The notes: generated by a model not told the origin, from the sequence alone. DNA of 64,000 nt from Bacteroidales bacterium (GCA_015061245.1 SUWY01000001.1:1-64000); one strand, 5' to 3'; counted from the first letter of the stretch, positions 1-64,000 are shown. Made by a program: numbers and translations.

Positions 1-25
1 TCCTCCCGGTTAAATATATAAATGC

Positions 26-77
26 AAAAAAGAGTGACTAATCAGTCATAAGACTTTTTAGTCACCCTCTTTTTTTT
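26..77. terminator. Rho-independent terminator-like hairpin
   Basis: GTGACTAA (34-41) pairs perfectly with TTAGTCAC (58-65). The stem continues after a two-base bulge as AAAAAAGA against TCTTTTTT, so it is flanked by an A-run and a T-run and could work in either direction. It probably ends a gene lying to the left of the window. Confidence 0.7.
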
Positions 78-349
78 ATCTCCTAATTCGTAAATTATTC
101 CCAATTCGCAAAATCGGCTGCGGAATTTATTTAACTCCTAACTGTTCACTCCTAAGCAAATTAGTGCAAATCTAATCACAGCTCTTACTCCTTATCTGCA
201 AAGCAATATAAAGCCTTGAATTCAACTCGTGGATTTGCTTTAATTTGTTGTCTACCAACCCCCTAAATCCCCCTTCACTTGGTTCACTACGTTCACCTGC
301 GTTAATAAGGGGGACTTATTCCTCATTCCTAATTCCTCATTCCTCATTC
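78..349. repeat. Repeat-rich intergenic region with inverted repeat and ATTCCT units
   Basis: No gene is visible here. TCCCCCTT (268-275) and AAGGGGGA (307-314) form an inverted repeat about 47 bases apart. From about 319 to 361 the DNA is made of ATTCCTA/ATTCCTC units that run into the 3' end of crcB. Around 130-155 the words AACTCCTAACTGTTCACTCC are the reverse complement of units in the tandem repeat near 49907. The region looks like degenerate miniature repeats rather than coding DNA. Confidence 0.6.
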
Positions 350-733
350 CTAATTCCTAATTATTATCCCTCTCCCTGCCCATACAAGTAGCAGACCGCC
401 AATAAAGGTTAATGCAGCGTATAGAACAAATATCATCCATTGTCTGGTCTGCAAAAGTGTTAGCATATCGTGAGACAGAGAAGAGAATGTTGTGAACCCG
501 CCGCAAAATCCTGTAATAAGCAGTAGATTCATATGGGCGGATATGAGCTGGTGTCTCTCTGCCATACCAAATAGAACTCCAATAATAAAACTACCCACAA
601 GGTTTACTGTAAATGTTCCCCATGGGAATACTCCGTGAATATAGTTGGAACAAATTTTTCCAACCAGAAAACGGCAACATGTTCCAATGAAGCCGCCGCT
701 TCCTGCTATTAACATTGCTTTTATCAAATCCAT
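350..733 (-). CDS. crcB: CrcB-family fluoride ion channel
   Basis: The product is a small four-helix membrane protein of 127 residues that exports fluoride as a dual-topology dimer. Family marks are the N-terminal GGFIGTCCRF segment, the NLVGSF motif and the FTTFSSL motif lining the pore. The ORF track begins at an upstream TTG; the ATG giving MDLIKAML fits the family start better and leaves two bases after the urea transporter stop. It is the last gene of the urease transcription unit. The final codons (AGG AAT TAG) lie inside a downstream repeat, so the C-terminus seems to have been set by the repeat. No fluoride riboswitch was recognised upstream. Confidence 0.9.
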   Translation of the reverse strand: MDLIKAMLIAGSGGFIGTCCRFLVGKICSNYIHGVFPWGTFTVNLVGSFIIGVLFGMAERHQLISAHMNLLLITGFCGGFTTFSSLSHDMLTLLQTRQWMIFVLYAALTFIGGLLLVWAGRGIIIRN

Positions 734-735
734 AT

Positions 736-1701
736 CTATATTTTTGTGCAACTATTTAGTTTTAATTGTGGCAACATAAAGAGCCATGTGGTTATGCAGA
801 ACGGGGTCGTTAGTGTTGGCAATCCCCATGGAACTGCAATAGTATCCATCGCGGCTTGAATATATACTGTGGTCACTACAGCCAAAACAGCATATATTGT
901 TGTTCTCCAATTTACATTATAGAATGTACATCCAACTGCGATTCCGGTTAATACGGGACTAAATCCGAATAGACCATTGGCAATGTAGTGGCTGTCACAC
1001 TCAAGAAGAATCGCTACTCCCAAGGCAATTGCAGAAGAGAGGCATGCCCAGAATGCTGCCCACCTATTGCATATCCACAGTGCAAATATAAATATAATTC
1101 CGGTTATGGCAGAGTTTATCAAAAAGACCTGACTGATGCCCTTTAACCAATATGTAGCTAATGATTTAAATGTAGTGTCAAGTTCAGAAGAGAATGGTCC
1201 TGGCAGTTCAGGTACACTTAGGTAAGGAGCAGGTAATCCATGCATTACTCTTGTCGCAAGTAATATAAATATAGTTAAGAGTACAAAAGGGAATGTATAA
1301 GCAGTAACCTTGAATTTTTTGAATACACGGTTCATTCCGACAAGAATCCAAGTGCTTGCAGCAGCAAATAGAATTAAGGTGAGCCACATTAGTAATGTTT
1401 CGCCTAAAAATGTAGGCATAGCGCATCCTACCAGAATACCATTATATCCCCATAAACCCATATCCCCATCTTCCGGGCTAAGTTTAAGTATATAGCCGGT
1501 AAGTGTTGAAACTATTACCCCGACAATTGCACCCCATGCAACAGAGGGGAAACCGCTATAGTATGAGCCCCAAAATATTCCGGCTATAATAAGAACTCCT
1601 CCGCACCAGTTCTCTTGGAACATGACTTGCGAAGCTCCGCGAAAAATGATTTTCCAAAAATCTAATGAGAAGATTTTAGGTAGTGTATATCTCTCTTTCA
1701 T
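736..1701 (-). CDS. Urea transporter (UT/SLC14 family)
   Basis: This is a polytopic inner-membrane protein of 321 residues with about ten hydrophobic segments. The UT family forms trimeric channels for passive urea entry. It carries the family's two-fold repeat signatures: FQENWCGGVLIIAG and LWGYNGILVG in the first half, and a matching FGFSPVLTGIAVG in the second. It starts 11 bases after ureD and is followed by crcB. Co-transcription with urease points to supplying urea substrate to the cytoplasmic enzyme. Length and motif order look complete. Confidence 0.9.
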   Translation of the reverse strand: MKERYTLPKIFSLDFWKIIFRGASQVMFQENWCGGVLIIAGIFWGSYYSGFPSVAWGAIVGVIVSTLTGYILKLSPEDGDMGLWGYNGILVGCAMPTFLGETLLMWLTLILFAAASTWILVGMNRVFKKFKVTAYTFPFVLLTIFILLATRVMHGLPAPYLSVPELPGPFSSELDTTFKSLATYWLKGISQVFLINSAITGIIFIFALWICNRWAAFWACLSSAIALGVAILLECDSHYIANGLFGFSPVLTGIAVGCTFYNVNWRTTIYAVLAVVTTVYIQAAMDTIAVPWGLPTLTTPFCITTWLFMLPQLKLNSCTKI

Positions 1702-1712
1702 ATTTTATGATT

Positions 1713-2627
1713 TTATCTCCAAGCAAACTCTTCAGGTAACTCTCTCCCCTTAATCTCTTTGCGAAGCGTTGAGCATATACTCCTTGTATATCTCTTTAAC
1801 TCTTCTACACTATTACCGAGTAGCTTGATATTAATTCCACAATTATTTGGTAGTATATTTACCCCCAAAGCCATCTCTTTGTTTCGGAATGGAGAGTGTT
1901 TTTTTATTATTGCATTGATATGCTCTTCAGGGGTTGCTATGATTATATCGGCAAAGTGTTTATAGTTACCCATCAATCCCATAATAGATGGATTACTCTT
2001 GTATGGTTCAATTATCATCTTTTCGCGAAAGAGCATCTTTTTTTGAGGGTCAAGAAGTTTCGATGTGATAGAGAGAAGATCATATTTGAAAATCTCTCCT
2101 CCATCATAATACTCTCGTCCGGCACAATAAATCTCAGAGTAGAAGAGTGTAGCTGTAGGGTGGATTGTTATTGTTGTCTCATTCAGGTATCGACTGTTTT
2201 TGCATGGAATGATAGGTAGCGGGATATACTCTAAATAACCATTTTCGTCAATAGTTATTGATTGATGATTTGAAGCATGGTTATATCTCATCTCTGCAAT
2301 TTTTGTTGCTGCTCCTGTTGAGATATGTGCAAAAGCATCTTTCTCAATCTTTAGCTCAATCTCATACCTATCACCATCAACGTTAGGTCCTCCCGATGAT
2401 AGAATATATACGCATGGCATTGTTGCCATCTTCTCATCGAAATATAGCTCTTGCTGCACAATAAGCGGAGCCTGCCTGCTCCATTTGGAAAGGTAGGATT
2501 TGCCACTTTGTGAATCAAGTGTAAAAGTTAGTGCAAGTTTTCCATGTTTCCCTATTGCTCCCGACTCCATTGCCGGGGGCTCTTTCATGTAGGGCTTTAG
2601 TTCTTTATGGAAGTTAGAGGTGTTCAT
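1713..2627 (-). CDS. ureD: Urease accessory protein UreD (UreH)
   Basis: UreD is the scaffold that binds apo-urease and, with UreF and UreG, passes nickel to the active site. The 304-residue protein has the family pattern: an N-terminal GKLALTF strand, [24 protein letters not shown] and [13 protein letters not shown]. The ATG overlaps the end of ureG by four bases, which suggests translational coupling. UreD is weakly conserved overall, but the motifs and position after ureG make the call secure. Confidence 0.92.
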
Positions 2628-3241
2628 TGTGGTATGGCTACAGATATAATCATATCGGTTAAATTTTCAATGCCCTCGCCCGTCATGCAGTTTGTAAAGA
2701 TAAATGGCTTGCCGGGACGCATTAGTTTTGAGTCATGTTCCATTACATTAAGGTCTGCGTGAACATAGGGAGCCAAATCGGTTTTGTTGATAACCAATAT
2801 GTCTGAATATGAGATACCGGGACCATCTTTGCGTGGAATTTTATCTCCGGCTGCAACATCGATTACGTAGATAAAGAAATCTACTAATGCGGGACTGAAT
2901 GTCAGTGTCAGATTATCGCCTCCCGATTCAATCAGTACAATGTCGCTATCGGGAAATTTCTCCTCCATCTCCTCAACAGCAGCAATATTCATTGATGGAT
3001 CTTCACGAACAGCAGTGTGTGGGCATGCACCTGTCTCAACACCAATAATTCTCTCTTCTGCTAAATAGCCCTTCAGAGTTTTTCGTACATGCTTGGCATC
3101 TTCTGTAGTTACAATATCATTTGTGATGATAAGGACCTTCAAGCCTCGCTCCAAAAGTTTGGGAGTTATAGCCTCAATTATTGCAGTCTTGCCCGAGCCT
3201 ACCGGACCGCCGATTCCAATTCTAAATGTCTGTTTCTCCAT
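2624..3241 (-). CDS. ureG: Urease accessory GTPase UreG
   Basis: UreG is a SIMIBI-class GTPase that drives nickel delivery to apo-urease. The 205-residue protein shows the P-loop [12 protein letters not shown] near residues 10-20, the metal-binding CPH motif in [11 protein letters not shown], the switch region [13 protein letters not shown] and the guanine-specificity motif NKTDLAP. It is full length for the family and lies between ureF and ureD. Confidence 0.97.
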
Positions 3242-3254
3242 ATATCAAGGTTAA

Positions 3255-3950
3255 TTAATTACCGAACATTCGTTTTGTTCCCTGTTCGTGTAGCGATGCT
3301 ATTATGTCAAGCTCCGGAGCAAAACTTTGAATGTCCTGTAAATCAAGTTCTTTAATTTTTTCGTAATCTTCCGATGCTAAAGCGCACAACTCTTTAAGAA
3401 TCTGTTGGGTGTCAATGTGCGAAACTCTAAAGATACGTAATGCAGCATTGAGAACCATGTTGATTGTACCATACTCAAGGGCTGCAAAGAGCGAGGCCTC
3501 GTCCATTCCGGCAGCGCGAAACATTATTGCTAAGCTGATATTATGGCAACCATAACACTTGCCCTCAATAATATCATTGTGCCACTGCATGACAATTCTG
3601 TTTTGGGGAAAGAGAAGTGTTGCCATTTCGGAACACTTTCTTCCCATTTTAAGGCTCATGCCCCTCGATTCATTCGATAGCTTACCTATGTAGCTAATGT
3701 TATCTGCTTCAAGAATCTCTTTATAGTTGTTCCCGTAGGCTGCCCGAAAAGCGATAAGAGCTGCCAGGTAATCACTATAAAGTGCTTGAATTACAGCTGT
3801 TCGAGCATACTGTTTTAAATCTGCTTTATCTTTGATAAGATTGTTTTCAACTGCGCTCTCTACTCCATTTGAAAAGGCGAATGAGCCAATAGGGAATGCA
3901 GAGTCGCATAGTTGTGCCAATAATATCGATTTTCTAATGGTGTTCTGCAT
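3255..3950 (-). CDS. ureF: Urease accessory protein UreF
   Basis: UreF bridges UreD and UreG in the nickel-insertion complex. The 231-residue helical protein begins with the typical LLAQLCDSAFPIGSFAFSNGVESAV block. A central conserved stretch (NESRGMSLKMGRK) and a C-terminal helical domain follow. Its start overlaps the end of ureE by 17 bases. The gene contains one copy of the CGAGGCCTCG palindrome discussed in the findings. Confidence 0.95.
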   Translation of the reverse strand: MQNTIRKSILLAQLCDSAFPIGSFAFSNGVESAVENNLIKDKADLKQYARTAVIQALYSDYLAALIAFRAAYGNNYKEILEADNISYIGKLSNESRGMSLKMGRKCSEMATLLFPQNRIVMQWHNDIIEGKCYGCHNISLAIMFRAAGMDEASLFAALEYGTINMVLNAALRIFRVSHIDTQQILKELCALASEDYEKIKELDLQDIQSFAPELDIIASLHEQGTKRMFGN

Positions 3951-4464
3951 GAAATAGGTATCTTATATCGTGTGGTGATAGGTAGGGAATAACACTCTGT
4001 CCCTCTTGAAACTCTATCTCAATATTTTGGAAATTGTGAGTGTGCATAACGCTCTCCATTACCTTTCTATCCAATGTAAGAGGAACATAAACAGTAAGCC
4101 CTTTCACGACAGCCGGCCAATGTTGGTTTCCTATTGCGTGGCCCAACTCTATGCAGGTGCGAATCAGCTCCTCTTGACTCTTTTGTGCAATTTGGTTCAG
4201 TTTAATAACCATGACCTGTGATAATTTAATATGCACTACAAGAGCTCTCTTCTCTTTCTCATTGAATAGTAGAATATCGCCCTCTGTAAGATGGGTGTGG
4301 CGGTTGAGCGATATTGCATATCGCTCACCCCCCTTGTCAATGATTATACGGCTCTTTTGTGCGCTCCATTGGTCGAACTCAAGGTAGTCAATAATTGCCC
4401 CTTGTAATTTTGCTCTCCATTCATCGGAGCAGACATTGCCTAAAATATTGTTAATTGCAATCAT
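3934..4464 (-). CDS. ureE: Urease nickel metallochaperone UreE
   Basis: UreE binds Ni(II) and hands it to UreG. An N-terminal peptide-binding domain is followed by a metal-binding domain that contains GHAIGNQHWPAV, including the conserved histidines. The protein ends in a short histidine-rich tail (FHAEHH) rather than the long His tail of some UreEs. The ORF track begins at residue MVQLK, but the internal ATG giving MIAINNILGN matches family starts and lies 11 bases after ureC, so I use it (176 residues). Confidence 0.9.
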   Translation of the reverse strand: MIAINNILGNVCSDEWRAKLQGAIIDYLEFDQWSAQKSRIIIDKGGERYAISLNRHTHLTEGDILLFNEKEKRALVVHIKLSQVMVIKLNQIAQKSQEELIRTCIELGHAIGNQHWPAVVKGLTVYVPLTLDRKVMESVMHTHNFQNIEIEFQEGQSVIPYLSPHDIRYLFHAEHH

Positions 4465-4475
4465 TATCTTTATCT

Positions 4476-6194
4476 TTAACTGAACCAATAGAGTTGTGCC
4501 ATGGCAAATTTGTCAGCGGCAGGAATCTTTACAGCCTCGCCATTTACTCTAACCTCAAAAGTCTCATTGTCAATCTCAATGCGTGGGGTTCCATTGTTTA
4601 AAACCATATCAGATTTTGTGATTTGACGGCACCCCTTCACCGCCATGACTCTCTTCATCAATCCATACTTCTCCCTAATATTGTTCTGGATTGCTGCATG
4701 CGAGACAAATGAGATAGAAGATTTCTGTAGTGCAGTGCCGAATGATCCGAACATCTTACGATAGTACATAGGTTGCGGAGTTGGTAATGAAGCATTTGGA
4801 TCTCCCATATTTGCCCAGTTAATCATACCTCCTTTAATAACCATTTTAGGTTTTGCTCCAAAAAATTGTGGTTCCCATAGTACCAAATCTGCCATTTTGC
4901 CAACCTCAACAGAGCCCAATATATGGCTTACTCCATAGGTTATAGCAGGATTTATGGTCACCTTGGCGAGATAGCGCAATACTCTAAAGTTGTCATTTCC
5001 AGGAGCATCCTCTGCCAATTTGCCCCTAACCTGTTTCATGTAATCGGCCATTTGGAATGCTCGCATAAAGTTTTCGCCAACGCGTCCCATGGCTTGTGAA
5101 TCAGATGAGATCATTGAAATGACTCCCATATCGTGTAGTACATTCTCGGCTGCCTGAGTTTCAGGACGTACGCGGCTCTCGGCAAAAGCTACATCGGATG
5201 GAATCTTTGGGTTAAGATTGTGGCATACCATAATCATATCGAACAACTCTGCTTGTGAGTTGATTCCAAATGGTAATGTTGGATTTGTCGATGATGGCAA
5301 TACATTTTCGAGCGAGGCTACCTTCATTAAGTCTGGTGCGTGTCCACCACCAGCTCCTTCGGTGTGGAAGGTGTGGATTGTTCTTCCGTCGATGGCAGCA
5401 ATGGTATCCTCGACATATCCGCTCTCGTTTAGAGTATCGGTATGGATAGCAACCTGAACATCGTGCTCTTCTGCAACCTCCATACAGCGTTTTATTGCCT
5501 GTGGAGTGCTGCCCCAATCTTCGTGAATTTTAAAACCGCACGCTCCGGCAAGCAACTCATCGTACATAGGCTCTTTGTTAGAGCAGTTACCCTTGCCAAG
5601 GAATCCAACGTTAATGGGAAGTTCCTCTACAGATTGTAACATTCTCTTTAGGTTCCATGGCCCTGAGGTAATAGTGGTGCCGTTGGTACCATCGGTTGGG
5701 CCAACACCTCCTCCGAAGAAGGTGGTTATTCCATTACTCAATGCGTGAAAGGCTTGCTGTGGAGCAATCATATGAATATGACCGTCAATTCCGGCTGCTG
5801 TAAGAATAAGGTGTTCGCCGGAAATTGCATCGGTTGAAGCTCCGGTAATAAGGTTGGGCGAAACTCCATCCATGGTGTTTGGATTTCCTGCTTTTCCAAT
5901 GCCGGCAATTCTTCCATCTTTAATTCCCACATCGGCTTTGACTACTCCCAATTTTGCATCAATGATGGTAACATTGGTAATTACCAAATCCAAAGAGCCT
6001 CCCTCTGCTCTTACGGTGTTGGCTAATCCCATGCCGTCGCGAAGTGTTTTACCTCCACCATAGACAGCTTCATCGCCCAAATATCTTAAATCCTTTTCAA
6101 TCTCAACATATAGATTGGTATCGGCTAATCGGATTTTATCTCCAACTGTCGGTCCGAAAAGATCATTATTCTGTTGTCTTGATATCTTGCTCAT
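4476..6194 (-). CDS. ureC: Urease alpha subunit UreC (catalytic)
   Basis: This is the catalytic subunit that hydrolyses urea to ammonia and carbamate. At 572 residues it is full length. Visible active-site elements are the metal-binding HIHMIAP, the lysine carbamylated to bridge the two nickels ([11 protein letters not shown]), the histidines in IHTDTLNE and [14 protein letters not shown], and the mobile flap [11 protein letters not shown] with its cysteine and histidine. The start overlaps the end of ureB by 29 bases. Nothing suggests inactivation. Confidence 0.98.
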
Positions 6195-6600
6195 ACTCTT
6201 CGTTTTTGAATCCGTATTTTTTCATTTTCTCAATTGCCTTTACTCTCTTTGGCAGGAAAAACGGGGCATCTTCAGTGCCTGTATAACCCTCTACCAAACC
6301 ATTGAATCCCGTTATATATTGCTTCCCTCCAAAGGGAACAAGCTCAACGCTCTTCTCTTGACCCGGTTCAAACCTGATGGCTGTGGTTGCAGGGATATTC
6401 AAATGATATCCGTAGGCTGCAGCACGGTTGAACTGCAAATATCTATTCACCTCGAAAAAGTGAAAATGGGAGCCGATTTGAATAGGACGGTTGCCACAAT
6501 TCTTAACCTTTATAGTTATCACCTTGCGTCCGACATTGTATTCAAGATCATCTTTGGCTAGTAGAACTCCTCCAATTGGTACATCTATCTTATCGCTCAT
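6166..6600 (-). CDS. ureB: Urease beta subunit UreB
   Basis: UreB is a structural subunit of the urease (alpha-beta-gamma)3 assembly. Conserved stretches are [36 protein letters not shown] and [17 protein letters not shown]. At 144 residues it is longer than the roughly 100-residue separate UreBs. The extra is a charged lysine/glutamate-rich tail (about residues 112-144) whose coding sequence overlaps the first 29 bases of ureC. Such tails occur in some other UreBs; its role here is unknown. Confidence 0.96.
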
Positions 6601-6608
6601 ATCTCCTA

Positions 6609-6911
6609 TTATTTTATTGGTTTGTGAATACTGACAAGACGGCTGCCATCGGTAAATACAGCTTCAATCTGAATCAATGATATCATATCCGCCACTCCAT
6701 CCATAACATCTGCTTTGGTAAGGAGGTTTGAGGCGAGGCTCATTACCTGCTCCAAGGTTTTACCTTCGCGAGCAGCCTCGAGAGCCATATAACTGATATA
6801 TGCAACAGCCTCGGGGTGGTTTAATTTCAACCCTTTTGCTTTGCGCCTCTCTGCTATTTGTCCCATGGATATCAATAGCAGTTTGTCAATCTCTTTTGGT
6901 GTTAAATGCAT
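6609..6911 (-). CDS. ureA: Urease gamma subunit UreA
   Basis: The 100-residue gamma subunit is full length and is the first gene of the urease operon. It begins with [13 protein letters not shown] and carries the conserved [14 protein letters not shown] and [11 protein letters not shown] blocks. The nine-base gap to ureB and the tight packing downstream indicate one transcript running from here to crcB. The promoter should lie in the 127-base divergent gap shared with the TonB receptor gene. Confidence 0.97.
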
Positions 6912-7038
6912 AGTAAGTTAATTTTGAGTTTCATAAATGGTTGTTTTCTGAGCCATATATACGCTTCGTAGTCCAAAAGGTTATTATAACATTCACCCTC
7001 CACTTTGCGTAATAGAGGGAAAATTGAGGTGATTTTTT
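6912..7038. promoter_or_regulatory. Divergent promoter region between urease and metal-uptake operons
   Basis: This 127-base gap must hold the promoters of both operons. It contains an 11-base palindrome GTTATTATAAC (6980-6990) and an inverted repeat CCCTC...GAGGG (6996-7019) around CACTTTGC, which is a weak match to a -7 box for the plus-strand operon. I cannot assign a regulator. A shared nickel- or iron-responsive operator is inferred from position only. Confidence 0.45.
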
Positions 7039-9081
7039 ATGGAACAAAGGAGAAAACAAACATTGATACTCCTCTTTTTACTATGTGCGTATAGTGTTCA
7101 TGCACAGGAAAGTGAAGTTGATACTTCGTTATATGTGGGCGAGGTTTTGATCTTGAAGAGTGGTACTTCTATTGAGGAGTCGAGAAGTTCGGGAATTGTA
7201 AATGTAATTTCATCAGAGCTTCTCTCTAAATTGCCGTTACAGAGTGTTGATGAGGCGTTGACAATGTTGCCCGGAGTCAATTCCAACAGAACATCGGGCT
7301 TGTCTCAAATGGTAACAACAGTAAGTTTGCGAGGTTTATCGGGCGATGAACAGGGAAGGACATTGGTTCTTATGGATGGAGTTCCCATCAATACATCGGA
7401 CAACGGCACTGTAAACTGGAACTCTATTAATCCTGCAAATGTTGCAAAGATAGAGCTGCTTAAAGGGGCAGCATCGGCACTTTATGGCGCAAATGCAATA
7501 GGCGGAGTTATAAATATAGTGACCAAAAAGGCCTCCTCGCCCCTTGCAATAATGGGGAGCATGGAGTATGGAACTTTAAATACGTGGCGTTCAAACCTTT
7601 CATTGTCAAGTAGATTAAGTGATAAGGTGTCGTTCTTTTTAGGTGGAAACTACTCCAAATCCGATGGATATATCAATATTCCTGACTCTTTAATAACTCA
7701 GTATACCTATCCGACATATGTGAGTGAATATGGAGTAAATTCAAAGCTACTCTATTCTCCTACAAAGCATTGGGAGTTAGATCTGTCATATTCAATGTAT
7801 CGAGACAGGCGTGGGGAGGGTGAGAAGATTCTTGCCGAGCGTGGTGAGTATAGACGTTTTGATAATGACAGAGTGCAATTTTCGGCACGAAGAGTAGGCA
7901 ATGACTTTTGGCGAATGTCAATAACAGGATACTTTCAACAGGAACGCTATTTTAAACTTGACGAAAGGGTGAATGGTGGAGTGTATCAACGATTTGATGT
8001 TCATGCTAAGCGCGAAGATCTGGGAATAATCTTTAATGGATCGTTGCAGTTTCGAGATAATCGTCTCTCATTTGGGGCGGAACTACGTGGAGGAGCAATA
8101 GATGGTGGTGATTACTATAAAACCTCGCCCGATACAGTAAGAAATAGGGGAGAGTTGGATATATATTCGCTCTATATCAGAGATGAGCAGACACTATTTA
8201 AAGATAAGTTGTGGATGCAAGTAGCTCTGCGTTACGATTTTGCTCAGTTTCATGATGGTCTGTTTCAGGCAAACGGAGAGTCAGTTGGCGCTTTTTCAAA
8301 CTATAACGGAGAGTTGGCATTGAAGGAGTGGGGTAAAATATCGCCCAATGTATCAATTAGATATACTCCATCTGCCAAGCTTACGGCCTATCTTACCTAT
8401 GGGCGAGGTTTCAGGGCATCGATACTCGATGATATGTGTCGTTCCGGGTGGATGTGGATAGGTCCAAAAATAGCCAATCCCGAACTTGGTCCTGAGTATG
8501 TTGACAATTTCGAATTTGGAACAACAATGAGGTTAGGCAGGTTTATCTTTGACAAGAGCCTCTATTATGGGGTTGGTCATGACTTTCTCTACTATGTACC
8601 CACCGGAGAGAAACTCTATGGAAAGCGCGATATCTTTATCAGAAAAAACATCTCAAAGGTTGAGTTTTATGGAGGCGAGAGTGCAATAACCTACGACAAT
8701 AGAAACGGTCTCTATATGAATTTGAACTACTCAATGGGAATTTCTAAGATTGTCGATGCCAATGGCAATGAAACTTTAAAAGGAAAATACCTGACATACG
8801 CACCTAAATTTATGGTAAAGTTTTATGCTTTATGGAGTGGAAGAGTGGGCGAGGCCTCGCTTAAAACAACCTATAAATCAAAACAATATGTAACCGAGGA
8901 TAATTCAGACTATATGGATGGATTTGTTATGTGTGATTTGGCAGTAGGTAAATGGTTTTGGAATAGAACCGTAGGTATACGTGGAGAGGTTCTTAATCTC
9001 TTTGATAGACGTGAGACCAATTCGCCAAACTACTTATCGCCTGGAAGATTGTTTAACTTAAAGATAATGTTGAATTTATGA
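7039..9081 (+). CDS. TonB-dependent outer-membrane receptor, probably for nickel chelates
   Basis: The 680-residue protein has a signal peptide ending near VHAQES. A plug domain follows (about residues 45-160, with MLPGVNSNRTSG, LVLMDGVPIN and AIGGVINIVTKK), then a 22-strand-type beta barrel ending in the aromatic/hydrophobic strand RLFNLKIMLNL. There is no N-terminal carboxypeptidase-like domain and no SusD partner, so it is a siderophore/metal-type receptor, not a glycan one. It is divergent from urease and overlaps the substrate-binding protein gene (ATGA). Nickel as substrate is inferred from context; haem, iron or cobalamin cannot be excluded. Confidence 0.85.
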   Translation: MEQRRKQTLILLFLLCAYSVHAQESEVDTSLYVGEVLILKSGTSIEESRSSGIVNVISSELLSKLPLQSVDEALTMLPGVNSNRTSGLSQMVTTVSLRGLSGDEQGRTLVLMDGVPINTSDNGTVNWNSINPANVAKIELLKGAASALYGANAIGGVINIVTKKASSPLAIMGSMEYGTLNTWRSNLSLSSRLSDKVSFFLGGNYSKSDGYINIPDSLITQYTYPTYVSEYGVNSKLLYSPTKHWELDLSYSMYRDRRGEGEKILAERGEYRRFDNDRVQFSARRVGNDFWRMSITGYFQQERYFKLDERVNGGVYQRFDVHAKREDLGIIFNGSLQFRDNRLSFGAELRGGAIDGGDYYKTSPDTVRNRGELDIYSLYIRDEQTLFKDKLWMQVALRYDFAQFHDGLFQANGESVGAFSNYNGELALKEWGKISPNVSIRYTPSAKLTAYLTYGRGFRASILDDMCRSGWMWIGPKIANPELGPEYVDNFEFGTTMRLGRFIFDKSLYYGVGHDFLYYVPTGEKLYGKRDIFIRKNISKVEFYGGESAITYDNRNGLYMNLNYSMGISKIVDANGNETLKGKYLTYAPKFMVKFYALWSGRVGEASLKTTYKSKQYVTEDNSDYMDGFVMCDLAVGKWFWNRTVGIRGEVLNLFDRRETNSPNYLSPGRLFNLKIMLNL

Positions 9082-10163
9082 AAAATGTATTTAAGGCAAT
9101 AATAAAGATTCTATTGGTAATCTTTGTTACGATAATGCTTTTGATATTGATCATGTTGGTTAGAAGTGAGTATAGAACCATTGAATCAGAGGGTGTAGAG
9201 GTGACCGATATGTTAGGCAGAAGTGTAATAGTACCCGAGCACGTTGATTCAATAGTCTGCCTTAAAGCTTCGGCCATCAGATTGGTATGCTATGCAGGTG
9301 GGGCTGATATGATTTGTGGAGTAGAGGAGTGCGAGTTGAGAGGTAATCCCTATACACATATTTACGCGAATCCTAAATTAAAAGAGAGACGCGTAATTGG
9401 CCCCATGATGGGAGGAGATGCGGAGTTGATTCTCTCTGTGTCGCCCGATTTGATATTTACAACGTGTAGTACTGTCAATGAGGCAGATATGTTACAAAGA
9501 AGATGTGGAGTTCCGGTAATAGCCTTGGAGTACGGTAACTTGGCTTCTCGGCGTGATGAATTTTACTCCTCATTAAAATTAATATCAAATGTTTTGGGTA
9601 CAGAGAGTAGGGTGGATTCCCTTATTGGGTACATCGATGGTCAAATTGGTGAGTTGGATCGAAGGTCGGAAAGAGAGTTAAAGCATGAGCCCTCGCCTGT
9701 AGTATATGTATGTGGAATATCGTATAAAGGGAAGAGGGGGTTGGATTCAACCGATCCCAATTATGCGGCACTCCAATTCATAAATGGAACAAATGCTGCG
9801 GCCGGGGTGGATAGTAAATTGGTATCGGAGATAACGGGAACCACAATATCGTTAGAGCAACTGCTTCTTTGGAATCCCGACATTCTGTTTGTGGATCACG
9901 ATGGCTTTAATTTGGTTATGAGTGATTTAGAACGCTTGAATATAGATAGGAACAAGCTCTATCTGATATGGCCGTACAATAATATTCACTCAAATTTCGA
10001 GGTAATGCTTTTGAATTCATGGTTTATGGGAAAGGTACTCTATCCGGAGCAATTCGCAGACATTGATATTGCTGCCAAGCGTGATGAGATAATGTATCAA
10101 TTCTTGCGCTCTGATATAGGAGACTCTCTTGTTGCAACGTGGGGAGAGTATCGGAAAATTTGA
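9078..10163 (+). CDS. FecB/BtuF-type ABC transporter substrate-binding protein
   Basis: The 361-residue protein is anchored by one N-terminal membrane helix (about residues 7-27) with no clear lipobox. A class III periplasmic-binding fold follows: VTDMLGRSVIVPEHVDSIVCL, then the SPDLIFTTC and NPDILFVDHDG lobes. The stretch GISYKGKRGLDSTDPNY resembles FecB-like proteins of metal importers. Its ATG overlaps the receptor stop by four bases. It should collect the ligand passed by the TonB receptor and hand it to the permease. The ligand is not readable from sequence. Confidence 0.85.
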   Translation: MKNVFKAIIKILLVIFVTIMLLILIMLVRSEYRTIESEGVEVTDMLGRSVIVPEHVDSIVCLKASAIRLVCYAGGADMICGVEECELRGNPYTHIYANPKLKERRVIGPMMGGDAELILSVSPDLIFTTCSTVNEADMLQRRCGVPVIALEYGNLASRRDEFYSSLKLISNVLGTESRVDSLIGYIDGQIGELDRRSERELKHEPSPVVYVCGISYKGKRGLDSTDPNYAALQFINGTNAAAGVDSKLVSEITGTTISLEQLLLWNPDILFVDHDGFNLVMSDLERLNIDRNKLYLIWPYNNIHSNFEVMLLNSWFMGKVLYPEQFADIDIAAKRDEIMYQFLRSDIGDSLVATWGEYRKI

Positions 10164-10179
10164 AAAGCAATAGGGAACT

Positions 10180-11169
10180 ATGAATATAATTGTTACGAAA
10201 TATATCTCTTTACAAAGGAGAAATAGAGTAATTATACTCTCTGTTGCACTATTGGGAATTGTTTTGTCGTTACTCTCTGTCTCAATAGGTCTGAAAAAAT
10301 TTATAGTTGCAGACACTGTAATGATGGAATCGATACTCTCGCTTAGGGGAGCCAGGGTTGCCTCTGCGTTTATCTCAGGAGCAATTCTCTCATTGAGTGG
10401 AGTGGTGATGCAGACACTATTGCGTAACCCTTTGGCATCGCCATATACTTTAGGTATCTCCAATGCTGCAGCATTCGGAGCGGCTATAGGGATTCTCTTT
10501 TTTAGCAATTCAGTAATTCCCGGAGTGACAGTTTTGACTGCATTTATCGGAACTCTTTTTGGATTGGGATTGATTCTGTTGATTTCAGGAATTAAGAGTA
10601 GTGGAGTTGAGACTGTAATTTTAGCTGGAGTTGTAATAAATTCCCTCTTCTCTGCGGGAATTGCAATAATGCAATATGTTGCAGATTCTGCACAACTTGC
10701 AACAATTGTTTTTTGGACCTTTGGAGATTTGGGTAAAGGTGATTGGATGGCAGTTTTGTTACTCTTTATAATATCACTCGCTGCCGGTTTTTACCTCTAC
10801 CGCAAGCGTTGGGATTATAAGGCATTGGAGCTTGGCGATGATTATGCCAGGAGTGTAGGAGTGCAACCGGTAAAGATTCGCTTAACAGGTTTAATTGTAG
10901 CCTCGCTTATGACGGCAGTAGCAGTCTCTATATTCGGAGTGATTGCTTTTGTCGGATTGGCGGTTCCGCACCTCTTGCGACGTATGGTTGGGGCAGACTT
11001 AAATTACCTTATTCCTGCCTCTCTCATTTTTGGCGGAGCCTTTATGGTGGTATGTGATATGGTATCCAAACTCCTCTTTGCCCCTATTATTATTCCAATA
11101 GGGATAATAACATCGATTATAGGAGTGCCACTATTTATCATTGTTTTGTATAAATATTATAGAAGATAG
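10180..11169 (+). CDS. FecCD-family ABC transporter permease
   Basis: The 329-residue integral membrane protein has about nine to ten hydrophobic helices. FecCD/BtuC marks are RGARVASAFISGAILSLSGVVMQTLLRNPLASPYTLGIS, the cytoplasmic GVQPVKIRL segment and GVIAFVGLAVPHLLRRMVG, which contacts the ATPase. It lies between the binding protein and the ATPase with very short gaps and would form a homodimer in the inner membrane. Confidence 0.92.
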   Translation: MNIIVTKYISLQRRNRVIILSVALLGIVLSLLSVSIGLKKFIVADTVMMESILSLRGARVASAFISGAILSLSGVVMQTLLRNPLASPYTLGISNAAAFGAAIGILFFSNSVIPGVTVLTAFIGTLFGLGLILLISGIKSSGVETVILAGVVINSLFSAGIAIMQYVADSAQLATIVFWTFGDLGKGDWMAVLLLFIISLAAGFYLYRKRWDYKALELGDDYARSVGVQPVKIRLTGLIVASLMTAVAVSIFGVIAFVGLAVPHLLRRMVGADLNYLIPASLIFGGAFMVVCDMVSKLLFAPIIIPIGIITSIIGVPLFIIVLYKYYRR

Positions 11170-11170
11170 T

Positions 11171-11935
11171 ATGGAGTTGATACTCAAAAATATATCGTAT
11201 AGTTACGGAGCATTCTCTGCTTTGAGGTCAATCTCGGCTTCGTTTAGCTCCGGTGATATGGTAGCTCTTATAGGTCAAAATGGTTCGGGGAAGAGCACCC
11301 TTCTAAAGTGTATAAATAGAGTTGTTGATCCAAGCAGAGGTGATGTTTTTTTAGACTCACTCTCCGTAAAAGAGCTCCCAATCAATAGAGTTGCCGAGGT
11401 AATGGCATACGTGCCTCAATATGCGGAACAAATTCGTTTCTCTACCGTATTTGATATGGTACTTCTTGGACGTAAACCCTATATATCAGGAGCTCCCACA
11501 AAGCAGGATTATGCAAAAGTGGCAAAATCCATTACTCAATTAGGGCTGCAGGAGTTGGCCATGCGTAGGGTAGATACTTTGAGTGGAGGTGAACGTCAAA
11601 GGGTTATGATTGCCAGGGCTGTTGCCCAAGAGCCTAAAATAATTCTGCTCGATGAACCGATAGCAAATCTGGATATTAAACAGCAGTTTGCAGTTATGAA
11701 ATTGTTGCAGGAGTTGGCTTTAGACGGTATAATTGTTATTGTGGCAATTCATGACATAGCTTTAGCCTCCCGATTTTGTAACAGAGCTGTTATGTTGAAA
11801 CATGGAACGCTCTTTGCAAGTGGAGGAAGAGAGGTATATAACAGCGATACTATAAACAGATTATTTGATATAGAGGTAGATAACTATGGATCAGATTACT
11901 TTGACACCCGTTGGCTATGTGGTCAACAGTTGTAA
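11171..11935 (+). CDS. FecE-type ABC transporter ATP-binding protein
   Basis: The ATPase of the importer shows Walker A GQNGSGKST, a Q-loop in YVPQYAEQ, signature LSGGERQRVMIARA, Walker B IILLDEP and the switch histidine in AIHDIALA. The track starts ten codons early inside the permease gene; the ATG right after the permease stop (MELILKNIS) is preferred and gives 254 residues. Its last 50 bases overlap the start of the TrmO-like gene in another frame. Confidence 0.93.
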   Translation: MELILKNISYSYGAFSALRSISASFSSGDMVALIGQNGSGKSTLLKCINRVVDPSRGDVFLDSLSVKELPINRVAEVMAYVPQYAEQIRFSTVFDMVLLGRKPYISGAPTKQDYAKVAKSITQLGLQELAMRRVDTLSGGERQRVMIARAVAQEPKIILLDEPIANLDIKQQFAVMKLLQELALDGIIVIVAIHDIALASRFCNRAVMLKHGTLFASGGREVYNSDTINRLFDIEVDNYGSDYFDTRWLCGQQL

Positions 11936-12260
11936 TATTTCGACACTTCCTGAGAATATCTCCTGTTTGGAGTCGATAATTGTCATTTTGCCGGAATATA
12001 CCGATGCTCTATACAAAATAGAGCAGTGTTCAACTATCGACGTGCTTTTCTATATGCACAAAAAGGAGAGGGTTAGTTTAATATCGCAAACTCGTTATGG
12101 CGAGGAGAGAGGTGTTTTTGCTTCGCGCTCTCCATGGCGACCCAATGGTATAGGTGTTACCCGGGTAAAACTGTTGAAAGTTGAGGATAATCAACTCTTT
12201 GTGGCGGGTTTGGATGCTTTGAATGGTTCGCCTGTTTTGGATATTAAATGCGGATTTTAA
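11886..12260 (+). CDS. Short TrmO/TsaA-like methyltransferase-family protein
   Basis: The 124 residues match the TsaA-like beta-barrel domain of TrmO, which uses SAM to methylate t6A37 of tRNA(Thr). Visible motifs are LTPVGYV at the start, FYMHKKERV, the signature RGVFASRSPWRPNGIGVTRVKLL, and LDALNGSPVLDIK at the end. The chain stops four residues after DIK, so the last part of the domain and the C-terminal domain of enterobacterial TrmO are absent. It starts 50 bases inside the ATPase gene and ends the metal-uptake operon. A role in tRNA modification is the family default. A role linked to metal or metallophore chemistry is a speculation from context. Confidence 0.75.
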   Translation: MDQITLTPVGYVVNSCNISTLPENISCLESIIVILPEYTDALYKIEQCSTIDVLFYMHKKERVSLISQTRYGEERGVFASRSPWRPNGIGVTRVKLLKVEDNQLFVAGLDALNGSPVLDIKCGF

Positions 12261-12277
12261 AACCAATTATAAAAAAC

Positions 12278-12308
12278 TTTGACTTTATCTATATTTTCAC
12301 TACCTTGC
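12278..12308 (+). promoter_or_regulatory. Bacteroidota-type promoter for the nitrilase-family gene
   Basis: TTTG at 12278-12281 and TACCTTGC at 12301-12308 are 19 bases apart. This is the spacing of the -33/-7 promoter of this phylum, with mismatches at the end of the -7 box. Confidence 0.5.
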
Positions 12309-12348
12309 GGTTCATTTACTAAACTATTACATAAGAGAGCTGCAAGCT

Positions 12349-13113
12349 ATGAAAATATTATTATGCCAATCCGATTTGGTGTGGGAGAGTCGTACAGAAA
12401 ACTTTCAGTCGATTGAGGCTCAGATAGATTCTGAGACACGTAAGGTAGATTTGATAGTTCTTCCTGAAATGTTTCCCACCGGATTCTGTACTGAGCCGGA
12501 AGGAGTTGCAGAATCGCATGATGGTCCATCATTACAATGGATGCGTTCAATAGCTCTTCGTAGAGATGCCGCTGTAGTGGGTAGTGTGGCAACTTGCGAA
12601 GGTGAAAACTATTACAATCGTCTCTATTTTGTCTATCCCGATGGCCATTTCTTGAAATATGACAAACGTCATTTATTTACTTATGGAGGTGAACACCATC
12701 ATTATACTCATGGTTCTGAGAGAGTTATAGCTGAGTATAAGGGGTGGAGATTTCTATTGCAGGTCTGCTATGATCTGAGATTCCCTGTATATGCACGTAA
12801 CCGTAATGATTATGATGCTGCAATCTATATTGCCAGCTGGCCGTCGGTGCGTCTTTATGCATGGAACACACTGTTAAGGGCTCGTGCAATTGAGAATCTA
12901 TCATACGTTATTGGAGTAAATAGAGTTGGTGTTGATCCTAAATGCTCATATTCGGGTGGCACATTGGTTGCGGATTATATGGGAGTTATTATGGGCGAGG
13001 CCTCGCCCGATAAAGTATCGACTCTATATATGGAGCTTGATATGGATAAGTTGAATCAGTTTAGAGAGAAATTCCCGGCCTTGAATGACCGAGATGATTT
13101 CGAGTTGAAATAA
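12349..13113 (+). CDS. Carbon-nitrogen hydrolase, omega-amidase-like
   Basis: This 254-residue nitrilase-superfamily enzyme has the Glu-Lys-Cys triad: E in VLPEMFPTGF, K in YDKRHLFTYGGE and C in LQVCYDLRFPV. The MFPTGF and CYDLRFPV context resembles the YafV/NIT2 omega-amidases, which hydrolyse alpha-ketoglutaramate or ketosuccinamate left by glutamine/asparagine transamination. The aminotransferase gene 12 bases downstream fits that role, but substrate assignment is inference. It has its own promoter just upstream. Confidence 0.85.
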   Translation: MKILLCQSDLVWESRTENFQSIEAQIDSETRKVDLIVLPEMFPTGFCTEPEGVAESHDGPSLQWMRSIALRRDAAVVGSVATCEGENYYNRLYFVYPDGHFLKYDKRHLFTYGGEHHHYTHGSERVIAEYKGWRFLLQVCYDLRFPVYARNRNDYDAAIYIASWPSVRLYAWNTLLRARAIENLSYVIGVNRVGVDPKCSYSGGTLVADYMGVIMGEASPDKVSTLYMELDMDKLNQFREKFPALNDRDDFELK

Positions 13114-13124
13114 AATTTTATAGA

Positions 13125-14435
13125 ATGAGTAGGGCAGTTTTTAGTGAGGAGTTGGTTGCTCAGGTTGTAGAACAATTCAAGATAACAGATCTATCAAAAG
13201 CGACAATCGGACAAGTTGTGTTGGTTGCATCGGAATTGGTTCGCAGAACAGGAATTCCTTTCATTAGAATGGATCAAGGAGTACCCGGATTACCCCCAAA
13301 TCAGATAGGAATTGAGGCAGAAAAACGAGCATTAGAGAGTGGAGTTGCTGCAATATATCCTGCGGCAGAGGGAGTTCCTGAGTTGAAGGAGCAGACATCG
13401 CGTTTTCTAAAGGCATTTGTAAATATTAATGTCTCTCCGGAGAGTTGTGTACCTGTAACAGGTTCAGTAGCGGGCTCTTTTGGCGCTTTTATCGCTTTAA
13501 ATCAAAGAGAGAAGGGTAAAGATAAAGTGTTATTTATAGATCCCGGGTTTCCAATACAGAAATCTCAGTTGGCAATCATAGGAGTAGGCTATGAGCAATT
13601 TGATATATATAACTATCGTGGTCAAGCATTGCGTGAAAAGTTAGAGTCATTCCTGAAAAAGGGAGATATATCTACAATTGTCTATTCAAATCCCAATAAT
13701 CCGGCATGGATATGTCTTGAAGATGAGGAGTTGAGGATAATTGGAGAGTTGGCAACAAAGTATGATGTCGTAGTTCTTGAGGATTTGGCCTACTTCGAGA
13801 TGGATTTCAGAAAACCATTGGGAAAACCATTCACTGCGCCATATCAAGTCTCTGTGGCTAACTATACAGATAACTATATTATCATGTTATCGGCCTCAAA
13901 GATATTTAGTTATGCAGGTCAAAGAATAGCAACGCTTTGTATTTCTGATAAGCTTTTTAATAGCCGATATCCATATTTGGGAGAGCGTTATAATGGAGTA
14001 GGAATTTTTGGTCCGACACTGATTAATGCAATATTGTATATGATTACATCGGGATGTACACATACAACGCAATTTGCTTTGGCTGAGATGTATAAGGCTG
14101 CATGTGACGGTCAGTTACATTTTACCGATGATACTAAAGAGTATGCTCGACGTGCAGAGAGAATGAAGCGAATCTTCGAGGATAACGGTTTCTATGTAGT
14201 TTACGATAAAGATGTTACCGAGAAGATAGGAGATGGTTTCTTCTTCACTATTGGTTATCCCGGTTTGACATCGGGCGAGTTGATGCGTGAATTGCTCTAC
14301 TATGGAATAAGTTCAATAACATTAAATACAACTGGAAGTGAACAGGCAGGTATTCGTGCCTGTACATCAAGAATGACAGAGGAGCTCTATCCTGTATTGG
14401 AGGAGCGTTTAAAAGCTTTTAAGGAGGATCATTAA
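13125..14435 (+). CDS. PLP-dependent aminotransferase (class I/II)
   Basis: This 436-residue fold-type I aminotransferase shows the substrate/PLP region YPAAEGVPELKEQ, the VYSNPNNPAWICL loop, the PLP-contacting ED in VVLEDLAYFEMD and the Schiff-base lysine in MLSASKIFSYAGQRIA. The C-terminal part includes IRACTSRM with a carboxylate-binding arginine. It sits between the omega-amidase-like gene and the phenylacetate-CoA ligase gene, separated by 11 and 1 bases. That context suggests amino acid to 2-oxo acid conversion, possibly of aromatic amino acids; the exact substrate is unknown. Confidence 0.85.
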   Translation: MSRAVFSEELVAQVVEQFKITDLSKATIGQVVLVASELVRRTGIPFIRMDQGVPGLPPNQIGIEAEKRALESGVAAIYPAAEGVPELKEQTSRFLKAFVNINVSPESCVPVTGSVAGSFGAFIALNQREKGKDKVLFIDPGFPIQKSQLAIIGVGYEQFDIYNYRGQALREKLESFLKKGDISTIVYSNPNNPAWICLEDEELRIIGELATKYDVVVLEDLAYFEMDFRKPLGKPFTAPYQVSVANYTDNYIIMLSASKIFSYAGQRIATLCISDKLFNSRYPYLGERYNGVGIFGPTLINAILYMITSGCTHTTQFALAEMYKAACDGQLHFTDDTKEYARRAERMKRIFEDNGFYVVYDKDVTEKIGDGFFFTIGYPGLTSGELMRELLYYGISSITLNTTGSEQAGIRACTSRMTEELYPVLEERLKAFKEDH

Positions 14436-14436
14436 T

Positions 14437-15750
14437 ATGGGAAAAGCAGAGATTTGGAACCCCTCAAAGGAGTGTATGGAGCGCGAAGAGATGCGCAAAT
14501 TACAGGGTAAAAGATTGAGAAAGTTGGTGGATAAGGTGTATCATAATGTTCCATTTTATCGTAAAAAGATGCAGGAGATGGGAGTTATGCCCGAGGATAT
14601 CGAGACAATAGATGATATTGTAAAGCTACCATTCACTACAAAACAGGATTTGCGTGATAACTATCCTTATGGTCTATTTGCAGAGCCAATGACCAATATT
14701 GTACGTCTTCACGCTTCATCGGGAACAACAGGAAACCCAACAGTTGTAGGATATACTCACCGAGATTTGTCAGTATGGTCAGAGTCTATTGCACGTTGTT
14801 TGGCGGCTTATGGCGCAACGCGCGATGATATCTTTACTGTTGCCTATGGATACGGACTATTTACAGGAGGTTTAGGATTGCACTACGGAGTTGAACATTT
14901 GGGCGCAACCGTAATTCCAACATCAACAGGAAATACTGCTAAGCACATTAAGTTGATGTACGATTGTCAATCAACTGCATTGGCATGTACTCCCTCATAT
15001 GCGTTGTATCTGGCAGAGCAACTCAATGCCCAAGGGTTAACTCATGAAGATTTAAGTTTGAAGATGTGTATACTTGGAGGAGAGCCATGGACCGATAATA
15101 TGCGTAAGGATATCGAAAGCAAACTTCATGTTGATGCGTACAATATATATGGATTGAGTGAGATTATGGGTCCGGGAGTCTCTTATGAGTGCGAATGCAA
15201 AAATGGATCCCATATTATTGAAGACCATTTCTATCCCGAGATTATTTCTCCTGATACCTTAGAGCAGTTGCCTTACGGAGAGCAAGGAGAGTTGGTCTTT
15301 ACAACCTTGACAAAAGAGGGAATGCCTCTGTTGCGATATAGAACCAAAGATCTATGTTCATTGATTGAGGGTAAGTGTGAGTGCGGAAGAACCGCAGTGA
15401 GAATGAGTAGAATTATGGGAAGAAGCGATGATATGCTTATTATTCGTGGAATTAACGTGTTCCCATCTCAGGTTGAGAGTGTATTGCTTGAGTTGCCTGA
15501 GTTTGAGCCTCAGTATAAGCTGGTTGTTGATAGAATTAACAACCTTGATACAATGCAGGTTCAGGTTGAGGTTCGTGAGGAGTTCTACTCAGATGAGATT
15601 AATAAGATGATTGAGATGAAAAAGAGATTGGCTGCACGTTTGCAGAGTGTCTTGGGAATCTCGTGCGATATTAAACTTATGGAGCCTCACTCTATTGAGC
15701 GTTGTGAGGGTAAGACAAATAGAGTAATTGATAATCGTAAATTAAAATAA
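14437..15750 (+). CDS. Phenylacetate-CoA ligase (PaaK-type)
   Basis: This 437-residue adenylate-forming enzyme activates aryl acids such as phenylacetate with ATP and CoA. It carries the N-terminal helix KVYHNVPFYRKKM, the phosphate loop LHASSGTTGNPTVVGYT, NIYGLSEIMGPGVSYEC, and the hinge/C-terminal lid SRIMGRSDDMLIIRGINVFPSQVE. It follows the aminotransferase with one base between and is followed by an ACT-domain gene. In many anaerobes this ligase sits beside indolepyruvate:ferredoxin oxidoreductase; no ior genes are in this window. Confidence 0.92.
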   Translation: MGKAEIWNPSKECMEREEMRKLQGKRLRKLVDKVYHNVPFYRKKMQEMGVMPEDIETIDDIVKLPFTTKQDLRDNYPYGLFAEPMTNIVRLHASSGTTGNPTVVGYTHRDLSVWSESIARCLAAYGATRDDIFTVAYGYGLFTGGLGLHYGVEHLGATVIPTSTGNTAKHIKLMYDCQSTALACTPSYALYLAEQLNAQGLTHEDLSLKMCILGGEPWTDNMRKDIESKLHVDAYNIYGLSEIMGPGVSYECECKNGSHIIEDHFYPEIISPDTLEQLPYGEQGELVFTTLTKEGMPLLRYRTKDLCSLIEGKCECGRTAVRMSRIMGRSDDMLIIRGINVFPSQVESVLLELPEFEPQYKLVVDRINNLDTMQVQVEVREEFYSDEINKMIEMKKRLAARLQSVLGISCDIKLMEPHSIERCEGKTNRVIDNRKLK

Positions 15751-15758
15751 CATATACT

Positions 15759-16169
15759 ATGAAGACAAAGCAACTATCTGTCTTTCTTGAGAATAAGACA
15801 GGAAGAATCAATCAGGTTGCCAGAATATTAGGAGAGAATGGCATTAATATGCACGCTTTCAGTGTTGCAGAGAGCGCCGATTTTGGAATTATCAGAATGA
15901 TAGTTTCCGATGTTGAGCGTGCATGTAGTATAATGAAAGAGGCCCATTTTGCAGTGCGCATTACCGATGTAGTATGTATCCAATGTTCCAATAGTGCAGG
16001 TTCATTATCTAAGATTTTAGATGTGTTGGCAAATGCCAATGTGTTTATTGAGTATATGTATGCCTTTTCAGAGGGTGATACTGCACGTGTTGTTATTCGT
16101 CCGACAGATTTGGAGTTGTGTCTGCAGGTGTTGAATGAAAATCATTGTGATATTATCAGTAAACTGTAA
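15759..16169 (+). CDS. Tandem ACT-domain protein
   Basis: The 136-residue protein is made of two ACT repeats: about residues 1-68 (QLSVFLENKTGRINQVARILGENGINMHAFSVAE) and 69-136 (CIQCSNSAGSLSKILDVLANANVFIEYMYAF). ACT domains bind amino acids and usually act as allosteric sensors. There is no DNA-binding or catalytic domain. Next to the aminotransferase and CoA ligase it may sense an aromatic amino acid; this is an inference. Its stop abuts the convergent helicase gene stop. Confidence 0.85.
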   Translation: MKTKQLSVFLENKTGRINQVARILGENGINMHAFSVAESADFGIIRMIVSDVERACSIMKEAHFAVRITDVVCIQCSNSAGSLSKILDVLANANVFIEYMYAFSEGDTARVVIRPTDLELCLQVLNENHCDIISKL

Positions 16170-17582
16170 TTACTCTTCAGCATAAAAAAAATGCTGATTG
16201 AAGTTGATTAGATACAATCTTTTGCGAGCGCGAGTAAAGGCGGTGTACATCCATCGCCAATACTCGTCGCAAAGCATATCTTCGGTCAGATAACCTTGGT
16301 CAATAAAAATTGCATCCCACTGGCCTCCTTGTGCTTTATGACAAGTTACCGCATAAGCGAATTTTATTTGTAGGGCATTGTAGTATTCGTTTTCACGGAT
16401 AGCCTCCATTCTCTTCTTTTTCGATTTTATATCGCTATAGTCGGCTTCGACCTCCAAATAGAATTTGCGACTCTCCTCTTGACTCAATGCAGGATAGTCC
16501 GAGTTTAGTGTATCCAGCATAACCCAACAGTTTATCTCTTGATCATAGTCATCGAGATATATGTCAACTTGCGCAAAATGGTATCCATATAGCTCTCGTT
16601 GCTTGCCAACTCGTCTGATAGTTGCCATCTCTCCATTAGCAATGAAGTCAATACCGTCATACCCCTTTGCAACAAAGTAGTTGTTTTTTACAATCATAAT
16701 TCTATCGCCTCCTGTCAGAGCCTCTTCCATATATAGCACTGATGCCCTGATGCCTTGGTTGAAGCGGTTTGCCCTTTTGTTAGAACGGCACACCACTAAG
16801 GTTTCTGTTTCGCCATATTTGCTATAACATGAATATAACTCTTCAAGAAGTTCTCCTCCGCCTATTTTTACTATATCGGGAAAATCTTTGATTTTGAGTC
16901 GAGGATATCCTGGGCTTCCTATAAAATTACGTAAAATGGTGGCGTTGAAAAGAATACCTGAATCCTCAGCTTGTCTGACAATATCGGTCATGGAGCTATG
17001 GTATATATCCATGGAGTATCGAGCCTCAAGCTCTGAAAGGTTTAAGGCAGGACTTATATCTGTGCCAACAGGCGGTAATTGTGCGTCATCGCCTATCAAG
17101 ATTAAGCGGTTATTCTTGCCGTTATGTATGAAGCTCATCAGGTCATCAAGAAGAGATCCGGAGCCAAATGGACTATCAAAAGAGTTGGTAGAGATCATTG
17201 AGGCCTCGTCAACAAAGTAGAGAGTTTCACGATTTTTGTTATACCCAAGGTCAAAAATCTCAACTCCTTGATCCATGCCGCTTTGACGGTAAATATTTTT
17301 GTGGATAGTGTATGCATCTCTTTGTGCGTAGGAGGCTAATACTTTAGCTGCACGACCTGTTGGAGCGAGTAGAACTACGTTATACTCAAATGATTGCAAT
17401 GTTTTTACAATAGCAGATATAAGCGAGGTTTTCCCGGTTCCGGCATATCCCTTTAAAATAAAAAGAGAGTGGGATGAGCCGTTACAGAGAAAATCCGCAA
17501 AGCATTTTAATGCCTTTTCTTGTGACTCGGATAATTGATATTCTACCGAGTTTGCCACTATGTTGTAAAAATGTTGTTGCAC
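16170..17582 (-). CDS. RecD-like DNA helicase (AAA ATPase, UvrD_C_2 domain)
   Basis: This 470-residue superfamily 1 helicase has Walker A LKGYAGTGKTSLI (about residue 44), motif Ia LLAPTGRAAKVL, motif II YFVDEASM, motif III LILIGDDAQLPPVG and the C-terminal VTCHKAQGGQWDAIFID of the UvrD_C_2 domain. It is shorter than RecD2, and no N-terminal ClpA-like domains are seen. It probably acts in DNA repair as a 5'-3' helicase. It stands alone, convergent with the ACT gene. Confidence 0.87.
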   Translation of the reverse strand: MQQHFYNIVANSVEYQLSESQEKALKCFADFLCNGSSHSLFILKGYAGTGKTSLISAIVKTLQSFEYNVVLLAPTGRAAKVLASYAQRDAYTIHKNIYRQSGMDQGVEIFDLGYNKNRETLYFVDEASMISTNSFDSPFGSGSLLDDLMSFIHNGKNNRLILIGDDAQLPPVGTDISPALNLSELEARYSMDIYHSSMTDIVRQAEDSGILFNATILRNFIGSPGYPRLKIKDFPDIVKIGGGELLEELYSCYSKYGETETLVVCRSNKRANRFNQGIRASVLYMEEALTGGDRIMIVKNNYFVAKGYDGIDFIANGEMATIRRVGKQRELYGYHFAQVDIYLDDYDQEINCWVMLDTLNSDYPALSQEESRKFYLEVEADYSDIKSKKKRMEAIRENEYYNALQIKFAYAVTCHKAQGGQWDAIFIDQGYLTEDMLCDEYWRWMYTAFTRARKRLYLINFNQHFFYAEE

Positions 17583-17627
17583 AACTAAAAATAATTTAAA
17601 TTACTATGATAAATATAAAAAAAACGC

Positions 17628-17635
17628 TAAATTTG
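17628..17635 (+). promoter_or_regulatory. -7 promoter box TAAATTTG
   Basis: This is an exact TAnnTTTG match followed by GCAATCG. It lies 92 bases before the hypothetical-DUF3822-rsmD operon and would give a leader of about 85 bases. Confidence 0.6.
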
Positions 17636-17726
17636 CAATCGATACGTGCCTATCTAATTGCGATGTAAAGATACAAAAAATAGGTACGCCAGGTTGCAAA
17701 AATAGAAACAATAAAATAACAATTTT

Positions 17727-18425
17727 ATGAAGGTAAATTTCATTAAGATCGCGGTTCAGATTGTATTGGCCGGAGTGATTGTATGGTTGGCTTACTTGTG
17801 CTATGACAGCATTAAAGTGCCACAAGAGTTCAAAATGATTAAGGAGAGAAGATACGAGGCTATCATTGAGCGTCTTAAGGACATTCGTTCTGCTCAGGAG
17901 GCTTACAAGCAGACCTATAACTGCTACGCTCCCAATTTTGATTCTTTGATTAACTTTGTAAAGTATGATTCAGTAAAGAGCGTTAAATCAATCGGTGAGT
18001 TGACTGATGAGCAGATTGAGGCTGGAATGACTGAGACTGAGGCTATTAAGAAGGGTTTCATCATGCGTGACACAGTTCGTACTGCAACTCTTGAGTATTT
18101 GACAAGAACCGAGACCGGTCTTAATGGTAAGGAGGTAGTTTACGAGTTCAATACAAATCCAGATGATTTGCGTTGGGTTCCAGCTATCAAGAAGAAGATT
18201 GAGTTCAGTATGGAGGCAGTAACAAAGATTACAGAGCGTGGTAGTGAGATTCCATTGTTCCAGGCTTGTATCTCTGATAATGCTATCTTCGAGGATATGG
18301 TTGGTACAAAGTATGAGAATGCATTCCTTGAGTCTAAGTGGGAGGCATTCCGTATGAATCGCTACGTTGGATTGAAGGTTGGTGATATTAATGAGCCAAA
18401 CGGTAACGTAGGTAACTGGCAGTAA
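17727..18425 (+). CDS. Conserved hypothetical membrane-anchored protein
   Basis: This 232-residue protein of unknown function has one N-terminal membrane helix (about residues 7-26). A helical segment rich in charged residues follows (FKMIKERRYEAIIERLKDIRSAQEAYKQTY), loosely recalling pilin-like or type-II-secretion pseudopilin N-termini. The remainder is soluble and presumably periplasmic. It uses highly expressed codons and is the first gene of an operon with DUF3822 and rsmD, an arrangement I recall from Bacteroides. I do not assign a function. Confidence 0.7.
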   Translation: MKVNFIKIAVQIVLAGVIVWLAYLCYDSIKVPQEFKMIKERRYEAIIERLKDIRSAQEAYKQTYNCYAPNFDSLINFVKYDSVKSVKSIGELTDEQIEAGMTETEAIKKGFIMRDTVRTATLEYLTRTETGLNGKEVVYEFNTNPDDLRWVPAIKKKIEFSMEAVTKITERGSEIPLFQACISDNAIFEDMVGTKYENAFLESKWEAFRMNRYVGLKVGDINEPNGNVGNWQ

Positions 18426-18430
18426 TCCAT

Positions 18431-19255
18431 ATGAGGGAGTTTGTATACATTGCCCCCTCTTTTACTCGTGAAGAGTCTATAAACGCTATATTGTCCATCC
18501 GTCTAACGACGGGTGGACATTGCTTTTCTGTGAGGAGAGATAAAGAGGTGTTAATGCTCTTTGCCAAGGATGTTGTTTCATCTTCAGATGAGGAGCAGAT
18601 GGAACATCTTTATAAATCTTTGGAGCAGCACAATTTAAGGAGTCTTAGCTTCTCGTCTGTAAATATTTTCCATGCCAATGGGTATAAAATGTTGATTCCT
18701 CAAAGTGAAGTAAAAGCAGGACGAGAGAAGATTTGGCTTAAAACATTGGGTGAGCCGTTATCTGGTGATGATATTGTATCATCATTAGTTGAGCCATGTG
18801 ATGCTCTCTTATTTTCATCTCAACCATCCTGTTTCTATGAGTTAAAGAGTATGGGCGAGTTGGGCTCTATACAGAATATTGCAGCCTCGTTTATAACTAA
18901 TTCAATATTGAGTGTTCCTTCAAAGCATCGAGGACACTGGATATTTGTTGAGTATTCGAGAGGGGTCGTTGATATTGTTGTAACGAAGGGGCAAAAATTG
19001 TTGTTCTACAATTGTTATAATGCAAAACAGTCCGAAGAGGTTCTATTCTATGTTTTGCAGGTTATGAAATTGCACGGTTTAGATAATAAACCGAATGCTG
19101 TTTTCTCTGGCGAGACAATGTGCGGTGATGATATGATTTATGCTACATTACGTAGATATATACCATCGTTTGTATTGGCTGCAAATGTTATGCTGAAGGA
19201 AATATGTAGTGATTCAAATATAGAGGCGATGTCTAAGTTTGTTCATATGTTATGA
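18431..19255 (+). CDS. DUF3822 family protein
   Basis: This 274-residue protein resembles the Bacteroidota DUF3822 family, whose members have an actin/pilus-assembly ATPase-like (PilM-like) fold by general recollection. Visible features are LSIRLTTGGHCFSV near the start and WIFVEYSRGVVDIVVTKGQKLLFYNCYNAKQSEEVLFYVLQVMKLHGL in the C-terminal half. The gene starts five bases after its upstream neighbour, and its stop overlaps the rsmD ATG. Function unknown. Confidence 0.75.
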   Translation: MREFVYIAPSFTREESINAILSIRLTTGGHCFSVRRDKEVLMLFAKDVVSSSDEEQMEHLYKSLEQHNLRSLSFSSVNIFHANGYKMLIPQSEVKAGREKIWLKTLGEPLSGDDIVSSLVEPCDALLFSSQPSCFYELKSMGELGSIQNIAASFITNSILSVPSKHRGHWIFVEYSRGVVDIVVTKGQKLLFYNCYNAKQSEEVLFYVLQVMKLHGLDNKPNAVFSGETMCGDDMIYATLRRYIPSFVLAANVMLKEICSDSNIEAMSKFVHML

Positions 19256-19791
19256 GAATAATAAGTGGTAAACATAAAGGGAAGAAGATATTTCCCGATT
19301 CCTCTTTTTCTGCAAGACCGACAACCGATTTTGCTAAGGAGAATATATTTAATGTTCTAGGAAATATTGTTGATTTCGAAGATTTGGAAGTGTTGGATCT
19401 ATTCTCGGGGACCGGAAGCATTGGCTATGAGTTTGCTTCTCGTGGGGCAAAAGAGGTTATATCTGTAGAGCTTAATTATAAACACTATGCCTTTATTAAA
19501 CATTGTGCAGCACAATTGGGCTTTGATTGTATGAAGGTCTTTAAGAATGACGTTTTTGCTGCGTGTAAGAAGTTAAATGGTAGAAGTTTCGATGTGGTCT
19601 TTGCAGATCCTCCATATAACCTGGACAGAATAACTGAGGTACCCGATGCAATTTTTGAGAATGGCTTGTTGAGAGCAGATGGTATTGCTGTTGTTGAGCA
19701 TCCTGCCTCTGTAAAATTTGAGGAGCATCCAAATTTTGTAGAGAGAAGGGTCTATGGATCGGTGAATTTTTCCCTTTTTAGAATGAAGTAG
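19252..19791 (+). CDS. rsmD: 16S rRNA (guanine(966)-N2)-methyltransferase RsmD
   Basis: This 179-residue SAM-dependent methyltransferase has the RsmD start MRIISGKHKGKKI, the R-P-T-D-F-AKENIFN block, the SAM motif VLDLFSGTGSIGYEFASRGA and the catalytic DPPYNL motif. It methylates N2 of G966 in the small-subunit rRNA. The ATGA overlap with DUF3822 indicates coupling. A strong bidirectional terminator follows. Confidence 0.95.
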   Translation: MRIISGKHKGKKIFPDSSFSARPTTDFAKENIFNVLGNIVDFEDLEVLDLFSGTGSIGYEFASRGAKEVISVELNYKHYAFIKHCAAQLGFDCMKVFKNDVFAACKKLNGRSFDVVFADPPYNLDRITEVPDAIFENGLLRADGIAVVEHPASVKFEEHPNFVERRVYGSVNFSLFRMK

Positions 19792-19797
19792 ATACAA

Positions 19798-19830
19798 AAA
19801 AAACCTTGCATTGAACATGCAAGGTTTTTT
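19798..19830. terminator. Bidirectional terminator between rsmD and rplS
   Basis: A perfect 14-bp stem AAAAAACCTTGCAT/ATGCAAGGTTTTTT with a five-base loop separates two convergent genes. The A-run and T-run make it competent on both strands. Confidence 0.93.
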
Positions 19831-19845
19831 ATTCGAATTGAAAAA

Positions 19846-20199
19846 TTAAGAGCGTTTCTCTTTAATTTTTGCTTTCTTACCTGTCAACTTACGGAAGTAG
19901 TAGATACGTGCCTGCTTAACCTTACCACGCTTGTTAACCTCAATTGCCTTAATGAATGGTGAATTCATTGGGAAGATACGCTCAACTCCAATGTTTCCAG
20001 ACATCTTTCTTACAGTGAAGCTCTTTGTGGTACCGCTTCCCTTGATCTGAATAACAACACCACGGAAAATCTGGATACGCTCCTTGTTTCCCTCTACAAT
20101 GTTGTAGTGAATGCTGATTGTGTCTCCTGTGTGGAACTCTGGAAGCTCTACAGGATTCTCAGCTGCAAATGCTTGCTCTGCGATTTTAATTAAATCCAT
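19846..20199 (-). CDS. rplS: 50S ribosomal protein L19
   Basis: The 117-residue protein is full length, with the L19 blocks FHTGDTISIHYNIVEGNKERIQIFRGVVI, GTTKSFTVRKMSGNIGVERIFP and KRGKVKQARIYYFR. It is a large-subunit protein at the subunit interface. It stands alone with its own promoter (CAAAATTA at 20283-20290, reading TAATTTTG on the minus strand) and a leader of about 75 bases with a potential stem. Confidence 0.97.
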   Translation of the reverse strand: MDLIKIAEQAFAAENPVELPEFHTGDTISIHYNIVEGNKERIQIFRGVVIQIKGSGTTKSFTVRKMSGNIGVERIFPMNSPFIKAIEVNKRGKVKQARIYYFRKLTGKKAKIKEKRS

Positions 20200-20225
20200 C
20201 TCTCTTAACTATTTAAATTTATAGA

Positions 20226-20268
20226 ACTCAGCATTATAGCTACTCTCTAATTGCATAAGCGGCTGAGT
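20226..20268 (-). promoter_or_regulatory. Possible structured leader of rplS
   Basis: ACTCAGC (20226-20232) and GCTGAGT (20262-20268) are perfect complements. An inner ATTA/TAAT pair lies between the rplS promoter and start codon. Ribosomal-protein leaders often mediate autoregulation, but no known L19 leader consensus was checked. Confidence 0.4.
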
Positions 20269-20282
20269 ACGTTTTCGGCTTG

Positions 20283-20290
20283 CAAAATTA
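20283..20290 (-). promoter_or_regulatory. -7 promoter box of rplS (TAATTTTG)
   Basis: An exact TAnnTTTG on the minus strand followed by CAAGCC lies 84 bases before the rplS start codon. Confidence 0.65.
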
Positions 20291-20317
20291 GTATAAAAAA
20301 TCTATTTAACAAATTTT

Positions 20318-22021
20318 TTAGAACTCTTTTACTCGCTGTTTCTCTCCCATATCTTCAACTATAGCTCTATAGTACCATTCAGGAGCTGCATTGTAGCTCA
20401 CTTTTGGCATAGGTTCGCCCTCAACAATAGTTCTTGTTGCGCCATCCATATACTTTGCAAATAGTTGTCCATATAATTTTTTCCAATCTTTCACCAGTTG
20501 GTCTCCGGTGTTACATGAGTATTCTGTAAGGAACTCAACACATTTGGCTGGATCTTCATTATACAGATTTTGTGCTTTTGTGTCAATGTCTACAACCTCT
20601 TGTTTGTAGGTCATCTCTTTGTCTCTCTGAACTTTGCGAATTTCAGGGTGTACAATATTGTAGCGGGTATATGCAAAGTTGGTTAACTGGCTGAATACCC
20701 AGAATGCTTTATCCGGATCAAACTCATTTATACTTCCGCCAAAGAAGCTGTCAGGCGCTTTTGTAGATGCACTATACATTGGAAAGTACACTGTACTGGC
20801 TGCATCGTCAACACCAAACCATAAAATACCTCCAATCTCGTCGGGTAGCCAATTTCTACTTTGAGCAACCAATGTGAATCCGGTCTGTTGAGTTGCTGTT
20901 GCGCGCTCATTTACATATTCAACGCTATCAACTGTATAACTCATAGGACGCCAACGGTATGGACATTCGAATGGACCTGCGCCAACATCCTTTGTCATGT
21001 CTAATTCAGTTCCCTCTAAGTGGTCACGCATCAAATCCATAATGTCTGTAACCTCTAATGCTCTTTCCGGCTTAATCCAAAGAGGCATTCTGTTTGTTGC
21101 ATATCCATATTTGCCGAATTCGATTCCGGTACCCTTTGCATACTCCCAATATTCTTCCATACCGCTGCCTACAGAATTGAAGAAACTCCATACTCTTATT
21201 TCGCATGCACGTGCTCCGCTAAAATCGAGAGGAGCGTATGTGTCAGAGAAACTGAACTCCGAGTTCTTTCCGTCAATTGGGAAATAGCCTTTCTTCTTTG
21301 CGAATGCAATAACATCATTGGAATATACGGTTGTAATCTCTTTATTGTAGATGTTGTCAATTTTACTTGAAGGTATAGATGTTGGCCCATCTAATGGAAA
21401 AGTGGTGATGCGTGCCTGGTTGGCGTGTGCACAAACATATCCGTCTGGTACCATTCTTGCAACCCAAACAGCACCTTTCTCTCCTTCGCCCTTGCCAATC
21501 ATCTCCATAATCCAAACCTCGTTTGGGTCACATATAGAGAATGATTCACCTGAACTTGCATAGCCAAACTCCTCAACCAATTGAGTCATAATAACAATTG
21601 CTTCGCGAGCACTTTTGGCTCTTTGCAGAGTGATGTATATCAAACTACCATAGTCAATAATTCCTCCGGTTTGGTGAGATAACTCGCTGCGGCCTCCAAA
21701 TGTAGTCTCGGTAATAGCAAGTTGATATTGATTCATATTTCCAACTACATTATAGGTCTTGCCGACTTGAGGGATTTTTCCTAAGAACTTACCTGTATCC
21801 CACTCAATAACATCGAGTAGAGTGCCATTGCTCCATATCTTTGCGGGCCAATGGTACATCTCTCCAAATAGACTTGGAGAATCTGCACTATATGTTATCA
21901 TACATGAGCCATCGCGTGACGCTCCTTTTGTAATAAGAAAGTTTGTGCATGCATATGTATTGTATGCACCGAAAAGAACAGTCATGATGACTGCAGTGAG
22001 TAGTTTGAGGTTCTGTTTCAT
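20318..22021 (-). CDS. C69-family dipeptidase
   Basis: This secreted Ntn-hydrolase of peptidase family C69 has 567 residues. A signal peptide (MKQNLKLLTAVIMTVLFGAYNTYA) is followed directly by ACTNFLITKGASRDGS, whose cysteine (residue 25) should become the N-terminal nucleophile after cleavage. Other family stretches are NQYQLAITETTFGGR, ANQARITTF and FSFSDTYAPLDFSGAR. The track ORF begins 41 codons early inside the DUF4293 gene; the MKQNLK start gives a proper signal peptide. The role is probably periplasmic dipeptide breakdown. Confidence 0.88.
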   Translation of the reverse strand: MKQNLKLLTAVIMTVLFGAYNTYACTNFLITKGASRDGSCMITYSADSPSLFGEMYHWPAKIWSNGTLLDVIEWDTGKFLGKIPQVGKTYNVVGNMNQYQLAITETTFGGRSELSHQTGGIIDYGSLIYITLQRAKSAREAIVIMTQLVEEFGYASSGESFSICDPNEVWIMEMIGKGEGEKGAVWVARMVPDGYVCAHANQARITTFPLDGPTSIPSSKIDNIYNKEITTVYSNDVIAFAKKKGYFPIDGKNSEFSFSDTYAPLDFSGARACEIRVWSFFNSVGSGMEEYWEYAKGTGIEFGKYGYATNRMPLWIKPERALEVTDIMDLMRDHLEGTELDMTKDVGAGPFECPYRWRPMSYTVDSVEYVNERATATQQTGFTLVAQSRNWLPDEIGGILWFGVDDAASTVYFPMYSASTKAPDSFFGGSINEFDPDKAFWVFSQLTNFAYTRYNIVHPEIRKVQRDKEMTYKQEVVDIDTKAQNLYNEDPAKCVEFLTEYSCNTGDQLVKDWKKLYGQLFAKYMDGATRTIVEGEPMPKVSYNAAPEWYYRAIVEDMGEKQRVKEF

Positions 22022-22026
22022 TGCTG

Positions 22027-22446
22027 TTATCTTAAACGGTCTAAACTTCTTAGAATTACCAAATCTTTGCTGATGCCCTTCATTGCCAACAAAGTGAGTA
22101 TTATTTGAATGATAGGCATGGCCATAGCTACGCCAATTCTCCACTCGCCTGTTGAGCTGTCAATATTATTGTAGCAGTAAAAGAATAGGTATGCAGCTGT
22201 ACCAATCTCAACAACCAGATTAAATGTAGATAGTCTGATTTGGAGCATCTGTTTTTTATAGCAGAAGATTGTGATTAATGCAAATAGCATTGTAACTGCT
22301 GTTAATGTGGCAAGACTCCATACATTTCTTGCATAAAAATTGATTAACTCTCCATCTACGATAAGCGACGCTGCCGGAATGCTCAAAAGGAGTATTCCGG
22401 CAACAATAACACCTATCAGATATAGAGTTTGAACTCTTTGTATCAT
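22027..22446 (-). CDS. DUF4293 family membrane protein
   Basis: This 139-residue protein has four predicted membrane helices and begins MIQRVQTLYLIGVIVAGILLL, the hallmark of the DUF4293 family of Bacteroidota. Function is unknown. It sits between the RNase Y and C69 peptidase genes on the same strand, with gaps of 12 and five bases. Confidence 0.82.
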   Translation of the reverse strand: MIQRVQTLYLIGVIVAGILLLSIPAASLIVDGELINFYARNVWSLATLTAVTMLFALITIFCYKKQMLQIRLSTFNLVVEIGTAAYLFFYCYNNIDSSTGEWRIGVAMAMPIIQIILTLLAMKGISKDLVILRSLDRLR

Positions 22447-22458
22447 GATATGTCTCTT

Positions 22459-23994
22459 TTATTTTGCGTAATTAATAGCTCGTGTTTCGCGAATTACTGT
22501 AACCTTTACCTGGCCTGGGTAGGTCATCTCATCCTGAATTCTCTTTGCGATATCGAATGAAATCTTCTCTGCCTCGCTATCTGAAATCTTTTCACTTCCA
22601 ACTACAACACGTAGCTCGCGACCGGCTTGGATTGCATAGGTCTTGATTACTCCATCATAAGATAGGGCCAAATCCTCCATATCCTTCAAGCGTTTGATGT
22701 ATGATTCAACCACCTCGCGTCTTGCACCAGGACGGGCTCCTGAAATTGCATCGCAAGCCTGGACAATTGGTGCTATCAATGAGGTCATCTCCATCTCCTC
22801 GTGGTGAGCTCCGATTGCATTGCAGATATCCGGTTTCTCTTTGTACTTCTCTGCTAATTGCATACCTAGAAGTGCGTGTGGCAACTCTGGCTCGTCATCG
22901 GGCACTTTACCTATATCGTGTAGCAATCCAGCGCGTTTTGCTTTCTTTACATTCAATCCCAACTCTGCAGCCATGATAGCACATAGGTTGGCTGTTTCTC
23001 GTGCGTGTTGCAACAAGTTCTGGCCGTATGATGAACGATATTTCATCTTACCAACCAATCGGACAAGTTCAGGGTGAAGACCGTGAATACCAAGGTCAAT
23101 TGTAGTGCGTTTTCCTGTCTCAACAATCTCCTCCTCAATCTGCTTCTTTACCTTATTTACAACCTCCTCAATGCGGGCAGGGTGGATACGTCCATCTTGA
23201 ACCAATTGGTGTAGAGATAGTCTGGCAATCTCTCTACGTACGGGATCAAAGCCTGAAAGAACAATAGCCTCAGGAGTGTCATCTACGATAATCTCAACGC
23301 CTGTCGCAGCCTCTAATGCTCTGATATTTCTACCTTCACGACCAATAATTCTTCCTTTTATCTCATCGCTCTCAATATGGAAAATTGAGACTGCATTCTC
23401 TGTCGCGGTTTCTGTTGCAACTCTCTGAATTGTTTTGATGACAATCTTCTTTGCCTCAGAGTTTGCAGACATCTTAGCCTCTTCGATAATCTCATTAACC
23501 AATGATGCTGCCTGAGCCTCTGCTTCGTCTTTCATCGAGTTAATCAAATTCTCTTTGGCCTCTTCGCCTGACATGCCTGAAATGGCTTCAAGTTTTTCAA
23601 CTTGTTGCTTTTTCAATCTTTCAAGTTCGCTATTTTTCTTTTCAATGAGCTCTTTTTGTGTCTCAATATTAGCCTTTTGACTCTCTAGCTCCTTGCTTTT
23701 ACGTTGAACCTCCTCCATTTTATGGTTCAACTCACTCTCTTGCTGTTTTAACTTATTCTCTTGAATAATAAGTTTGTTGGTTCTTGCTGCGGCCTGTTTC
23801 TCTTGTTCTGCTTTAATTTGTAAGAATTTCTCCTTTGCCTGCAGAATCTTCTCTTTCTTGATTACGTCCGCCTCAATTTCAGCCTCTCTAATTATTCGTG
23901 CCGCTCTTTTTTTGTTTAGGAGCTTTATGATTAACGCAGTAATAGCTGCTCCTAAAGCAAGTCCAGCAATGCACGCTGCTATTGTAGTTACCAT
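22459..23994 (-). CDS. rny: Ribonuclease Y
   Basis: This 511-residue membrane-anchored endoribonuclease initiates mRNA decay. Order of parts: N-terminal helix (about residues 3-25), long coiled coil with alternating K/E/Q (30-160), KH domain with [31 protein letters not shown], and an HD domain with the metal-binding HD in [21 protein letters not shown]. It is complete. It lies downstream of zapA and a probable structured RNA. Confidence 0.96.
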
Positions 23995-24065
23995 TATAAG
24001 AATTACTTTAATTGTTTATATATGTGTTATTTGTGTCAAATAAAAAACCCGCACCGCTCCAGTTT

Positions 24066-24195
24066 AAGAAAAACCCCGTAAAAAATATGGGTAGAGCTGC
24101 CATTCGATTCAGACTTCCACTGGTGCATAAACACCCTCCGAAGAGGTGAGGCCTGTCTTGTGCGAATATAAGCATCCGCTCTAATTCGATAAATG
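24066..24195 (-). ncRNA. Probable structured RNA between zapA and rny (6S RNA candidate)
   Basis: The 272-base gap has no ORF but folds into a rod. TAGAGC pairs with GCTCTA (24178-24183 with 24092-24097). Inside it are ATTCG/CGAAT (24163-24167 with 24102-24106), AGAC/GTCT (24155-24158 with 24111-24114), and a tip hairpin CACCTC-TTCG-GAG(G)GTG (24132-24148). Beyond the base, ACCC...GGGT plus a T-run could end transcription. A long hairpin interrupted by bulges directly after zapA fits 6S RNA, which neighbours zapA in many bacteria. I did not confirm a 6S consensus. Ends and strand are approximate. Confidence 0.5.
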
Positions 24196-24266
24196 TTAGG
24201 TTTTTCGTTTAAATGTGAAACAATGCGGGAAAATACCTTATTAAAGAACGATCTATGTTGTGTGCT

Positions 24267-24533
24267 CTATGGCTCCAATAATTTCTCAAGCCTTTCGTCG
24301 CACTCTTTAAGCAAATTCAACTCTTTGCTCAATTTCTCGACTTGAGCGGCGCTTTGCAGTGCAGCTAAAGCCAAGTAATATCCATACTCCTTTTCAGGGC
24401 CTATTTTAGTGTAGTCGGCAACAATATTATTTAAACTTTTTGCGCCGTTACGAATGTAACCCTCGTCCTGACTGGACACCTTTATTTTTATAGGTATACC
24501 GGCAACATTCAAAGTTACACTAACTTTCGACAT
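24267..24533 (-). CDS. zapA: Cell division protein ZapA
   Basis: This 88-residue ZapA-family protein bundles FtsZ filaments at the division ring. It has the N-terminal beta strands SVTLNVAGIPIKIKVSSQDEGYIRNGAKSLN and a C-terminal helix YYLALAALQSAAQVEKLSKELNLLKE for dimerisation. It starts one base after the coiled-coil gene stop. Confidence 0.85.
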   Translation of the reverse strand: MSKVSVTLNVAGIPIKIKVSSQDEGYIRNGAKSLNNIVADYTKIGPEKEYGYYLALAALQSAAQVEKLSKELNLLKECDERLEKLLEP

Positions 24534-24534
24534 A

Positions 24535-24828
24535 TTATCTGTTTAGTAGAGCAATACAACTATCAATCTCCCGCAATAGACGGTTTATTTTAGCCTCTGC
24601 TTCTCCATTTGAGTCTCCGCTTTTTATTGCGGAAGCCAATTTCGAACTCTTTAGCCTATCTTGTAACTCTCTGTTCTCGCTCTTAAGCTCTTGCAACTCT
24701 TCCGTAAGATTTTGCAGCTCCTCTTTTTGTTTTTTGATCGTTTCGAGCGAGGTTTCGTACAGGTTAATCACCTTGTCAATCTTTTCAATCAGTCTGTTTG
24801 TCTCTAGTCCGCTTCTTGAATTTGACAT
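24535..24828 (-). CDS. Small coiled-coil protein upstream of zapA
   Basis: The 97-residue protein is almost wholly coiled coil (LIEKIDKVINLYETSLETIKKQKEELQNLTEELQELKSENRELQDRLKSS) and ends in a short helix. Cotranscription with zapA suggests a division role, comparable in position and shape to ZapB-like partners, but no family is confirmed. It begins the operon read from the promoter at 24886-24893. Confidence 0.7.
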   Translation of the reverse strand: MSNSRSGLETNRLIEKIDKVINLYETSLETIKKQKEELQNLTEELQELKSENRELQDRLKSSKLASAIKSGDSNGEAEAKINRLLREIDSCIALLNR

Positions 24829-24885
24829 AACCTTATGTGACTAATACTGTTTACGATTTTTGTTACAAATCCGTTCTATCATTGG

Positions 24886-24916
24886 CAAAGTTAACATTAA
24901 ATTTTATATAATCAAA
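24886..24916 (-). promoter_or_regulatory. Promoter of the zapA operon
   Basis: On the minus strand TAACTTTG (24886-24893) is preceded by TTTG (24913-24916) with exactly 19 bases between. This is a textbook Bacteroidota promoter. Confidence 0.75.
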
Positions 24917-24926
24917 AAAAACGTGC

Positions 24927-24934
24927 TATCTTTG
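24927..24934 (+). promoter_or_regulatory. -7 box TATCTTTG of the M23 peptidase gene
   Basis: An exact TATCTTTG followed by GCGGGCG lies about 30 bases before the start codon. It is back to back with the zapA promoter, so the two upstream regions overlap. Confidence 0.7.
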
Positions 24935-24964
24935 CGGGCGAATTTGAAAAAAATGCAGGTAAAA

Positions 24965-26584
24965 ATGGAAATCAGTAAGGTAGTAGTGCTCTTTTGTTGT
25001 ATGTTAGGGGGTCTATCTTCGGCATTTGCACAAAAGATTGCGCCGGTTGAGGGTGAGCTGTCTCTTAGTGGTAGCTTTGCCGAGATTCGTAGTGCCCATT
25101 TCCATGGTGGAGTTGATTTTCGTACTGGCGGAGTTATAGGTAAACCAATATTTGCCATAGATGATGGGTATGTGAGTCGGGTGTCGGTCTCTCCTACCGG
25201 GTATGGTAATGCTCTATATCTGAATCATCCTGATGGTACAACATCGGTATACGCCCATTTAGACTCCTTTGATCCCTGTATATCTGAATTGGTGCGTAAA
25301 GAGCAGTATAAGCAAAATTCTTTTAAAATTGATTTCTCGCCTGCAGATACAATATATTTTAAGAAAGGTGAAGTGATTGCTCTAAGTGGAAATAGCGGTT
25401 CTTCCGGAGGACCTCATCTTCATTTTGAGATTCGTGACACTGAAAGCAATCTTGATATTAATGCAGCCCATTATATAAAGGTAAAAGATAATATCGCTCC
25501 GGAGATAAAGGGTATATATCTCTATCAGGTGGATATGTATGGACATGAGGAGCGCATGGGTAAATATAGTGTAGTGAAATCGGGCAATAGGTACTCTTCA
25601 AAGGATTTGAAGGTGAGAGCGGGCCTTTTTGGTGTTGGTTTGCACGTCATTGACAGAATGGAGGGGTCGACAGGAAAGTTAGGTCTATATTCAATGAAAG
25701 TGTATGCAGATGAGCAGTTGATTTCATCGTATGTGGCCGATACAATATCTTTTGATCAGAATAGACATGTCAATGTCGTTGGCGATTACGAAGCATATTT
25801 GCGCAATGAAACAGTTTACAGAACATTTGGTACTCAATGGAATTCTGTTTACGGATGTGCTTCGGAGTTTGATGGGTATTTGGGGGTTGAGCAGGATTCT
25901 CTTGTCAATGTTTGCGTAGAGATATCTGACTATAACGGTAATATCTCTCATTTGGCCTTTAGGGTTAGGGGTGGAGAGTCCCGGCAATCTTCTTATGATG
26001 GAGTATTGTGGCATAGCGATGAAGAAAACTATGCAAGGGTAGGGTGTTGTAAATTGAGTTTGGACGAGGCCTCGCTCATTAGAAATGTAGTGGTAAATCC
26101 TAAAGTGATTCAAGATACCGTACGTGATGTAGAGATATATAGCTTTTTGGATAAGGAGGAGCCGTTGTTGAAACCTGCTAAGGTTATTTTGATGGGAGAG
26201 TTTGATTCCAAAAGTGTGGTCTGCAGGGTTAATTGGAAGAAGCGACTTCGTCCAATTGCAAGTGAGAGGTGTGATGAGGGATTATCGGTTGCTCCTACAA
26301 CTTTGGGGGCCTATTGTGTCGTTGTTGATACAGTGAAGCCTAAAATTGTATACCGAGGGGCAAATACTAAAAGATTGAATTTTAGTGTAGCCGATGCCTT
26401 GTCAGGGGTAGATACGATAGAGGTGTTGGTAAATGGAGTGTGGACTCTTTACGAGTATGATGCCAAATATAGTGCGTTGCGTATATATCGCGATGAACCG
26501 ACATTTATGGAAGGAGAGGATAAAATAGAGATAAAGGTTGTCGATGTTGTTGGAAATATTGCGACCTGTAGTGTTAATATATAA
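24965..26584 (+). CDS. M23-family metallopeptidase (LytM-like)
   Basis: This is a probable periplasmic peptidoglycan endopeptidase or division activator. Order: signal peptide (MEISKVVVLFCCMLGGLSSAFAQ), then directly an M23 domain with the zinc ligands in HFHGGVDFRTG and HLHFEIRD, then about 370 residues of beta-rich C-terminal region. The -7 box at 24927 rules out the long track start; ATG at 24965 or 24953 remain possible. It is divergent from zapA. It contains one CGAGGCCTCG copy. About 539 residues. Confidence 0.87.
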   Translation: MEISKVVVLFCCMLGGLSSAFAQKIAPVEGELSLSGSFAEIRSAHFHGGVDFRTGGVIGKPIFAIDDGYVSRVSVSPTGYGNALYLNHPDGTTSVYAHLDSFDPCISELVRKEQYKQNSFKIDFSPADTIYFKKGEVIALSGNSGSSGGPHLHFEIRDTESNLDINAAHYIKVKDNIAPEIKGIYLYQVDMYGHEERMGKYSVVKSGNRYSSKDLKVRAGLFGVGLHVIDRMEGSTGKLGLYSMKVYADEQLISSYVADTISFDQNRHVNVVGDYEAYLRNETVYRTFGTQWNSVYGCASEFDGYLGVEQDSLVNVCVEISDYNGNISHLAFRVRGGESRQSSYDGVLWHSDEENYARVGCCKLSLDEASLIRNVVVNPKVIQDTVRDVEIYSFLDKEEPLLKPAKVILMGEFDSKSVVCRVNWKKRLRPIASERCDEGLSVAPTTLGAYCVVVDTVKPKIVYRGANTKRLNFSVADALSGVDTIEVLVNGVWTLYEYDAKYSALRIYRDEPTFMEGEDKIEIKVVDVVGNIATCSVNI

Positions 26585-26617
26585 ATAAGGTATAATTAGA
26601 AAGGGGGTTGTGTTATA

Positions 26618-26881
26618 TTGTTTGTTGAGCAAAAAAGAGGATTGAGAGATTGTCGTTTGGAAAGAATATCTGAGTTGGAGAAAGACGAAAAATTGTTCGA
26701 CTCAGTGGCTCTGATGAATGAGTTGGGGGCCTTGTATTACGCAGAGAATAGAGTACAGGAGTCACTAAATCTCTTTTATCGGGTGCTTAAAAATGATCCG
26801 ACCAATGTATCAGCAAATGGTTATGTGCAGCTGATTCGGGGGGTGTTGGATTTCGTAAACAAAGAGATGTTAAATCCGTAA
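26618..26881 (+). CDS. Small TPR-like hypothetical protein
   Basis: The 87-residue protein has one TPR-like helix pair (ALMNELGALYYAENRVQESLNLFYRVLKNDPTN). The only start in frame is TTG, preceded by an AAGGGGG sequence about ten bases upstream that could act as a ribosome-binding site. It follows the M23 peptidase by 33 bases. Function unknown. Confidence 0.6.
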   Translation: MFVEQKRGLRDCRLERISELEKDEKLFDSVALMNELGALYYAENRVQESLNLFYRVLKNDPTNVSANGYVQLIRGVLDFVNKEMLNP

Positions 26882-26905
26882 AGAATAAAAAATATTAAAA
26901 ACTCT

Positions 26906-26935
26906 TTTGGGTTTCAGGAAAATGCGTTATCTTTG
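26906..26935 (+). promoter_or_regulatory. Promoter of rpsU
   Basis: TTTG (26906-26909) and TATCTTTG (26928-26935) are 18 bases apart and followed by CACGCG. The resulting leader is about 80 bases and AT-rich. Confidence 0.7.
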
Positions 26936-27023
26936 CACGCGATTTTTCCGAAAACAATCATAATGATTGTTCGTAAATGCAAAAATAAATTAAAGTAAAA
27001 TAAAAAAACAAACAAAAGTAACT

Positions 27024-27215
27024 ATGATTATTGTACCTTTGAAAGATGGCGAGAATATCGAGCGCGCCTTGAAGAAGTTTAAAAGAAAGTTTGAGAAAAC
27101 CGGAGTTGTAAAAGAATTGCGTGACCGTCAGGCTTTTACAAAACCTTCAGTTCGTAACAGAGCTGCTCACATTAAGGCTGTGTATCGTCAGGCTATGCAG
27201 ATTTCTGAGGATTAA
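27024..27215 (+). CDS. rpsU: 30S ribosomal protein S21
   Basis: The 63-residue protein is full length, with the S21 pattern IIVPLKDGENIERALKKFKRKFEKTGVVKELRDRQAFTKPSVRNR. It helps 30S initiation. It is monocistronic by its own promoter, although xerC follows on the same strand. Confidence 0.95.
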   Translation: MIIVPLKDGENIERALKKFKRKFEKTGVVKELRDRQAFTKPSVRNRAAHIKAVYRQAMQISED

Positions 27216-27268
27216 AAAATTCCGGAAAAATTATTCAGAAAAATTATAGAAATCTGAAAAAAATCTTC

Positions 27269-27276
27269 TATCTTTA
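27269..27276 (+). promoter_or_regulatory. -7-like box TATCTTTA of the Xer gene
   Basis: One mismatch from TAnnTTTG, 22 bases before the start codon. Confidence 0.5.
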
Positions 27277-27297
27277 TAGTGGCTAAAGAACGCTACG

Positions 27298-28212
27298 ATG
27301 GAGATAGGAGAATTTATCAAATACTTGGAGGATGTTAAGCGTTATTCGCCTAACACCCTCCTTGCTTATAAAAAGGATATTCTTCTTTTTGTCGATTACT
27401 GTAAAGAGACAGAGATGATCGATGATTGGAAATCCGTTACTCCTAAGATGGTGAGGCGTTGGGAGGTGTCAATGATGGCCTCTGAAAAGCCTGTCTCTCC
27501 TAAAACTGTTCGTAGAAGACTTAGTGCCTTAAGTACTTTGTTTGTCTATATGATGCGAAACGGTCAGGTTGATGATAACCCGGTAAAAATGGTAGTCTTG
27601 CCAAAGATTCCAAAGCGGTTACCGGTTTTTGTCTCTCCGGAGCAGATGGATACTCTTCTTGATGGAGATTCATTTATTGAAGAGGAGTTTGCAGTTTTGC
27701 GTGATAAGACCGTTATTCTTATGGCATATATAACCGGAATGCGACGTTCTGAGTTAGTTTCGTTGACATTGTCCGATCTCGATAGGGCGTCAAAGGTTAT
27801 AAGAGTGCATGGAAAGGGAAACAAAGAGCGGATAGTTCCCATGACCGAAGAGTTGTTTGACATATTGAATGAGTATTTGAAGAGTAGAGAAACTTTAGTT
27901 GGTGGTAAGCATCAATATCTTTTTGTTACTGATAAAGGAACTCCGGTATATGACAAGTTTATATATCGTATGGTAGTTCGTTATTTGGGAATGGTTACTA
28001 CTCAAAAGAAGAGAAGTCCTCATGTTTTGAGACACTCATTTGCAACGGCACTATTGAATAATGGGGCATGTATTGAGGCAATCAGAAAGTTGTTGGGGCA
28101 TTCAGATCTTTCGGCTACTCAGGTTTATACTCATACTTCGGTAGAGGGGTTGAAACGAATATATAACCAGGCGCATCCCAGGGCGGAGCAAGGTTCTGAT
28201 GATGTGTCGTAA
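27298..28212 (+). CDS. Tyrosine recombinase XerC/XerD-type
   Basis: This 304-residue site-specific recombinase probably resolves chromosome dimers at dif. The N-terminal SAM-like domain (FIKYLEDVKRYSPNTLLAYKKDI) precedes a catalytic domain with ITGMRRSELVSL (Arg), the lysine in HGKGNKERIVP, HVLRHSFATALLNNG (His and Arg), LGHSDLSATQVYTH with His and the nucleophilic Tyr. It sits in a housekeeping context before hpf and tuf, so it is chromosomal Xer rather than a mobile integrase. Whether it is XerC or XerD cannot be decided here. Confidence 0.9.
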   Translation: MEIGEFIKYLEDVKRYSPNTLLAYKKDILLFVDYCKETEMIDDWKSVTPKMVRRWEVSMMASEKPVSPKTVRRRLSALSTLFVYMMRNGQVDDNPVKMVVLPKIPKRLPVFVSPEQMDTLLDGDSFIEEEFAVLRDKTVILMAYITGMRRSELVSLTLSDLDRASKVIRVHGKGNKERIVPMTEELFDILNEYLKSRETLVGGKHQYLFVTDKGTPVYDKFIYRMVVRYLGMVTTQKKRSPHVLRHSFATALLNNGACIEAIRKLLGHSDLSATQVYTHTSVEGLKRIYNQAHPRAEQGSDDVS

Positions 28213-28231
28213 AATAATAGGAGGATAAGTT

Positions 28232-28528
28232 ATGAACGTAATGATCAATGGAATCGGATTTTCAGTAAATCCTGTTTTGCAAGAGTTTATCACAAAGAAA
28301 TTGTCTAAGCTTGCGAAGTACAATGAAGATCTCCAGTCCGTAACGGTAACCTTGAAATTGGAGAAAGACGATGCGGTTGGAAATAAACTTGCAGAGGTCT
28401 CTCTTAGTGTAAAGGGATGTAACCCAGTATTTGCGAGCAAGAGTTCTCAGAACTTCGAGGATGATATTGATGAGTTGTATGACATTTTAAAGAGACAACT
28501 TATTAAGTTGAAGGAGAAAAATTCTTAA
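28232..28528 (+). CDS. hpf: Ribosome hibernation promoting factor HPF/RaiA family (short form)
   Basis: The 98-residue protein matches the short HPF/YfiA family: FSVNPVLQEFITKKLSKLAKYNEDLQSVTVTLKLEKD, followed by EVSLSVKGCNPVFASKSSQNFEDDIDELYDILKRQL. It binds the 30S subunit and promotes inactive ribosome dimers or blocks the A site. It begins 19 bases after the Xer stop. Confidence 0.88.
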   Translation: MNVMINGIGFSVNPVLQEFITKKLSKLAKYNEDLQSVTVTLKLEKDDAVGNKLAEVSLSVKGCNPVFASKSSQNFEDDIDELYDILKRQLIKLKEKNS

Positions 28529-28563
28529 ATTTCAGAGAAAGTTGATTTTTTCTCTAAAAATAT

Positions 28564-28594
28564 TTTGGCGTGTAAAAATTAATATCTAAATTTG
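28564..28594 (+). promoter_or_regulatory. Promoter of the tuf operon
   Basis: TTTG (28564-28567) and TAAATTTG (28587-28594) are 19 bases apart and followed by CACGC. The leader of about 90 bases contains a CACGCGAAAGAGATTCTCTTCGCGTG inverted repeat. Confidence 0.75.
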
Positions 28595-28693
28595 CACGCT
28601 CAATTAGCGAAACTCACGCGAAAGAGATTCTCTTCGCGTGATGTTTTATGAAAATTGAAATTGTTTAATAAAAAAATAAAAAAGAGTTCGATT

Positions 28694-29881
28694 ATGGCAA
28701 AAGAAAAGTTTGACAAGTCAAAACCGCACGTAAACATCGGTACCATCGGTCACGTTGACCACGGTAAAACTACTTTGACTGCAGCTATTACAACAGTATT
28801 GGCTAAAAGAGGTCTTTCAGAGTTGCGTTCATTCGATTCTATCGATAACGCTCCAGAGGAGAAAGAGCGTGGTATTACAATTAACACCTCTCACGTTGAG
28901 TATCAGACAGCAACTCGTCACTATGCTCACGTTGACTGTCCTGGTCACGCTGACTATGTAAAGAACATGGTTACTGGTGCTGCTCAGATGGATGGTGCTA
29001 TCATCGTATGTGCTGCTACTGATGGTCCTATGCCTCAGACTCGTGAGCACATCTTGTTGGCTCGTCAGGTAAACGTACCAAGATTGGTTGTTTTCATGAA
29101 CAAGGTTGATATGGTTGACGATCCAGAGATGTTGGAGTTGGTTGAGATGGAGATGCGTGAGCTTTTGAGCTTCAACGGTTTCGACGGTGACAATACTCCA
29201 GTTATTAAGGGTTCTGCTCTTGGTGCTTTGAATGGAGAGGCTAAGTGGGAGGACACTGTAATGGAGTTGATGGATGCTGTTGATTCATGGATTGAGTTGC
29301 CAGCTCGTGATATTGATAAGCCTTTCTTGATGCCAGTTGAGGATATCTTCTCTATTACCGGTCGTGGAACTGTTGCTACTGGTCGTATCGAGACTGGAGT
29401 TATCCATGTTGGTGATGAGATGGAGATCATCGGTCTTGGTGCAGATGGTAAGAAGACTGTTTGTACAGGAGTTGAGATGTTCCGTAAGCTTCTTGATGAG
29501 GGTGAGGCTGGTGATAACGTTGGTTTGTTGCTTCGTGGTATTGATAAGACAGAGATTAAGCGTGGTATGGTATTGGCTAAGCCAGGTTCTGTTAAGCCAC
29601 ACGATAAGTTCAAGGCTGAGGTTTATATCTTGAAGAAAGAGGAGGGTGGACGTCACACACCATTCCACAACCACTATCGTCCTCAGTTCTATCTACGTAC
29701 AATGGACGTTACCGGAGAGATTTCTCTTCCAGAGGGAGTTGAGATGGTAATGCCTGGTGATAACGTAACAATTATCGTTCAGTTGTTGAGCCCAGTTGCT
29801 TGCTCTGAGGGTCTACGTTTCGCTATCCGTGAGGGAGGTCGTACAGTAGGTGCTGGACAGATCACAGAGATTCTTGACTAA
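28694..29881 (+). CDS. tuf: Elongation factor Tu
   Basis: EF-Tu is the GTPase that brings aminoacyl-tRNA to the ribosome. The track ORF starts 13 codons early; the ATG giving [27 protein letters not shown] matches all EF-Tu proteins. G motifs: [28 protein letters not shown] and GSALGA. Domains 2 and 3 are complete (395 residues). Codon use is strongly biased to preferred codons. Confidence 0.98.
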
Positions 29882-29899
29882 TAACTAGTTATAGAAAAG

Positions 29900-29924
29900 T
29901 AGGTCATTGCTTGACAATGACCTA
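29900..29924 (+). other. Perfect hairpin between tuf and tRNA-Trp
   Basis: TAGGTCATTG and CAATGACCTA form a ten-base perfect stem with a five-base loop. There is no T-run after it, so it is more likely a processing or mRNA-protecting hairpin than a full terminator. Confidence 0.6.
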
Positions 29925-29930
29925 CACAAT

Positions 29931-30003
29931 ACGGGTGTAGCTCAGTCGGTAGAGCACTGGTCTCCAAAACCAGGTGTCGGGAGTTCGAGCCTCTCCACCC
30001 GTG
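29931..30003 (+). tRNA. tRNA-Trp (CCA)
   Basis: The 73-base cloverleaf has acceptor ACGGGTG/CACCCGT, D arm GCTCAGTCGGTAGAGC, anticodon stem-loop CTGGTCTCCAAAACCAG with CCA, and T arm GGGAGTTCGAGCCTCTCC. CCA is not encoded. Position between tuf and secE is typical for the phylum. Confidence 0.96.
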
Positions 30004-30026
30004 CTAAATAAAAAGAGATCACTTAT

Positions 30027-30215
30027 ATGAATATAAAGGGATATTTTAGTAGTGTGTACAACGAGTTGGTTAATAAAGTAACATGGCCAACCTGGAGTCA
30101 ACTCCAAAATACCGCGTCAATAGTTATGATTGCTTCCGTCATTATTGCGTTAGGTATATTTGCAATGGACTTTGTCTTCAGACATGTAATGGACGTTGTG
30201 TACAGTATTTTATAA
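30027..30215 (+). CDS. secE: Preprotein translocase subunit SecE
   Basis: This 62-residue single-span protein has the SecE pattern SVYNELVNKVTWPTWSQLQNTASIVMIASVIIALGIFAMDFVF. It clamps SecY in the translocon. It is the minimal one-helix form and lies between tRNA-Trp and nusG as usual. Confidence 0.93.
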   Translation: MNIKGYFSSVYNELVNKVTWPTWSQLQNTASIVMIASVIIALGIFAMDFVFRHVMDVVYSIL

Positions 30216-30236
30216 TTATAATCTTGTTAGAAAGAG

Positions 30237-30791
30237 ATGGCAGAAATTGTAAAAAAGTGGTATGTTCTTCGCGTGATTGGAGGTAAAGAAAAGAAGGCGA
30301 AAGAGCTTATCGAAAGTGAAATTGCCAGCGCCGGATACCAAGATTATGTTTCGCAAGTATTAATTCCTACCGAAAAGGTTTATCAAGTACGTAATGGAAA
30401 GAAAGTGGCTACAGAGCGTAATTTCTTTCCTGGTTATGTTTTGATTGAGGCTGCCTTAGTTGGTGAAATTCCTCACATGCTTCGTAATGTTACGAACGTG
30501 ATTGGCTTCCTGGGGGATACTAAAGGGGGTGACCCTGTTGCTATGCGTCAAGCTGAAGTTAACAGAATCCTTGGTAGAGTTGATCAAATTGCAGAACAAC
30601 CGGAGGAGGTTTCTATGCCTTACTTCGTGGGCGACACCGTTAAGGTTACAGACGGGCCGTTCAATGGGTTTACCGGCACAATTGAGGAGGTTAACGCTGA
30701 GCGTAAGAGATTAAAAGTAATTGTTAAGGTCTTCGGTCGCGGAACATCTCTTGAGTTGAGTTTTATGCAGGTAACAAAAGAACAAATTTAA
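30237..30791 (+). CDS. nusG: Transcription termination/antitermination factor NusG
   Basis: The 184-residue protein has the NGN domain (KWYVLRVIGGKEKKAKELIESEI, FFPGYVLIEA) and a C-terminal KOW domain (FVGDTVKVTDGPFNGFTGTIEEVNAERKRLKVIVKVFGR). It binds RNA polymerase and links transcription with translation or Rho. It is full length. Confidence 0.96.
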   Translation: MAEIVKKWYVLRVIGGKEKKAKELIESEIASAGYQDYVSQVLIPTEKVYQVRNGKKVATERNFFPGYVLIEAALVGEIPHMLRNVTNVIGFLGDTKGGDPVAMRQAEVNRILGRVDQIAEQPEEVSMPYFVGDTVKVTDGPFNGFTGTIEEVNAERKRLKVIVKVFGRGTSLELSFMQVTKEQI

Positions 30792-30808
30792 AATTAGTAA
30801 TTTAAGAC

Positions 30809-31246
30809 ATGGCAAAAGTAGTTGAGGCGCTTATCAAGCTACAGATTAAGGCAGGAGCAGCAAATCCTTCTCCTCCAGTAGGTCCAGCGTTGGGTTCTAA
30901 GGGAGTCAACATTATGGATTTCTGTAAGCAATTTAATGCCAGAACACAGGATATGGCTGGAAAGATTATCCCAGTTATTATTCAGGTTTATGGAGATAAG
31001 TCGTTTGATTTCATCACGAAACAGCCCCCTGTGGCTATCCAACTTCTTGAGACTGCAAAGGTAAAATCAGGTTCTGCGCAGCCTAACCGTAACAAAGTAG
31101 GTACAGTAACTTGGGATCAAGTTAAGACTATCGCAGAGAGCAAAATGCCTGATTTGAATGCATTCGAAATTGAGAAGGCTATGAGCATGGTGGCTGGTAC
31201 AGCCAGAAGTATGGGTATCGCTGTTAGTGGCGACAAACCTTTTTAA
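30809..31246 (+). CDS. rplK: 50S ribosomal protein L11
   Basis: The 145-residue protein has the L11 N-terminal block [37 protein letters not shown] and the RNA-binding C-terminal [33 protein letters not shown]. It is part of the GTPase-associated centre and 17 bases after nusG. Confidence 0.97.
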
Positions 31247-31270
31247 TGAATTTGTAATACTTCAAACGTA

Positions 31271-31966
31271 ATGAGCAAACTGACAAAAAATAAAAAAGCA
31301 GCTTTAGAGAAAATCGAGAATGGTAAGGTATATACCATTGACGAGGCAGCTAGCTTAGTGAAGGAAATCACTTTTACTAAGTTCGATGCGTCAGTTGACA
31401 TGGACGTTCGTCTAAATGTAGACCCACGTAAAGCTAACCAGATGGTACGTGGAGTTTGTACATTGCCTCATGGAACCGGAAAAGAGGTTAAGGTTTTGGT
31501 TCTATGTACTCCAGATAAAGAGGAGGAGGCTAAGGCAGCAGGAGCTGACTATGTAGGATTGGATGAGTATATTGATAAGTTGAAATCAGGATGGACTGAT
31601 GTTGATATTATCATTACACTTCCTTCATGCATGGGTAAGATCGGAGCTTTGGGACGAATTTTGGGTCCACGTGGATTGATGCCGAACCCTAAGAGCGGTA
31701 CTGTAACCGTAGAGGTTGGAAAGGCCGTAACTGAGGTTAAGCAAGGTAAAATCGATTTCAAGGTTGACAAATTCGGAATTGTCCACACTTCAATAGGTAA
31801 GGTAAACTTTACCCCAGAGCAGATTAAGGATAACGCACGTGAGTTTATGAGCGTTATTCAGAAGTTGAAACCATCTGCTGCTAAGGGTACTTACATTCAG
31901 AGTGTGTTCCTCTCAAGTACAATGAGTCCGGGTATTAAACTTGACCTTAGATCATTACTTGATTAA
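31271..31966 (+). CDS. rplA: 50S ribosomal protein L1
   Basis: The 231-residue protein has the L1 stalk signature [26 protein letters not shown] and an N-terminal [25 protein letters not shown]. In other bacteria L1 represses its own operon; no L1-binding mimic was identified here. Confidence 0.97.
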
Positions 31967-31995
31967 TTGTTAAACTGATTAAGGATCATTGTAAC

Positions 31996-32514
31996 ATGAA
32001 AAAGGAAGATAAGAAAGTTATCATAGATTCCTTAACCGAGGCGGTAAAGGCTTATAAGCATCTTTATGTGAGCGATATCTCAGGTTTGGATGCAGCCGAT
32101 ACTCAGGCTTTGCGTAAGGCTTGTTTCAATGCCGGAATCAAATTGATTCAGGTTAAGAACACCTTGTTGCAGGTTGCTTTGAAAGGTATTAGCGAGGAGT
32201 ACAATGAGTTGAGTAGCTCATTGAAGGGATCAAGCGCTATTATGTTGTCTGATACAGGTAACGCTCCTGCTAAATTGATCAAAGAGTTCCGCAAAAAGCA
32301 CGATAAGCCAGAGTTGAAAGCAGCTTACGTTGAGGAGTGCACATATGTTGGCGAGAACCAACTTGATACTCTTGTTAGCATTAAGTCTAAGGAGGAGTTG
32401 CTTGGCGACATTGTTCTATTGCTTCAATCACCAATGCAGAAATTGGTATCTGCTTTGGAGTCGGGCAAAAATACAATTTGCGGCGAGCTTAAGACTCTTG
32501 AGGAGAGAGGTTAA
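31996..32514 (+). CDS. rplJ: 50S ribosomal protein L10
   Basis: The 172-residue protein forms the base of the L12 stalk. The N-terminal domain has VSDISGLDAADTQALRKACFNAGIKLIQVKNTLL, and the C-terminal helix binds L7/L12. The gap after rplA is only 29 bases, too short for the long L10 leader of other phyla. Confidence 0.95.
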   Translation: MKKEDKKVIIDSLTEAVKAYKHLYVSDISGLDAADTQALRKACFNAGIKLIQVKNTLLQVALKGISEEYNELSSSLKGSSAIMLSDTGNAPAKLIKEFRKKHDKPELKAAYVEECTYVGENQLDTLVSIKSKEELLGDIVLLLQSPMQKLVSALESGKNTICGELKTLEERG

Positions 32515-32583
32515 TTCTCTCTTCGCAGAGCAAAATTTAATAAAACAAATTAGTTAGAAAAACACTTAAAAAATTTATAAGTC

Positions 32584-32958
32584 ATGGCAGATTTGAAAAA
32601 ACTTGCAGAGGAATTGGTAAACTTGACCGTTAAGGACGTAAAAGAGTTGGCTGATATTTTGAAAGAGGAGTACGGAATTGAGCCTGCAGCTGCTGCTGCA
32701 GTAGCTGTTGCAGCTCCTGCTGCTGCTGGAGAGGCAGCTGCTGAGCAGACAGAGTTCGACGTTATCTTGAAGTCAGCTGGTGCAGCTAAGTTGGCTGTTG
32801 TAAAGGCTGTTAAAGAGGCTACAGGTCTTGGCTTGAAAGAGGCTAAAGAGATCGTAGACGGAGCTCCTAAGACCGTTAAAGAGAAGGTTTCTAAGGAGGA
32901 GGCTAACCAATTGAAGGCTCAGTTGGAGGAGGCTGGAGCTGAGGTTGAGTTGAAGTAA
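32584..32958 (+). CDS. rplL: 50S ribosomal protein L7/L12
   Basis: The 124-residue stalk protein has an N-terminal dimerisation helix, an alanine-rich hinge ([23 protein letters not shown]) and a C-terminal factor-binding domain [53 protein letters not shown] hairpin follows before rpoB. Confidence 0.97.
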
Positions 32959-32980
32959 ACATAGACCAATAGGTTTCTAA

Positions 32981-33014
32981 GGTTTAGCGTCTAAAATGAC
33001 GCTAAACCCTTTTG
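32981..33014 (+). terminator. Hairpin/attenuator between rplL and rpoB
   Basis: GGTTTAGCGTC and GACGCTAAACC pair perfectly over 11 bp with a six-base loop, followed by CTTTTGT. A partial terminator here would lower polymerase expression relative to L12. Alternatively it is an RNase processing site, as found at this junction in other bacteria. Confidence 0.7.
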
Positions 33015-33048
33015 TCGTTTAAATGTTTAGGTTCCAAAATAATATTAG

Positions 33049-36000
33049 ATGTCTTCCAATAATTCAAATAAGAGAATAAGTTTTGCACGTTCCAAGAGTC
33101 AGTTGGAGTACCCTGATTTTCTTGAGGTGCAATTAAAGTCATTCAAGGACTTTTTCCAGTTAGGCACATCGCCTGAGAATCGAAAGAATGAGGGCCTTTA
33201 CACTGTTTTCAAAGAGAATTTTCCTATTACCGACACCCGTAATAATTTCGTGTTGGAGTTTCTAGACTATTTTGTTGATCCACCTCGTTACACAATTCAG
33301 GAGTGTATTGAGCAGGGATTGACTTATGGTGCGCCATTGAAGGCAAAATTGAAACTTTACTGTACAGATCCAGATCACGAGGATTTTGCTACAGTTGTTG
33401 AGGATGTCTTTTTGGGCAATGTACCTTACATGACTCCCAAGGGCACATTTGTGATTAATGGAGCAGAGCGTGTTATTGTAACACAGTTGCACCGTTCTCC
33501 AGGAGTGTTCTTCGGCCAGAGCCTTCACGCTAATGGTACTAAGTTGTATTCAGCGAGAATCATTCCTTTCAAGGGTTCATGGATAGAGTTTGCGACAGAC
33601 ATCAACAACGTGATGTACGCATACATCGACCGTAAGAAGAAATTACCTGTAACTACATTGTTGCGTGCAATTGGTTATGAGACCGATAAAGAGATTCTTG
33701 AAATTTTCGGATTGGCAGATGAGGTAAATGTATCTAAGTCTGGTTTGAAGAAGCTTATCGGTCGCCGTTTGGCAGCCAGAGTTCTTAAGACTTGGGTAGA
33801 GGATTTCGTTGATGAGGATACCGGTGAGGTTGTATCAATTGAGAGAAACGAGGTTGTTGTAGAGCGTGAGTCTGTTCTTGATTCAGAGAGCGTAGAGGCT
33901 ATCTTGGAGTCAGGAGCTAAGACCATTTTATTGCATAAAGAGCAGCAGAATCTTGCAGATTATGCTATCATATATAACACACTCCAGAAGGATCCATGTA
34001 ATTCCGAGAAGGAGGCTGTGGTATTTATCTATAGACAGTTACGTAGTTCAGATCCACCCGATGAGGCAACAGCTCGCGATGTAATTGAGAAGTTGTTCTT
34101 CTCTGACAAGCGTTACGATTTGGGTGATGTTGGTCGTTATAAGTTGAACAATAAGTTGAATCTTTCAACCGATCCTTCAACTCGCGTTTTGACCAAGGAG
34201 GATATTATCGAGATTATCAAGCATTTGATCAGTTTGTTGAATGCTCGTGCAGATGTCGATGATATTGACCACTTGAGTAACCGTCGTGTACGTACTGTAG
34301 GAGAGCAGTTGTATAATCAGTTCGGAATTGGTTTGGCTCGTATGGCCAGAACAATTCGTGAGAGAATGAACGTTCGCGATAATGAGGTATTTACTCCGGT
34401 AGATTTGATTAATTCAAAGATACTTGGTTCTGTAATCAACTCATTCTTCGGAACTAATGCACTTTCTCAATTTATGGATCAGACCAACCCATTGGCTGAG
34501 ATTACTCACAAACGTCGTATGTCAGCTTTGGGACCTGGAGGATTGTCACGTGATAGAGCCGGTTTCGAGGTTCGAGACGTACACTATACTCACTATGGAC
34601 GTTTGTGTCCAATTGAGACTCCTGAGGGTCCAAACATCGGTTTGATCTCATCTTTGTGTGTATATGCAAAGATTAATAACCTAGGATTCATTGAGACTCC
34701 ATATCGTAAGGTAGTTAACGGAGTTGTTGATTTGGACAACTCTAACATTAAATATATGTCTGCCGAGGACGAGGAGGGTAAGATTATTGCACAGGCAAGC
34801 GGTGCTCGTCTTGATGAGAATGGTAAATTCTTGGATAGTAGAGTAAAAGCTCGTTTGGACGCAGATTTCCCTGTAGTTGAGCCAGAGGCAGTAGAGTTGA
34901 TGGACGTTGCTCCTAACCAGATTTCATCAATCGCAGCGTCATTGATTCCATTCCTTGAGCACGATGATGCTAACCGTGCATTGATGGGATCTAACATGAT
35001 GCGTCAGGCAGTTCCTATTATTCAGCCACAAGCTCCAATTGTTGGAACCGGTTTGGAGGCTTGTCTTGTAAAGGATTCTCGCACTCAGATTGTTGCAGAG
35101 GGTAATGGAGTTGTAAGCGCTGTTGACGGACACCATATTGTAATTCGTTACGATATGACCGATGATGAGCGTTACGTAAGCTTCGACGGAGATAGCAAGG
35201 AGTACATCTTGCCTAAGTATCAAAGAACAAACCAGAGTACAACAATTACTCTTAAGCCTATTGTAAGAAAGGGCGATAGAGTAGTTGAGGGACAGATTCT
35301 TACAGAGGGTTACTCTTCAGAGAAAGGAGAGTTGGCTCTTGGACGTAACCTTAAGGTTGCATACATGCCTTGGAAGGGATACAACTACGAGGATGCTATT
35401 GTAATCTCGGAGAACATTGTAAGAAATGACCTATTTACATCTGTTCACGTTGATGAGTACTCATTGGAGGTTCGCGAGACTAAGCGTGGAATGGAGGAGT
35501 TGACCTCTGATATTCCTAACGTAAGCGAGGATGCAACTAAGAACCTTGACGAGAATGGTATTATCAGAGTTGGTGCAAGAATTAATCCTGGTGATATCAT
35601 GATTGGAAAGATTACTCCTAAGGGAGAGTCTGATCCAAGTCCGGAGGAGAAGTTGTTGCGCGCAATCTTCGGAGATAAGGCCGGTGATGTAAAAGATGCT
35701 TCGCTTAAGGCGAGCCCATCTTTGAGTGGAGTTATTGTGGACACTAAGTTGTTCCAGAGAGTAATTTCAGATCGTAAGGCTAAGGCTCAGGCTAAGATTG
35801 TATTGGCCGAGATTGACGAGCAGTTTAACCGCACTGTTAGCGAGTTGAACTCTGTTCTTGTTGAGAAGTTGTTTAACTTGGTGAATGGAAAGACATCACA
35901 GGGAGTTAAGAACTTCTTGAACGAGGATATCATTCCAAAGGGAGTTAAATTTACATTGAAGACTCTTCAGGGAATGAATATGCTTGAGGTTAATCCTAAT

Positions 36001-36864
36001 AAGTGGACAACCGATAAGCAGAAGAACGATATGATACGCGATTTGCTCCGTAACTATTTGGCTAAGTACAAAGAGTTTGAGGGTCAGATGAAGCGTAAGA
36101 AATATAATGCTACTGTAGGTGATGAGCTTCCAAACGGAATCATCAAGATGGCTAAGGTTTATGTTGCTAAGCGTCGTAAACTTCAGATTGGTGATAAGAT
36201 GGCGGGACGTCACGGAAACAAGGGTATTGTTTCACGTGTAGTTAGAGTTGAGGATATGCCATTCCTTGCCGATGGAACACCTGTTGATATTGTATTGAAC
36301 CCATTGGGAGTACCGAGCCGTATGAACTTGGGACAGGTATTCGAGGCTGTTCTTGGTTGGGCTGGTAAGGAGTTGGGAATGAAGTTTGCTACTCCTATCT
36401 TCGATGGTGCTACTCTTGACGATATCAATGCATTGACAGACCAGGCTGGAATTCCAAGATGTGGTGCTACATATCTATATGACGGAGGTACCGGAAATAG
36501 ATTTGATCAGCCGGCAACAGTAGGAGTTACCTATATGTTGAAACTTGGTCACATGGTTGATGACAAGATGCACGCTCGTTCTATTGGACCATACTCATTG
36601 ATTACTCAGCAGCCATTGGGAGGTAAGGCCCAATTTGGAGGTCAGCGTTTTGGAGAGATGGAGGTTTGGGCACTTGAGGCATTCGGTGCTTCTCACATCC
36701 TACAAGAGATCTTGACTGTTAAGTCTGATGATGTTAACGGTAGAACAAAGACCTACGAGCACATTGTTAAGGGAGAACCACTTCCAACTCCGGGATTGCC
36801 GGAATCGTTCAACGTATTGTTGCATGAGTTGATGGGATTGGGATTAAATGTAAAATTGATTTGA
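33049..36864 (+). CDS. rpoB: DNA-directed RNA polymerase subunit beta
   Basis: The 1271-residue beta subunit is full length. The rifampicin region reads [33 protein letters not shown], with the usual D, H and S residues, so no classical resistance substitution is visible. Other marks are [17 protein letters not shown], the switch-region [15 protein letters not shown] and the C-terminal [27 protein letters not shown]. It starts 90 bases after rplL, past the hairpin. Confidence 0.98.
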
Positions 36865-36874
36865 TAATTACAAT

Positions 36875-39800
36875 ATGGCATTCAGAAAAGATACTAATAC
36901 TAGTAAGCAGAAGAGTTTCTCGAAGATCGCTATCAGCTTAGCTTCTCCTGAGGAGATTTTGGGGAAGAGTTATGGTGCTGTTTTGAAACCCGAAACTATC
37001 AACTACAGAACCTATAAGCCGGAGCGTGATGGATTGTTCTGCGAGCGTATTTTCGGACCGGTAAAGGATTACGAGTGCCACTGCGGAAAGTACAAGCGTA
37101 TCCGTTATAAAGGAATTGTTTGTGACCGTTGTGGAGTTGAGGTTACCGAGAAGAAGGTTCGCCGTGAGAGAATGGGACACATTGAGTTGGTTGTGCCGGT
37201 AGCTCACATTTGGTACTTCAAATCGCTTCCAAATAAGATTGGATACCTTCTTGGTTTGCCATCTAAGAAATTGGATGCAATTATATACTACGAGCGCTAT
37301 GTAGTTATCAACCCGGGAGTGTTGGAGAAGAGTGGAGATTCAGACCTAGGATATTCAAAGTTGGATCTTTTGACCGAGGATGAGTATCTTGAGGCATTGA
37401 ACTTCATTGATACAAACTATCCTGATAACCAGCATCTTGACGACAACGATCCTAATAAGTTCGTTGCCAAGATGGGTGCAGAGGCAATTGAGATTTTGCT
37501 TCAGCAGTTGGATTTGGATGAATTATCATATGACCTTAGAAATAAGGCAAATACCGAGACATCTCAGCAGCGTAAGAGCGAGGCTTTGAAGCGTTTGCAG
37601 GTTGTTGAGGCGTTCCGTCAGAGTCGCGAGGTTAACAAACCTGAGTGGATGGTAGTAAAGGTAATTGCAGTTATTCCACCAGAGTTGCGTCCATTGGTTC
37701 CACTTGATGGAGGACGTTTTGCAACCTCAGACTTGAATGATTTGTATAGACGTGTTATTATCCGTAATAACCGTTTGAAGAGATTGTTGGAGATTAAGGC
37801 TCCCGATGTTATTCTTCGTAACGAGAAGCGTATGTTGCAAGAGGCTGTTGATTCTCTATTCGACAACTCTCGTAAATCAAACGCTGTTAAGATTGAGAAT
37901 AACCGACCACTTAAATCTTTGTCTGACAGCTTGAAGGGTAAGCAGGGACGTTTCCGTCAGAACTTGCTTGGAAAGCGTGTTGACTACTCTGCACGTTCAG
38001 TTATCGTTGTAGGTCCAAACTTGAAGATGAATGAGTGCGGATTGCCAAAGGATATGGCTGCAGAGCTTTACATGCCTTTCATTATTCGTAAGCTTATTGA
38101 GCGTGGAATTGTGAAGACTGTAAAGAGTGCTAAGAAGATTGTCGATAGAAGAGAGCCAATCGTTTGGGATATTCTTGAGAACGTATTGAAGGGTCATCCG
38201 GTTTTGTTGAACCGTGCCCCCACACTTCACCGTTTGGGTATCCAGGCATTCCAGCCACGTTTGATTGAGGGTAAGGCTATCCGTTTGCACCCATTGGCAT
38301 GTACCGGATTTAACGCTGACTTCGATGGTGACCAGATGGCGGTACACTTGCCACTTGGTAACGAGGCTGTGCTTGAGGCTCAATTGTTGATGTTGTGTTC
38401 TCATAATATTCTTAACCCGGCTAACGGAGCTCCTATCACTGTTCCTTCTCAGGATATGGTATTGGGATTGTACTACATTACAAAACCAAGAAAGGGTGCA
38501 AAGGGTGAGGGATTACGTTTCTACTCTCCAGAGGAGGTTATTATTGCCTTGAACGAGAAAGCTGTTGATCTTCATGCTATTGTAACAGTTAAGGTTAATA
38601 CTGTTGACGATAACGGCGAAAAGATCACTAAGAATATCGAGACAACCGTTGGTCGTATTATTTTGAACCAATATACACCAGAGAACTATCCATATATCAA
38701 TAAGTTGATTACCAAGAAGTCTTTGCGTGACATTATTGCAGATGTTTGCAAGCGTTGCGGTATGGCTGTTACAGCTAAGTTCTTGGATGATATTAAGGAT
38801 CTTGGATATTTGAAGGCGTTCGAGGGTGGTTTGTCATTCAACTTGAACGATGTCATTATCCCTGCAGAGAAAGAGGCTCTTGTACAGGAGGGACGTGATC
38901 AGGTTGATGAGGTTATAGGTAACTATAATATGGGACTTATTACCAATAACGAGCGTTACAACCAGATTATCGATATCTGGACCCATGTAAATGCTCAGTT
39001 GACCAACACCTTGATGAAGCAGTTGACCGAGGATAAGCAAGGATTCAACTCAATCTATATGATGCTTGACTCTGGAGCCCGTGGATCTCGTGAGCAGATT
39101 CGTCAGCTTGGAGGTATGCGTGGATTGATGGCTAAGCCACAGAAGTCAGGTTCAGTTGGTGGTCAGATTATTGAGAACCCAATTTTGGCGAACTTTAAGG
39201 AGGGACTTTCTGTCTTGGAGTACTTTATCTCTACCCACGGAGCTCGTAAGGGATTGGCGGATACAGCGTTGAAGACTGCTGATGCCGGATATTTGACACG
39301 TAGATTGGTTGACGTTGCTAACGATATTACCATTACCGAGGATGATTGTGGTACATTGCGTGGAATTTCAATTTCTGCAATTAAGAATAATGAGGAGGTT
39401 GTATCTTCATTGTACGAGAGAATTCTTGGACGTGTATCAGTACACGATGTTATCCACCCTGAGACAGGTGAGTTGCTTGTTCGCAGTGGTGAGGAGATTA
39501 CCGAGAAGATTGCAGAGGCTATCGCAAACAGCCCAATCGAGACCGTTGAGTGTCGTTCAGTATTGACATGTGAGTGCAGACGCGGAGTTTGTGCTAAGTG
39601 TTACGGACGTAACTTGGCATCGGGTAGAATGGTAACCAAGGGCGAGGCTGTAGGTACAATTGCTGCTCAGTCAATTGGAGAGCCTGGAACTCAGCTTACT
39701 CTTCGTACTTTCCACGTTGGAGGTACCGCGGGTAACGTTTCAACTCAGAGCTCTTTGAAAAACAAATATGCCGGAGTTGTTGAGTTTGAGGAGTTGAGAG

Positions 39801-41173
39801 CAGTTGACTACTACTCTAAGGATAAGCAAGAGTCAGACAAACCTTCACACATGGTTGTTGTTGGACGTTTGACAGAGTTGAGAATTGTAGATCCAAATAC
39901 TCACATTGTATTGGAGAACCACCCAATTCCATATGGAGCTAAGGTATTCGTTAATGAGGGAGATAGTGTTGCAAAGGGAACTATGCTTTGTGAGTGGGAC
40001 CCATTCAACGCCTCAATCATTACAGAGTTCGGAGGAACAATCGGATTCGAGCACCTTATCGAGGGTGAGACTTATAAAGAGGAGAGCGATGATACTACCG
40101 GATTCGCTGAGAAGGTAATCGTAGAGTTCCGTGATAGAACAAAGGCTCCTGCATTGACAGTATCAGACGCAGAGGGTAACATTATAAAGAGCTACAACTT
40201 GCCAGTAGGTGCACACATTGTTGTGAAGGAGGGTGATAGCGTAGTTGCCGGAGATGTTATCGTTAAGATTCCAAGATCTGTTGGTAAGGCAGGCGATATT
40301 ACCGGAGGTCTTCCACGTGTTACAGAGTTGTTTGAGGCTCGTAACCCATCTAACCCTGCTATTGTAGCCGAGATTGATGGTGAGGTAACATACGGTAAGA
40401 TTAAGCGTGGTAATCGTGAGATTATCATCACCTCAAAGAGCGGTGAGGAGAAGAAGTATCTTATCTCTTTGACAAAACAGATTCTTGTTCAGGAGAACGA
40501 TTACGTTCGTGCCGGAACACCACTTTCTGACGGAGCTATTACTCCAATCGATATCTTGAATATCGAGGGACCAATCAGAGTTCAGGAGTATATCGTGAAT
40601 GAGGTTCAGGATGTGTATCGTATGCAGGGTGTAAAGATTAACGATAAGCACTTCGAGATTATTGTACACCAGATGATGCGTAAGGTTATCATCAACGATG
40701 CAGGAGATACTAAGTTCCTTGAGAGTCAGGTTGTAGATAAGCACGAGTTCCAGGCAGAGAACGATGAGATGTATGGCAAGATGGTTGTAACAGATGCAGG
40801 CGATGCTACAGATGTTAAGCCTGGTCAGATTTTGACAGCTCGCCAGTTGCACGATTTGAACTCGCAGTTGAAGCGTAATGACCGCAAGGTTATTGTTGCT
40901 CGTGAGGCAATTCCTGCTACATCATCTCAGATTCTTCAGGGTATTACCCGCGCAGCATTGCAGACATCAAGCTTCATTTCAGCTGCTTCCTTCCAGGAGA
41001 CAACTAAGGTGTTGAACGAGGCTGCAATTTACGGAAAGGTTGATCCACTTGAGGGATTGAAGGAGAATGTAATCTGCGGTAAGTTGATACCTGTTGGAAC
41101 AGGAATGAAGGAGTTTAACGATTTGATCGTTACCTCAAAAGATGAATTGAATGAGATGAACGCCGGTGCGTAA
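36875..41173 (+). CDS. rpoC: DNA-directed RNA polymerase subunit beta'
   Basis: The 1432-residue beta' subunit has the N-terminal zinc site ([23 protein letters not shown]), the catalytic magnesium motif [12 protein letters not shown], the bridge/trigger region with [24 protein letters not shown], and a second zinc cluster [13 protein letters not shown]. It starts ten bases after rpoB and is followed by a strong terminator. Confidence 0.98.
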
Positions 41174-41194
41174 ATCTTATAGATAATCAGATAG

Positions 41195-41224
41195 AGGCGT
41201 CGGCAGTTAGTCGGCGCCTTTTTT
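41195..41224 (+). terminator. Terminator after rpoC
   Basis: AGGCGTCGG pairs with TCGGCGCCT around a short loop and is followed directly by six T residues. Confidence 0.9.
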
Positions 41225-41243
41225 AACACAAAAAACAGACGAG

Positions 41244-41702
41244 ATGGCAGTATGGTTTGAGGCTTCTGTTAAATACATGAAGACTAATGAAGAGGGTCGT
41301 ACAGCAAAGGTGAGCGAGGGCTATATGGTTGATGCTTTGTCATTCACCGAGGCTGAGGCTCGTATTGTTGAGGAGATGGCAGCCTTGATAAGTGGTGAAT
41401 ACTATTTGAACACCTTGAAAAAGTCAAACATCACCGAGATTGTATATAGCGACGACGAGAATGATGACCGTTGGTATCGTGCCAAGGTATGTACAATGGA
41501 TGCCGATGAGGTGAGTGGTAAAGAGAAGAGTACTCCTGTACACTTTTTGATTGCTGCACACTCTATAGATGGAGCTTTGGCAAATTTGAAGAAGGAGTTA
41601 CAGACATATTCTGTAGATTGGGAGATTTGCTCAATTGCCGATACGAAGATTATGGATGTTTTCCGTTATAAGCCACAAGTAGAGTCAGAACAAGAGAATT
41701 AA
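41244..41702 (+). CDS. DUF4494 family protein
   Basis: This 152-residue soluble protein of unknown function matches DUF4494 in look and place after rpoC. Recognisable stretches are WFEASVKYMKTNEEGRTAKVSEGYMVDALSFTEAEARI and the alpha/beta C-terminal part with STPVHFLIAAHSIDGALANLKKELQTY. It begins 20 bases after the rpoC terminator. No catalytic motif is evident. Confidence 0.82.
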   Translation: MAVWFEASVKYMKTNEEGRTAKVSEGYMVDALSFTEAEARIVEEMAALISGEYYLNTLKKSNITEIVYSDDENDDRWYRAKVCTMDADEVSGKEKSTPVHFLIAAHSIDGALANLKKELQTYSVDWEICSIADTKIMDVFRYKPQVESEQEN

Positions 41703-41712
41703 TAGATTTGAT

Positions 41713-42735
41713 ATGAAGAGTTTGAAGTTATTGCTACCGGCATTGATACTCCTCTTTGCCAATATGGTAATGGCGCAGGAGAGTGAGATTGTGAAGTTAA
41801 GAGGTGAGGTGCGTGTAGACTATGCCCGAGAGTATAATCGTCATAGTTTAAAGGAGGGCAATAGCGGATTTAAAGGCTCTTTTATCAATTTGATTCTTGA
41901 TGGAAAATTTGCAGAGAAGTTTAGCTACTCTTATCGACAAAGGTTAAATAAAACCATTGTTGATAAGAGTTTTTTCGATGCTACCGATTGGCTATACTTA
42001 AAGTATTCACACAGAAATTGGGACATTAGTGCCGGTAAATTGGTTGTAGCTATTGGAGGTTACGAGTATGACAGAGCTCCAATCGATTTGTATAGCTGTT
42101 CGGAGTTTTGGAATAATATAGCATGTTATCAATTTGGAGTTGATGCAGCATACAACTTTAAGAATGGAAAGGACAGATTGTTGGCTCAGATAACCCAAAG
42201 CCCTTTTCATACCGATGAGAATGGTGAGATGTATGGATATAGCTTATTTTGGAGCGGCTCACACAACTGGTTCAAGAGTCTCTACTCGGTTAACCTTTTT
42301 GAGTATCGAAAGGGTAGCTATATAAGTTATATTGCACTTGGAAATCAGTTCACATTCTCGAACTTTACCCTTGAACTCGATTTTATGAACAGAGCCGATG
42401 CCGAGCATACCTTTCTCTTTGACAATGTTTCAATAATGGGCGATGCCTCGTACAAAATTGGCAATCATGTAAAGATTTTTGCCAAATACACCTATGATAA
42501 AAATGGTTCAGGCAGAGGTTCTGACATGACAATTATTGATGGTACCGAGATATCGATGGCAGGAGCCGGAGTAGAGTACTTCCCATTAAAGGAGAGTAAG
42601 AATCTTAGAATCCATGCCAACTATTTCCACGCTTTTGGCAACAACAGCAACCCATCGGCCACCATGTATGATAACCGAAGAATCTTTAATGCAGGTTTAA
42701 CCTGGAAAATAGACCTACTTAAAATAAAGCGATAG
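41713..42735 (+). CDS. Outer-membrane porin, phosphate-selective OprO/OprP-like family
   Basis: This 340-residue beta-barrel protein has a signal peptide (MKSLKLLLPALILLFANMVMAQ). Antiparallel strands of alternating aromatic residues follow, such as KFSYSYRQRLNKT and WLYLKYSHRNWDISAGKLVVAIGGYEYDRAP, and it ends in a strand LTWKIDLLKIKR. The WDISAGK...GGYEYDRAP block is typical of Porin_O_P members. Phosphate or polyphosphate specificity is a family possibility only. It follows DUF4494 by ten bases. Confidence 0.78.
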   Translation: MKSLKLLLPALILLFANMVMAQESEIVKLRGEVRVDYAREYNRHSLKEGNSGFKGSFINLILDGKFAEKFSYSYRQRLNKTIVDKSFFDATDWLYLKYSHRNWDISAGKLVVAIGGYEYDRAPIDLYSCSEFWNNIACYQFGVDAAYNFKNGKDRLLAQITQSPFHTDENGEMYGYSLFWSGSHNWFKSLYSVNLFEYRKGSYISYIALGNQFTFSNFTLELDFMNRADAEHTFLFDNVSIMGDASYKIGNHVKIFAKYTYDKNGSGRGSDMTIIDGTEISMAGAGVEYFPLKESKNLRIHANYFHAFGNNSNPSATMYDNRRIFNAGLTWKIDLLKIKR

Positions 42736-42827
42736 TAAGTTCTAAATTTCTTACGATTCTTTTGTGTTAATACAAATAAATATATAAAAAATATCGATAT
42801 GATATGTTTTTTTTGTGTAAAAATATG

Positions 42828-42835
42828 TATCTTTG
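42828..42835 (+). promoter_or_regulatory. -7 box TATCTTTG of the AT-rich exported-protein pair
   Basis: An exact TATCTTTG followed by CAGAT, 33 bases before the start codon. The -33 side is a poly-T run rather than a clean TTTG at normal spacing. Confidence 0.65.
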
Positions 42836-42868
42836 CAGATAATATTGTTTAACTAAAATATTACTGCA

Positions 42869-43630
42869 ATGAAAAAAATGAGGATTATACTAAGAGGTAT
42901 TATAATAACATTGTTTTTCATTATTTATTGTTGTTCGTTTGAAGATGCGGTGTTTAATGATGTTATTTTTTATAGTTTGGAGAATGAATTGGAAGTAAAA
43001 GAATATAGCGAGTCTCGTGCAATTGAGTCAGAAGAGTTAAATGAGAAAAAATTGAATTTTCAGAAATTCATAGATAATGGATTGATAGGAGTAAGAGGAG
43101 AGAAGTTTCAGATATTAGTATCTAGGTCTGAATCTAAGAAATATAATATCACATCTGATATGTATGATTTTGTCGATAGTGAAATTAGAAAGTTAAATAA
43201 ACTATTGGATTCTATTATAGCCTATCATAAGGCTAAGGAACCCGATTTAAAGGTTGTTGTTAATAATCTTACTAATGATAATGTTTCGGAAAATAATCTA
43301 ACCAATTTAAGTTCAATAGAAAGACTTACAAATTCGGAATTACCACCTGCAATAATGCCTTCTGGAGTAATATCAACCACAGATCAAAATTATGGTTATG
43401 ATTATTGCTTTGCGCCAATGGGAATGAAACAAATTAGAGCTAATTGTTATGCAACAATTTTCGGTTCTCATATTGTTACAACAAAAACCTTAGGGAGTTT
43501 GGTAGCAAGTCCTCGATTCTCAGGAGGAGAAGTAACTGTGGGATTATCATTTTCTAATATTGATTGTACAATAGGATATGCAACAACAGATAGTTTTGGA
43601 GGACGATGCGTATGGAACGGAGAAAGATGA
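42869..43630 (+). CDS. Exported protein of unknown function, AT-rich pair member 1
   Basis: I do not recognise this 253-residue protein. It has an N-terminal hydrophobic signal (about residues 5-21) ending in IIYCC, a weak lipobox at best. A charged helical middle (about 50-125) and an Asn/Ser-rich linker follow. The C-terminal domain (about 165-253) has four cysteines (DYCFAP, ANCYAT, IDCTIG, GRCVW) that could form disulfides in the periplasm. The DNA is clearly more AT-rich than its neighbours. Its stop overlaps the next ATG (ATGA), so the two are coupled. Confidence 0.7.
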   Translation: MKKMRIILRGIIITLFFIIYCCSFEDAVFNDVIFYSLENELEVKEYSESRAIESEELNEKKLNFQKFIDNGLIGVRGEKFQILVSRSESKKYNITSDMYDFVDSEIRKLNKLLDSIIAYHKAKEPDLKVVVNNLTNDNVSENNLTNLSSIERLTNSELPPAIMPSGVISTTDQNYGYDYCFAPMGMKQIRANCYATIFGSHIVTTKTLGSLVASPRFSGGEVTVGLSFSNIDCTIGYATTDSFGGRCVWNGER

Positions 43631-44052
43631 TTAATTTGCTATTATTGTTATTCCTTGTGGGATGTAATGCAAATTCTAAGCAAGTAACAGATAGATGGCG
43701 TGAACCTCAAGAATATAGCGAATCTGTATTAGCAATCCCGAGTAGTTTATTAACTGATGCTCAAAGAAGATTTATAGATACAATTAATTTGATTTTAATG
43801 CATGGGATGGATGTTAAGGATGATAAATTGATTTTTAATGTTGATACAGCAATTTTTGAGAGAAATAATATATCGCTAAAATATATTAATATTCTAAAAG
43901 AGAATGTTGCAATTCAAGATAGAAATTTGAAATCAATTATAAAAGAGACGGAAGAGCAAGGCGGGAAAATAACTTATAGGGAAATAAAGGAGAGTCTTGA
44001 CAAAGCAAAAGAGCAGTTAAATTCAAGAAGTCAGCAAGAGCCATCTCTTTAG
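43627..44052 (+). CDS. Small lipoprotein of unknown function, pair member 2
   Basis: This product of about 141 residues is an unrecognised lipoprotein with a good lipobox, MINLLLLLFLVGC. The track starts at an upstream ATG; the ATG overlapping the preceding stop, with GGAGAAAG just before it, is preferred. After the cysteine it carries QEYSES followed by a helical region, echoing KEYSES and the next stretch of its upstream partner, so the two may share an ancestral segment. The C-terminal part is charged and helical. Convergent with DUF456, overlapping by four bases. Confidence 0.68.
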   Translation: MINLLLLLFLVGCNANSKQVTDRWREPQEYSESVLAIPSSLLTDAQRRFIDTINLILMHGMDVKDDKLIFNVDTAIFERNNISLKYINILKENVAIQDRNLKSIIKETEEQGGKITYREIKESLDKAKEQLNSRSQQEPSL

Positions 44053-44525
44053 AATAAAGCAATAGTTAGTTCTATTAGTAGGTAGATACATAGAACAATC
44101 TTTATAATGGTGCCGAGCATAAAGCCGAGAAAGGAACCGAATCCGGCTTTAAATGCTCGGTCCATATCTTTACAGCTCATATATTCGCCAATAATTGCTC
44201 CGAGGAACGGGCAGACAATAATTCCCATTGGGGGCATGATGAATAGCCCTGCAAATGTTCCAATTATACATCCCCAATTGCCATATTTACTGCCCCCACC
44301 ATATTTTGTGCCAATAACAGGTGCTATGTAGTCTAATAGTTGTACAATTAGAGTTGCCACTCCCCATATAATCAATTCTGCAGTTGAGAAGTGCACAATA
44401 TCTGTAAGGTGGGCTATAATTATACCTAAATATGCAAGTGGTGCTCCCGGAAGTACAGGAACAACACAGCCAATCAATCCTGCAATTATGGCAACGTATG
44501 CCAATACAATCAAAACTATATCCAT
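44049..44525 (-). CDS. DUF456 family membrane protein
   Basis: This 158-residue protein has about four membrane helices and glycine-rich loops typical of DUF456: GLIGCVVPVLPGAPLAYLGI, DYIAPVIGTKYGGGSKYG, IIVCPFLGAIIGE and AFKAGFGSFLGFMLGTIIKI. Function is unknown. It lies downstream of recG on the same strand, past a palindrome-rich gap. Confidence 0.85.
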   Translation of the reverse strand: MDIVLIVLAYVAIIAGLIGCVVPVLPGAPLAYLGIIIAHLTDIVHFSTAELIIWGVATLIVQLLDYIAPVIGTKYGGGSKYGNWGCIIGTFAGLFIMPPMGIIVCPFLGAIIGEYMSCKDMDRAFKAGFGSFLGFMLGTIIKIVLCIYLLIELTIALF

Positions 44526-44552
44526 AAATTATAACTCCAAAAAAATTTTACT

Positions 44553-44640
44553 ATTCTTAGTTCGCCATTGCTTTGCAATGCCGCAAAATCGGCGGCGCCT
44601 TAGCATAGTTCAAGCAAGCTTGACTCTGCATTCGGCTTGC
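44553..44640. repeat. Palindrome-rich intergenic element
   Basis: Three perfect small hairpins are packed in about 90 bases: CATTGC-TTT-GCAATG, GCCG-CAAAAT-CGGC and GCAAGC...GCTTGC. The word CGCAAAATCGG also occurs near position 108. There is no ORF. It may be a REP-like or miniature repeat between recG and DUF456. Confidence 0.5.
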
Positions 44641-44654
44641 ACGATTTTTCCTAA

Positions 44655-46760
44655 TTAACTAATGTGGTGCCAACTATCAAACACCTTAAATACTCTCTTT
44701 AAGCGATAGTTGAAGATATGATTCTCATCCTTCTCCAAATCGGGATCATCGTTCAAAATCTCCGATGCAACTTGCGAGGCTTGATTCAGAATGGCTCCAT
44801 CTTTGGCCAAACTTGCAACTTTCAGGTCGCAAACCAGGCCACTCTGTCTTGTACCCTCAATATCGCCCGGACCTCGCAACCGCATATCGGCCTCGGCAAT
44901 CTCGAATCCATCGGTGGTACTTGTCATTGTCTCGATTCTTTTGCGCGAGTCATTTGACAACTTATACGAAGACATGAGTATGCAGAATGATTGATCTGCT
45001 CCTCGGCCAACTCGTCCGCGCAGTTGGTGAAGTTGTGATAAGCCGAACCTCTCTGAGCCCTCGATTACCATTATTGATGCATTGGGAACATTAACTCCAA
45101 CCTCAATAACCGTTGTTGCAACTAAAATGTCGGTCTCGTGGTTGACAAATTTACGCATCTCCTCATCTTTGTCTGCGGGTTTCATTTTGCCGTGAACCAT
45201 GCCGATAGTGTAGCCTCTGGGCATAAAGAATGCCTCGGTACGCTCAAATCCCTGCTCCAGATTCTGCATATCAACACGCTCGGATTCATATATCATTGGG
45301 AAAACAATGTAGGCTTGTCGCCCCTTTTTCAGCTCCTCTTCAATGAATTCAAAAACTCGGTCGCGAGCGGTATCGTAGGAGTGTAGAGTACGAATTGGTT
45401 TTCTGCCGGGTGGTAGTTCATCGATTACCGATACATCCAAATCACCATATACGGTCATTGCCAATGTTCGAGGTATGGGGGTTGCAGTCATCACCAATAC
45501 ATGCGGAGGTATAACATTCTTTCTCCACAATTTTGAGCGTTGCGCAACTCCAAAGCGGTGTTGCTCATCGATTATGGCCAAACCGACATTATCGAAAACT
45601 ACACTCTCCTCGATAAGTGCGTGTGTACCAATCAATATCTGAAGCACTCCGTTTGCCAAGGTTTCGTGAATAACTTTACGCTCTTTGGCCTTTGTGGAGC
45701 CTGTCAGTAGGGCAATGTTTATATTCAATGGAGCAACCATCTCTTTTAGCGACTCGTAGTGTTGTGTTGCCAAGATTTCGGTTGGTGCCATCAGACAAGC
45801 CTGGAAGTTGTTGTCCAGCGCAATCAACATACAGAGCAGTGCAACCACTGTTTTCCCACTTCCAACATCGCCCTGAAGCAATCTGTTCATTTGACGACCT
45901 GTGCGACAATCCTCTCTAATCTCTTTAATTACACGTTTTTGTGCGTTTGTTAAAGGGAATGGCAAGTATGAGTTGTAGAATGTATTGAAGTAGTCGCCCA
46001 CAGTTTTAAAATTGTGTCCTTTGAAGTAACGTTTTCTTCGGAACTTCTGTTGCAAAATGTGGAGTTGAATGTAAAATAACTCCTCAAATTTCATTCTATA
46101 GCGGGCACGCTCCAATAGCTCCATTGATTGGGGCAGGTGCATATTGTAGATTGCCTCGTGTCGTAATGGTAGAGAAAATCTTTGCAGTAACCAGGCAGGA
46201 AGAGTCTCGTCAATACGCATGCCATTCATATTCTGGAATACAGTTGTAACCAACTTGGTCATTAACTTCGAGGTTATGAATGCCTTTTTCAACTTCTCGG
46301 TCGATGGGTATATTGCCTGAAAACCTACCAGATTATCTGCAGATTGCTCATAGAGCGATATCTCCGGATGGACAATGCTGACTCTTCTGTTAAATATTGA
46401 GGGTTGTCCGAAGATAAGAAAATCTACATCGGGGCGGAATTGCTGATTCTGCATATACTTCAGCCCTTGAAACCATACCAACTCCATCTCTCCGGTATTG
46501 TCGTATGCGGTGGCAACAAGGCGCTGAGCCTTGCCGATTCCGGTAATGTGCATATCGCGAATCCTCGCCCGAATCTGAATATATGGAAGATTTGTATCAA
46601 TCTCGCCTATCTTATAGACCTTGGTTCTGTCAATGTATCTGTATGGAAAACAGTATAGCAGATCCTCTTGAGTGCGAATCTTTAACTCACTCTCAAATAG
46701 GGCTGCACGCTTTTCGCCAACCCCCTGCATATATGTAATTCTCATTTCTGACAGTTCCAT
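44655..46760 (-). CDS. recG: ATP-dependent DNA helicase RecG
   Basis: RecG is a branch-migration helicase that remodels stalled forks and Holliday junctions. Order: N-terminal wedge/OB domain (IQIRARIRDMHITGIGKAQRLVATAYDNTGEMELVWF), helicase domain with LLQGDVGSGKTVVALL, IIDEQHRFGV and VMTATPIPRTL, and the C-terminal domain with VIEVGVNVPNASIMVIEGSERFGLSQLHQLRGRVGRG. At 701 residues it is complete. Divergent from the flippase gene. Confidence 0.97.
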   Translation of the reverse strand: MELSEMRITYMQGVGEKRAALFESELKIRTQEDLLYCFPYRYIDRTKVYKIGEIDTNLPYIQIRARIRDMHITGIGKAQRLVATAYDNTGEMELVWFQGLKYMQNQQFRPDVDFLIFGQPSIFNRRVSIVHPEISLYEQSADNLVGFQAIYPSTEKLKKAFITSKLMTKLVTTVFQNMNGMRIDETLPAWLLQRFSLPLRHEAIYNMHLPQSMELLERARYRMKFEELFYIQLHILQQKFRRKRYFKGHNFKTVGDYFNTFYNSYLPFPLTNAQKRVIKEIREDCRTGRQMNRLLQGDVGSGKTVVALLCMLIALDNNFQACLMAPTEILATQHYESLKEMVAPLNINIALLTGSTKAKERKVIHETLANGVLQILIGTHALIEESVVFDNVGLAIIDEQHRFGVAQRSKLWRKNVIPPHVLVMTATPIPRTLAMTVYGDLDVSVIDELPPGRKPIRTLHSYDTARDRVFEFIEEELKKGRQAYIVFPMIYESERVDMQNLEQGFERTEAFFMPRGYTIGMVHGKMKPADKDEEMRKFVNHETDILVATTVIEVGVNVPNASIMVIEGSERFGLSQLHQLRGRVGRGADQSFCILMSSYKLSNDSRKRIETMTSTTDGFEIAEADMRLRGPGDIEGTRQSGLVCDLKVASLAKDGAILNQASQVASEILNDDPDLEKDENHIFNYRLKRVFKVFDSWHHIS

Positions 46761-46784
46761 AGAGCGAAATTAGAAAAAAAAGGC

Positions 46785-46792
46785 TATCTTTA
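46785..46792 (+). promoter_or_regulatory. -7-like box TATCTTTA of the flippase gene
   Basis: One mismatch from TAnnTTTG. It lies 25 bases before the ATG and supports the ATG at 46818 over the TTG used in the ORF track. Confidence 0.5.
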
Positions 46793-46817
46793 CAAATTGA
46801 AAAATATTCAATTTACT

Positions 46818-48296
46818 ATGGCAGGGATGAAAGGGCTGTTTAAGGATACAGCCATATATGGATTGAGCAGTATGTTGGGCCGTTTTATAAACTGGTTCCT
46901 TACCCCCTTTTATACCTTCTACTTAGCAAAGGCTGAACTTGGCGCACTAAGTAATTACTATGCAGGAACGGCTCTGATACTCATACTTTTAATTATGGGT
47001 TTAGAGACAGGTTTTTTCCGATTTGCCGGAAATCCTGATGAGGATAAGAATCGAGTCTACTCGACCTGTATAACAATGGTAACAGTTATGTCGTTGCTCT
47101 TTGTTGGAGCCGTTGCCATTTGGATGAATCCTATTGCCAATTTTATTGGAGCAGCTGCGCATCCCGATTATGTGATGTACCTTGCGGTTATAATTGCTTG
47201 CGATGCAATCTCATCAATTCCTTTTGTCTATTTGAGGTTAAATAACCATCCATGGAAATTTGCGGCAATAAAACTCTTCTCAATAGGATTGAATATTGTA
47301 TTGAACCTCTTCTTCATTGTGTTGTGCCCTATTTTGGTACAGAAGGGGTATGGCAATTCAATTGCGTGGTTCTATCGAGAGGATTACAATCTGGGTTATG
47401 TTCTGATCTCAAATTTGATAAGCTCGGCAGTAACTCTGTTGCTTTTGGGGCGTTTCATATTTGCCGTAAAGTATGTTTTTGACTATCCGTTGATGAAGCG
47501 TATAATGCGTTACTCTGCTCCCTTGATTGTGTTGGGATTGGCAGGAGTAATGAATCAACATCTTGATAAACTTATATATCCATATATTCTTACCGATGAT
47601 CCTACTGCGTGGGAGCAGTTGGGAGTCTATGCTGCAAATGCGAAGATTGCGGTTATTCTTGTAATGTTTACGCAAGCATTCCGCTACGCTTTCGAGCCAT
47701 TTATCTTCTCGAAACATGCAGGTCAGGATAAGCGTCCGGCATACGCCGATGCAACTAAATATTTTGTGATTAGCGGTCTGTTTATCTTTCTTGCGGTAAT
47801 ATTTTATATCGATATTGTAAAGCAGTTGATTCACTCATCATATCACGAGGGTTTGAAGGTTGTTCCAATTATCATGTTGGCGGATCTTTTCAACGGAGTA
47901 TTTTTCAATTTGTCTCTTTGGTATAAGCTTACCGACAGAACAAAGTGGGGAGCATGGTTCTCGCTTATGGGATTGGTAATAATTGCAATAGGAAACGTTG
48001 TTTTTGTTCCGATATATGGCTATATGGCGTGTGCTTGGAGTGCTTTTGTTTGCTATCTGTTATTGATGCTTGTCAGCTATTTTATGGGACAGCACTACTA
48101 TCCTGTACCTTACAATTTAAAGCGAATAGCACTATACTCTGTATTGGCTATGGCATTGTGGGGAGTTTCTGAGTTGGTAGTACCTGATGCGCTTTGGATT
48201 CGTTTGCTATTCAATACACTACTATTGGGAATCTATGTTGTAGTGGTTGCCAAATTTGAGAATATCTTGAAGGGTAGAAGATTCTCATTAAGGTAG
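46818..48296 (+). CDS. Polysaccharide-type flippase (MOP superfamily)
   Basis: This 492-residue membrane protein has about 14 helices and the MOP/Wzx-like start DTAIYGLSSMLGRFINWFLTPFYTFYL. It probably flips a lipid-linked glycan or related lipid across the inner membrane. No glycan-synthesis genes are nearby, so the substrate is open; Bacteroidota carry such solitary flippases in housekeeping regions. The track start at TTG is replaced by the ATG at MAGMKGLF. Its end overlaps the convergent gene by nine bases. Confidence 0.85.
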   Translation: MAGMKGLFKDTAIYGLSSMLGRFINWFLTPFYTFYLAKAELGALSNYYAGTALILILLIMGLETGFFRFAGNPDEDKNRVYSTCITMVTVMSLLFVGAVAIWMNPIANFIGAAAHPDYVMYLAVIIACDAISSIPFVYLRLNNHPWKFAAIKLFSIGLNIVLNLFFIVLCPILVQKGYGNSIAWFYREDYNLGYVLISNLISSAVTLLLLGRFIFAVKYVFDYPLMKRIMRYSAPLIVLGLAGVMNQHLDKLIYPYILTDDPTAWEQLGVYAANAKIAVILVMFTQAFRYAFEPFIFSKHAGQDKRPAYADATKYFVISGLFIFLAVIFYIDIVKQLIHSSYHEGLKVVPIIMLADLFNGVFFNLSLWYKLTDRTKWGAWFSLMGLVIIAIGNVVFVPIYGYMACAWSAFVCYLLLMLVSYFMGQHYYPVPYNLKRIALYSVLAMALWGVSELVVPDALWIRLLFNTLLLGIYVVVVAKFENILKGRRFSLR

Positions 48297-48848
48297 TAGG
48301 TGATAACTGCCCGGTTGCAATTTCTCATCGAAAATCAAAATACCGCACCACATCATCTCAACCTTTACCTTTGCCTCTCTGCTTAATGCTTGCCAAATTG
48401 TGCGTTGTTGTGGCGATTTGTGAATATTGGTAATAAGAATAGAGTGGTGCTCATTTATACCTCTTGCCCATAGTTGTAGCGTTTGCAGCAGTTCGCGCTC
48501 ATCTATATTGTTGTTATCGAGCCACACATAGTTACAACTCTTAATATTTTCGAGCGAGGTTTCATATTCAAACGCAGGAATGCTCTGCATCAACATATCT
48601 CCTCGATTACCCAAAATAAACACCTTCTCCATTTTTAAATGAAGCATTAGTCTATAGCTGAGTCTTAGTAACTTACGGTCAGCTCTTTTACGTGCAGAGA
48701 AATTCGGGTAGGTATATAGGTTACTCTTTTTGTCGCGGAGGACGGTCATGATAAGGTTGAACATAAAGGGAGAGTGCACTCCGTAACCTCGCTTAGTACG
48801 AAAACGGAATGCGTGTTTAATTCTCTCTTTATAGTATCGCCTGTTCAT
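48288..48848 (-). CDS. Degenerate class I methyltransferase-like protein
   Basis: This 186-residue protein resembles Bacteroidota SAM-methyltransferase-like proteins with the N-terminal RTKRGYGVHSPFMFNLI block. The usual glycine-rich SAM motif is replaced by KVFILGNRGDMLMQ. The C-terminal pattern WQALSREAKVKVEMMWCGILIFDEKLQPGSYHLLP is kept. Catalysis is therefore doubtful. It follows the 2-hydroxyacid dehydrogenase by six bases and probably shares its transcript. Confidence 0.65.
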   Translation of the reverse strand: MNRRYYKERIKHAFRFRTKRGYGVHSPFMFNLIMTVLRDKKSNLYTYPNFSARKRADRKLLRLSYRLMLHLKMEKVFILGNRGDMLMQSIPAFEYETSLENIKSCNYVWLDNNNIDERELLQTLQLWARGINEHHSILITNIHKSPQQRTIWQALSREAKVKVEMMWCGILIFDEKLQPGSYHLLP

Positions 48849-48854
48849 TGTTGC

Positions 48855-49808
48855 TTAATTTACAACGTTTTGTGGTGTGCCGTTGATAAAGGCTTTGACA
48901 TTGTCAATACAGATATTCATCAAGCGAATGCGAGCCTCGTAGGTTGCCCATGCAATGTGTGGGGTAAGGTAGCAGTTCTTGGCACCCAATAGAGGGTTCC
49001 CCGGTTGAGCCGGTTCAACACTAAGCACATCTGCACCAAATGCGGCAATCTTGCCACAGTTAAGGGCGTCGGCAACAGCCTGTTCGTTAATCAGCGGACC
49101 TCGCCCGGTATTGATAAGGATTGCAGTTGGCTTCATGGTTGCCAAACGAGCTTCGTTTACCAGCTCCTTGGTAGTCTCGGTTAACGGACAGTGGAGCGAT
49201 ACAATATCGCATTGCGAAAATAGCTCGTCCAGAATAAGTTTGGTAATGTAATTTGGAATCGACTCTTGTGGCTTTGAGGTAAATGCGCACACATCCATGC
49301 CAAATGCGTTGGCAATACGTGCAGTAGCAGAACCGGTATTTCCCAATCCCACAATTCCAATCTTTTTTCCTGCAAGCTCGGTAAGCTGAGTGTCCCAATA
49401 GCAGAAATCGGTGTTGTTTGTCCATCTGCCCTTGCTGTTTTCGCAAGCGTAGTGACCAACTCGGTTGGTAATGTTCAAAATTTGTGCAAAAACCATCTGT
49501 GCAACCGATTCGGTGCTATATGCAGGAATATTTGTAACAATCACGTTGTGTTCTGTTGCAGCCATTGTATCGACAACATTGTAACCAGTAGCTAACACTC
49601 CAATGTACTTTAATTTAGGAAGTGCATTAATTACCTCTGCATTAAAGATAACCTTGTTGGTTAGTACCATATCTGCATCAATGCAACGCGCAACAGTTTC
49701 ATCTGGGGCAGTACGGTCATATATTGTAACCTCGCCCAACTCTTTTAGTGGCTCCCAACTCAAATCTCCGGGATTTAAAGTATATCCGTCAACTACTACA
49801 ATTTTCAT
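48855..49808 (-). CDS. D-2-hydroxyacid dehydrogenase (hydroxypyruvate/glycerate type)
   Basis: This 317-residue NAD-dependent enzyme starts MKIVVVDGYTLNPGDLSWEPL, typical of the glycerate dehydrogenase/hydroxypyruvate reductase group. It has GIVGLGNTGSATARIANAFGM (NAD loop), CPLTETTKELVN, LINTGRGPLINEQAV (substrate arginine nearby) and the catalytic histidine in LTPHIAWAT. The ATG at 49808 is preferred to the track start because a -7 box (TATATTTG, minus strand, 49834-49841) lies just upstream. Confidence 0.87.
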   Translation of the reverse strand: MKIVVVDGYTLNPGDLSWEPLKELGEVTIYDRTAPDETVARCIDADMVLTNKVIFNAEVINALPKLKYIGVLATGYNVVDTMAATEHNVIVTNIPAYSTESVAQMVFAQILNITNRVGHYACENSKGRWTNNTDFCYWDTQLTELAGKKIGIVGLGNTGSATARIANAFGMDVCAFTSKPQESIPNYITKLILDELFSQCDIVSLHCPLTETTKELVNEARLATMKPTAILINTGRGPLINEQAVADALNCGKIAAFGADVLSVEPAQPGNPLLGAKNCYLTPHIAWATYEARIRLMNICIDNVKAFINGTPQNVVN

Positions 49809-49833
49809 AAGTGCTTCTTTTGTTTGTTGAGTG

Positions 49834-49841
49834 CAAATATA
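49834..49841 (-). promoter_or_regulatory. -7 box TATATTTG of the 2-hydroxyacid dehydrogenase gene
   Basis: An exact TAnnTTTG on the minus strand, 25 bases before the start codon. Its upstream flank runs into the repeat array. Confidence 0.6.
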
Positions 49842-49857
49842 CAATTTTTTTGGGATT

Positions 49858-49978
49858 AGTGAAGAGTTAGGAGTGAGGAGTGAGGAGTGAGGCGTGAATA
49901 GTGAACAGTGTGGAGTGAACAGTGTGGAGTGAACAGTGAGGAGTGAACAGTGTGGAGTGAACAGTGAGGAGTTAATTA
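49858..49978. repeat. Tandem repeat array, 7-bp and 14-bp units
   Basis: Five consecutive 14-base units of the form AGTGTGGAGTGAAC or AGTGAGGAGTGAAC run from 49907 to 49976. They are preceded by shorter GGAGTGA-type units from about 49866. The array lies just upstream of the dehydrogenase promoter. Reverse-complement relatives (AACTGTTCACTCC, ATTCCTAATTCCTC) are at the left end of the window. Confidence 0.85.
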
Positions 49979-50052
49979 GGAATTAACAAATACAGTCGGG
50001 ATGTTGAGTTTTCCGACCGAGTTGTTTTATAGGTGTTGGGCCCTGATACCAA

Positions 50053-50087
50053 TTAATCCTCCTTAAAGTAAGGGAATGTTTAGTGGG
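50053..50087 (-). pseudogene. Remnant of the 3' end of a pruA-like gene
   Basis: The 35 bases align without gaps to the last codons of pruA at 51619. On the minus strand the remnant reads H-stop-TFPYFKED-stop against HYTYPNFKED-stop in pruA, with about 30 of 35 bases identical. It is in the same orientation as pruA and lies about 1.5 kb away. No further match was visible on either side. Confidence 0.65.
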
Positions 50088-50143
50088 AATGTAGTAAAAT
50101 AAAAAAAAACAAATCAAACATAATATAAATAAAGTAAATTGAT

Positions 50144-50151
50144 TATCTTTG
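50144..50151 (+). promoter_or_regulatory. Orphan -7 box TATCTTTG
   Basis: An exact TATCTTTG followed by TGCG, with no ORF starting in the next 130 bases. It could be a second upstream promoter for the HigBA-type module or a leftover of a lost gene. Confidence 0.4.
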
Positions 50152-50217
50152 TGCGTTATTTTGAACGATAAAAGAATTAATTGAACTAGTAGGAGTGAAG
50201 TAACAAGGTTTAAAACA

Positions 50218-50246
50218 ATAAAATTCACAAATTATGTGAATTTTAT
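50218..50246 (+). promoter_or_regulatory. Palindromic operator of the HigBA-type module
   Basis: ATAAAATTCACA and TGTGAATTTTAT are perfect 12-base complements with a five-base spacer (AATTA). The element covers the -33 region and ends 11 bases before the TATCTTTG box. Position and symmetry fit a binding site for the HigA-type antitoxin, which commonly represses its own promoter. Confidence 0.75.
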
Positions 50247-50257
50247 TTTGAATGTGT

Positions 50258-50265
50258 TATCTTTG
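50258..50265 (+). promoter_or_regulatory. -7 box TATCTTTG of the HigBA-type module
   Basis: An exact match 22 bases before the toxin start codon and directly after the palindrome. Confidence 0.7.
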
Positions 50266-50286
50266 TCCTCGTAAATAATACAATCA

Positions 50287-50604
50287 ATGTTTATAGAATT
50301 TGATAAGGAATATTTACAAGAACTTTACGAGTATGGACAGTGTAACGATAAAAAGCATCGTTATCAACCTGCTGTAATTAAGAAATATGCAAATTGTGTT
50401 AGAATATTATTGCATTCTCGTACAATTGAAACTCTTTATCAGATAAAATCTCTCAATTATGAGGTATTGATTGGAGATAAACAAGGCATATCTTCAATAC
50501 GTATTGATTTAAAATATAGATTAGAGTTTATAGTTAGAAAGGAAGAAGATGAGGAGATTGTGACAATTTGCAGGTTGTTGGATATAAGTAAACATTATAA
50601 ATAG
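50287..50604 (+). CDS. higB: HigB/RelE-family toxin
   Basis: The 105-residue protein resembles RelE/ParE-superfamily HigB toxins, ribosome-dependent mRNA endonucleases. Features are RYQPAVIKKYANCVRILLHSRTIETLYQIKSLNYEVL, then SSIRIDLKYRLEFIVRKEED, with basic residues and YRLEF in the catalytic sheet. It comes first, with the antitoxin two bases downstream, which is the HigBA order. Activity is not provable from sequence. Confidence 0.8.
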   Translation: MFIEFDKEYLQELYEYGQCNDKKHRYQPAVIKKYANCVRILLHSRTIETLYQIKSLNYEVLIGDKQGISSIRIDLKYRLEFIVRKEEDEEIVTICRLLDISKHYK

Positions 50605-50606
50605 AT

Positions 50607-50939
50607 ATGGAGACAAAGAAGATATATGGAGTTAATGATATAATGCCTTTTGAGCCAACACATCCGGGCGAGGTGTTGAAAGAGGAATTACATATTAGAG
50701 GAATTTCACAAAAGAAATTTGCAGAGACAATAGGTATGTCCTATACTGCACTTAATGAGATATTAAACTCCAAACGTTCAATTTCGATTGAGACAGCAAT
50801 GAAAATAGAGGCGGCCTTAGGTATAGAGGCACAGTTGTGGATAGGTTTGCAGTCTGATTATAATTATCACATGGCTCGTAAGGATAGCGGTTTGATGGCT
50901 TGTATTCAGCAGATTCGAAAAATGGCTGCAGTGCTGTAG
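50607..50939 (+). CDS. higA: HigA-family antitoxin (XRE-type HTH)
   Basis: This 110-residue protein has the HigA signature PTHPGEVLKEELHIRGISQKKFAETIGMSYTALNEILNSKRSISIETAMKIEAALGIEAQLWIGLQSDYN. That is a helix-turn-helix domain with the typical LW(I/L)xLQ end. It should neutralise HigB and, with it, bind the palindrome at 50218-50246. Residues after about 90 form a short extra helix. Confidence 0.9.
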   Translation: METKKIYGVNDIMPFEPTHPGEVLKEELHIRGISQKKFAETIGMSYTALNEILNSKRSISIETAMKIEAALGIEAQLWIGLQSDYNYHMARKDSGLMACIQQIRKMAAVL

Positions 50940-51042
50940 TGCACTTTGCATGGCTTTTAAATGTAGATTTGGCGAGGGTGGGTGAAGTGTTGCGTGAACT
51001 AACTTGAACTTTAAATAATTCTTAATATTTGTTATAAGGGAG

Positions 51043-51050
51043 TATCTTTG
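51043..51050 (+). promoter_or_regulatory. -7 box TATCTTTG of the frameshifted gene
   Basis: An exact match followed by TTTTCG, 22 bases before the ATG at 51073. It argues that translation is meant to begin at 51073. Confidence 0.6.
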
Positions 51051-51072
51051 TTTTCGTAGAGATTAGCCCCCT

Positions 51073-51556
51073 ATGAGAAAAGCGGAAAAGAAGAAGGTGA
51101 ATTTTGCTAACTACTTGAATATTAATATATTCGGGGGGGGGTATTTACGTGAACTAAAATCTGAAATTATAGCTGATTACATTATAGCCGACTTGTGTTA
51201 AACAGGTCGGTGAGTTACCAAATGACATAGTAGTTCATGTTTATAACACAGCTACTACAGCTAAGGTTAACTATTCGAAGGGAACTTTGGAGAAGTATAT
51301 GTTCAGCGATAACAAGACCATCGAGATGCGTCAGATTGATGGAGATAGCTTCGAGGCGATTGTTGTGCCTCAGTTTATTGAGCGCAGCACACCTCTAATC
51401 GAAGTTACTATGGAGGGCATTGCATATTTGATGGAGTACAGCATGTCATTCCGTCCTGCAATGCAGCACACCATTACCCTCACTTTGAACACCTCACCGG
51501 ACCAGGAGAAGATTGAAATTTCAATCGACAACGAGGTTGATGACTGGAGCGAGTAA
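51073..51556 (+). pseudogene. Gene of unknown function split by one extra base
   Basis: From the ATG at 51073 a 42-codon frame reads MRKAEKKKVNFANYLNI...IIADYIIADLC and stops at TAA 51199. The frame one base over is open and protein-like from 51188 on: KQVGELPNDIVVHVYNTATTAKVNYSKGTLEKYMFSDNK, running to the stop at 51554. That frame has no ATG before 51299 and is blocked by TAG at 51185. Removing one T near 51198 gives a continuous protein of about 160 residues. A nine-G run lies in the first part, but changing its length creates stops. Family unknown; it could be a real pseudogene, a sequencing error or, less likely, recoding. Confidence 0.65.
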
Positions 51557-51562
51557 AAATCA

Positions 51563-51594
51563 GAGGGGCGGTGCTTTTGAATGCATCGCCCCTC
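51563..51594. terminator. Hairpin between the split gene and pruA
   Basis: GAGGGGCGGTGC pairs with GCATCGCCCCTC (one G-T pair) around a short loop between two convergent genes. The following DNA is AT-rich but has no clean T-run. Confidence 0.7.
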
Positions 51595-51618
51595 ATATTA
51601 TTTAGGTATTTTTATTCC

Positions 51619-53250
51619 TTAATCCTCCTTGAAGTTAGGGTAGGTGTAGTGGGTTGCAGGGATGAAGGTCTCCTTAATACATTGTGGAGATACCCAACGG
51701 ATTAGGTTGAAGATTGAACCTGCCTTGTCGTTGGTTCCTGAAGCTCTACCTCCACCGAATGGTTGCTGGTCAACAACTGCACCTGTTGGTTTGTCGTTGA
51801 TGTAGAAGTTTCCTGCAGTGTGCATCAAACGCTCTGTATATTTCTCGATAGCGTATCTGTCCTTAGAGAAGATAGCTCCTGTCAAGCCGTACTCAGAACC
51901 CTTGTCAAGAATGTCAAGTGTCTCCCATACCTTATCAGGCTCATATACATATACAGTGATTGCAGGACCAAAGAACTCCTCGCGCATTGTAATGTAGTTA
52001 GGATCGTATGCCTGGATAACTGTAGGATAGATAAAGTAACCCTCGCTCTTATCATGCTTTCCTCCCAATACTACGTCAGCATCCTTAGAGGCCTTAGCAT
52101 CCTCGATAGCTCCTGCCAACTTGTCGAAAGCCTCCTCGTCGATAACGGCATTCACGAAGTTTGTGAAGTCCATAACATCGCCTGTCTTAATCTCCTCAAG
52201 ATCCTGAGCTACGTAAGCCTTAACCTGCTCCCAAATGTTAGATGGGATGAATGCTCTTGAAGCAGCAGAGCACTTCTGACCCTGGAACTCGAATGCTCCA
52301 CGGGTGATTGCTGTTGCAACCTCTTTTGGATCTGATGTAGGATCAGCAAAGATATAGTCTTTACCTCCGGTCTCACCAACGATTCTTGGATATGTTTTGT
52401 ATTTGTCAAGATTCTGAACCATGCTCTTCCATGCGCCCTTGAATACGCCTGTTGAACCTGTGAAGTGGAATCCTGCGAAATCCTCGTGACTGAAGATTGT
52501 ATCGCCTGCAACAGGACCTGAGCAGTAAACCAAGTTGATAACTCCGTCTGGTAGTCCTGCATCCTGCAAAGCCTTCATAACAACGTATGCTGCATAAACA
52601 GCTGTCTTCGATGGCTTCCATACGCAAACATTACCAAGTAGAGCAGGTGCTCCCGGAAGGTTTCCTGCAATAGAAGAGAAGTTGAATGGAGTCAATGCAA
52701 ATACAAATCCCTCCAATGGACGCCACTCAACGCGGTTCCACATGGTTGTTGTTGGGGTATTTGGTTGCATTCCATACAACTGGAACATATTTTTAACGTT
52801 ATAACGGTAGAAATCTACCAACTCGCAAGTGTCAATCTCTGCCTGATAAGCATTCTTTGATTGACCCAACATTGTTGCAGCATTCAAATATTGACGATAT
52901 GGACCTGCAATCAACTCGGCAGCCTTCAAGAAGATAGCCGCACGAGACTCAGGACTCATCTTCTCCCAAGCTGGTTTAGCTGCCATTGCAGCCTGAATAG
53001 CCATATTCACGTGCGATGCATCGCCCTGGTGGTAGTGTCCAATAGCGTGTTTGTGGTTGTGTGGAGGGCAGATAGCCTTCATGTTTCCTGTGCGTACCTC
53101 CTGACCGTTAATGATCATAGGAATGTCGGCATCCATACTGTTAAGTCTGTTCAACTCTGCCTTTAGCGCAGCACGCTCCGGAGAACCCGGTGCATAACTC
53201 TTAACCGGCTCGTTCTCGATTGCCGGAAGTTTGAAAAATCCCTTGTACAT
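51619..53250 (-). CDS. pruA: L-glutamate gamma-semialdehyde (P5C) dehydrogenase
   Basis: This 543-residue aldehyde dehydrogenase oxidises glutamate semialdehyde from proline to glutamate. It shows the NAD-binding EGFVFALTPFNFSSIAGNLPGAPALLGN, GFHFTGSTGVFKG, RIVGETGGKDYIFADPTSD (catalytic Glu) and FEFQGQKCSAASRAFIP (catalytic Cys). It ends GGGRASGTNDKAGSIFNLIRWVSPQ. It is the single-function long form, and no proline dehydrogenase is nearby. A -7 box (minus strand, 53310-53317) precedes it. Confidence 0.94.
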   Translation of the reverse strand: MYKGFFKLPAIENEPVKSYAPGSPERAALKAELNRLNSMDADIPMIINGQEVRTGNMKAICPPHNHKHAIGHYHQGDASHVNMAIQAAMAAKPAWEKMSPESRAAIFLKAAELIAGPYRQYLNAATMLGQSKNAYQAEIDTCELVDFYRYNVKNMFQLYGMQPNTPTTTMWNRVEWRPLEGFVFALTPFNFSSIAGNLPGAPALLGNVCVWKPSKTAVYAAYVVMKALQDAGLPDGVINLVYCSGPVAGDTIFSHEDFAGFHFTGSTGVFKGAWKSMVQNLDKYKTYPRIVGETGGKDYIFADPTSDPKEVATAITRGAFEFQGQKCSAASRAFIPSNIWEQVKAYVAQDLEEIKTGDVMDFTNFVNAVIDEEAFDKLAGAIEDAKASKDADVVLGGKHDKSEGYFIYPTVIQAYDPNYITMREEFFGPAITVYVYEPDKVWETLDILDKGSEYGLTGAIFSKDRYAIEKYTERLMHTAGNFYINDKPTGAVVDQQPFGGGRASGTNDKAGSIFNLIRWVSPQCIKETFIPATHYTYPNFKED

Positions 53251-53309
53251 TCTATTATTGTGTTTAGTTTTATTTCAAATAACCATTAAGCCATTATAAC
53301 TTAACTTGA

Positions 53310-53317
53310 CAAAGTTA
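53310..53317 (-). promoter_or_regulatory. -7 box TAACTTTG of pruA
   Basis: An exact TAnnTTTG on the minus strand, 60 bases before the pruA ATG, followed by TCAAG. Confidence 0.6.
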
Positions 53318-53384
53318 ACGTTTGAAATTTTAAATTGCAATAGGAAAAAATATTTTTTCACTCCGATATTGATTTTTTAGTTCG

Positions 53385-53392
53385 TAACTTTG
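53385..53392 (+). promoter_or_regulatory. -7 box TAACTTTG of the ABC-F gene
   Basis: An exact TAnnTTTG followed by CGCTTCG, 31 bases before the ABC-F start codon. Confidence 0.65.
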
Positions 53393-53422
53393 CGCTTCGT
53401 AAATAATTAAAAGGGATAGACA

Positions 53423-55372
53423 ATGATAGCGGTTAATGGTGTAAGCGTAATGTTCGGTGGATTTACTCTATTTGATTCAATCTCATTTCAGATAGATAAG
53501 CGTGACAGAATAGGATTGACAGGTAGAAATGGTGCGGGAAAATCAACTTTGTTGAAGATTATTGCCGGTGAAAATGTTCCAACCGAGGGTAGCGTTGCAA
53601 TCGATAATGATTGTAAGATTGGCTATTTGCCGCAGACTATTGTTTTTGGCGAGGGCACAACTGTGCGCCAGGAGGCTGCAAAGGCCTATAATCACCTCTT
53701 CAAAATGCAGAGTGATTTGGATAATTTGAATATGCAGCTTGCCGAGAGAACCGATTACGAGAGCGAGGAGTATTTGAAGTTGATAGACAGAATACACCTC
53801 TTGACCGAGCAGATAACCATTCACGGTTTGGCAGAGATGGATGGAGAGATAGAGGTGGTATTGAAGGGTTTGGGATTCAAACAGAGTGATTTGGATCGTC
53901 CTTGCTCTGAGTTTAGCGGAGGTTGGCGTATGCGTGTCGAGTTGGCAAAGTTACTCTTGATGCGCCCTGATATATTCCTTCTTGATGAGCCCACGAACCA
54001 TCTTGATATTGAGTCTATTACATGGCTTGAGCGCTTTTTGCAAGGTTATGCGGGAGCAGTTGTTGTGGTTTCGCACGACCGAGCTTTCCTTGACAATATT
54101 ACCAATCGAACAGTTGAGATTTCATTAGGTAAGATATACGATTACAAGGTGCCATACTCGCAGTTTGAGCAGTTGAGAGCCGAGAGAGTAGAGCAACAGA
54201 CCCGCGCCTATATGAACCAGCAGAAGCAGATTAAAGATACCGAAGAGTTTATAGAGCGATTCCGCTACAAGGCGACCAAGGCTGTTCAGGTTCAGAGCCG
54301 TATCAAGCAGTTGGATAAGATTGAGCGCATTGAGGTTGAGGATCTTGATACAAGCCAGATTGTGGTGCGTTTTCAGCCTGCAGTTCGTCCCGGCGATGTT
54401 GTTTTGATGGCTAAAGATGCCGCCAAGAGTTATGGCGATAATCTGGTTATCAAAGATGTAGAGTTTTCAATTCTTCGTGGTGAAAAGATTGCCTTCGTAG
54501 GTAAAAACGGAGAGGGAAAGAGTACCCTTGTAAAGATGGCAATGGGCGAAATTCCTTTCGATGGTGAGGTTCGTAAGGGACACAATGTCCATATCGGTTA
54601 TTTTGCTCAAAACCAGGCCGATCTGCTTGATCCCGAGGTGACGGTTTTCGATACTGTCGATAGAGTTGCAGTTGGAGATATTCGTAAAAAGCTTCGTGAC
54701 ATTCTTGGTGCATTCCTATTTTCGGGCGAGGATATAGATAAAAAGGTGAAGGTGCTTTCCGGAGGTGAAAAGACTCGCTTAGCCCTTGTGACACTTCTAT
54801 TGGAACCATATAATGTTCTTATTTTGGATGAGCCTACCAACCATTTGGATTTAAAGACAAAAGGTGTGTTGAAAGAGGCTTTGCGTAACTTTGAAGGTAC
54901 TGTAATTTGTGTATCGCACGATCGTGATTTCCTAAATGGTCTTGTTGACAAGGTGTATGAGTTTGCGGACCATCAGGTAAAGGAGTTCCTTGGAGGAATT
55001 GCCGACTTCTTAGAGGCTAAGAAAATTTCATGTTTCCGTGAGTATGAGATGCGTCACTCTGCTAAAAAAGGTGTTGCCGCTGCTGTAGAGCAGAACGCAG
55101 TTGCTCCGTCGGCTAATAAGTTGGGTTTTGAGGAGCGTAAGCAGTTGAACAAGGAGGTTAGAAAGGCAGAGCAGCGAGTTTCAAAGGTTGAATCCGATAT
55201 TGAGAGTTGCGAGTTGAAGATTGCAGAGTTGGAGGAGCAGATGGCCAATGGCGCATCTGATGAATCTATCTTCAAGGCATACGGAGCTGCCAAGCAGGAG
55301 TTGGAGAATCTCATGGAGGAGTGGGAGAGTGCCAACGCTGAACTTGAGGAGCGTCGTTCTAAATTGGATTAG
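53423..55372 (+). CDS. ABC-F family ATPase (Uup/YdiF-like)
   Basis: The 649-residue protein has two ABC domains and no membrane part. Domain 1 has GRNGAGKSTLLK, SGGWRMRVELAKLL and LLDEPTNHLD. The linker arm AYMNQQKQIKDTEEFIERFRYKATKAVQVQSRIKQLDKI follows. Domain 2 has GKNGEGKSTLVK, LSGGEKTRLALV and ILDEPTNHLD. A C-terminal coiled coil (about residues 570-649) resembles Uup. ABC-F proteins act on ribosomes, some in antibiotic protection. This one is a housekeeping type by context; specificity is unknown. Its stop overlaps the convergent lptD-like stop by four bases. Confidence 0.9.
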   Translation: MIAVNGVSVMFGGFTLFDSISFQIDKRDRIGLTGRNGAGKSTLLKIIAGENVPTEGSVAIDNDCKIGYLPQTIVFGEGTTVRQEAAKAYNHLFKMQSDLDNLNMQLAERTDYESEEYLKLIDRIHLLTEQITIHGLAEMDGEIEVVLKGLGFKQSDLDRPCSEFSGGWRMRVELAKLLLMRPDIFLLDEPTNHLDIESITWLERFLQGYAGAVVVVSHDRAFLDNITNRTVEISLGKIYDYKVPYSQFEQLRAERVEQQTRAYMNQQKQIKDTEEFIERFRYKATKAVQVQSRIKQLDKIERIEVEDLDTSQIVVRFQPAVRPGDVVLMAKDAAKSYGDNLVIKDVEFSILRGEKIAFVGKNGEGKSTLVKMAMGEIPFDGEVRKGHNVHIGYFAQNQADLLDPEVTVFDTVDRVAVGDIRKKLRDILGAFLFSGEDIDKKVKVLSGGEKTRLALVTLLLEPYNVLILDEPTNHLDLKTKGVLKEALRNFEGTVICVSHDRDFLNGLVDKVYEFADHQVKEFLGGIADFLEAKKISCFREYEMRHSAKKGVAAAVEQNAVAPSANKLGFEERKQLNKEVRKAEQRVSKVESDIESCELKIAELEEQMANGASDESIFKAYGAAKQELENLMEEWESANAELEERRSKLD

Positions 55373-58008
55373 TGGTTATCGTACCAAGAGTCGCGCTTGG
55401 TCAACTTCAAGTCACGCAACACGCTCGATGATACATTGATCTGGAAATTGAACGATTGGTGAGTTCCGAATGGAATACAGTTGAAGGTCATGTTCCAGCA
55501 GTGCAAACTTCTTGATATGTTGAAACTTGTTGCAGTGATTTTCTGATTCTTAATGTCATAACCCGACGACATTCCAATTTTCCATTTGTCGGTCAATGAA
55601 ATATCGCCCGATACGTTGACAATCTGTGAGATGGTATTTTTACACAGTGGTTTTGTTGCACCCTCAGCAGTGTTTCTTGAGTAAGATTTACTCAAATTAA
55701 ATGAGTAGTTTACACTCAAATTCCAAGGGACCTCGAAATCAAGATAGTCATCGTAGTGGCCGTGCAGCATTTCGTTCTTCTCCTCGCGGTTTTTACCTTT
55801 ATCTGCCGATAGTGAGAAGCTTGCTGTTGCAGAGAATCTTGTCAAACGTCCAACACCTCCATTGTATTTATTGATTCTGACAGCATTTGCAGTCATCTTA
55901 TAAGGATCAAGTGTACCCGATAGGTTAATGGTAAGGTTATTGAACAATCTGGTTCTTGCAGAGAGCGAAATGTTTGAGAAATTCAGCGAATCGGCAAAGA
56001 TGTTGTAGCTACCTGCAATCTTGAAACTCTCAAGTAGTTTGATCTTCTTTGTCGGATTCTGACCGGTTGTGTCATCGTAGTTTTTAACCTTCATCTCAAG
56101 GTTGTTGTCCAAACTGAAGTTTACAGATCCGCTCTCTTTGCTGGTGCTTGAAATTGAGTATGGTTGTCCCTCGAAAATAGAGTACTCGACATCCTTTCCT
56201 GTGTTAGGGTTGGTATATTTGTACCAATACTTACTTCTCTTTACTCCCATTTTAGGGGTGTAGTTTGCGCTGATAGATGGTCGCATAACGTGGCGTACTG
56301 CAACAAGTCGGCGATTCTCGTTCTTGGCAATATACATACCATAGATTGTAGGGGTATAACTTGCACTGATTGAACCGGAGTAGTTGTGGGCATAGCGGAA
56401 TCCCATAACGGTATCGGTCTTTACATATCCTCCCTGTCTGTGGCTGGTATCGACTACCCAGTTCTTTCTGATGGTTTTAAGAACTCCGATTCCGGTATAT
56501 TGGAACGACGGAGTAATTGTGAAGTTATTGAATGGCTTTAAACTTAGGTTCAAAGGAATGTTGTGTTTAAATCCATTCTTCCAATCTTTGGCTATATTCT
56601 TAAATGAGTCACCCAACATATACTCCTTTGTGTTGATGTTGTTCTTCATCTCAAAGGCGTAGGTGAAGCCAATATTCTCGTACCACTTATATTTACCTGA
56701 ACGATTTTTCTTTCTGAATGGGTATATCTGTGATACCTTTAAATTCAGGTTTGGTAAGGTAAGCGATATTGTTGTATCTGAACTGTTTTGGTTGTGGCTC
56801 AATGATGTGCTTATGTTGATAGGCAGATCCGGCCATTTACGGCTAAACGAAATACTCGATGATTTACGTTGGTTGGCAATATCGTTCAACGATGTTGAGT
56901 TGTAGTAGTTGTTGTTTGCCGATGACAAATCAACCGATGCCGAGAATGTGCTGTATGGGTTTGCCTTTGAATCTTGGGCATGGGTCCAGCGTACAGACCA
57001 TGATGATGTCTTTGAGTAGTCGGAGTCGGTCTTCTCGCCGTAGGTGTTTCTACTGATTCCAAATTGGAAACTACCGGTAAACTTATATCGCTTCTTGTAG
57101 TTCGATCCCAAATCCAGTGCCCATGAACCGTTGGTATAGATGGTTCCGGTTAGTGCTGCATCGAAATATTCACTTGCAGCCCAATAGTAACCTCCATCTT
57201 TAAGTCCGAATCCACGCATCTTCTCCTCGGTGTATGTCGGGATAATCACTCCCGAGGTACCTTTGCTGCTCATTGGGAAGAATCCGAAAGGAATTCCAAG
57301 GGGAAGTTTTACATCGGCAATGCTTAGATATGCAGGACCGGTTACCACCTTGTCTCCTCGAATCATTTTGGCTTTTGTCATACCGATGTAGAAGTGTGGA
57401 TGATCATGCTCATCACAAGTGGTGTATAGTCCATGCTTCATGAAATAGATACTGTCATTCATTCGCTTGGTAATATCACCTTGGATAAATCCATCGCCCT
57501 CGGTCATGACAATGTTGTTTACAATTCCCTTTCCGCTCCGGAAGTTGTATTTCAAGCTTTTACTGTCAAACTCCTGATTTCCATCCTTGAAGTGGGGTTT
57601 TCCTGATAACTCGCCGGTTGCAGAGTCTGCAAGTACTCCCTCGGCATAGGCTGAACTTTCGTCCATATTCAAAGATATGTAATCTGCCTTCAATTCAGTG
57701 GTTATGTAGTTGACCTGGCTGTTTTTATGCAGATATATTTCGCGGCGAGGCATGTTGATTTGAATCGAGTCCTCGGCTTTGAATCGTACAATATCATTGA
57801 AAAGCGGTTTTGGAGCTGCTGTATCGGTAACGGTAGTGTCAGATGCAACGATGGTTGTGTCTGAAATTAGACGTGCAGTATCATAAACGACTGTTGTAGT
57901 GTCGATTGCAATTCTAATAGAGGCTTTGGATTTGGGCACAAAAAAAGTGACCATAACTGCAATAAGCAGTATGGGCATTATTTTATATATCTTAACTCTA
58001 TTCTGCAA
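55369..58008 (-). CDS. LPS assembly protein LptD, Bacteroidota type
   Basis: This 879-residue outer-membrane protein has an N-terminal hydrophobic signal (MPILLIAVMVTFFVPKSKA). An OstA-like beta-jellyroll follows (about residues 85-230: YITTELKADYISLNMDESSAYAEG, FDSKSLKYNFRSGKG), then a large beta barrel rich in aromatic alternation. It resembles the putative LPS-assembly LptD proteins of this phylum. LptD inserts LPS into the outer leaflet with LptE. A -7 box (minus strand, 58042-58049) lies just upstream and is back to back with the amidase promoter. Confidence 0.85.
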   Translation of the reverse strand: MQNRVKIYKIMPILLIAVMVTFFVPKSKASIRIAIDTTTVVYDTARLISDTTIVASDTTVTDTAAPKPLFNDIVRFKAEDSIQINMPRREIYLHKNSQVNYITTELKADYISLNMDESSAYAEGVLADSATGELSGKPHFKDGNQEFDSKSLKYNFRSGKGIVNNIVMTEGDGFIQGDITKRMNDSIYFMKHGLYTTCDEHDHPHFYIGMTKAKMIRGDKVVTGPAYLSIADVKLPLGIPFGFFPMSSKGTSGVIIPTYTEEKMRGFGLKDGGYYWAASEYFDAALTGTIYTNGSWALDLGSNYKKRYKFTGSFQFGISRNTYGEKTDSDYSKTSSWSVRWTHAQDSKANPYSTFSASVDLSSANNNYYNSTSLNDIANQRKSSSISFSRKWPDLPINISTSLSHNQNSSDTTISLTLPNLNLKVSQIYPFRKKNRSGKYKWYENIGFTYAFEMKNNINTKEYMLGDSFKNIAKDWKNGFKHNIPLNLSLKPFNNFTITPSFQYTGIGVLKTIRKNWVVDTSHRQGGYVKTDTVMGFRYAHNYSGSISASYTPTIYGMYIAKNENRRLVAVRHVMRPSISANYTPKMGVKRSKYWYKYTNPNTGKDVEYSIFEGQPYSISSTSKESGSVNFSLDNNLEMKVKNYDDTTGQNPTKKIKLLESFKIAGSYNIFADSLNFSNISLSARTRLFNNLTINLSGTLDPYKMTANAVRINKYNGGVGRLTRFSATASFSLSADKGKNREEKNEMLHGHYDDYLDFEVPWNLSVNYSFNLSKSYSRNTAEGATKPLCKNTISQIVNVSGDISLTDKWKIGMSSGYDIKNQKITATSFNISRSLHCWNMTFNCIPFGTHQSFNFQINVSSSVLRDLKLTKRDSWYDNH

Positions 58009-58041
58009 CTCTTATTAAATTAACCTTCCGTTTTCGGAGCG

Positions 58042-58049
58042 CAAATTTA
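58042..58049 (-). promoter_or_regulatory. -7 box TAAATTTG of the lptD-like gene
   Basis: An exact TAnnTTTG on the minus strand followed by CGCTCCG, 34 bases before the start codon. Confidence 0.6.
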
Positions 58050-58144
58050 AGAAATATTACCCATACCTATAGAATATTAATTTTAAAAAAACGAAATGAA
58101 TCTAAAATTTGGGTAATAATTTCGGAAATAGGTGGTTATATTAT

Positions 58145-58152
58145 TATCTTTG
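58145..58152 (+). promoter_or_regulatory. -7 box TATCTTTG of the amidase-MCE operon
   Basis: An exact match followed by CATG. It lies inside the over-extended track ORF and so decides the start at 58178. Confidence 0.65.
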
Positions 58153-58177
58153 CATGTTAAATCGTATAAAAGTCTAT

Positions 58178-59422
58178 ATGAATAGAGTGAAATATCTATA
58201 TAAAACAGTTATATCCCTCTTTATTTTGTTGTTTACATTGTGTGGGACTGTTACAGCGCAGAATAATTTAACAAAAATAAAGACTGTATGTATCGATGCC
58301 GGTCATGGCGGTAAAGATCCCGGAGCAGTAGGCTCTTCATCGCAGGAGAAGAAGATTGCTTTGTCAATTGCATTGAAGTTAGGTAAGTTGATTGAGAATA
58401 ACTATCCTGATGTTAAGGTTGTATATACCAGAAAGAGTGATGTTTTTATCGATTTGCGTAAAAGATCGCAGATTGCCAATGATTGTAATGCTGACCTTTT
58501 TATATCAATCCACTTGAATAGTGCAGAGGATAGAAATGCTCGAGGAATAGAGACTCTTGTACTGGGTTCAAATAGCAGTGAGCAGAATATGCGTACGGCT
58601 ATGCGTGAGAATAGCGCATTGAAGTATGAGAGTGATTATTCGGTAATTCGTGAAACTTTCGACCCGACAAAGCCTGAATCATACATTATCTTTAATCTTA
58701 TAAGAAATGTCCACTTGAATGAGAGTTTGTTGTTTGCCTCTTTGGCTCAAGAGGGTATGGTAGGTACAACAGGTTGGCGCGACAGAAAGGTTAAACAACA
58801 ACCTGTATGGGTGTTAAAAGATGCATCAATGCCTGCTGTTTTGGTTGAGGTTGGTTTTATTTCAAATCCTACGGAGGAGCGTGCATTGAAGAGCGAGTCT
58901 ACTCAAAACTCTTTGGCCAAATCGTTGCTAAAATCGTTTGGCGAGTATAAAAAGAGAATGGAGAGTAATAACTCTGTTTTGCAGGTTGAACCAATTAACA
59001 AGACTAAAGAGGAGAAGGTAGTAGTTGCTGAAAAACAAAATGTTACAGAGAAAAAAGAGACTCCTGAGGAGAGCCCGAAAGTAACTGTCAAGGAGACTCC
59101 TAAGGTTACTGAGCAACCTAAAACCGAAAAGAAACCGGTTTCATTGGAAAACGTAAAACAGGATGACTGGTTCTATGCAGTTCAGATTGGAAGTTTGACA
59201 GAACCCGTTAAAAGTTCATCGGTTTTCGGGGTTTCAGAAACTGTATATTGCCTTGCTGATGGAAACCGATATAAATATTATATTTGCAAGAGTAAATCGT
59301 ACGATGAGGTTGCGAAGAGCGCAGCGCGTATAAAAACAAAGATAAAAGGGGCCTTTGTTATAGGAGTTAAGGCCGGAAAAATTGCTAATGTAGCGGAGCT
59401 ACGTGAAATAGAAAAGAGGTAG
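58178..59422 (+). CDS. N-acetylmuramoyl-L-alanine amidase with SPOR-like tail
   Basis: This is a periplasmic Amidase_3 enzyme that cuts the amide between muramic acid and the stem peptide. Order: signal peptide (MNRVKYLYKTVISLFILLFTLCGTVTAQ), catalytic domain with zinc ligands in CIDAGHGGKDPGAVG and SIHLNSAEDRNARG and the glutamate in VLVEVGFISNPTEE. A Lys/Glu/Pro-rich linker and a C-terminal domain (DDWFYAVQIGSLTEPV...) resembling SPOR follow. The track start lies before the promoter, so the ATG at 58178 is used (414 residues). Four bases separate it from the MCE gene. Confidence 0.92.
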   Translation: MNRVKYLYKTVISLFILLFTLCGTVTAQNNLTKIKTVCIDAGHGGKDPGAVGSSSQEKKIALSIALKLGKLIENNYPDVKVVYTRKSDVFIDLRKRSQIANDCNADLFISIHLNSAEDRNARGIETLVLGSNSSEQNMRTAMRENSALKYESDYSVIRETFDPTKPESYIIFNLIRNVHLNESLLFASLAQEGMVGTTGWRDRKVKQQPVWVLKDASMPAVLVEVGFISNPTEERALKSESTQNSLAKSLLKSFGEYKKRMESNNSVLQVEPINKTKEEKVVVAEKQNVTEKKETPEESPKVTVKETPKVTEQPKTEKKPVSLENVKQDDWFYAVQIGSLTEPVKSSSVFGVSETVYCLADGNRYKYYICKSKSYDEVAKSAARIKTKIKGAFVIGVKAGKIANVAELREIEKR

Positions 59423-59426
59423 AGTT

Positions 59427-60569
59427 ATGATAAGAAGAGAGGTAAAGATTGCGATAACTGTATTGTCTGCTTTGATAATACTTATTTGGGGTATACACTT
59501 TTTAAGTGCAACATCGATTTTTGATAGAGATAGTGTTTTTGTCTCTGTCTATCCCAGAGTTGACGGCTTAAAGGTATCAAGCTCCGTGTCTTATCGTGGT
59601 TATAAGGTGGGACAGGTAACAAAGATTGAGTTTATTGGCGAGACCTTTGATAAGGTTGCGGTATCGTATAATGTTAAGGGCGATTTGTTGTTGCCAACCA
59701 ATACCATTGCTAAAATTGCCAGTGCCGATATTATGGGTACAAAGGAGATTCAGCTTATTCCGGGCGATGCCTATTTCTATGCCGAGAGTGGCGATACTCT
59801 TCAGAGTGATCAGGAGGAGTCGTTGCTTATGCAGTTGAATGAGCAGATTGCTCCCATCAAGAATAGAGCAGAGGGGTTGATGAGCTCATTGGATTCTGTG
59901 TTGATTATTATGCAGGGAATTTTGAGCGGCGATGAAGAGGCCAACCTTAAGACCTCGCTCGCAAGCATAAGTCGTACCATTGCTAATCTGGAGAGCGTAA
60001 CAGGAACATTGGATACCGTTCTTACAACAAACGCTCCACGCTTAACGAATATTGTAACTAATTTGGATAGTATAACCGGAGTTTTATATGCAGGCAAAGA
60101 TGATATTGGTCGTGGAATAGGCAACATAGCAAAGATGACCGATACACTTGAGCAGTTGAATCTTATAGGCAATGCAAATGCTTTGGTTTTAACAGTTGAT
60201 TCGATTACCGGAAAGATTAATAGAGGCGAGGGCTCACTTGGTATGCTTCTCAATAATGATGACCTCTATTTTAATTTGAATACAATATTGACAGGCTTCC
60301 AGAATAATCCAAAGAGATATGTGAATGTATCTGTTTTTGGTGGCAATAGCGATAAGGAGAACGTATTGTATGGTGTTGCAGTGCATAAATCTAAGGAGCC
60401 GTTGTTCCTGGGAGATATGCTTTATGCGCAGTTCCCTGACCTAAAGGAGATTCACAAGCATGGTATGTTCTACTATGTCACTTCGTATAGCAAAAAGCAG
60501 GGACAGGTGGAGCGAGCTTTGGAAAAATTGAAGAGTGAGTTCCCTGAGGCGTTCATGGTAAAATTTTAG
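59427..60569 (+). CDS. MlaD/MCE-domain protein
   Basis: The 380-residue protein has one N-terminal membrane helix (about residues 7-27), then an MCE domain (DSVFVSVYPRVDGLKVSSSVSYRGYKVGQVTKIEF, about 35-115), then a long helical and repeat-like region (EQIAPIKNRAEGLMSSLDSVLIIMQGIL). MCE proteins form rings or tubes that shuttle phospholipids between membranes. No MlaE/MlaF partner is adjacent here, so it presumably works with a transporter encoded elsewhere. Confidence 0.87.
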   Translation: MIRREVKIAITVLSALIILIWGIHFLSATSIFDRDSVFVSVYPRVDGLKVSSSVSYRGYKVGQVTKIEFIGETFDKVAVSYNVKGDLLLPTNTIAKIASADIMGTKEIQLIPGDAYFYAESGDTLQSDQEESLLMQLNEQIAPIKNRAEGLMSSLDSVLIIMQGILSGDEEANLKTSLASISRTIANLESVTGTLDTVLTTNAPRLTNIVTNLDSITGVLYAGKDDIGRGIGNIAKMTDTLEQLNLIGNANALVLTVDSITGKINRGEGSLGMLLNNDDLYFNLNTILTGFQNNPKRYVNVSVFGGNSDKENVLYGVAVHKSKEPLFLGDMLYAQFPDLKEIHKHGMFYYVTSYSKKQGQVERALEKLKSEFPEAFMVKF

Positions 60570-60929
60570 AATGTGATTTATTTGGACTGTGTCAAAATAA
60601 GAAATAAGTTTCTTGTTGAGTTTGCTAATCGAAGTTGACATAATAATTTTGTTTTGTTTTGTAGGGTATAGGCTTTTGTGCTGTTATTATAAGGGGTTAG
60701 CAGAATAAATGGTATTGACCAACTTAAAATGGAGTTAAAAGATTGTTTTAGTAAGTTTCTAAAAAATTGTTAACAAGAGGCTTGTTAAGTAATTGAATAA
60801 CAAAGTGTTGTGTGTAACGTGCTGAGTTAGAGTAAGAAGGCTCATTCCAAAGAAAAGGGAGTTTTTTTTATTTTTTTCTGTGGTTTTTTTTATTCAATTT
60901 TGTATTCCCAAAATATCGAGAAATCCATT
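60570..60929 (+). promoter_or_regulatory. dnaA upstream region with TTGTTA repeats and AT-rich tract
   Basis: This 360-base gap has no gene. It contains the palindrome TTGTTAACAA (60767-60776), a further TTGTTA (60782-60787) and TAACAA (60798-60803) in inverted order, and a T-rich stretch from about 60860. CAATTTTG (60895-60902), one mismatch from a -7 box, lies 28 bases before dnaA. No standard TTATCCACA box was found. It is a dnaA control region, and an origin is possible but unproven. Confidence 0.5.
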
Positions 60930-62354
60930 ATGCAGATAAGTAAAACAGAGTTGTGGTCAAGATGTCTTGACTATGTGGCAGAACGCGTTGAACCAATGGC
61001 GTTCAGGACTCTTTTTGCCCAGTTGTCTGTTGAGGAGTTCGATGGGAAATCAATGGTTTTAAGAGCCTCTTCCGATTATATCTGTGAGCAGATTGATGGC
61101 AAATACGCTCAGGTATTTGCTACTGCATTGAAGAGTGTCTATGGTTTTGTACCCGCTATCAGCTACAATGTGGTTATTGATGCGGATGCAGGATTGGAGA
61201 GACAGGGTACTGTGGGTTTGAATGCTGTTCCTGCTCCTAAAAACGTTAAGACTGCCTTCGAGATCAGAAATCCATTTGAACAGCCCAAAAATAGCGTTTC
61301 AATCAACTCTAACCTATCTTCCGATTACACAATGGATAATTTTGTGTTGGGTGATTGTAACCGTTTGGCATATAATGCTGCTTTGGCAATTGCCAATAAA
61401 CCCGGTGGAATCTTTAACCCAATGTTCTTGTGGGGTGCTTCGGGTTTGGGTAAAACCCACTTGGTGAATGCAATTGGTTTGGAGGTTCAGAAACGTCATC
61501 CGGAGAAGAGTGTGTTGTATTTGTCTGCAAATCTTTTTATGCGTCAATTTATCGAGGCTAAGATGCGCGATGAGATAAATGATTTCATCCACTTCTATCA
61601 GCTTGTTGATGTGTTGATTCTCGATGATGTGCAGGATTTGGCAGGTAAAACAGGAACTCAAAATACATTCTTCCATATTTTCAACCATCTGCACCAGTCA
61701 GGAAAGCAGATTATCATGACCTGCGATAAGGATCCGAATGAGTTGGAGGGAATTGAGGAGCGTTTGATTTCACGTTTCAAATGGAGTCTTGTAGCAAAGA
61801 TGGATGTGCCCGATGTTCAGACTCGCAAGGATATTATTCTTCGCAAAGTTCAGAGCTATGGAATGGGTCTCGATTTGAGCCAGGAGGTTCTTGATTTGAT
61901 TGCCGAGCGTGTTGATAATAACGTGCGTGAGCTTGAGGGCACCTTGACAAAGCTTATGGCATACTCAATCTATATGAAGCAGGATTTGAGTGTAGCTACA
62001 GTAAAGAGCATTTTAGGTGAGGCTCCACGAAGAGAGAGCAGTGTTGCAACTACTACAAGCAGCAATACACTATCTGTTGCTACAATACGTAAAAAGGTTT
62101 GTGCCTTCTTCAACATTGACGAGAGCGCTTTACAGAATAAGACTCGTGTCCATGCAGTTGTTGAGGCAAGACAGTTGGCAATGTATTTTGCAAAACGATT
62201 AACTAAGGATTCACTATCAATGATAGGTGGCGCAATTGGAAATAAAGACCATGCTACCGTTCTATATTCATGTAAGACTGTCGAGAATAGAATGGCTACC
62301 AACGGTGAATTTAGAAATAAGGTTGAGCAGATACATCGTTATATTATCTCTTAA
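60930..62354 (+). CDS. dnaA: Chromosomal replication initiator protein DnaA
   Basis: The 474-residue initiator has domain I (ELWSRCLDYVAERVEPMAFRTLFAQLSVEEF), a short linker, the AAA domain III with FLWGASGLGKTHLVNAIG, VLILDDVQDLAGK and RLISRFKWSLVAKM, and the DNA-binding domain IV with EARQLAMYFAKRLTKDSLSMIGGAIGNKDHATVLYSCKTVEN. The track ORF starts ten codons early at TTG; ATG at 60930 is the natural start. The stop overlaps the next ATG (TAATG). Confidence 0.97.
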   Translation: MQISKTELWSRCLDYVAERVEPMAFRTLFAQLSVEEFDGKSMVLRASSDYICEQIDGKYAQVFATALKSVYGFVPAISYNVVIDADAGLERQGTVGLNAVPAPKNVKTAFEIRNPFEQPKNSVSINSNLSSDYTMDNFVLGDCNRLAYNAALAIANKPGGIFNPMFLWGASGLGKTHLVNAIGLEVQKRHPEKSVLYLSANLFMRQFIEAKMRDEINDFIHFYQLVDVLILDDVQDLAGKTGTQNTFFHIFNHLHQSGKQIIMTCDKDPNELEGIEERLISRFKWSLVAKMDVPDVQTRKDIILRKVQSYGMGLDLSQEVLDLIAERVDNNVRELEGTLTKLMAYSIYMKQDLSVATVKSILGEAPRRESSVATTTSSNTLSVATIRKKVCAFFNIDESALQNKTRVHAVVEARQLAMYFAKRLTKDSLSMIGGAIGNKDHATVLYSCKTVENRMATNGEFRNKVEQIHRYIIS

Positions 62355-62950
62355 TGGAGGATACCTACAGAACAATCACAAATCAGAGTGAGGGATTATA
62401 CAAAGAGAAGGGTAGTAAATTTATTGCCTTTGCTTTTCCTGTGCAGACTGAGGAGCAGATTAAGGATTATATTACCCTTTTAAAAGATGAGTATTTCGAT
62501 GCCCGACACCACTGTTATGCCTATGTTCTGGGCGCAAAGAGGGATAAGTTCCGTATGAACGATGATGGAGAGCCCTCGTCGACTGCAGGAAAACCAATCT
62601 ATGGTCAGATTCTTTCAAATGATTTAACCGACATTCTAATTGTTGTTATCCGCTATTTCGGTGGAACAAAACTTGGTGTTCCCGGGTTAATCAATGCATA
62701 TAAAACTGCAGCTGCCGATGCTATTGCTAACGCAGAGATTGTAGAGCGTACAGTGAACAGGGTATTTACCATTCAGTATGACTATATTGTTATGAATAGC
62801 GTAATGAAGATAATTAAAGAGTGTAATCCGGAGGTGCTTGATAGGCGTTTCGAGAACCTTTGTACTATGGTTTTATCGATACGAGAGTCGGAAGCTGACG
62901 CTTTATTGGCCCGTTTGGAGAAGGTGGAAACGTTAACGTTGATTTCTTAG
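62354..62950 (+). CDS. YigZ/IMPACT family protein
   Basis: The 198-residue protein has the UPF0029 signature YKEKGSKFIAFAFPV, DARHHCYAYVLG, DDGEPSSTAGKPIYGQI and VVIRYFGGTKLGVPGLINAYKTAA, followed by a small C-terminal ferredoxin-like domain. Eukaryotic IMPACT regulates Gcn2; the bacterial role is unclear. Translationally coupled to dnaA through a TAATG overlap, which is unusual company for dnaA outside this phylum. Confidence 0.92.
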   Translation: MEDTYRTITNQSEGLYKEKGSKFIAFAFPVQTEEQIKDYITLLKDEYFDARHHCYAYVLGAKRDKFRMNDDGEPSSTAGKPIYGQILSNDLTDILIVVIRYFGGTKLGVPGLINAYKTAAADAIANAEIVERTVNRVFTIQYDYIVMNSVMKIIKECNPEVLDRRFENLCTMVLSIRESEADALLARLEKVETLTLIS

Positions 62951-62969
62951 AAAAATTTGGAGCAAAAAG

Positions 62970-63000
62970 TTTGCGTATTAAAAAATATACACTACCTTTG
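62970..63000 (+). promoter_or_regulatory. Promoter of tRNA-Lys
   Basis: TTTG (62970-62973) and TACCTTTG (62993-63000) are 19 bases apart, with the tRNA starting 25 bases later. Confidence 0.75.
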
Positions 63001-63024
63001 CATCCGCAATCGAGAGGTTGTGTT

Positions 63025-63097
63025 GACTCAATAGCTCAGTTGGTAGAGCACAACACTTTTAATGTTGGGGCCCTGGGTTCGAGTCCCAGTTGGGTCA
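63025..63097 (+). tRNA. tRNA-Lys (TTT)
   Basis: The 73-base cloverleaf has acceptor GACTCAA/TTGGGTC, D arm GCTCAGTTGGTAGAGC, anticodon loop CTTTTAA with TTT, and T arm CTGGGTTCGAGTCCCAG. CCA is not encoded. It has its own promoter and terminator, so it is a single-tRNA unit. Confidence 0.96.
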
Positions 63098-63099
63098 CT

Positions 63100-63133
63100 A
63101 AGGCAGAACACTGAATAGAGTTCTGCCTTTTTC
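63100..63133 (+). terminator. Terminator of tRNA-Lys
   Basis: AAGGCAGAAC and GTTCTGCCTT form a perfect ten-base stem followed by a T-run. Confidence 0.92.
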
Positions 63134-63157
63134 CATAGCTTAAATTTAGAAACAGAA

Positions 63158-63208
63158 AGAGAGTGAGATTTTGGTTTTTCAACCGCTAATCTCACTCTCT
63201 GCTTTTTT
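63158..63208. terminator. Terminator of the lipoprotein operon (bidirectional)
   Basis: AGAGAGTGAGATT and AATCTCACTCTCT form a perfect 13-base stem with a 17-base loop, followed by GCTTTTTT on the plus strand. It sits 15 bases past the stop of the minus-strand lipoprotein gene. Confidence 0.85.
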
Positions 63209-63222
63209 ATCTATAGCTCCCT

Positions 63223-63693
63223 TTAGAACTCAGGGCGTGTAGCCTCGTCTATAATATTTGAAGGAATAGAGTCGCAACGTACATATTTTGAGACATCGTC
63301 TCCTGCACTCCATACCATTGAGCCGCTCTCAAGCATATCTGTAATGATATACTCATTGTTCCACTCGCCCTTCTCGAAGTCGTATTTACCTGTAATTACG
63401 TCTCCTTTGTAATAATCTTTCTCCAACTCAAAGGTGCCGGTAATCTTACGTCCATACATACTATCGAAGTTCTGGTATATTACAAAACTCTTCTCAGAAC
63501 GGTCGAATGTGATGTACATGTATGTTCCCTCGGGAAGCTCAGCACCATTCCACTCCTGAAGCATCCAATCGCCATGGAGAGTAACGTAATTAACCTCGAT
63601 GGTTGGAATTACAATCTCATCTTCATCATCAGAGCAGCCGATAAAGCAGGTTGCCATAAGAAGCATTGGAACTATTTTTAGTAGATTCTTCAT
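63223..63693 (-). CDS. Lipocalin-like lipoprotein of unknown function
   Basis: This 156-residue lipoprotein has the signal MKNLLKIVPMLLMATCFIGC followed by an acidic SDDEDE stretch, a common surface-export-type signal in Bacteroidota. The mature part is beta-rich: LHGDWMLQEWNGAELPEGTYMYITFDRSEKSFVIYQ, then GRKITGTFELEKDYY and GEWNNEYIITDMLESGSMVW. This resembles the lipocalin-like domains of Bacteroides lipoproteins. Ligand and role unknown. It lies just downstream of the partial Ig-like gene on the same strand. Confidence 0.72.
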   Translation of the reverse strand: MKNLLKIVPMLLMATCFIGCSDDEDEIVIPTIEVNYVTLHGDWMLQEWNGAELPEGTYMYITFDRSEKSFVIYQNFDSMYGRKITGTFELEKDYYKGDVITGKYDFEKGEWNNEYIITDMLESGSMVWSAGDDVSKYVRCDSIPSNIIDEATRPEF

Positions 63694-63701
63694 ACCTTTA
63701 T

Positions 63702-64000
63702 CTATTTTTCTATTGTTACTTTTATGGTTCTTTCTATAGGTTGTGCATCAACTCCCTCTATCTTAAATGAGAATTGATGGCAGGATTCATTAGCCGGTAG
63801 AGCTGCACCGTTTATGGTGATTAAAAGCTCTCCTTCGCTATTTGGCTGAAGTATTGTCGGTACACACTTCAATGTAGCAAACTCAGGTAGCCCTGAACCT
63901 CGAATCTCTATAGGAGTTGTGCCGCTATTGGCACACAGTATGGTCATTGTAGGAGACATACCCTTGCCTATGGGTTCAAATGTGACTCTTTTGTTTTTTA
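63702..64000 (-). CDS. Ig-like (DUF1573/HYDIN-type) domain protein, 5' truncated by window edge
   Basis: The frame stays open to the window end, reading KNKRVTFEPIGKGMSPTMTILCANSGTTPIEIRGSGLPEFATLKCVPTILQPNSEGELLITI before stopping at 63702. The track's ATG at 63959 is therefore probably internal. The pattern of short strands around a C-x-NSGTTPI core matches Ig-like domains of DUF1573/HYDIN type found in exported Bacteroidota proteins. The N-terminus lies outside the window. Confidence 0.65.
   Translation of the reverse strand, partial: KNKRVTFEPIGKGMSPTMTILCANSGTTPIEIRGSGLPEFATLKCVPTILQPNSEGELLITINGAALPANESCHQFSFKIEGVDAQPIERTIKVTIEK

Follow-up and report, generated by a model that had tools for sequence, protein, structure and literature searches.

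What does a transport operon that faces urease genes import, and for which enzyme? The question is raised by a stretch of DNA of 64,000 nucleotides from a Bacteroidales bacterium (GCA_015061245.1 SUWY01000001.1:1-64000; this whole stretch is called the window below). It was originally predicted that a TonB-dependent transporter (TBDT) without SusD and FecB-, FecC- and FecE-like genes are packed into one operon, which shares a 127-base divergent region with ureA and brings nickel to urease. Five packed genes are indeed found on the plus strand at 7039-12260:

6912..7038, no strand: divergent intergenic region of 127 bases, from the ureA start to the TBDT start, with the promoters of both operons
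7039..9081, plus strand: TonB-dependent outer-membrane receptor, candidate for nickel or a nickel chelate (PF07715 plug, 1e-26; PF00593 barrel, 5e-31)
9078..10163, plus strand: periplasmic binding protein, Peripla_BP_2 (PF01497)
10180..11169, plus strand: FecCD-type inner-membrane permease (PF01032, 2.8e-76)
11171..11935, plus strand: ABC ATPase, FecE-like (PF00005, 3e-32)
11886..12260, plus strand: TsaA/TrmO_N protein, 124 aa (PF01980, 1e-25; TIGR00104, 98.4 bits against a cut-off of 93.25)

Domain matches and tight packing agree with the predicted operon. The TBDT and binding protein genes overlap by 4 bases, the ATPase and TsaA genes by 50 bases; the ORF list starts the ATPase at a TTG (11141), the ATG at 11171 being the likely start. 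With ureA starting at 6911 on the minus strand, the divergent region measures exactly 127 bases, as described. The four genes named at the outset are confirmed, but the fifth, TsaA/TrmO-like gene had been omitted. The combination of PF01497, PF01032 and an ABC ATPase in one operon corresponds to a FecBCD-type importer with a class III binding protein. The receptor, with its plug and barrel, is of the non-SusCD type: it scores 86.9 with the SusC/RagA model (cut-off 368), and no SusD gene adjoins it in the window. None of the NCBIfam equivalog models reached its own cut-off for this receptor. Its motif GFRASILDDxCRSGWMWxGPKIANPxLGPE is invariant in the window's family, and its AlphaFold model is poor (mean pLDDT 64).

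Across the 127-base gap, the minus strand carries ureA-B-C-E-F-G-D, followed by genes for a UT-family urea transporter and a CrcB-like protein:

6609..6911, minus strand: ureA, urease gamma (NF009712 equivalog, over cut-off)
6166..6600, minus strand: ureB, urease beta (TIGR00192, over cut-off)
4476..6194, minus strand: ureC, urease alpha (NF009834 equivalog, 1050.6 bits, cut-off 1001)
3934..4488, minus strand: ureE, accessory, listed from TTG (position conserved in relatives)
3255..3950, minus strand: ureF, accessory (position conserved in relatives)
2624..3241, minus strand: ureG, accessory GTPase (position conserved in relatives)
1713..2627, minus strand: ureD, accessory (PF01774, 5e-39)
736..1701, minus strand: UT-family urea transporter (PF03253, 6e-89)

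The CrcB-like fluoride exporter gene is found at the urease operons of three genomes (350-751 in the window, L022 and L094); urease is inhibited by fluoride. Matches to the Rfam 5' ureB sRNA (RF02514) lie antisense to the ureC start in the window (5744-6041, plus strand) and in L026, L029 and L030. What they reflect is most likely the conservation of the ureC reading frame, not an sRNA.

The neighbourhood was followed in 60 genomes of the window's family, whose named members are Odoribacter, Sanguibacteroides and 'Marinifilaceae bacterium'. The binding protein is present in 10 of them and UreC in 9; all nine UreC-positive genomes have the binding protein, which is absent from 50 of the 51 UreC-negative ones. 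The tenth carrier, UreC-negative, is a 67% complete genome with the operon on a 5 kb contig. Fisher's test gives 7e-10 for this co-occurrence, the points being non-independent through linkage and kinship. Eight family genomes, the window included, have the operon and ureA directly back to back. The order TBDT, binding protein, FecCD, ATPase, TsaA, pointing away from ureA, is kept in seven further genomes at TBDT identities of about 47-65%, and the divergence from urease is conserved over four genera. The arrangement is not due to chance: gene order has been retained even though protein identity has fallen to roughly one half. A ninth genome (G017) has an insertion between ureA and the operon, composed of a second TBDT gene, a nucleoside-hydrolase-FmdE fusion gene and a 123-residue ORF. 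Although the urease genes of G048 fall on two contigs, its ureA still diverges from the TBDT gene; in G052, the contig ends.

CbiM/NikM, NicO, NikR and [NiFe]-hydrogenase were not detected over Pfam cut-offs in the ten family carriers. Urease is therefore the only nickel enzyme found there and, for the importer families tested, this operon is left as the sole candidate for nickel import. The conserved divergence from urease within the family supports nickel as the predicted substrate. The absence of NikR from the family carriers, and of a NikR box, counts against it: the window genome (83.5% complete) has no NikR, and neither a NikR-type operator nor an Rfam riboswitch was found in 6912-7038. 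A motif, ACACGAGAAyTACGCT...AAGTTGTT(T/A)CA, is found within the divergent region upstream of ureA in L025, L026 and L029; it is weaker in the other family loci, including the window, and is possibly a ureA promoter or regulator site.

How far does the link with urease extend? With a profile built from ten family binding proteins, 393 Bacteroidales genomes were surveyed, of which 23 are carriers, 3 from the window's family and 20 from other families; all 20 were read at the locus. Co-occurrence with urease, expected from the original prediction, holds in the family but is weak across the order (3 of 23 carriers, p 0.03). UreC is absent from all 20 carriers of other families, and the binding protein from all ten UreC-positive genomes outside the family, the latter counting against nickel. 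Taken by itself, the order-level figure would mislead: outside the family, urease-positive genomes rely on different importers or have none in sight of urease. At least four of them carry such a gene close to urease (CbiM/NikM-type in three loci and, by eye, UreH-like in another). Urease as the client stands for the window's family; the system as a whole would be a general nickel-supply operon rather than a urease-specific one.

In these other families, nikR adjoins the operon in 12 of the 20 carriers, from 8 families, and NikR scores over curated cut-offs in both nikR-linked loci checked. Upstream of nikR in L081 are hypD, hypE, hypA and hypB. In 9 of 11 nikR promoters, a sequence with no more than 3 mismatches to the box GTGTTAC-N13/14-GTAACAC, published as the NikR consensus for deltaproteobacteria and used here for scoring (PMC545781), lies some 30 bases ahead of nikR; for each, between 0 and 7 of 500 shuffles did as well. 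The box of L081 is a variant, and the half-sites of L082 apparently lie in opposite orientation. These loci thus have the features of NikR-regulated uptake. Furthermore, the [NiFe]-hydrogenase large subunit (Pfam) is found in 18 of the 20 carriers, all urease-negative, versus 120 of 368 other genomes outside the family (Fisher, 4e-7). NikR adjacency, NikR-type operators and hydrogenase co-occurrence support nickel as the substrate; the 8 of 20 loci without nikR, several of them at contig ends, and the two carriers with neither urease nor detected hydrogenase (G201 and G393) speak against it. The original prediction had named, as an outcome that would go against it, orthologous operons mainly in urease-negative genomes beside haem or cobalamin genes. 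The orthologues do lie mainly in urease-negative genomes, but their neighbours are nikR and hyp genes instead.

In a tree of the binding proteins, those of the window's family group with L074 (G179, a hydrogenase-positive genome of another family) and with L077 (G395), which has a long branch; the NikR-linked set lies separately. A contig-collection search with the binding-protein alignment returned 7 loci, all within the window's family. When 297 genomes sampled across the phylum were surveyed, the window genome and one other proved to be carriers, which suggests that the system has its centre in Bacteroidales. Where a NikR-linked operon has no TBDT gene of its own, a small membrane protein with a GPDHYLPF motif (PF13386) that looks UreH-like is encoded after it (L088 6210-6908, L090 13542-14240, L091 12436-13134).

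The binding protein itself was compared with solved structures. Its nearest relative is TM0189 of Thermotoga maritima (PDB 2etv; E 9.5e-53, TM-score about 0.8), labelled putative iron(III). To our knowledge, no ligand of TM0189 has been established, and we take the label to be a genomics-era guess rather than a measured ligand. The next structural relatives are YiuA and HI1472; the latter (3psa), labelled molybdate, is the second sequence match (E 3e-11). At 90% of 29 orthologues, no His or Met is conserved, nor any Cys beyond the lipobox; this lack counts against nickel, as do the iron and molybdate labels of the nearest structures. A His-based nickel site was considered and rejected: no family member deviates at H94 or H304, yet across the order the conservation of both drops under 90%. 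Since this pattern suits a chelate more than a bare ion, the protein likely recognises a chelate. In the window's genus, the N-terminal part of the binding protein (9078-9170 in the window) lacks the lipobox Cys of other family members and has instead a long hydrophobic helix that looks like a membrane anchor.

Other substrates have to be weighed against nickel. Each component family is known best for the uptake of iron-siderophores, the solved structure nearest to the binding protein carries an iron(III) label, and YiuA was solved with iron. A siderophore or ferric-chelate importer adjoining urease by accident is nevertheless very unlikely: nikR adjacency in 8 families together with NikR-type operators, co-occurrence with nickel enzymes and a divergence from urease conserved over four genera all argue against it, and the TM0189 label is presumably a guess. 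Molybdate or tungstate import, suggested by the FmdE name, which derives from a molybdenum enzyme operon, and by the relation to HI1472 (MolA), is an extremely remote prospect: the match to HI1472 is far weaker than that to 2etv, the context is one of nikR with urease or hydrogenase, and only 13 of 208 FmdE genes have formylmethanofuran dehydrogenase neighbours while most adjoin metal transporter genes (PMC2954224).

A cobalt or cobalamin importer of the BtuB-BtuFCD type would fit the receptor plug region, which resembles BtuB, and the best NCBIfam model of the permease, BtuC, although at 169 bits it is far below the cut-off of 334; the Helicobacter NiuBDE system also carries cobalt (PMC5140060). 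However, scans of the operon in the window and at 15 related loci revealed no riboswitch, of the cobalamin type or otherwise, no B12 genes were recognised beside it in the loci read, BtuB and BtuC stay below equivalog level, and the context is one of NikR rather than riboswitches. These observations make cobalt or cobalamin highly improbable. Nickel, judged from genomic context alone, is very probably the substrate.

What could the fifth gene contribute to nickel import? It is a TsaA-FmdE fusion in the other genera of the window's family and, where present and contig-intact, in other families. The window's genus has lost the FmdE half: its two sequenced members have a protein of TsaA alone (124 aa in one, 127 aa in the other), and a search of the whole window genome turned up no FmdE domain. 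This lineage, at least, can therefore do without the FmdE half. Across 20 fusions, the FmdE ligands H, H, C and C (the HGHxC motif and a Cys further on) reach at least 90% conservation. In one solved FmdE core, these ligands hold a mixture of Zn and Ni, and fusion to TsaA (UPF0066) is an already noted architecture (PMC2954224). The window protein passes the TIGR00104 TrmO equivalog cut-off, and its TsaA half may act in tRNA modification as an m6t6A methyltransferase (TrmO); it has the N-domain only, and its relatives are FmdE fusions within a transport operon. In two families, a second TBDT gene and an inosine-uridine nucleoside hydrolase-FmdE fusion gene (484 aa) lie next to the operon (L025 10336-13687; L075 5005-8337). 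These loci suggest that FmdE recurs as a module wherever nickel genes cluster, and the nucleoside hydrolase part hints at a nucleoside-like chelate.

Taken together, the operon is in all likelihood a two-membrane nickel importer. Transport would be inward: the TonB-dependent receptor would carry nickel across the outer membrane, probably as a small chelate, and the binding protein would hand it to the FecCD2-ATPase2 importer. In the cytosol, the TsaA(-FmdE) protein might handle the metal or the chelate. Imported nickel would serve urease in the window's family; in other Bacteroidales families, the operon would be under NikR and most likely supply [NiFe]-hydrogenase. A more specific idea, rather unlikely as it stands, is a nickel-chelate strategy in which receptor and binding protein take up nickel on an organic chelator, and TsaA-FmdE, which couples a SAM-binding TrmO-like domain with a Ni/Zn site, alters the chelate or strips it off in the cytosol before delivery to UreE or to HypA/HypB.

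Helicobacter mustelae reportedly has NikH and an ABC nickel/cobalt system (Stoof et al. 2010, as cited in PMC5140060); this too combines a TBDT and an ABC nickel importer in a urease-positive host, which is epsilonproteobacterial. In Helicobacter pylori, FrpB4, TonB2 and NiuBDE likewise form a TBDT and ABC importer route feeding urease (PMC5140060, PMC13367063); here, however, the receptor gene shares a single operon with the ABC genes, back to back with urease and with TsaA(-FmdE) as an additional member, and the family carriers have no NikR. CeuE/NiuB (4ls3) shares the fold class, being matched by Foldseek at rank 32-36, but a phmmer search of the PDB gave no sequence match to CeuE/NiuB (4ino, 4ls3) up to E 10. 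The proposed likeness to NiuBDE thus fails as orthology: the system would work like the FrpB4/NiuBDE kind of two-membrane route and, by sequence, is not a NiuBDE family member. In Caldithrix abyssi, a predicted NikR regulon also has a TBDT and a nickel importer, but the inner-membrane importer is ECF-type NikMNQO instead of FecBCD-type (PMC5317091). CbiM/NikMNQO genes beside urease in Bacteroidales L096, L097 and L098 again link a nickel importer to urease; that importer is non-homologous, and these genomes lack the present operon. FmdE core proteins (PF02663, e.g. 2glz) share the HGHxC + C site with Zn/Ni in the crystal, the UPF0066 fusion and the linkage to transporters; in the accessible part of their description, they are not tied to NikR, urease or a TBDT operon, and the window copy is without the FmdE part (PMC2954224).

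No paper describing this operon was found in the literature searched, which was mostly outside subscription journals. The tie of TsaA-FmdE to nickel import is its newest element, beside the difference in clients, hydrogenase with NikR versus urease without NikR. The operon gives TsaA-FmdE fusions, noted in 2010 near metal transporters without a function, a testable cellular context. It is a candidate for the nickel supply of urease in urease-positive Odoribacter-type gut bacteria, in which neither CbiM/NikM nor NicO scored over its cut-off, and the same operon is a candidate nickel route for hydrogenase-bearing Bacteroidales.
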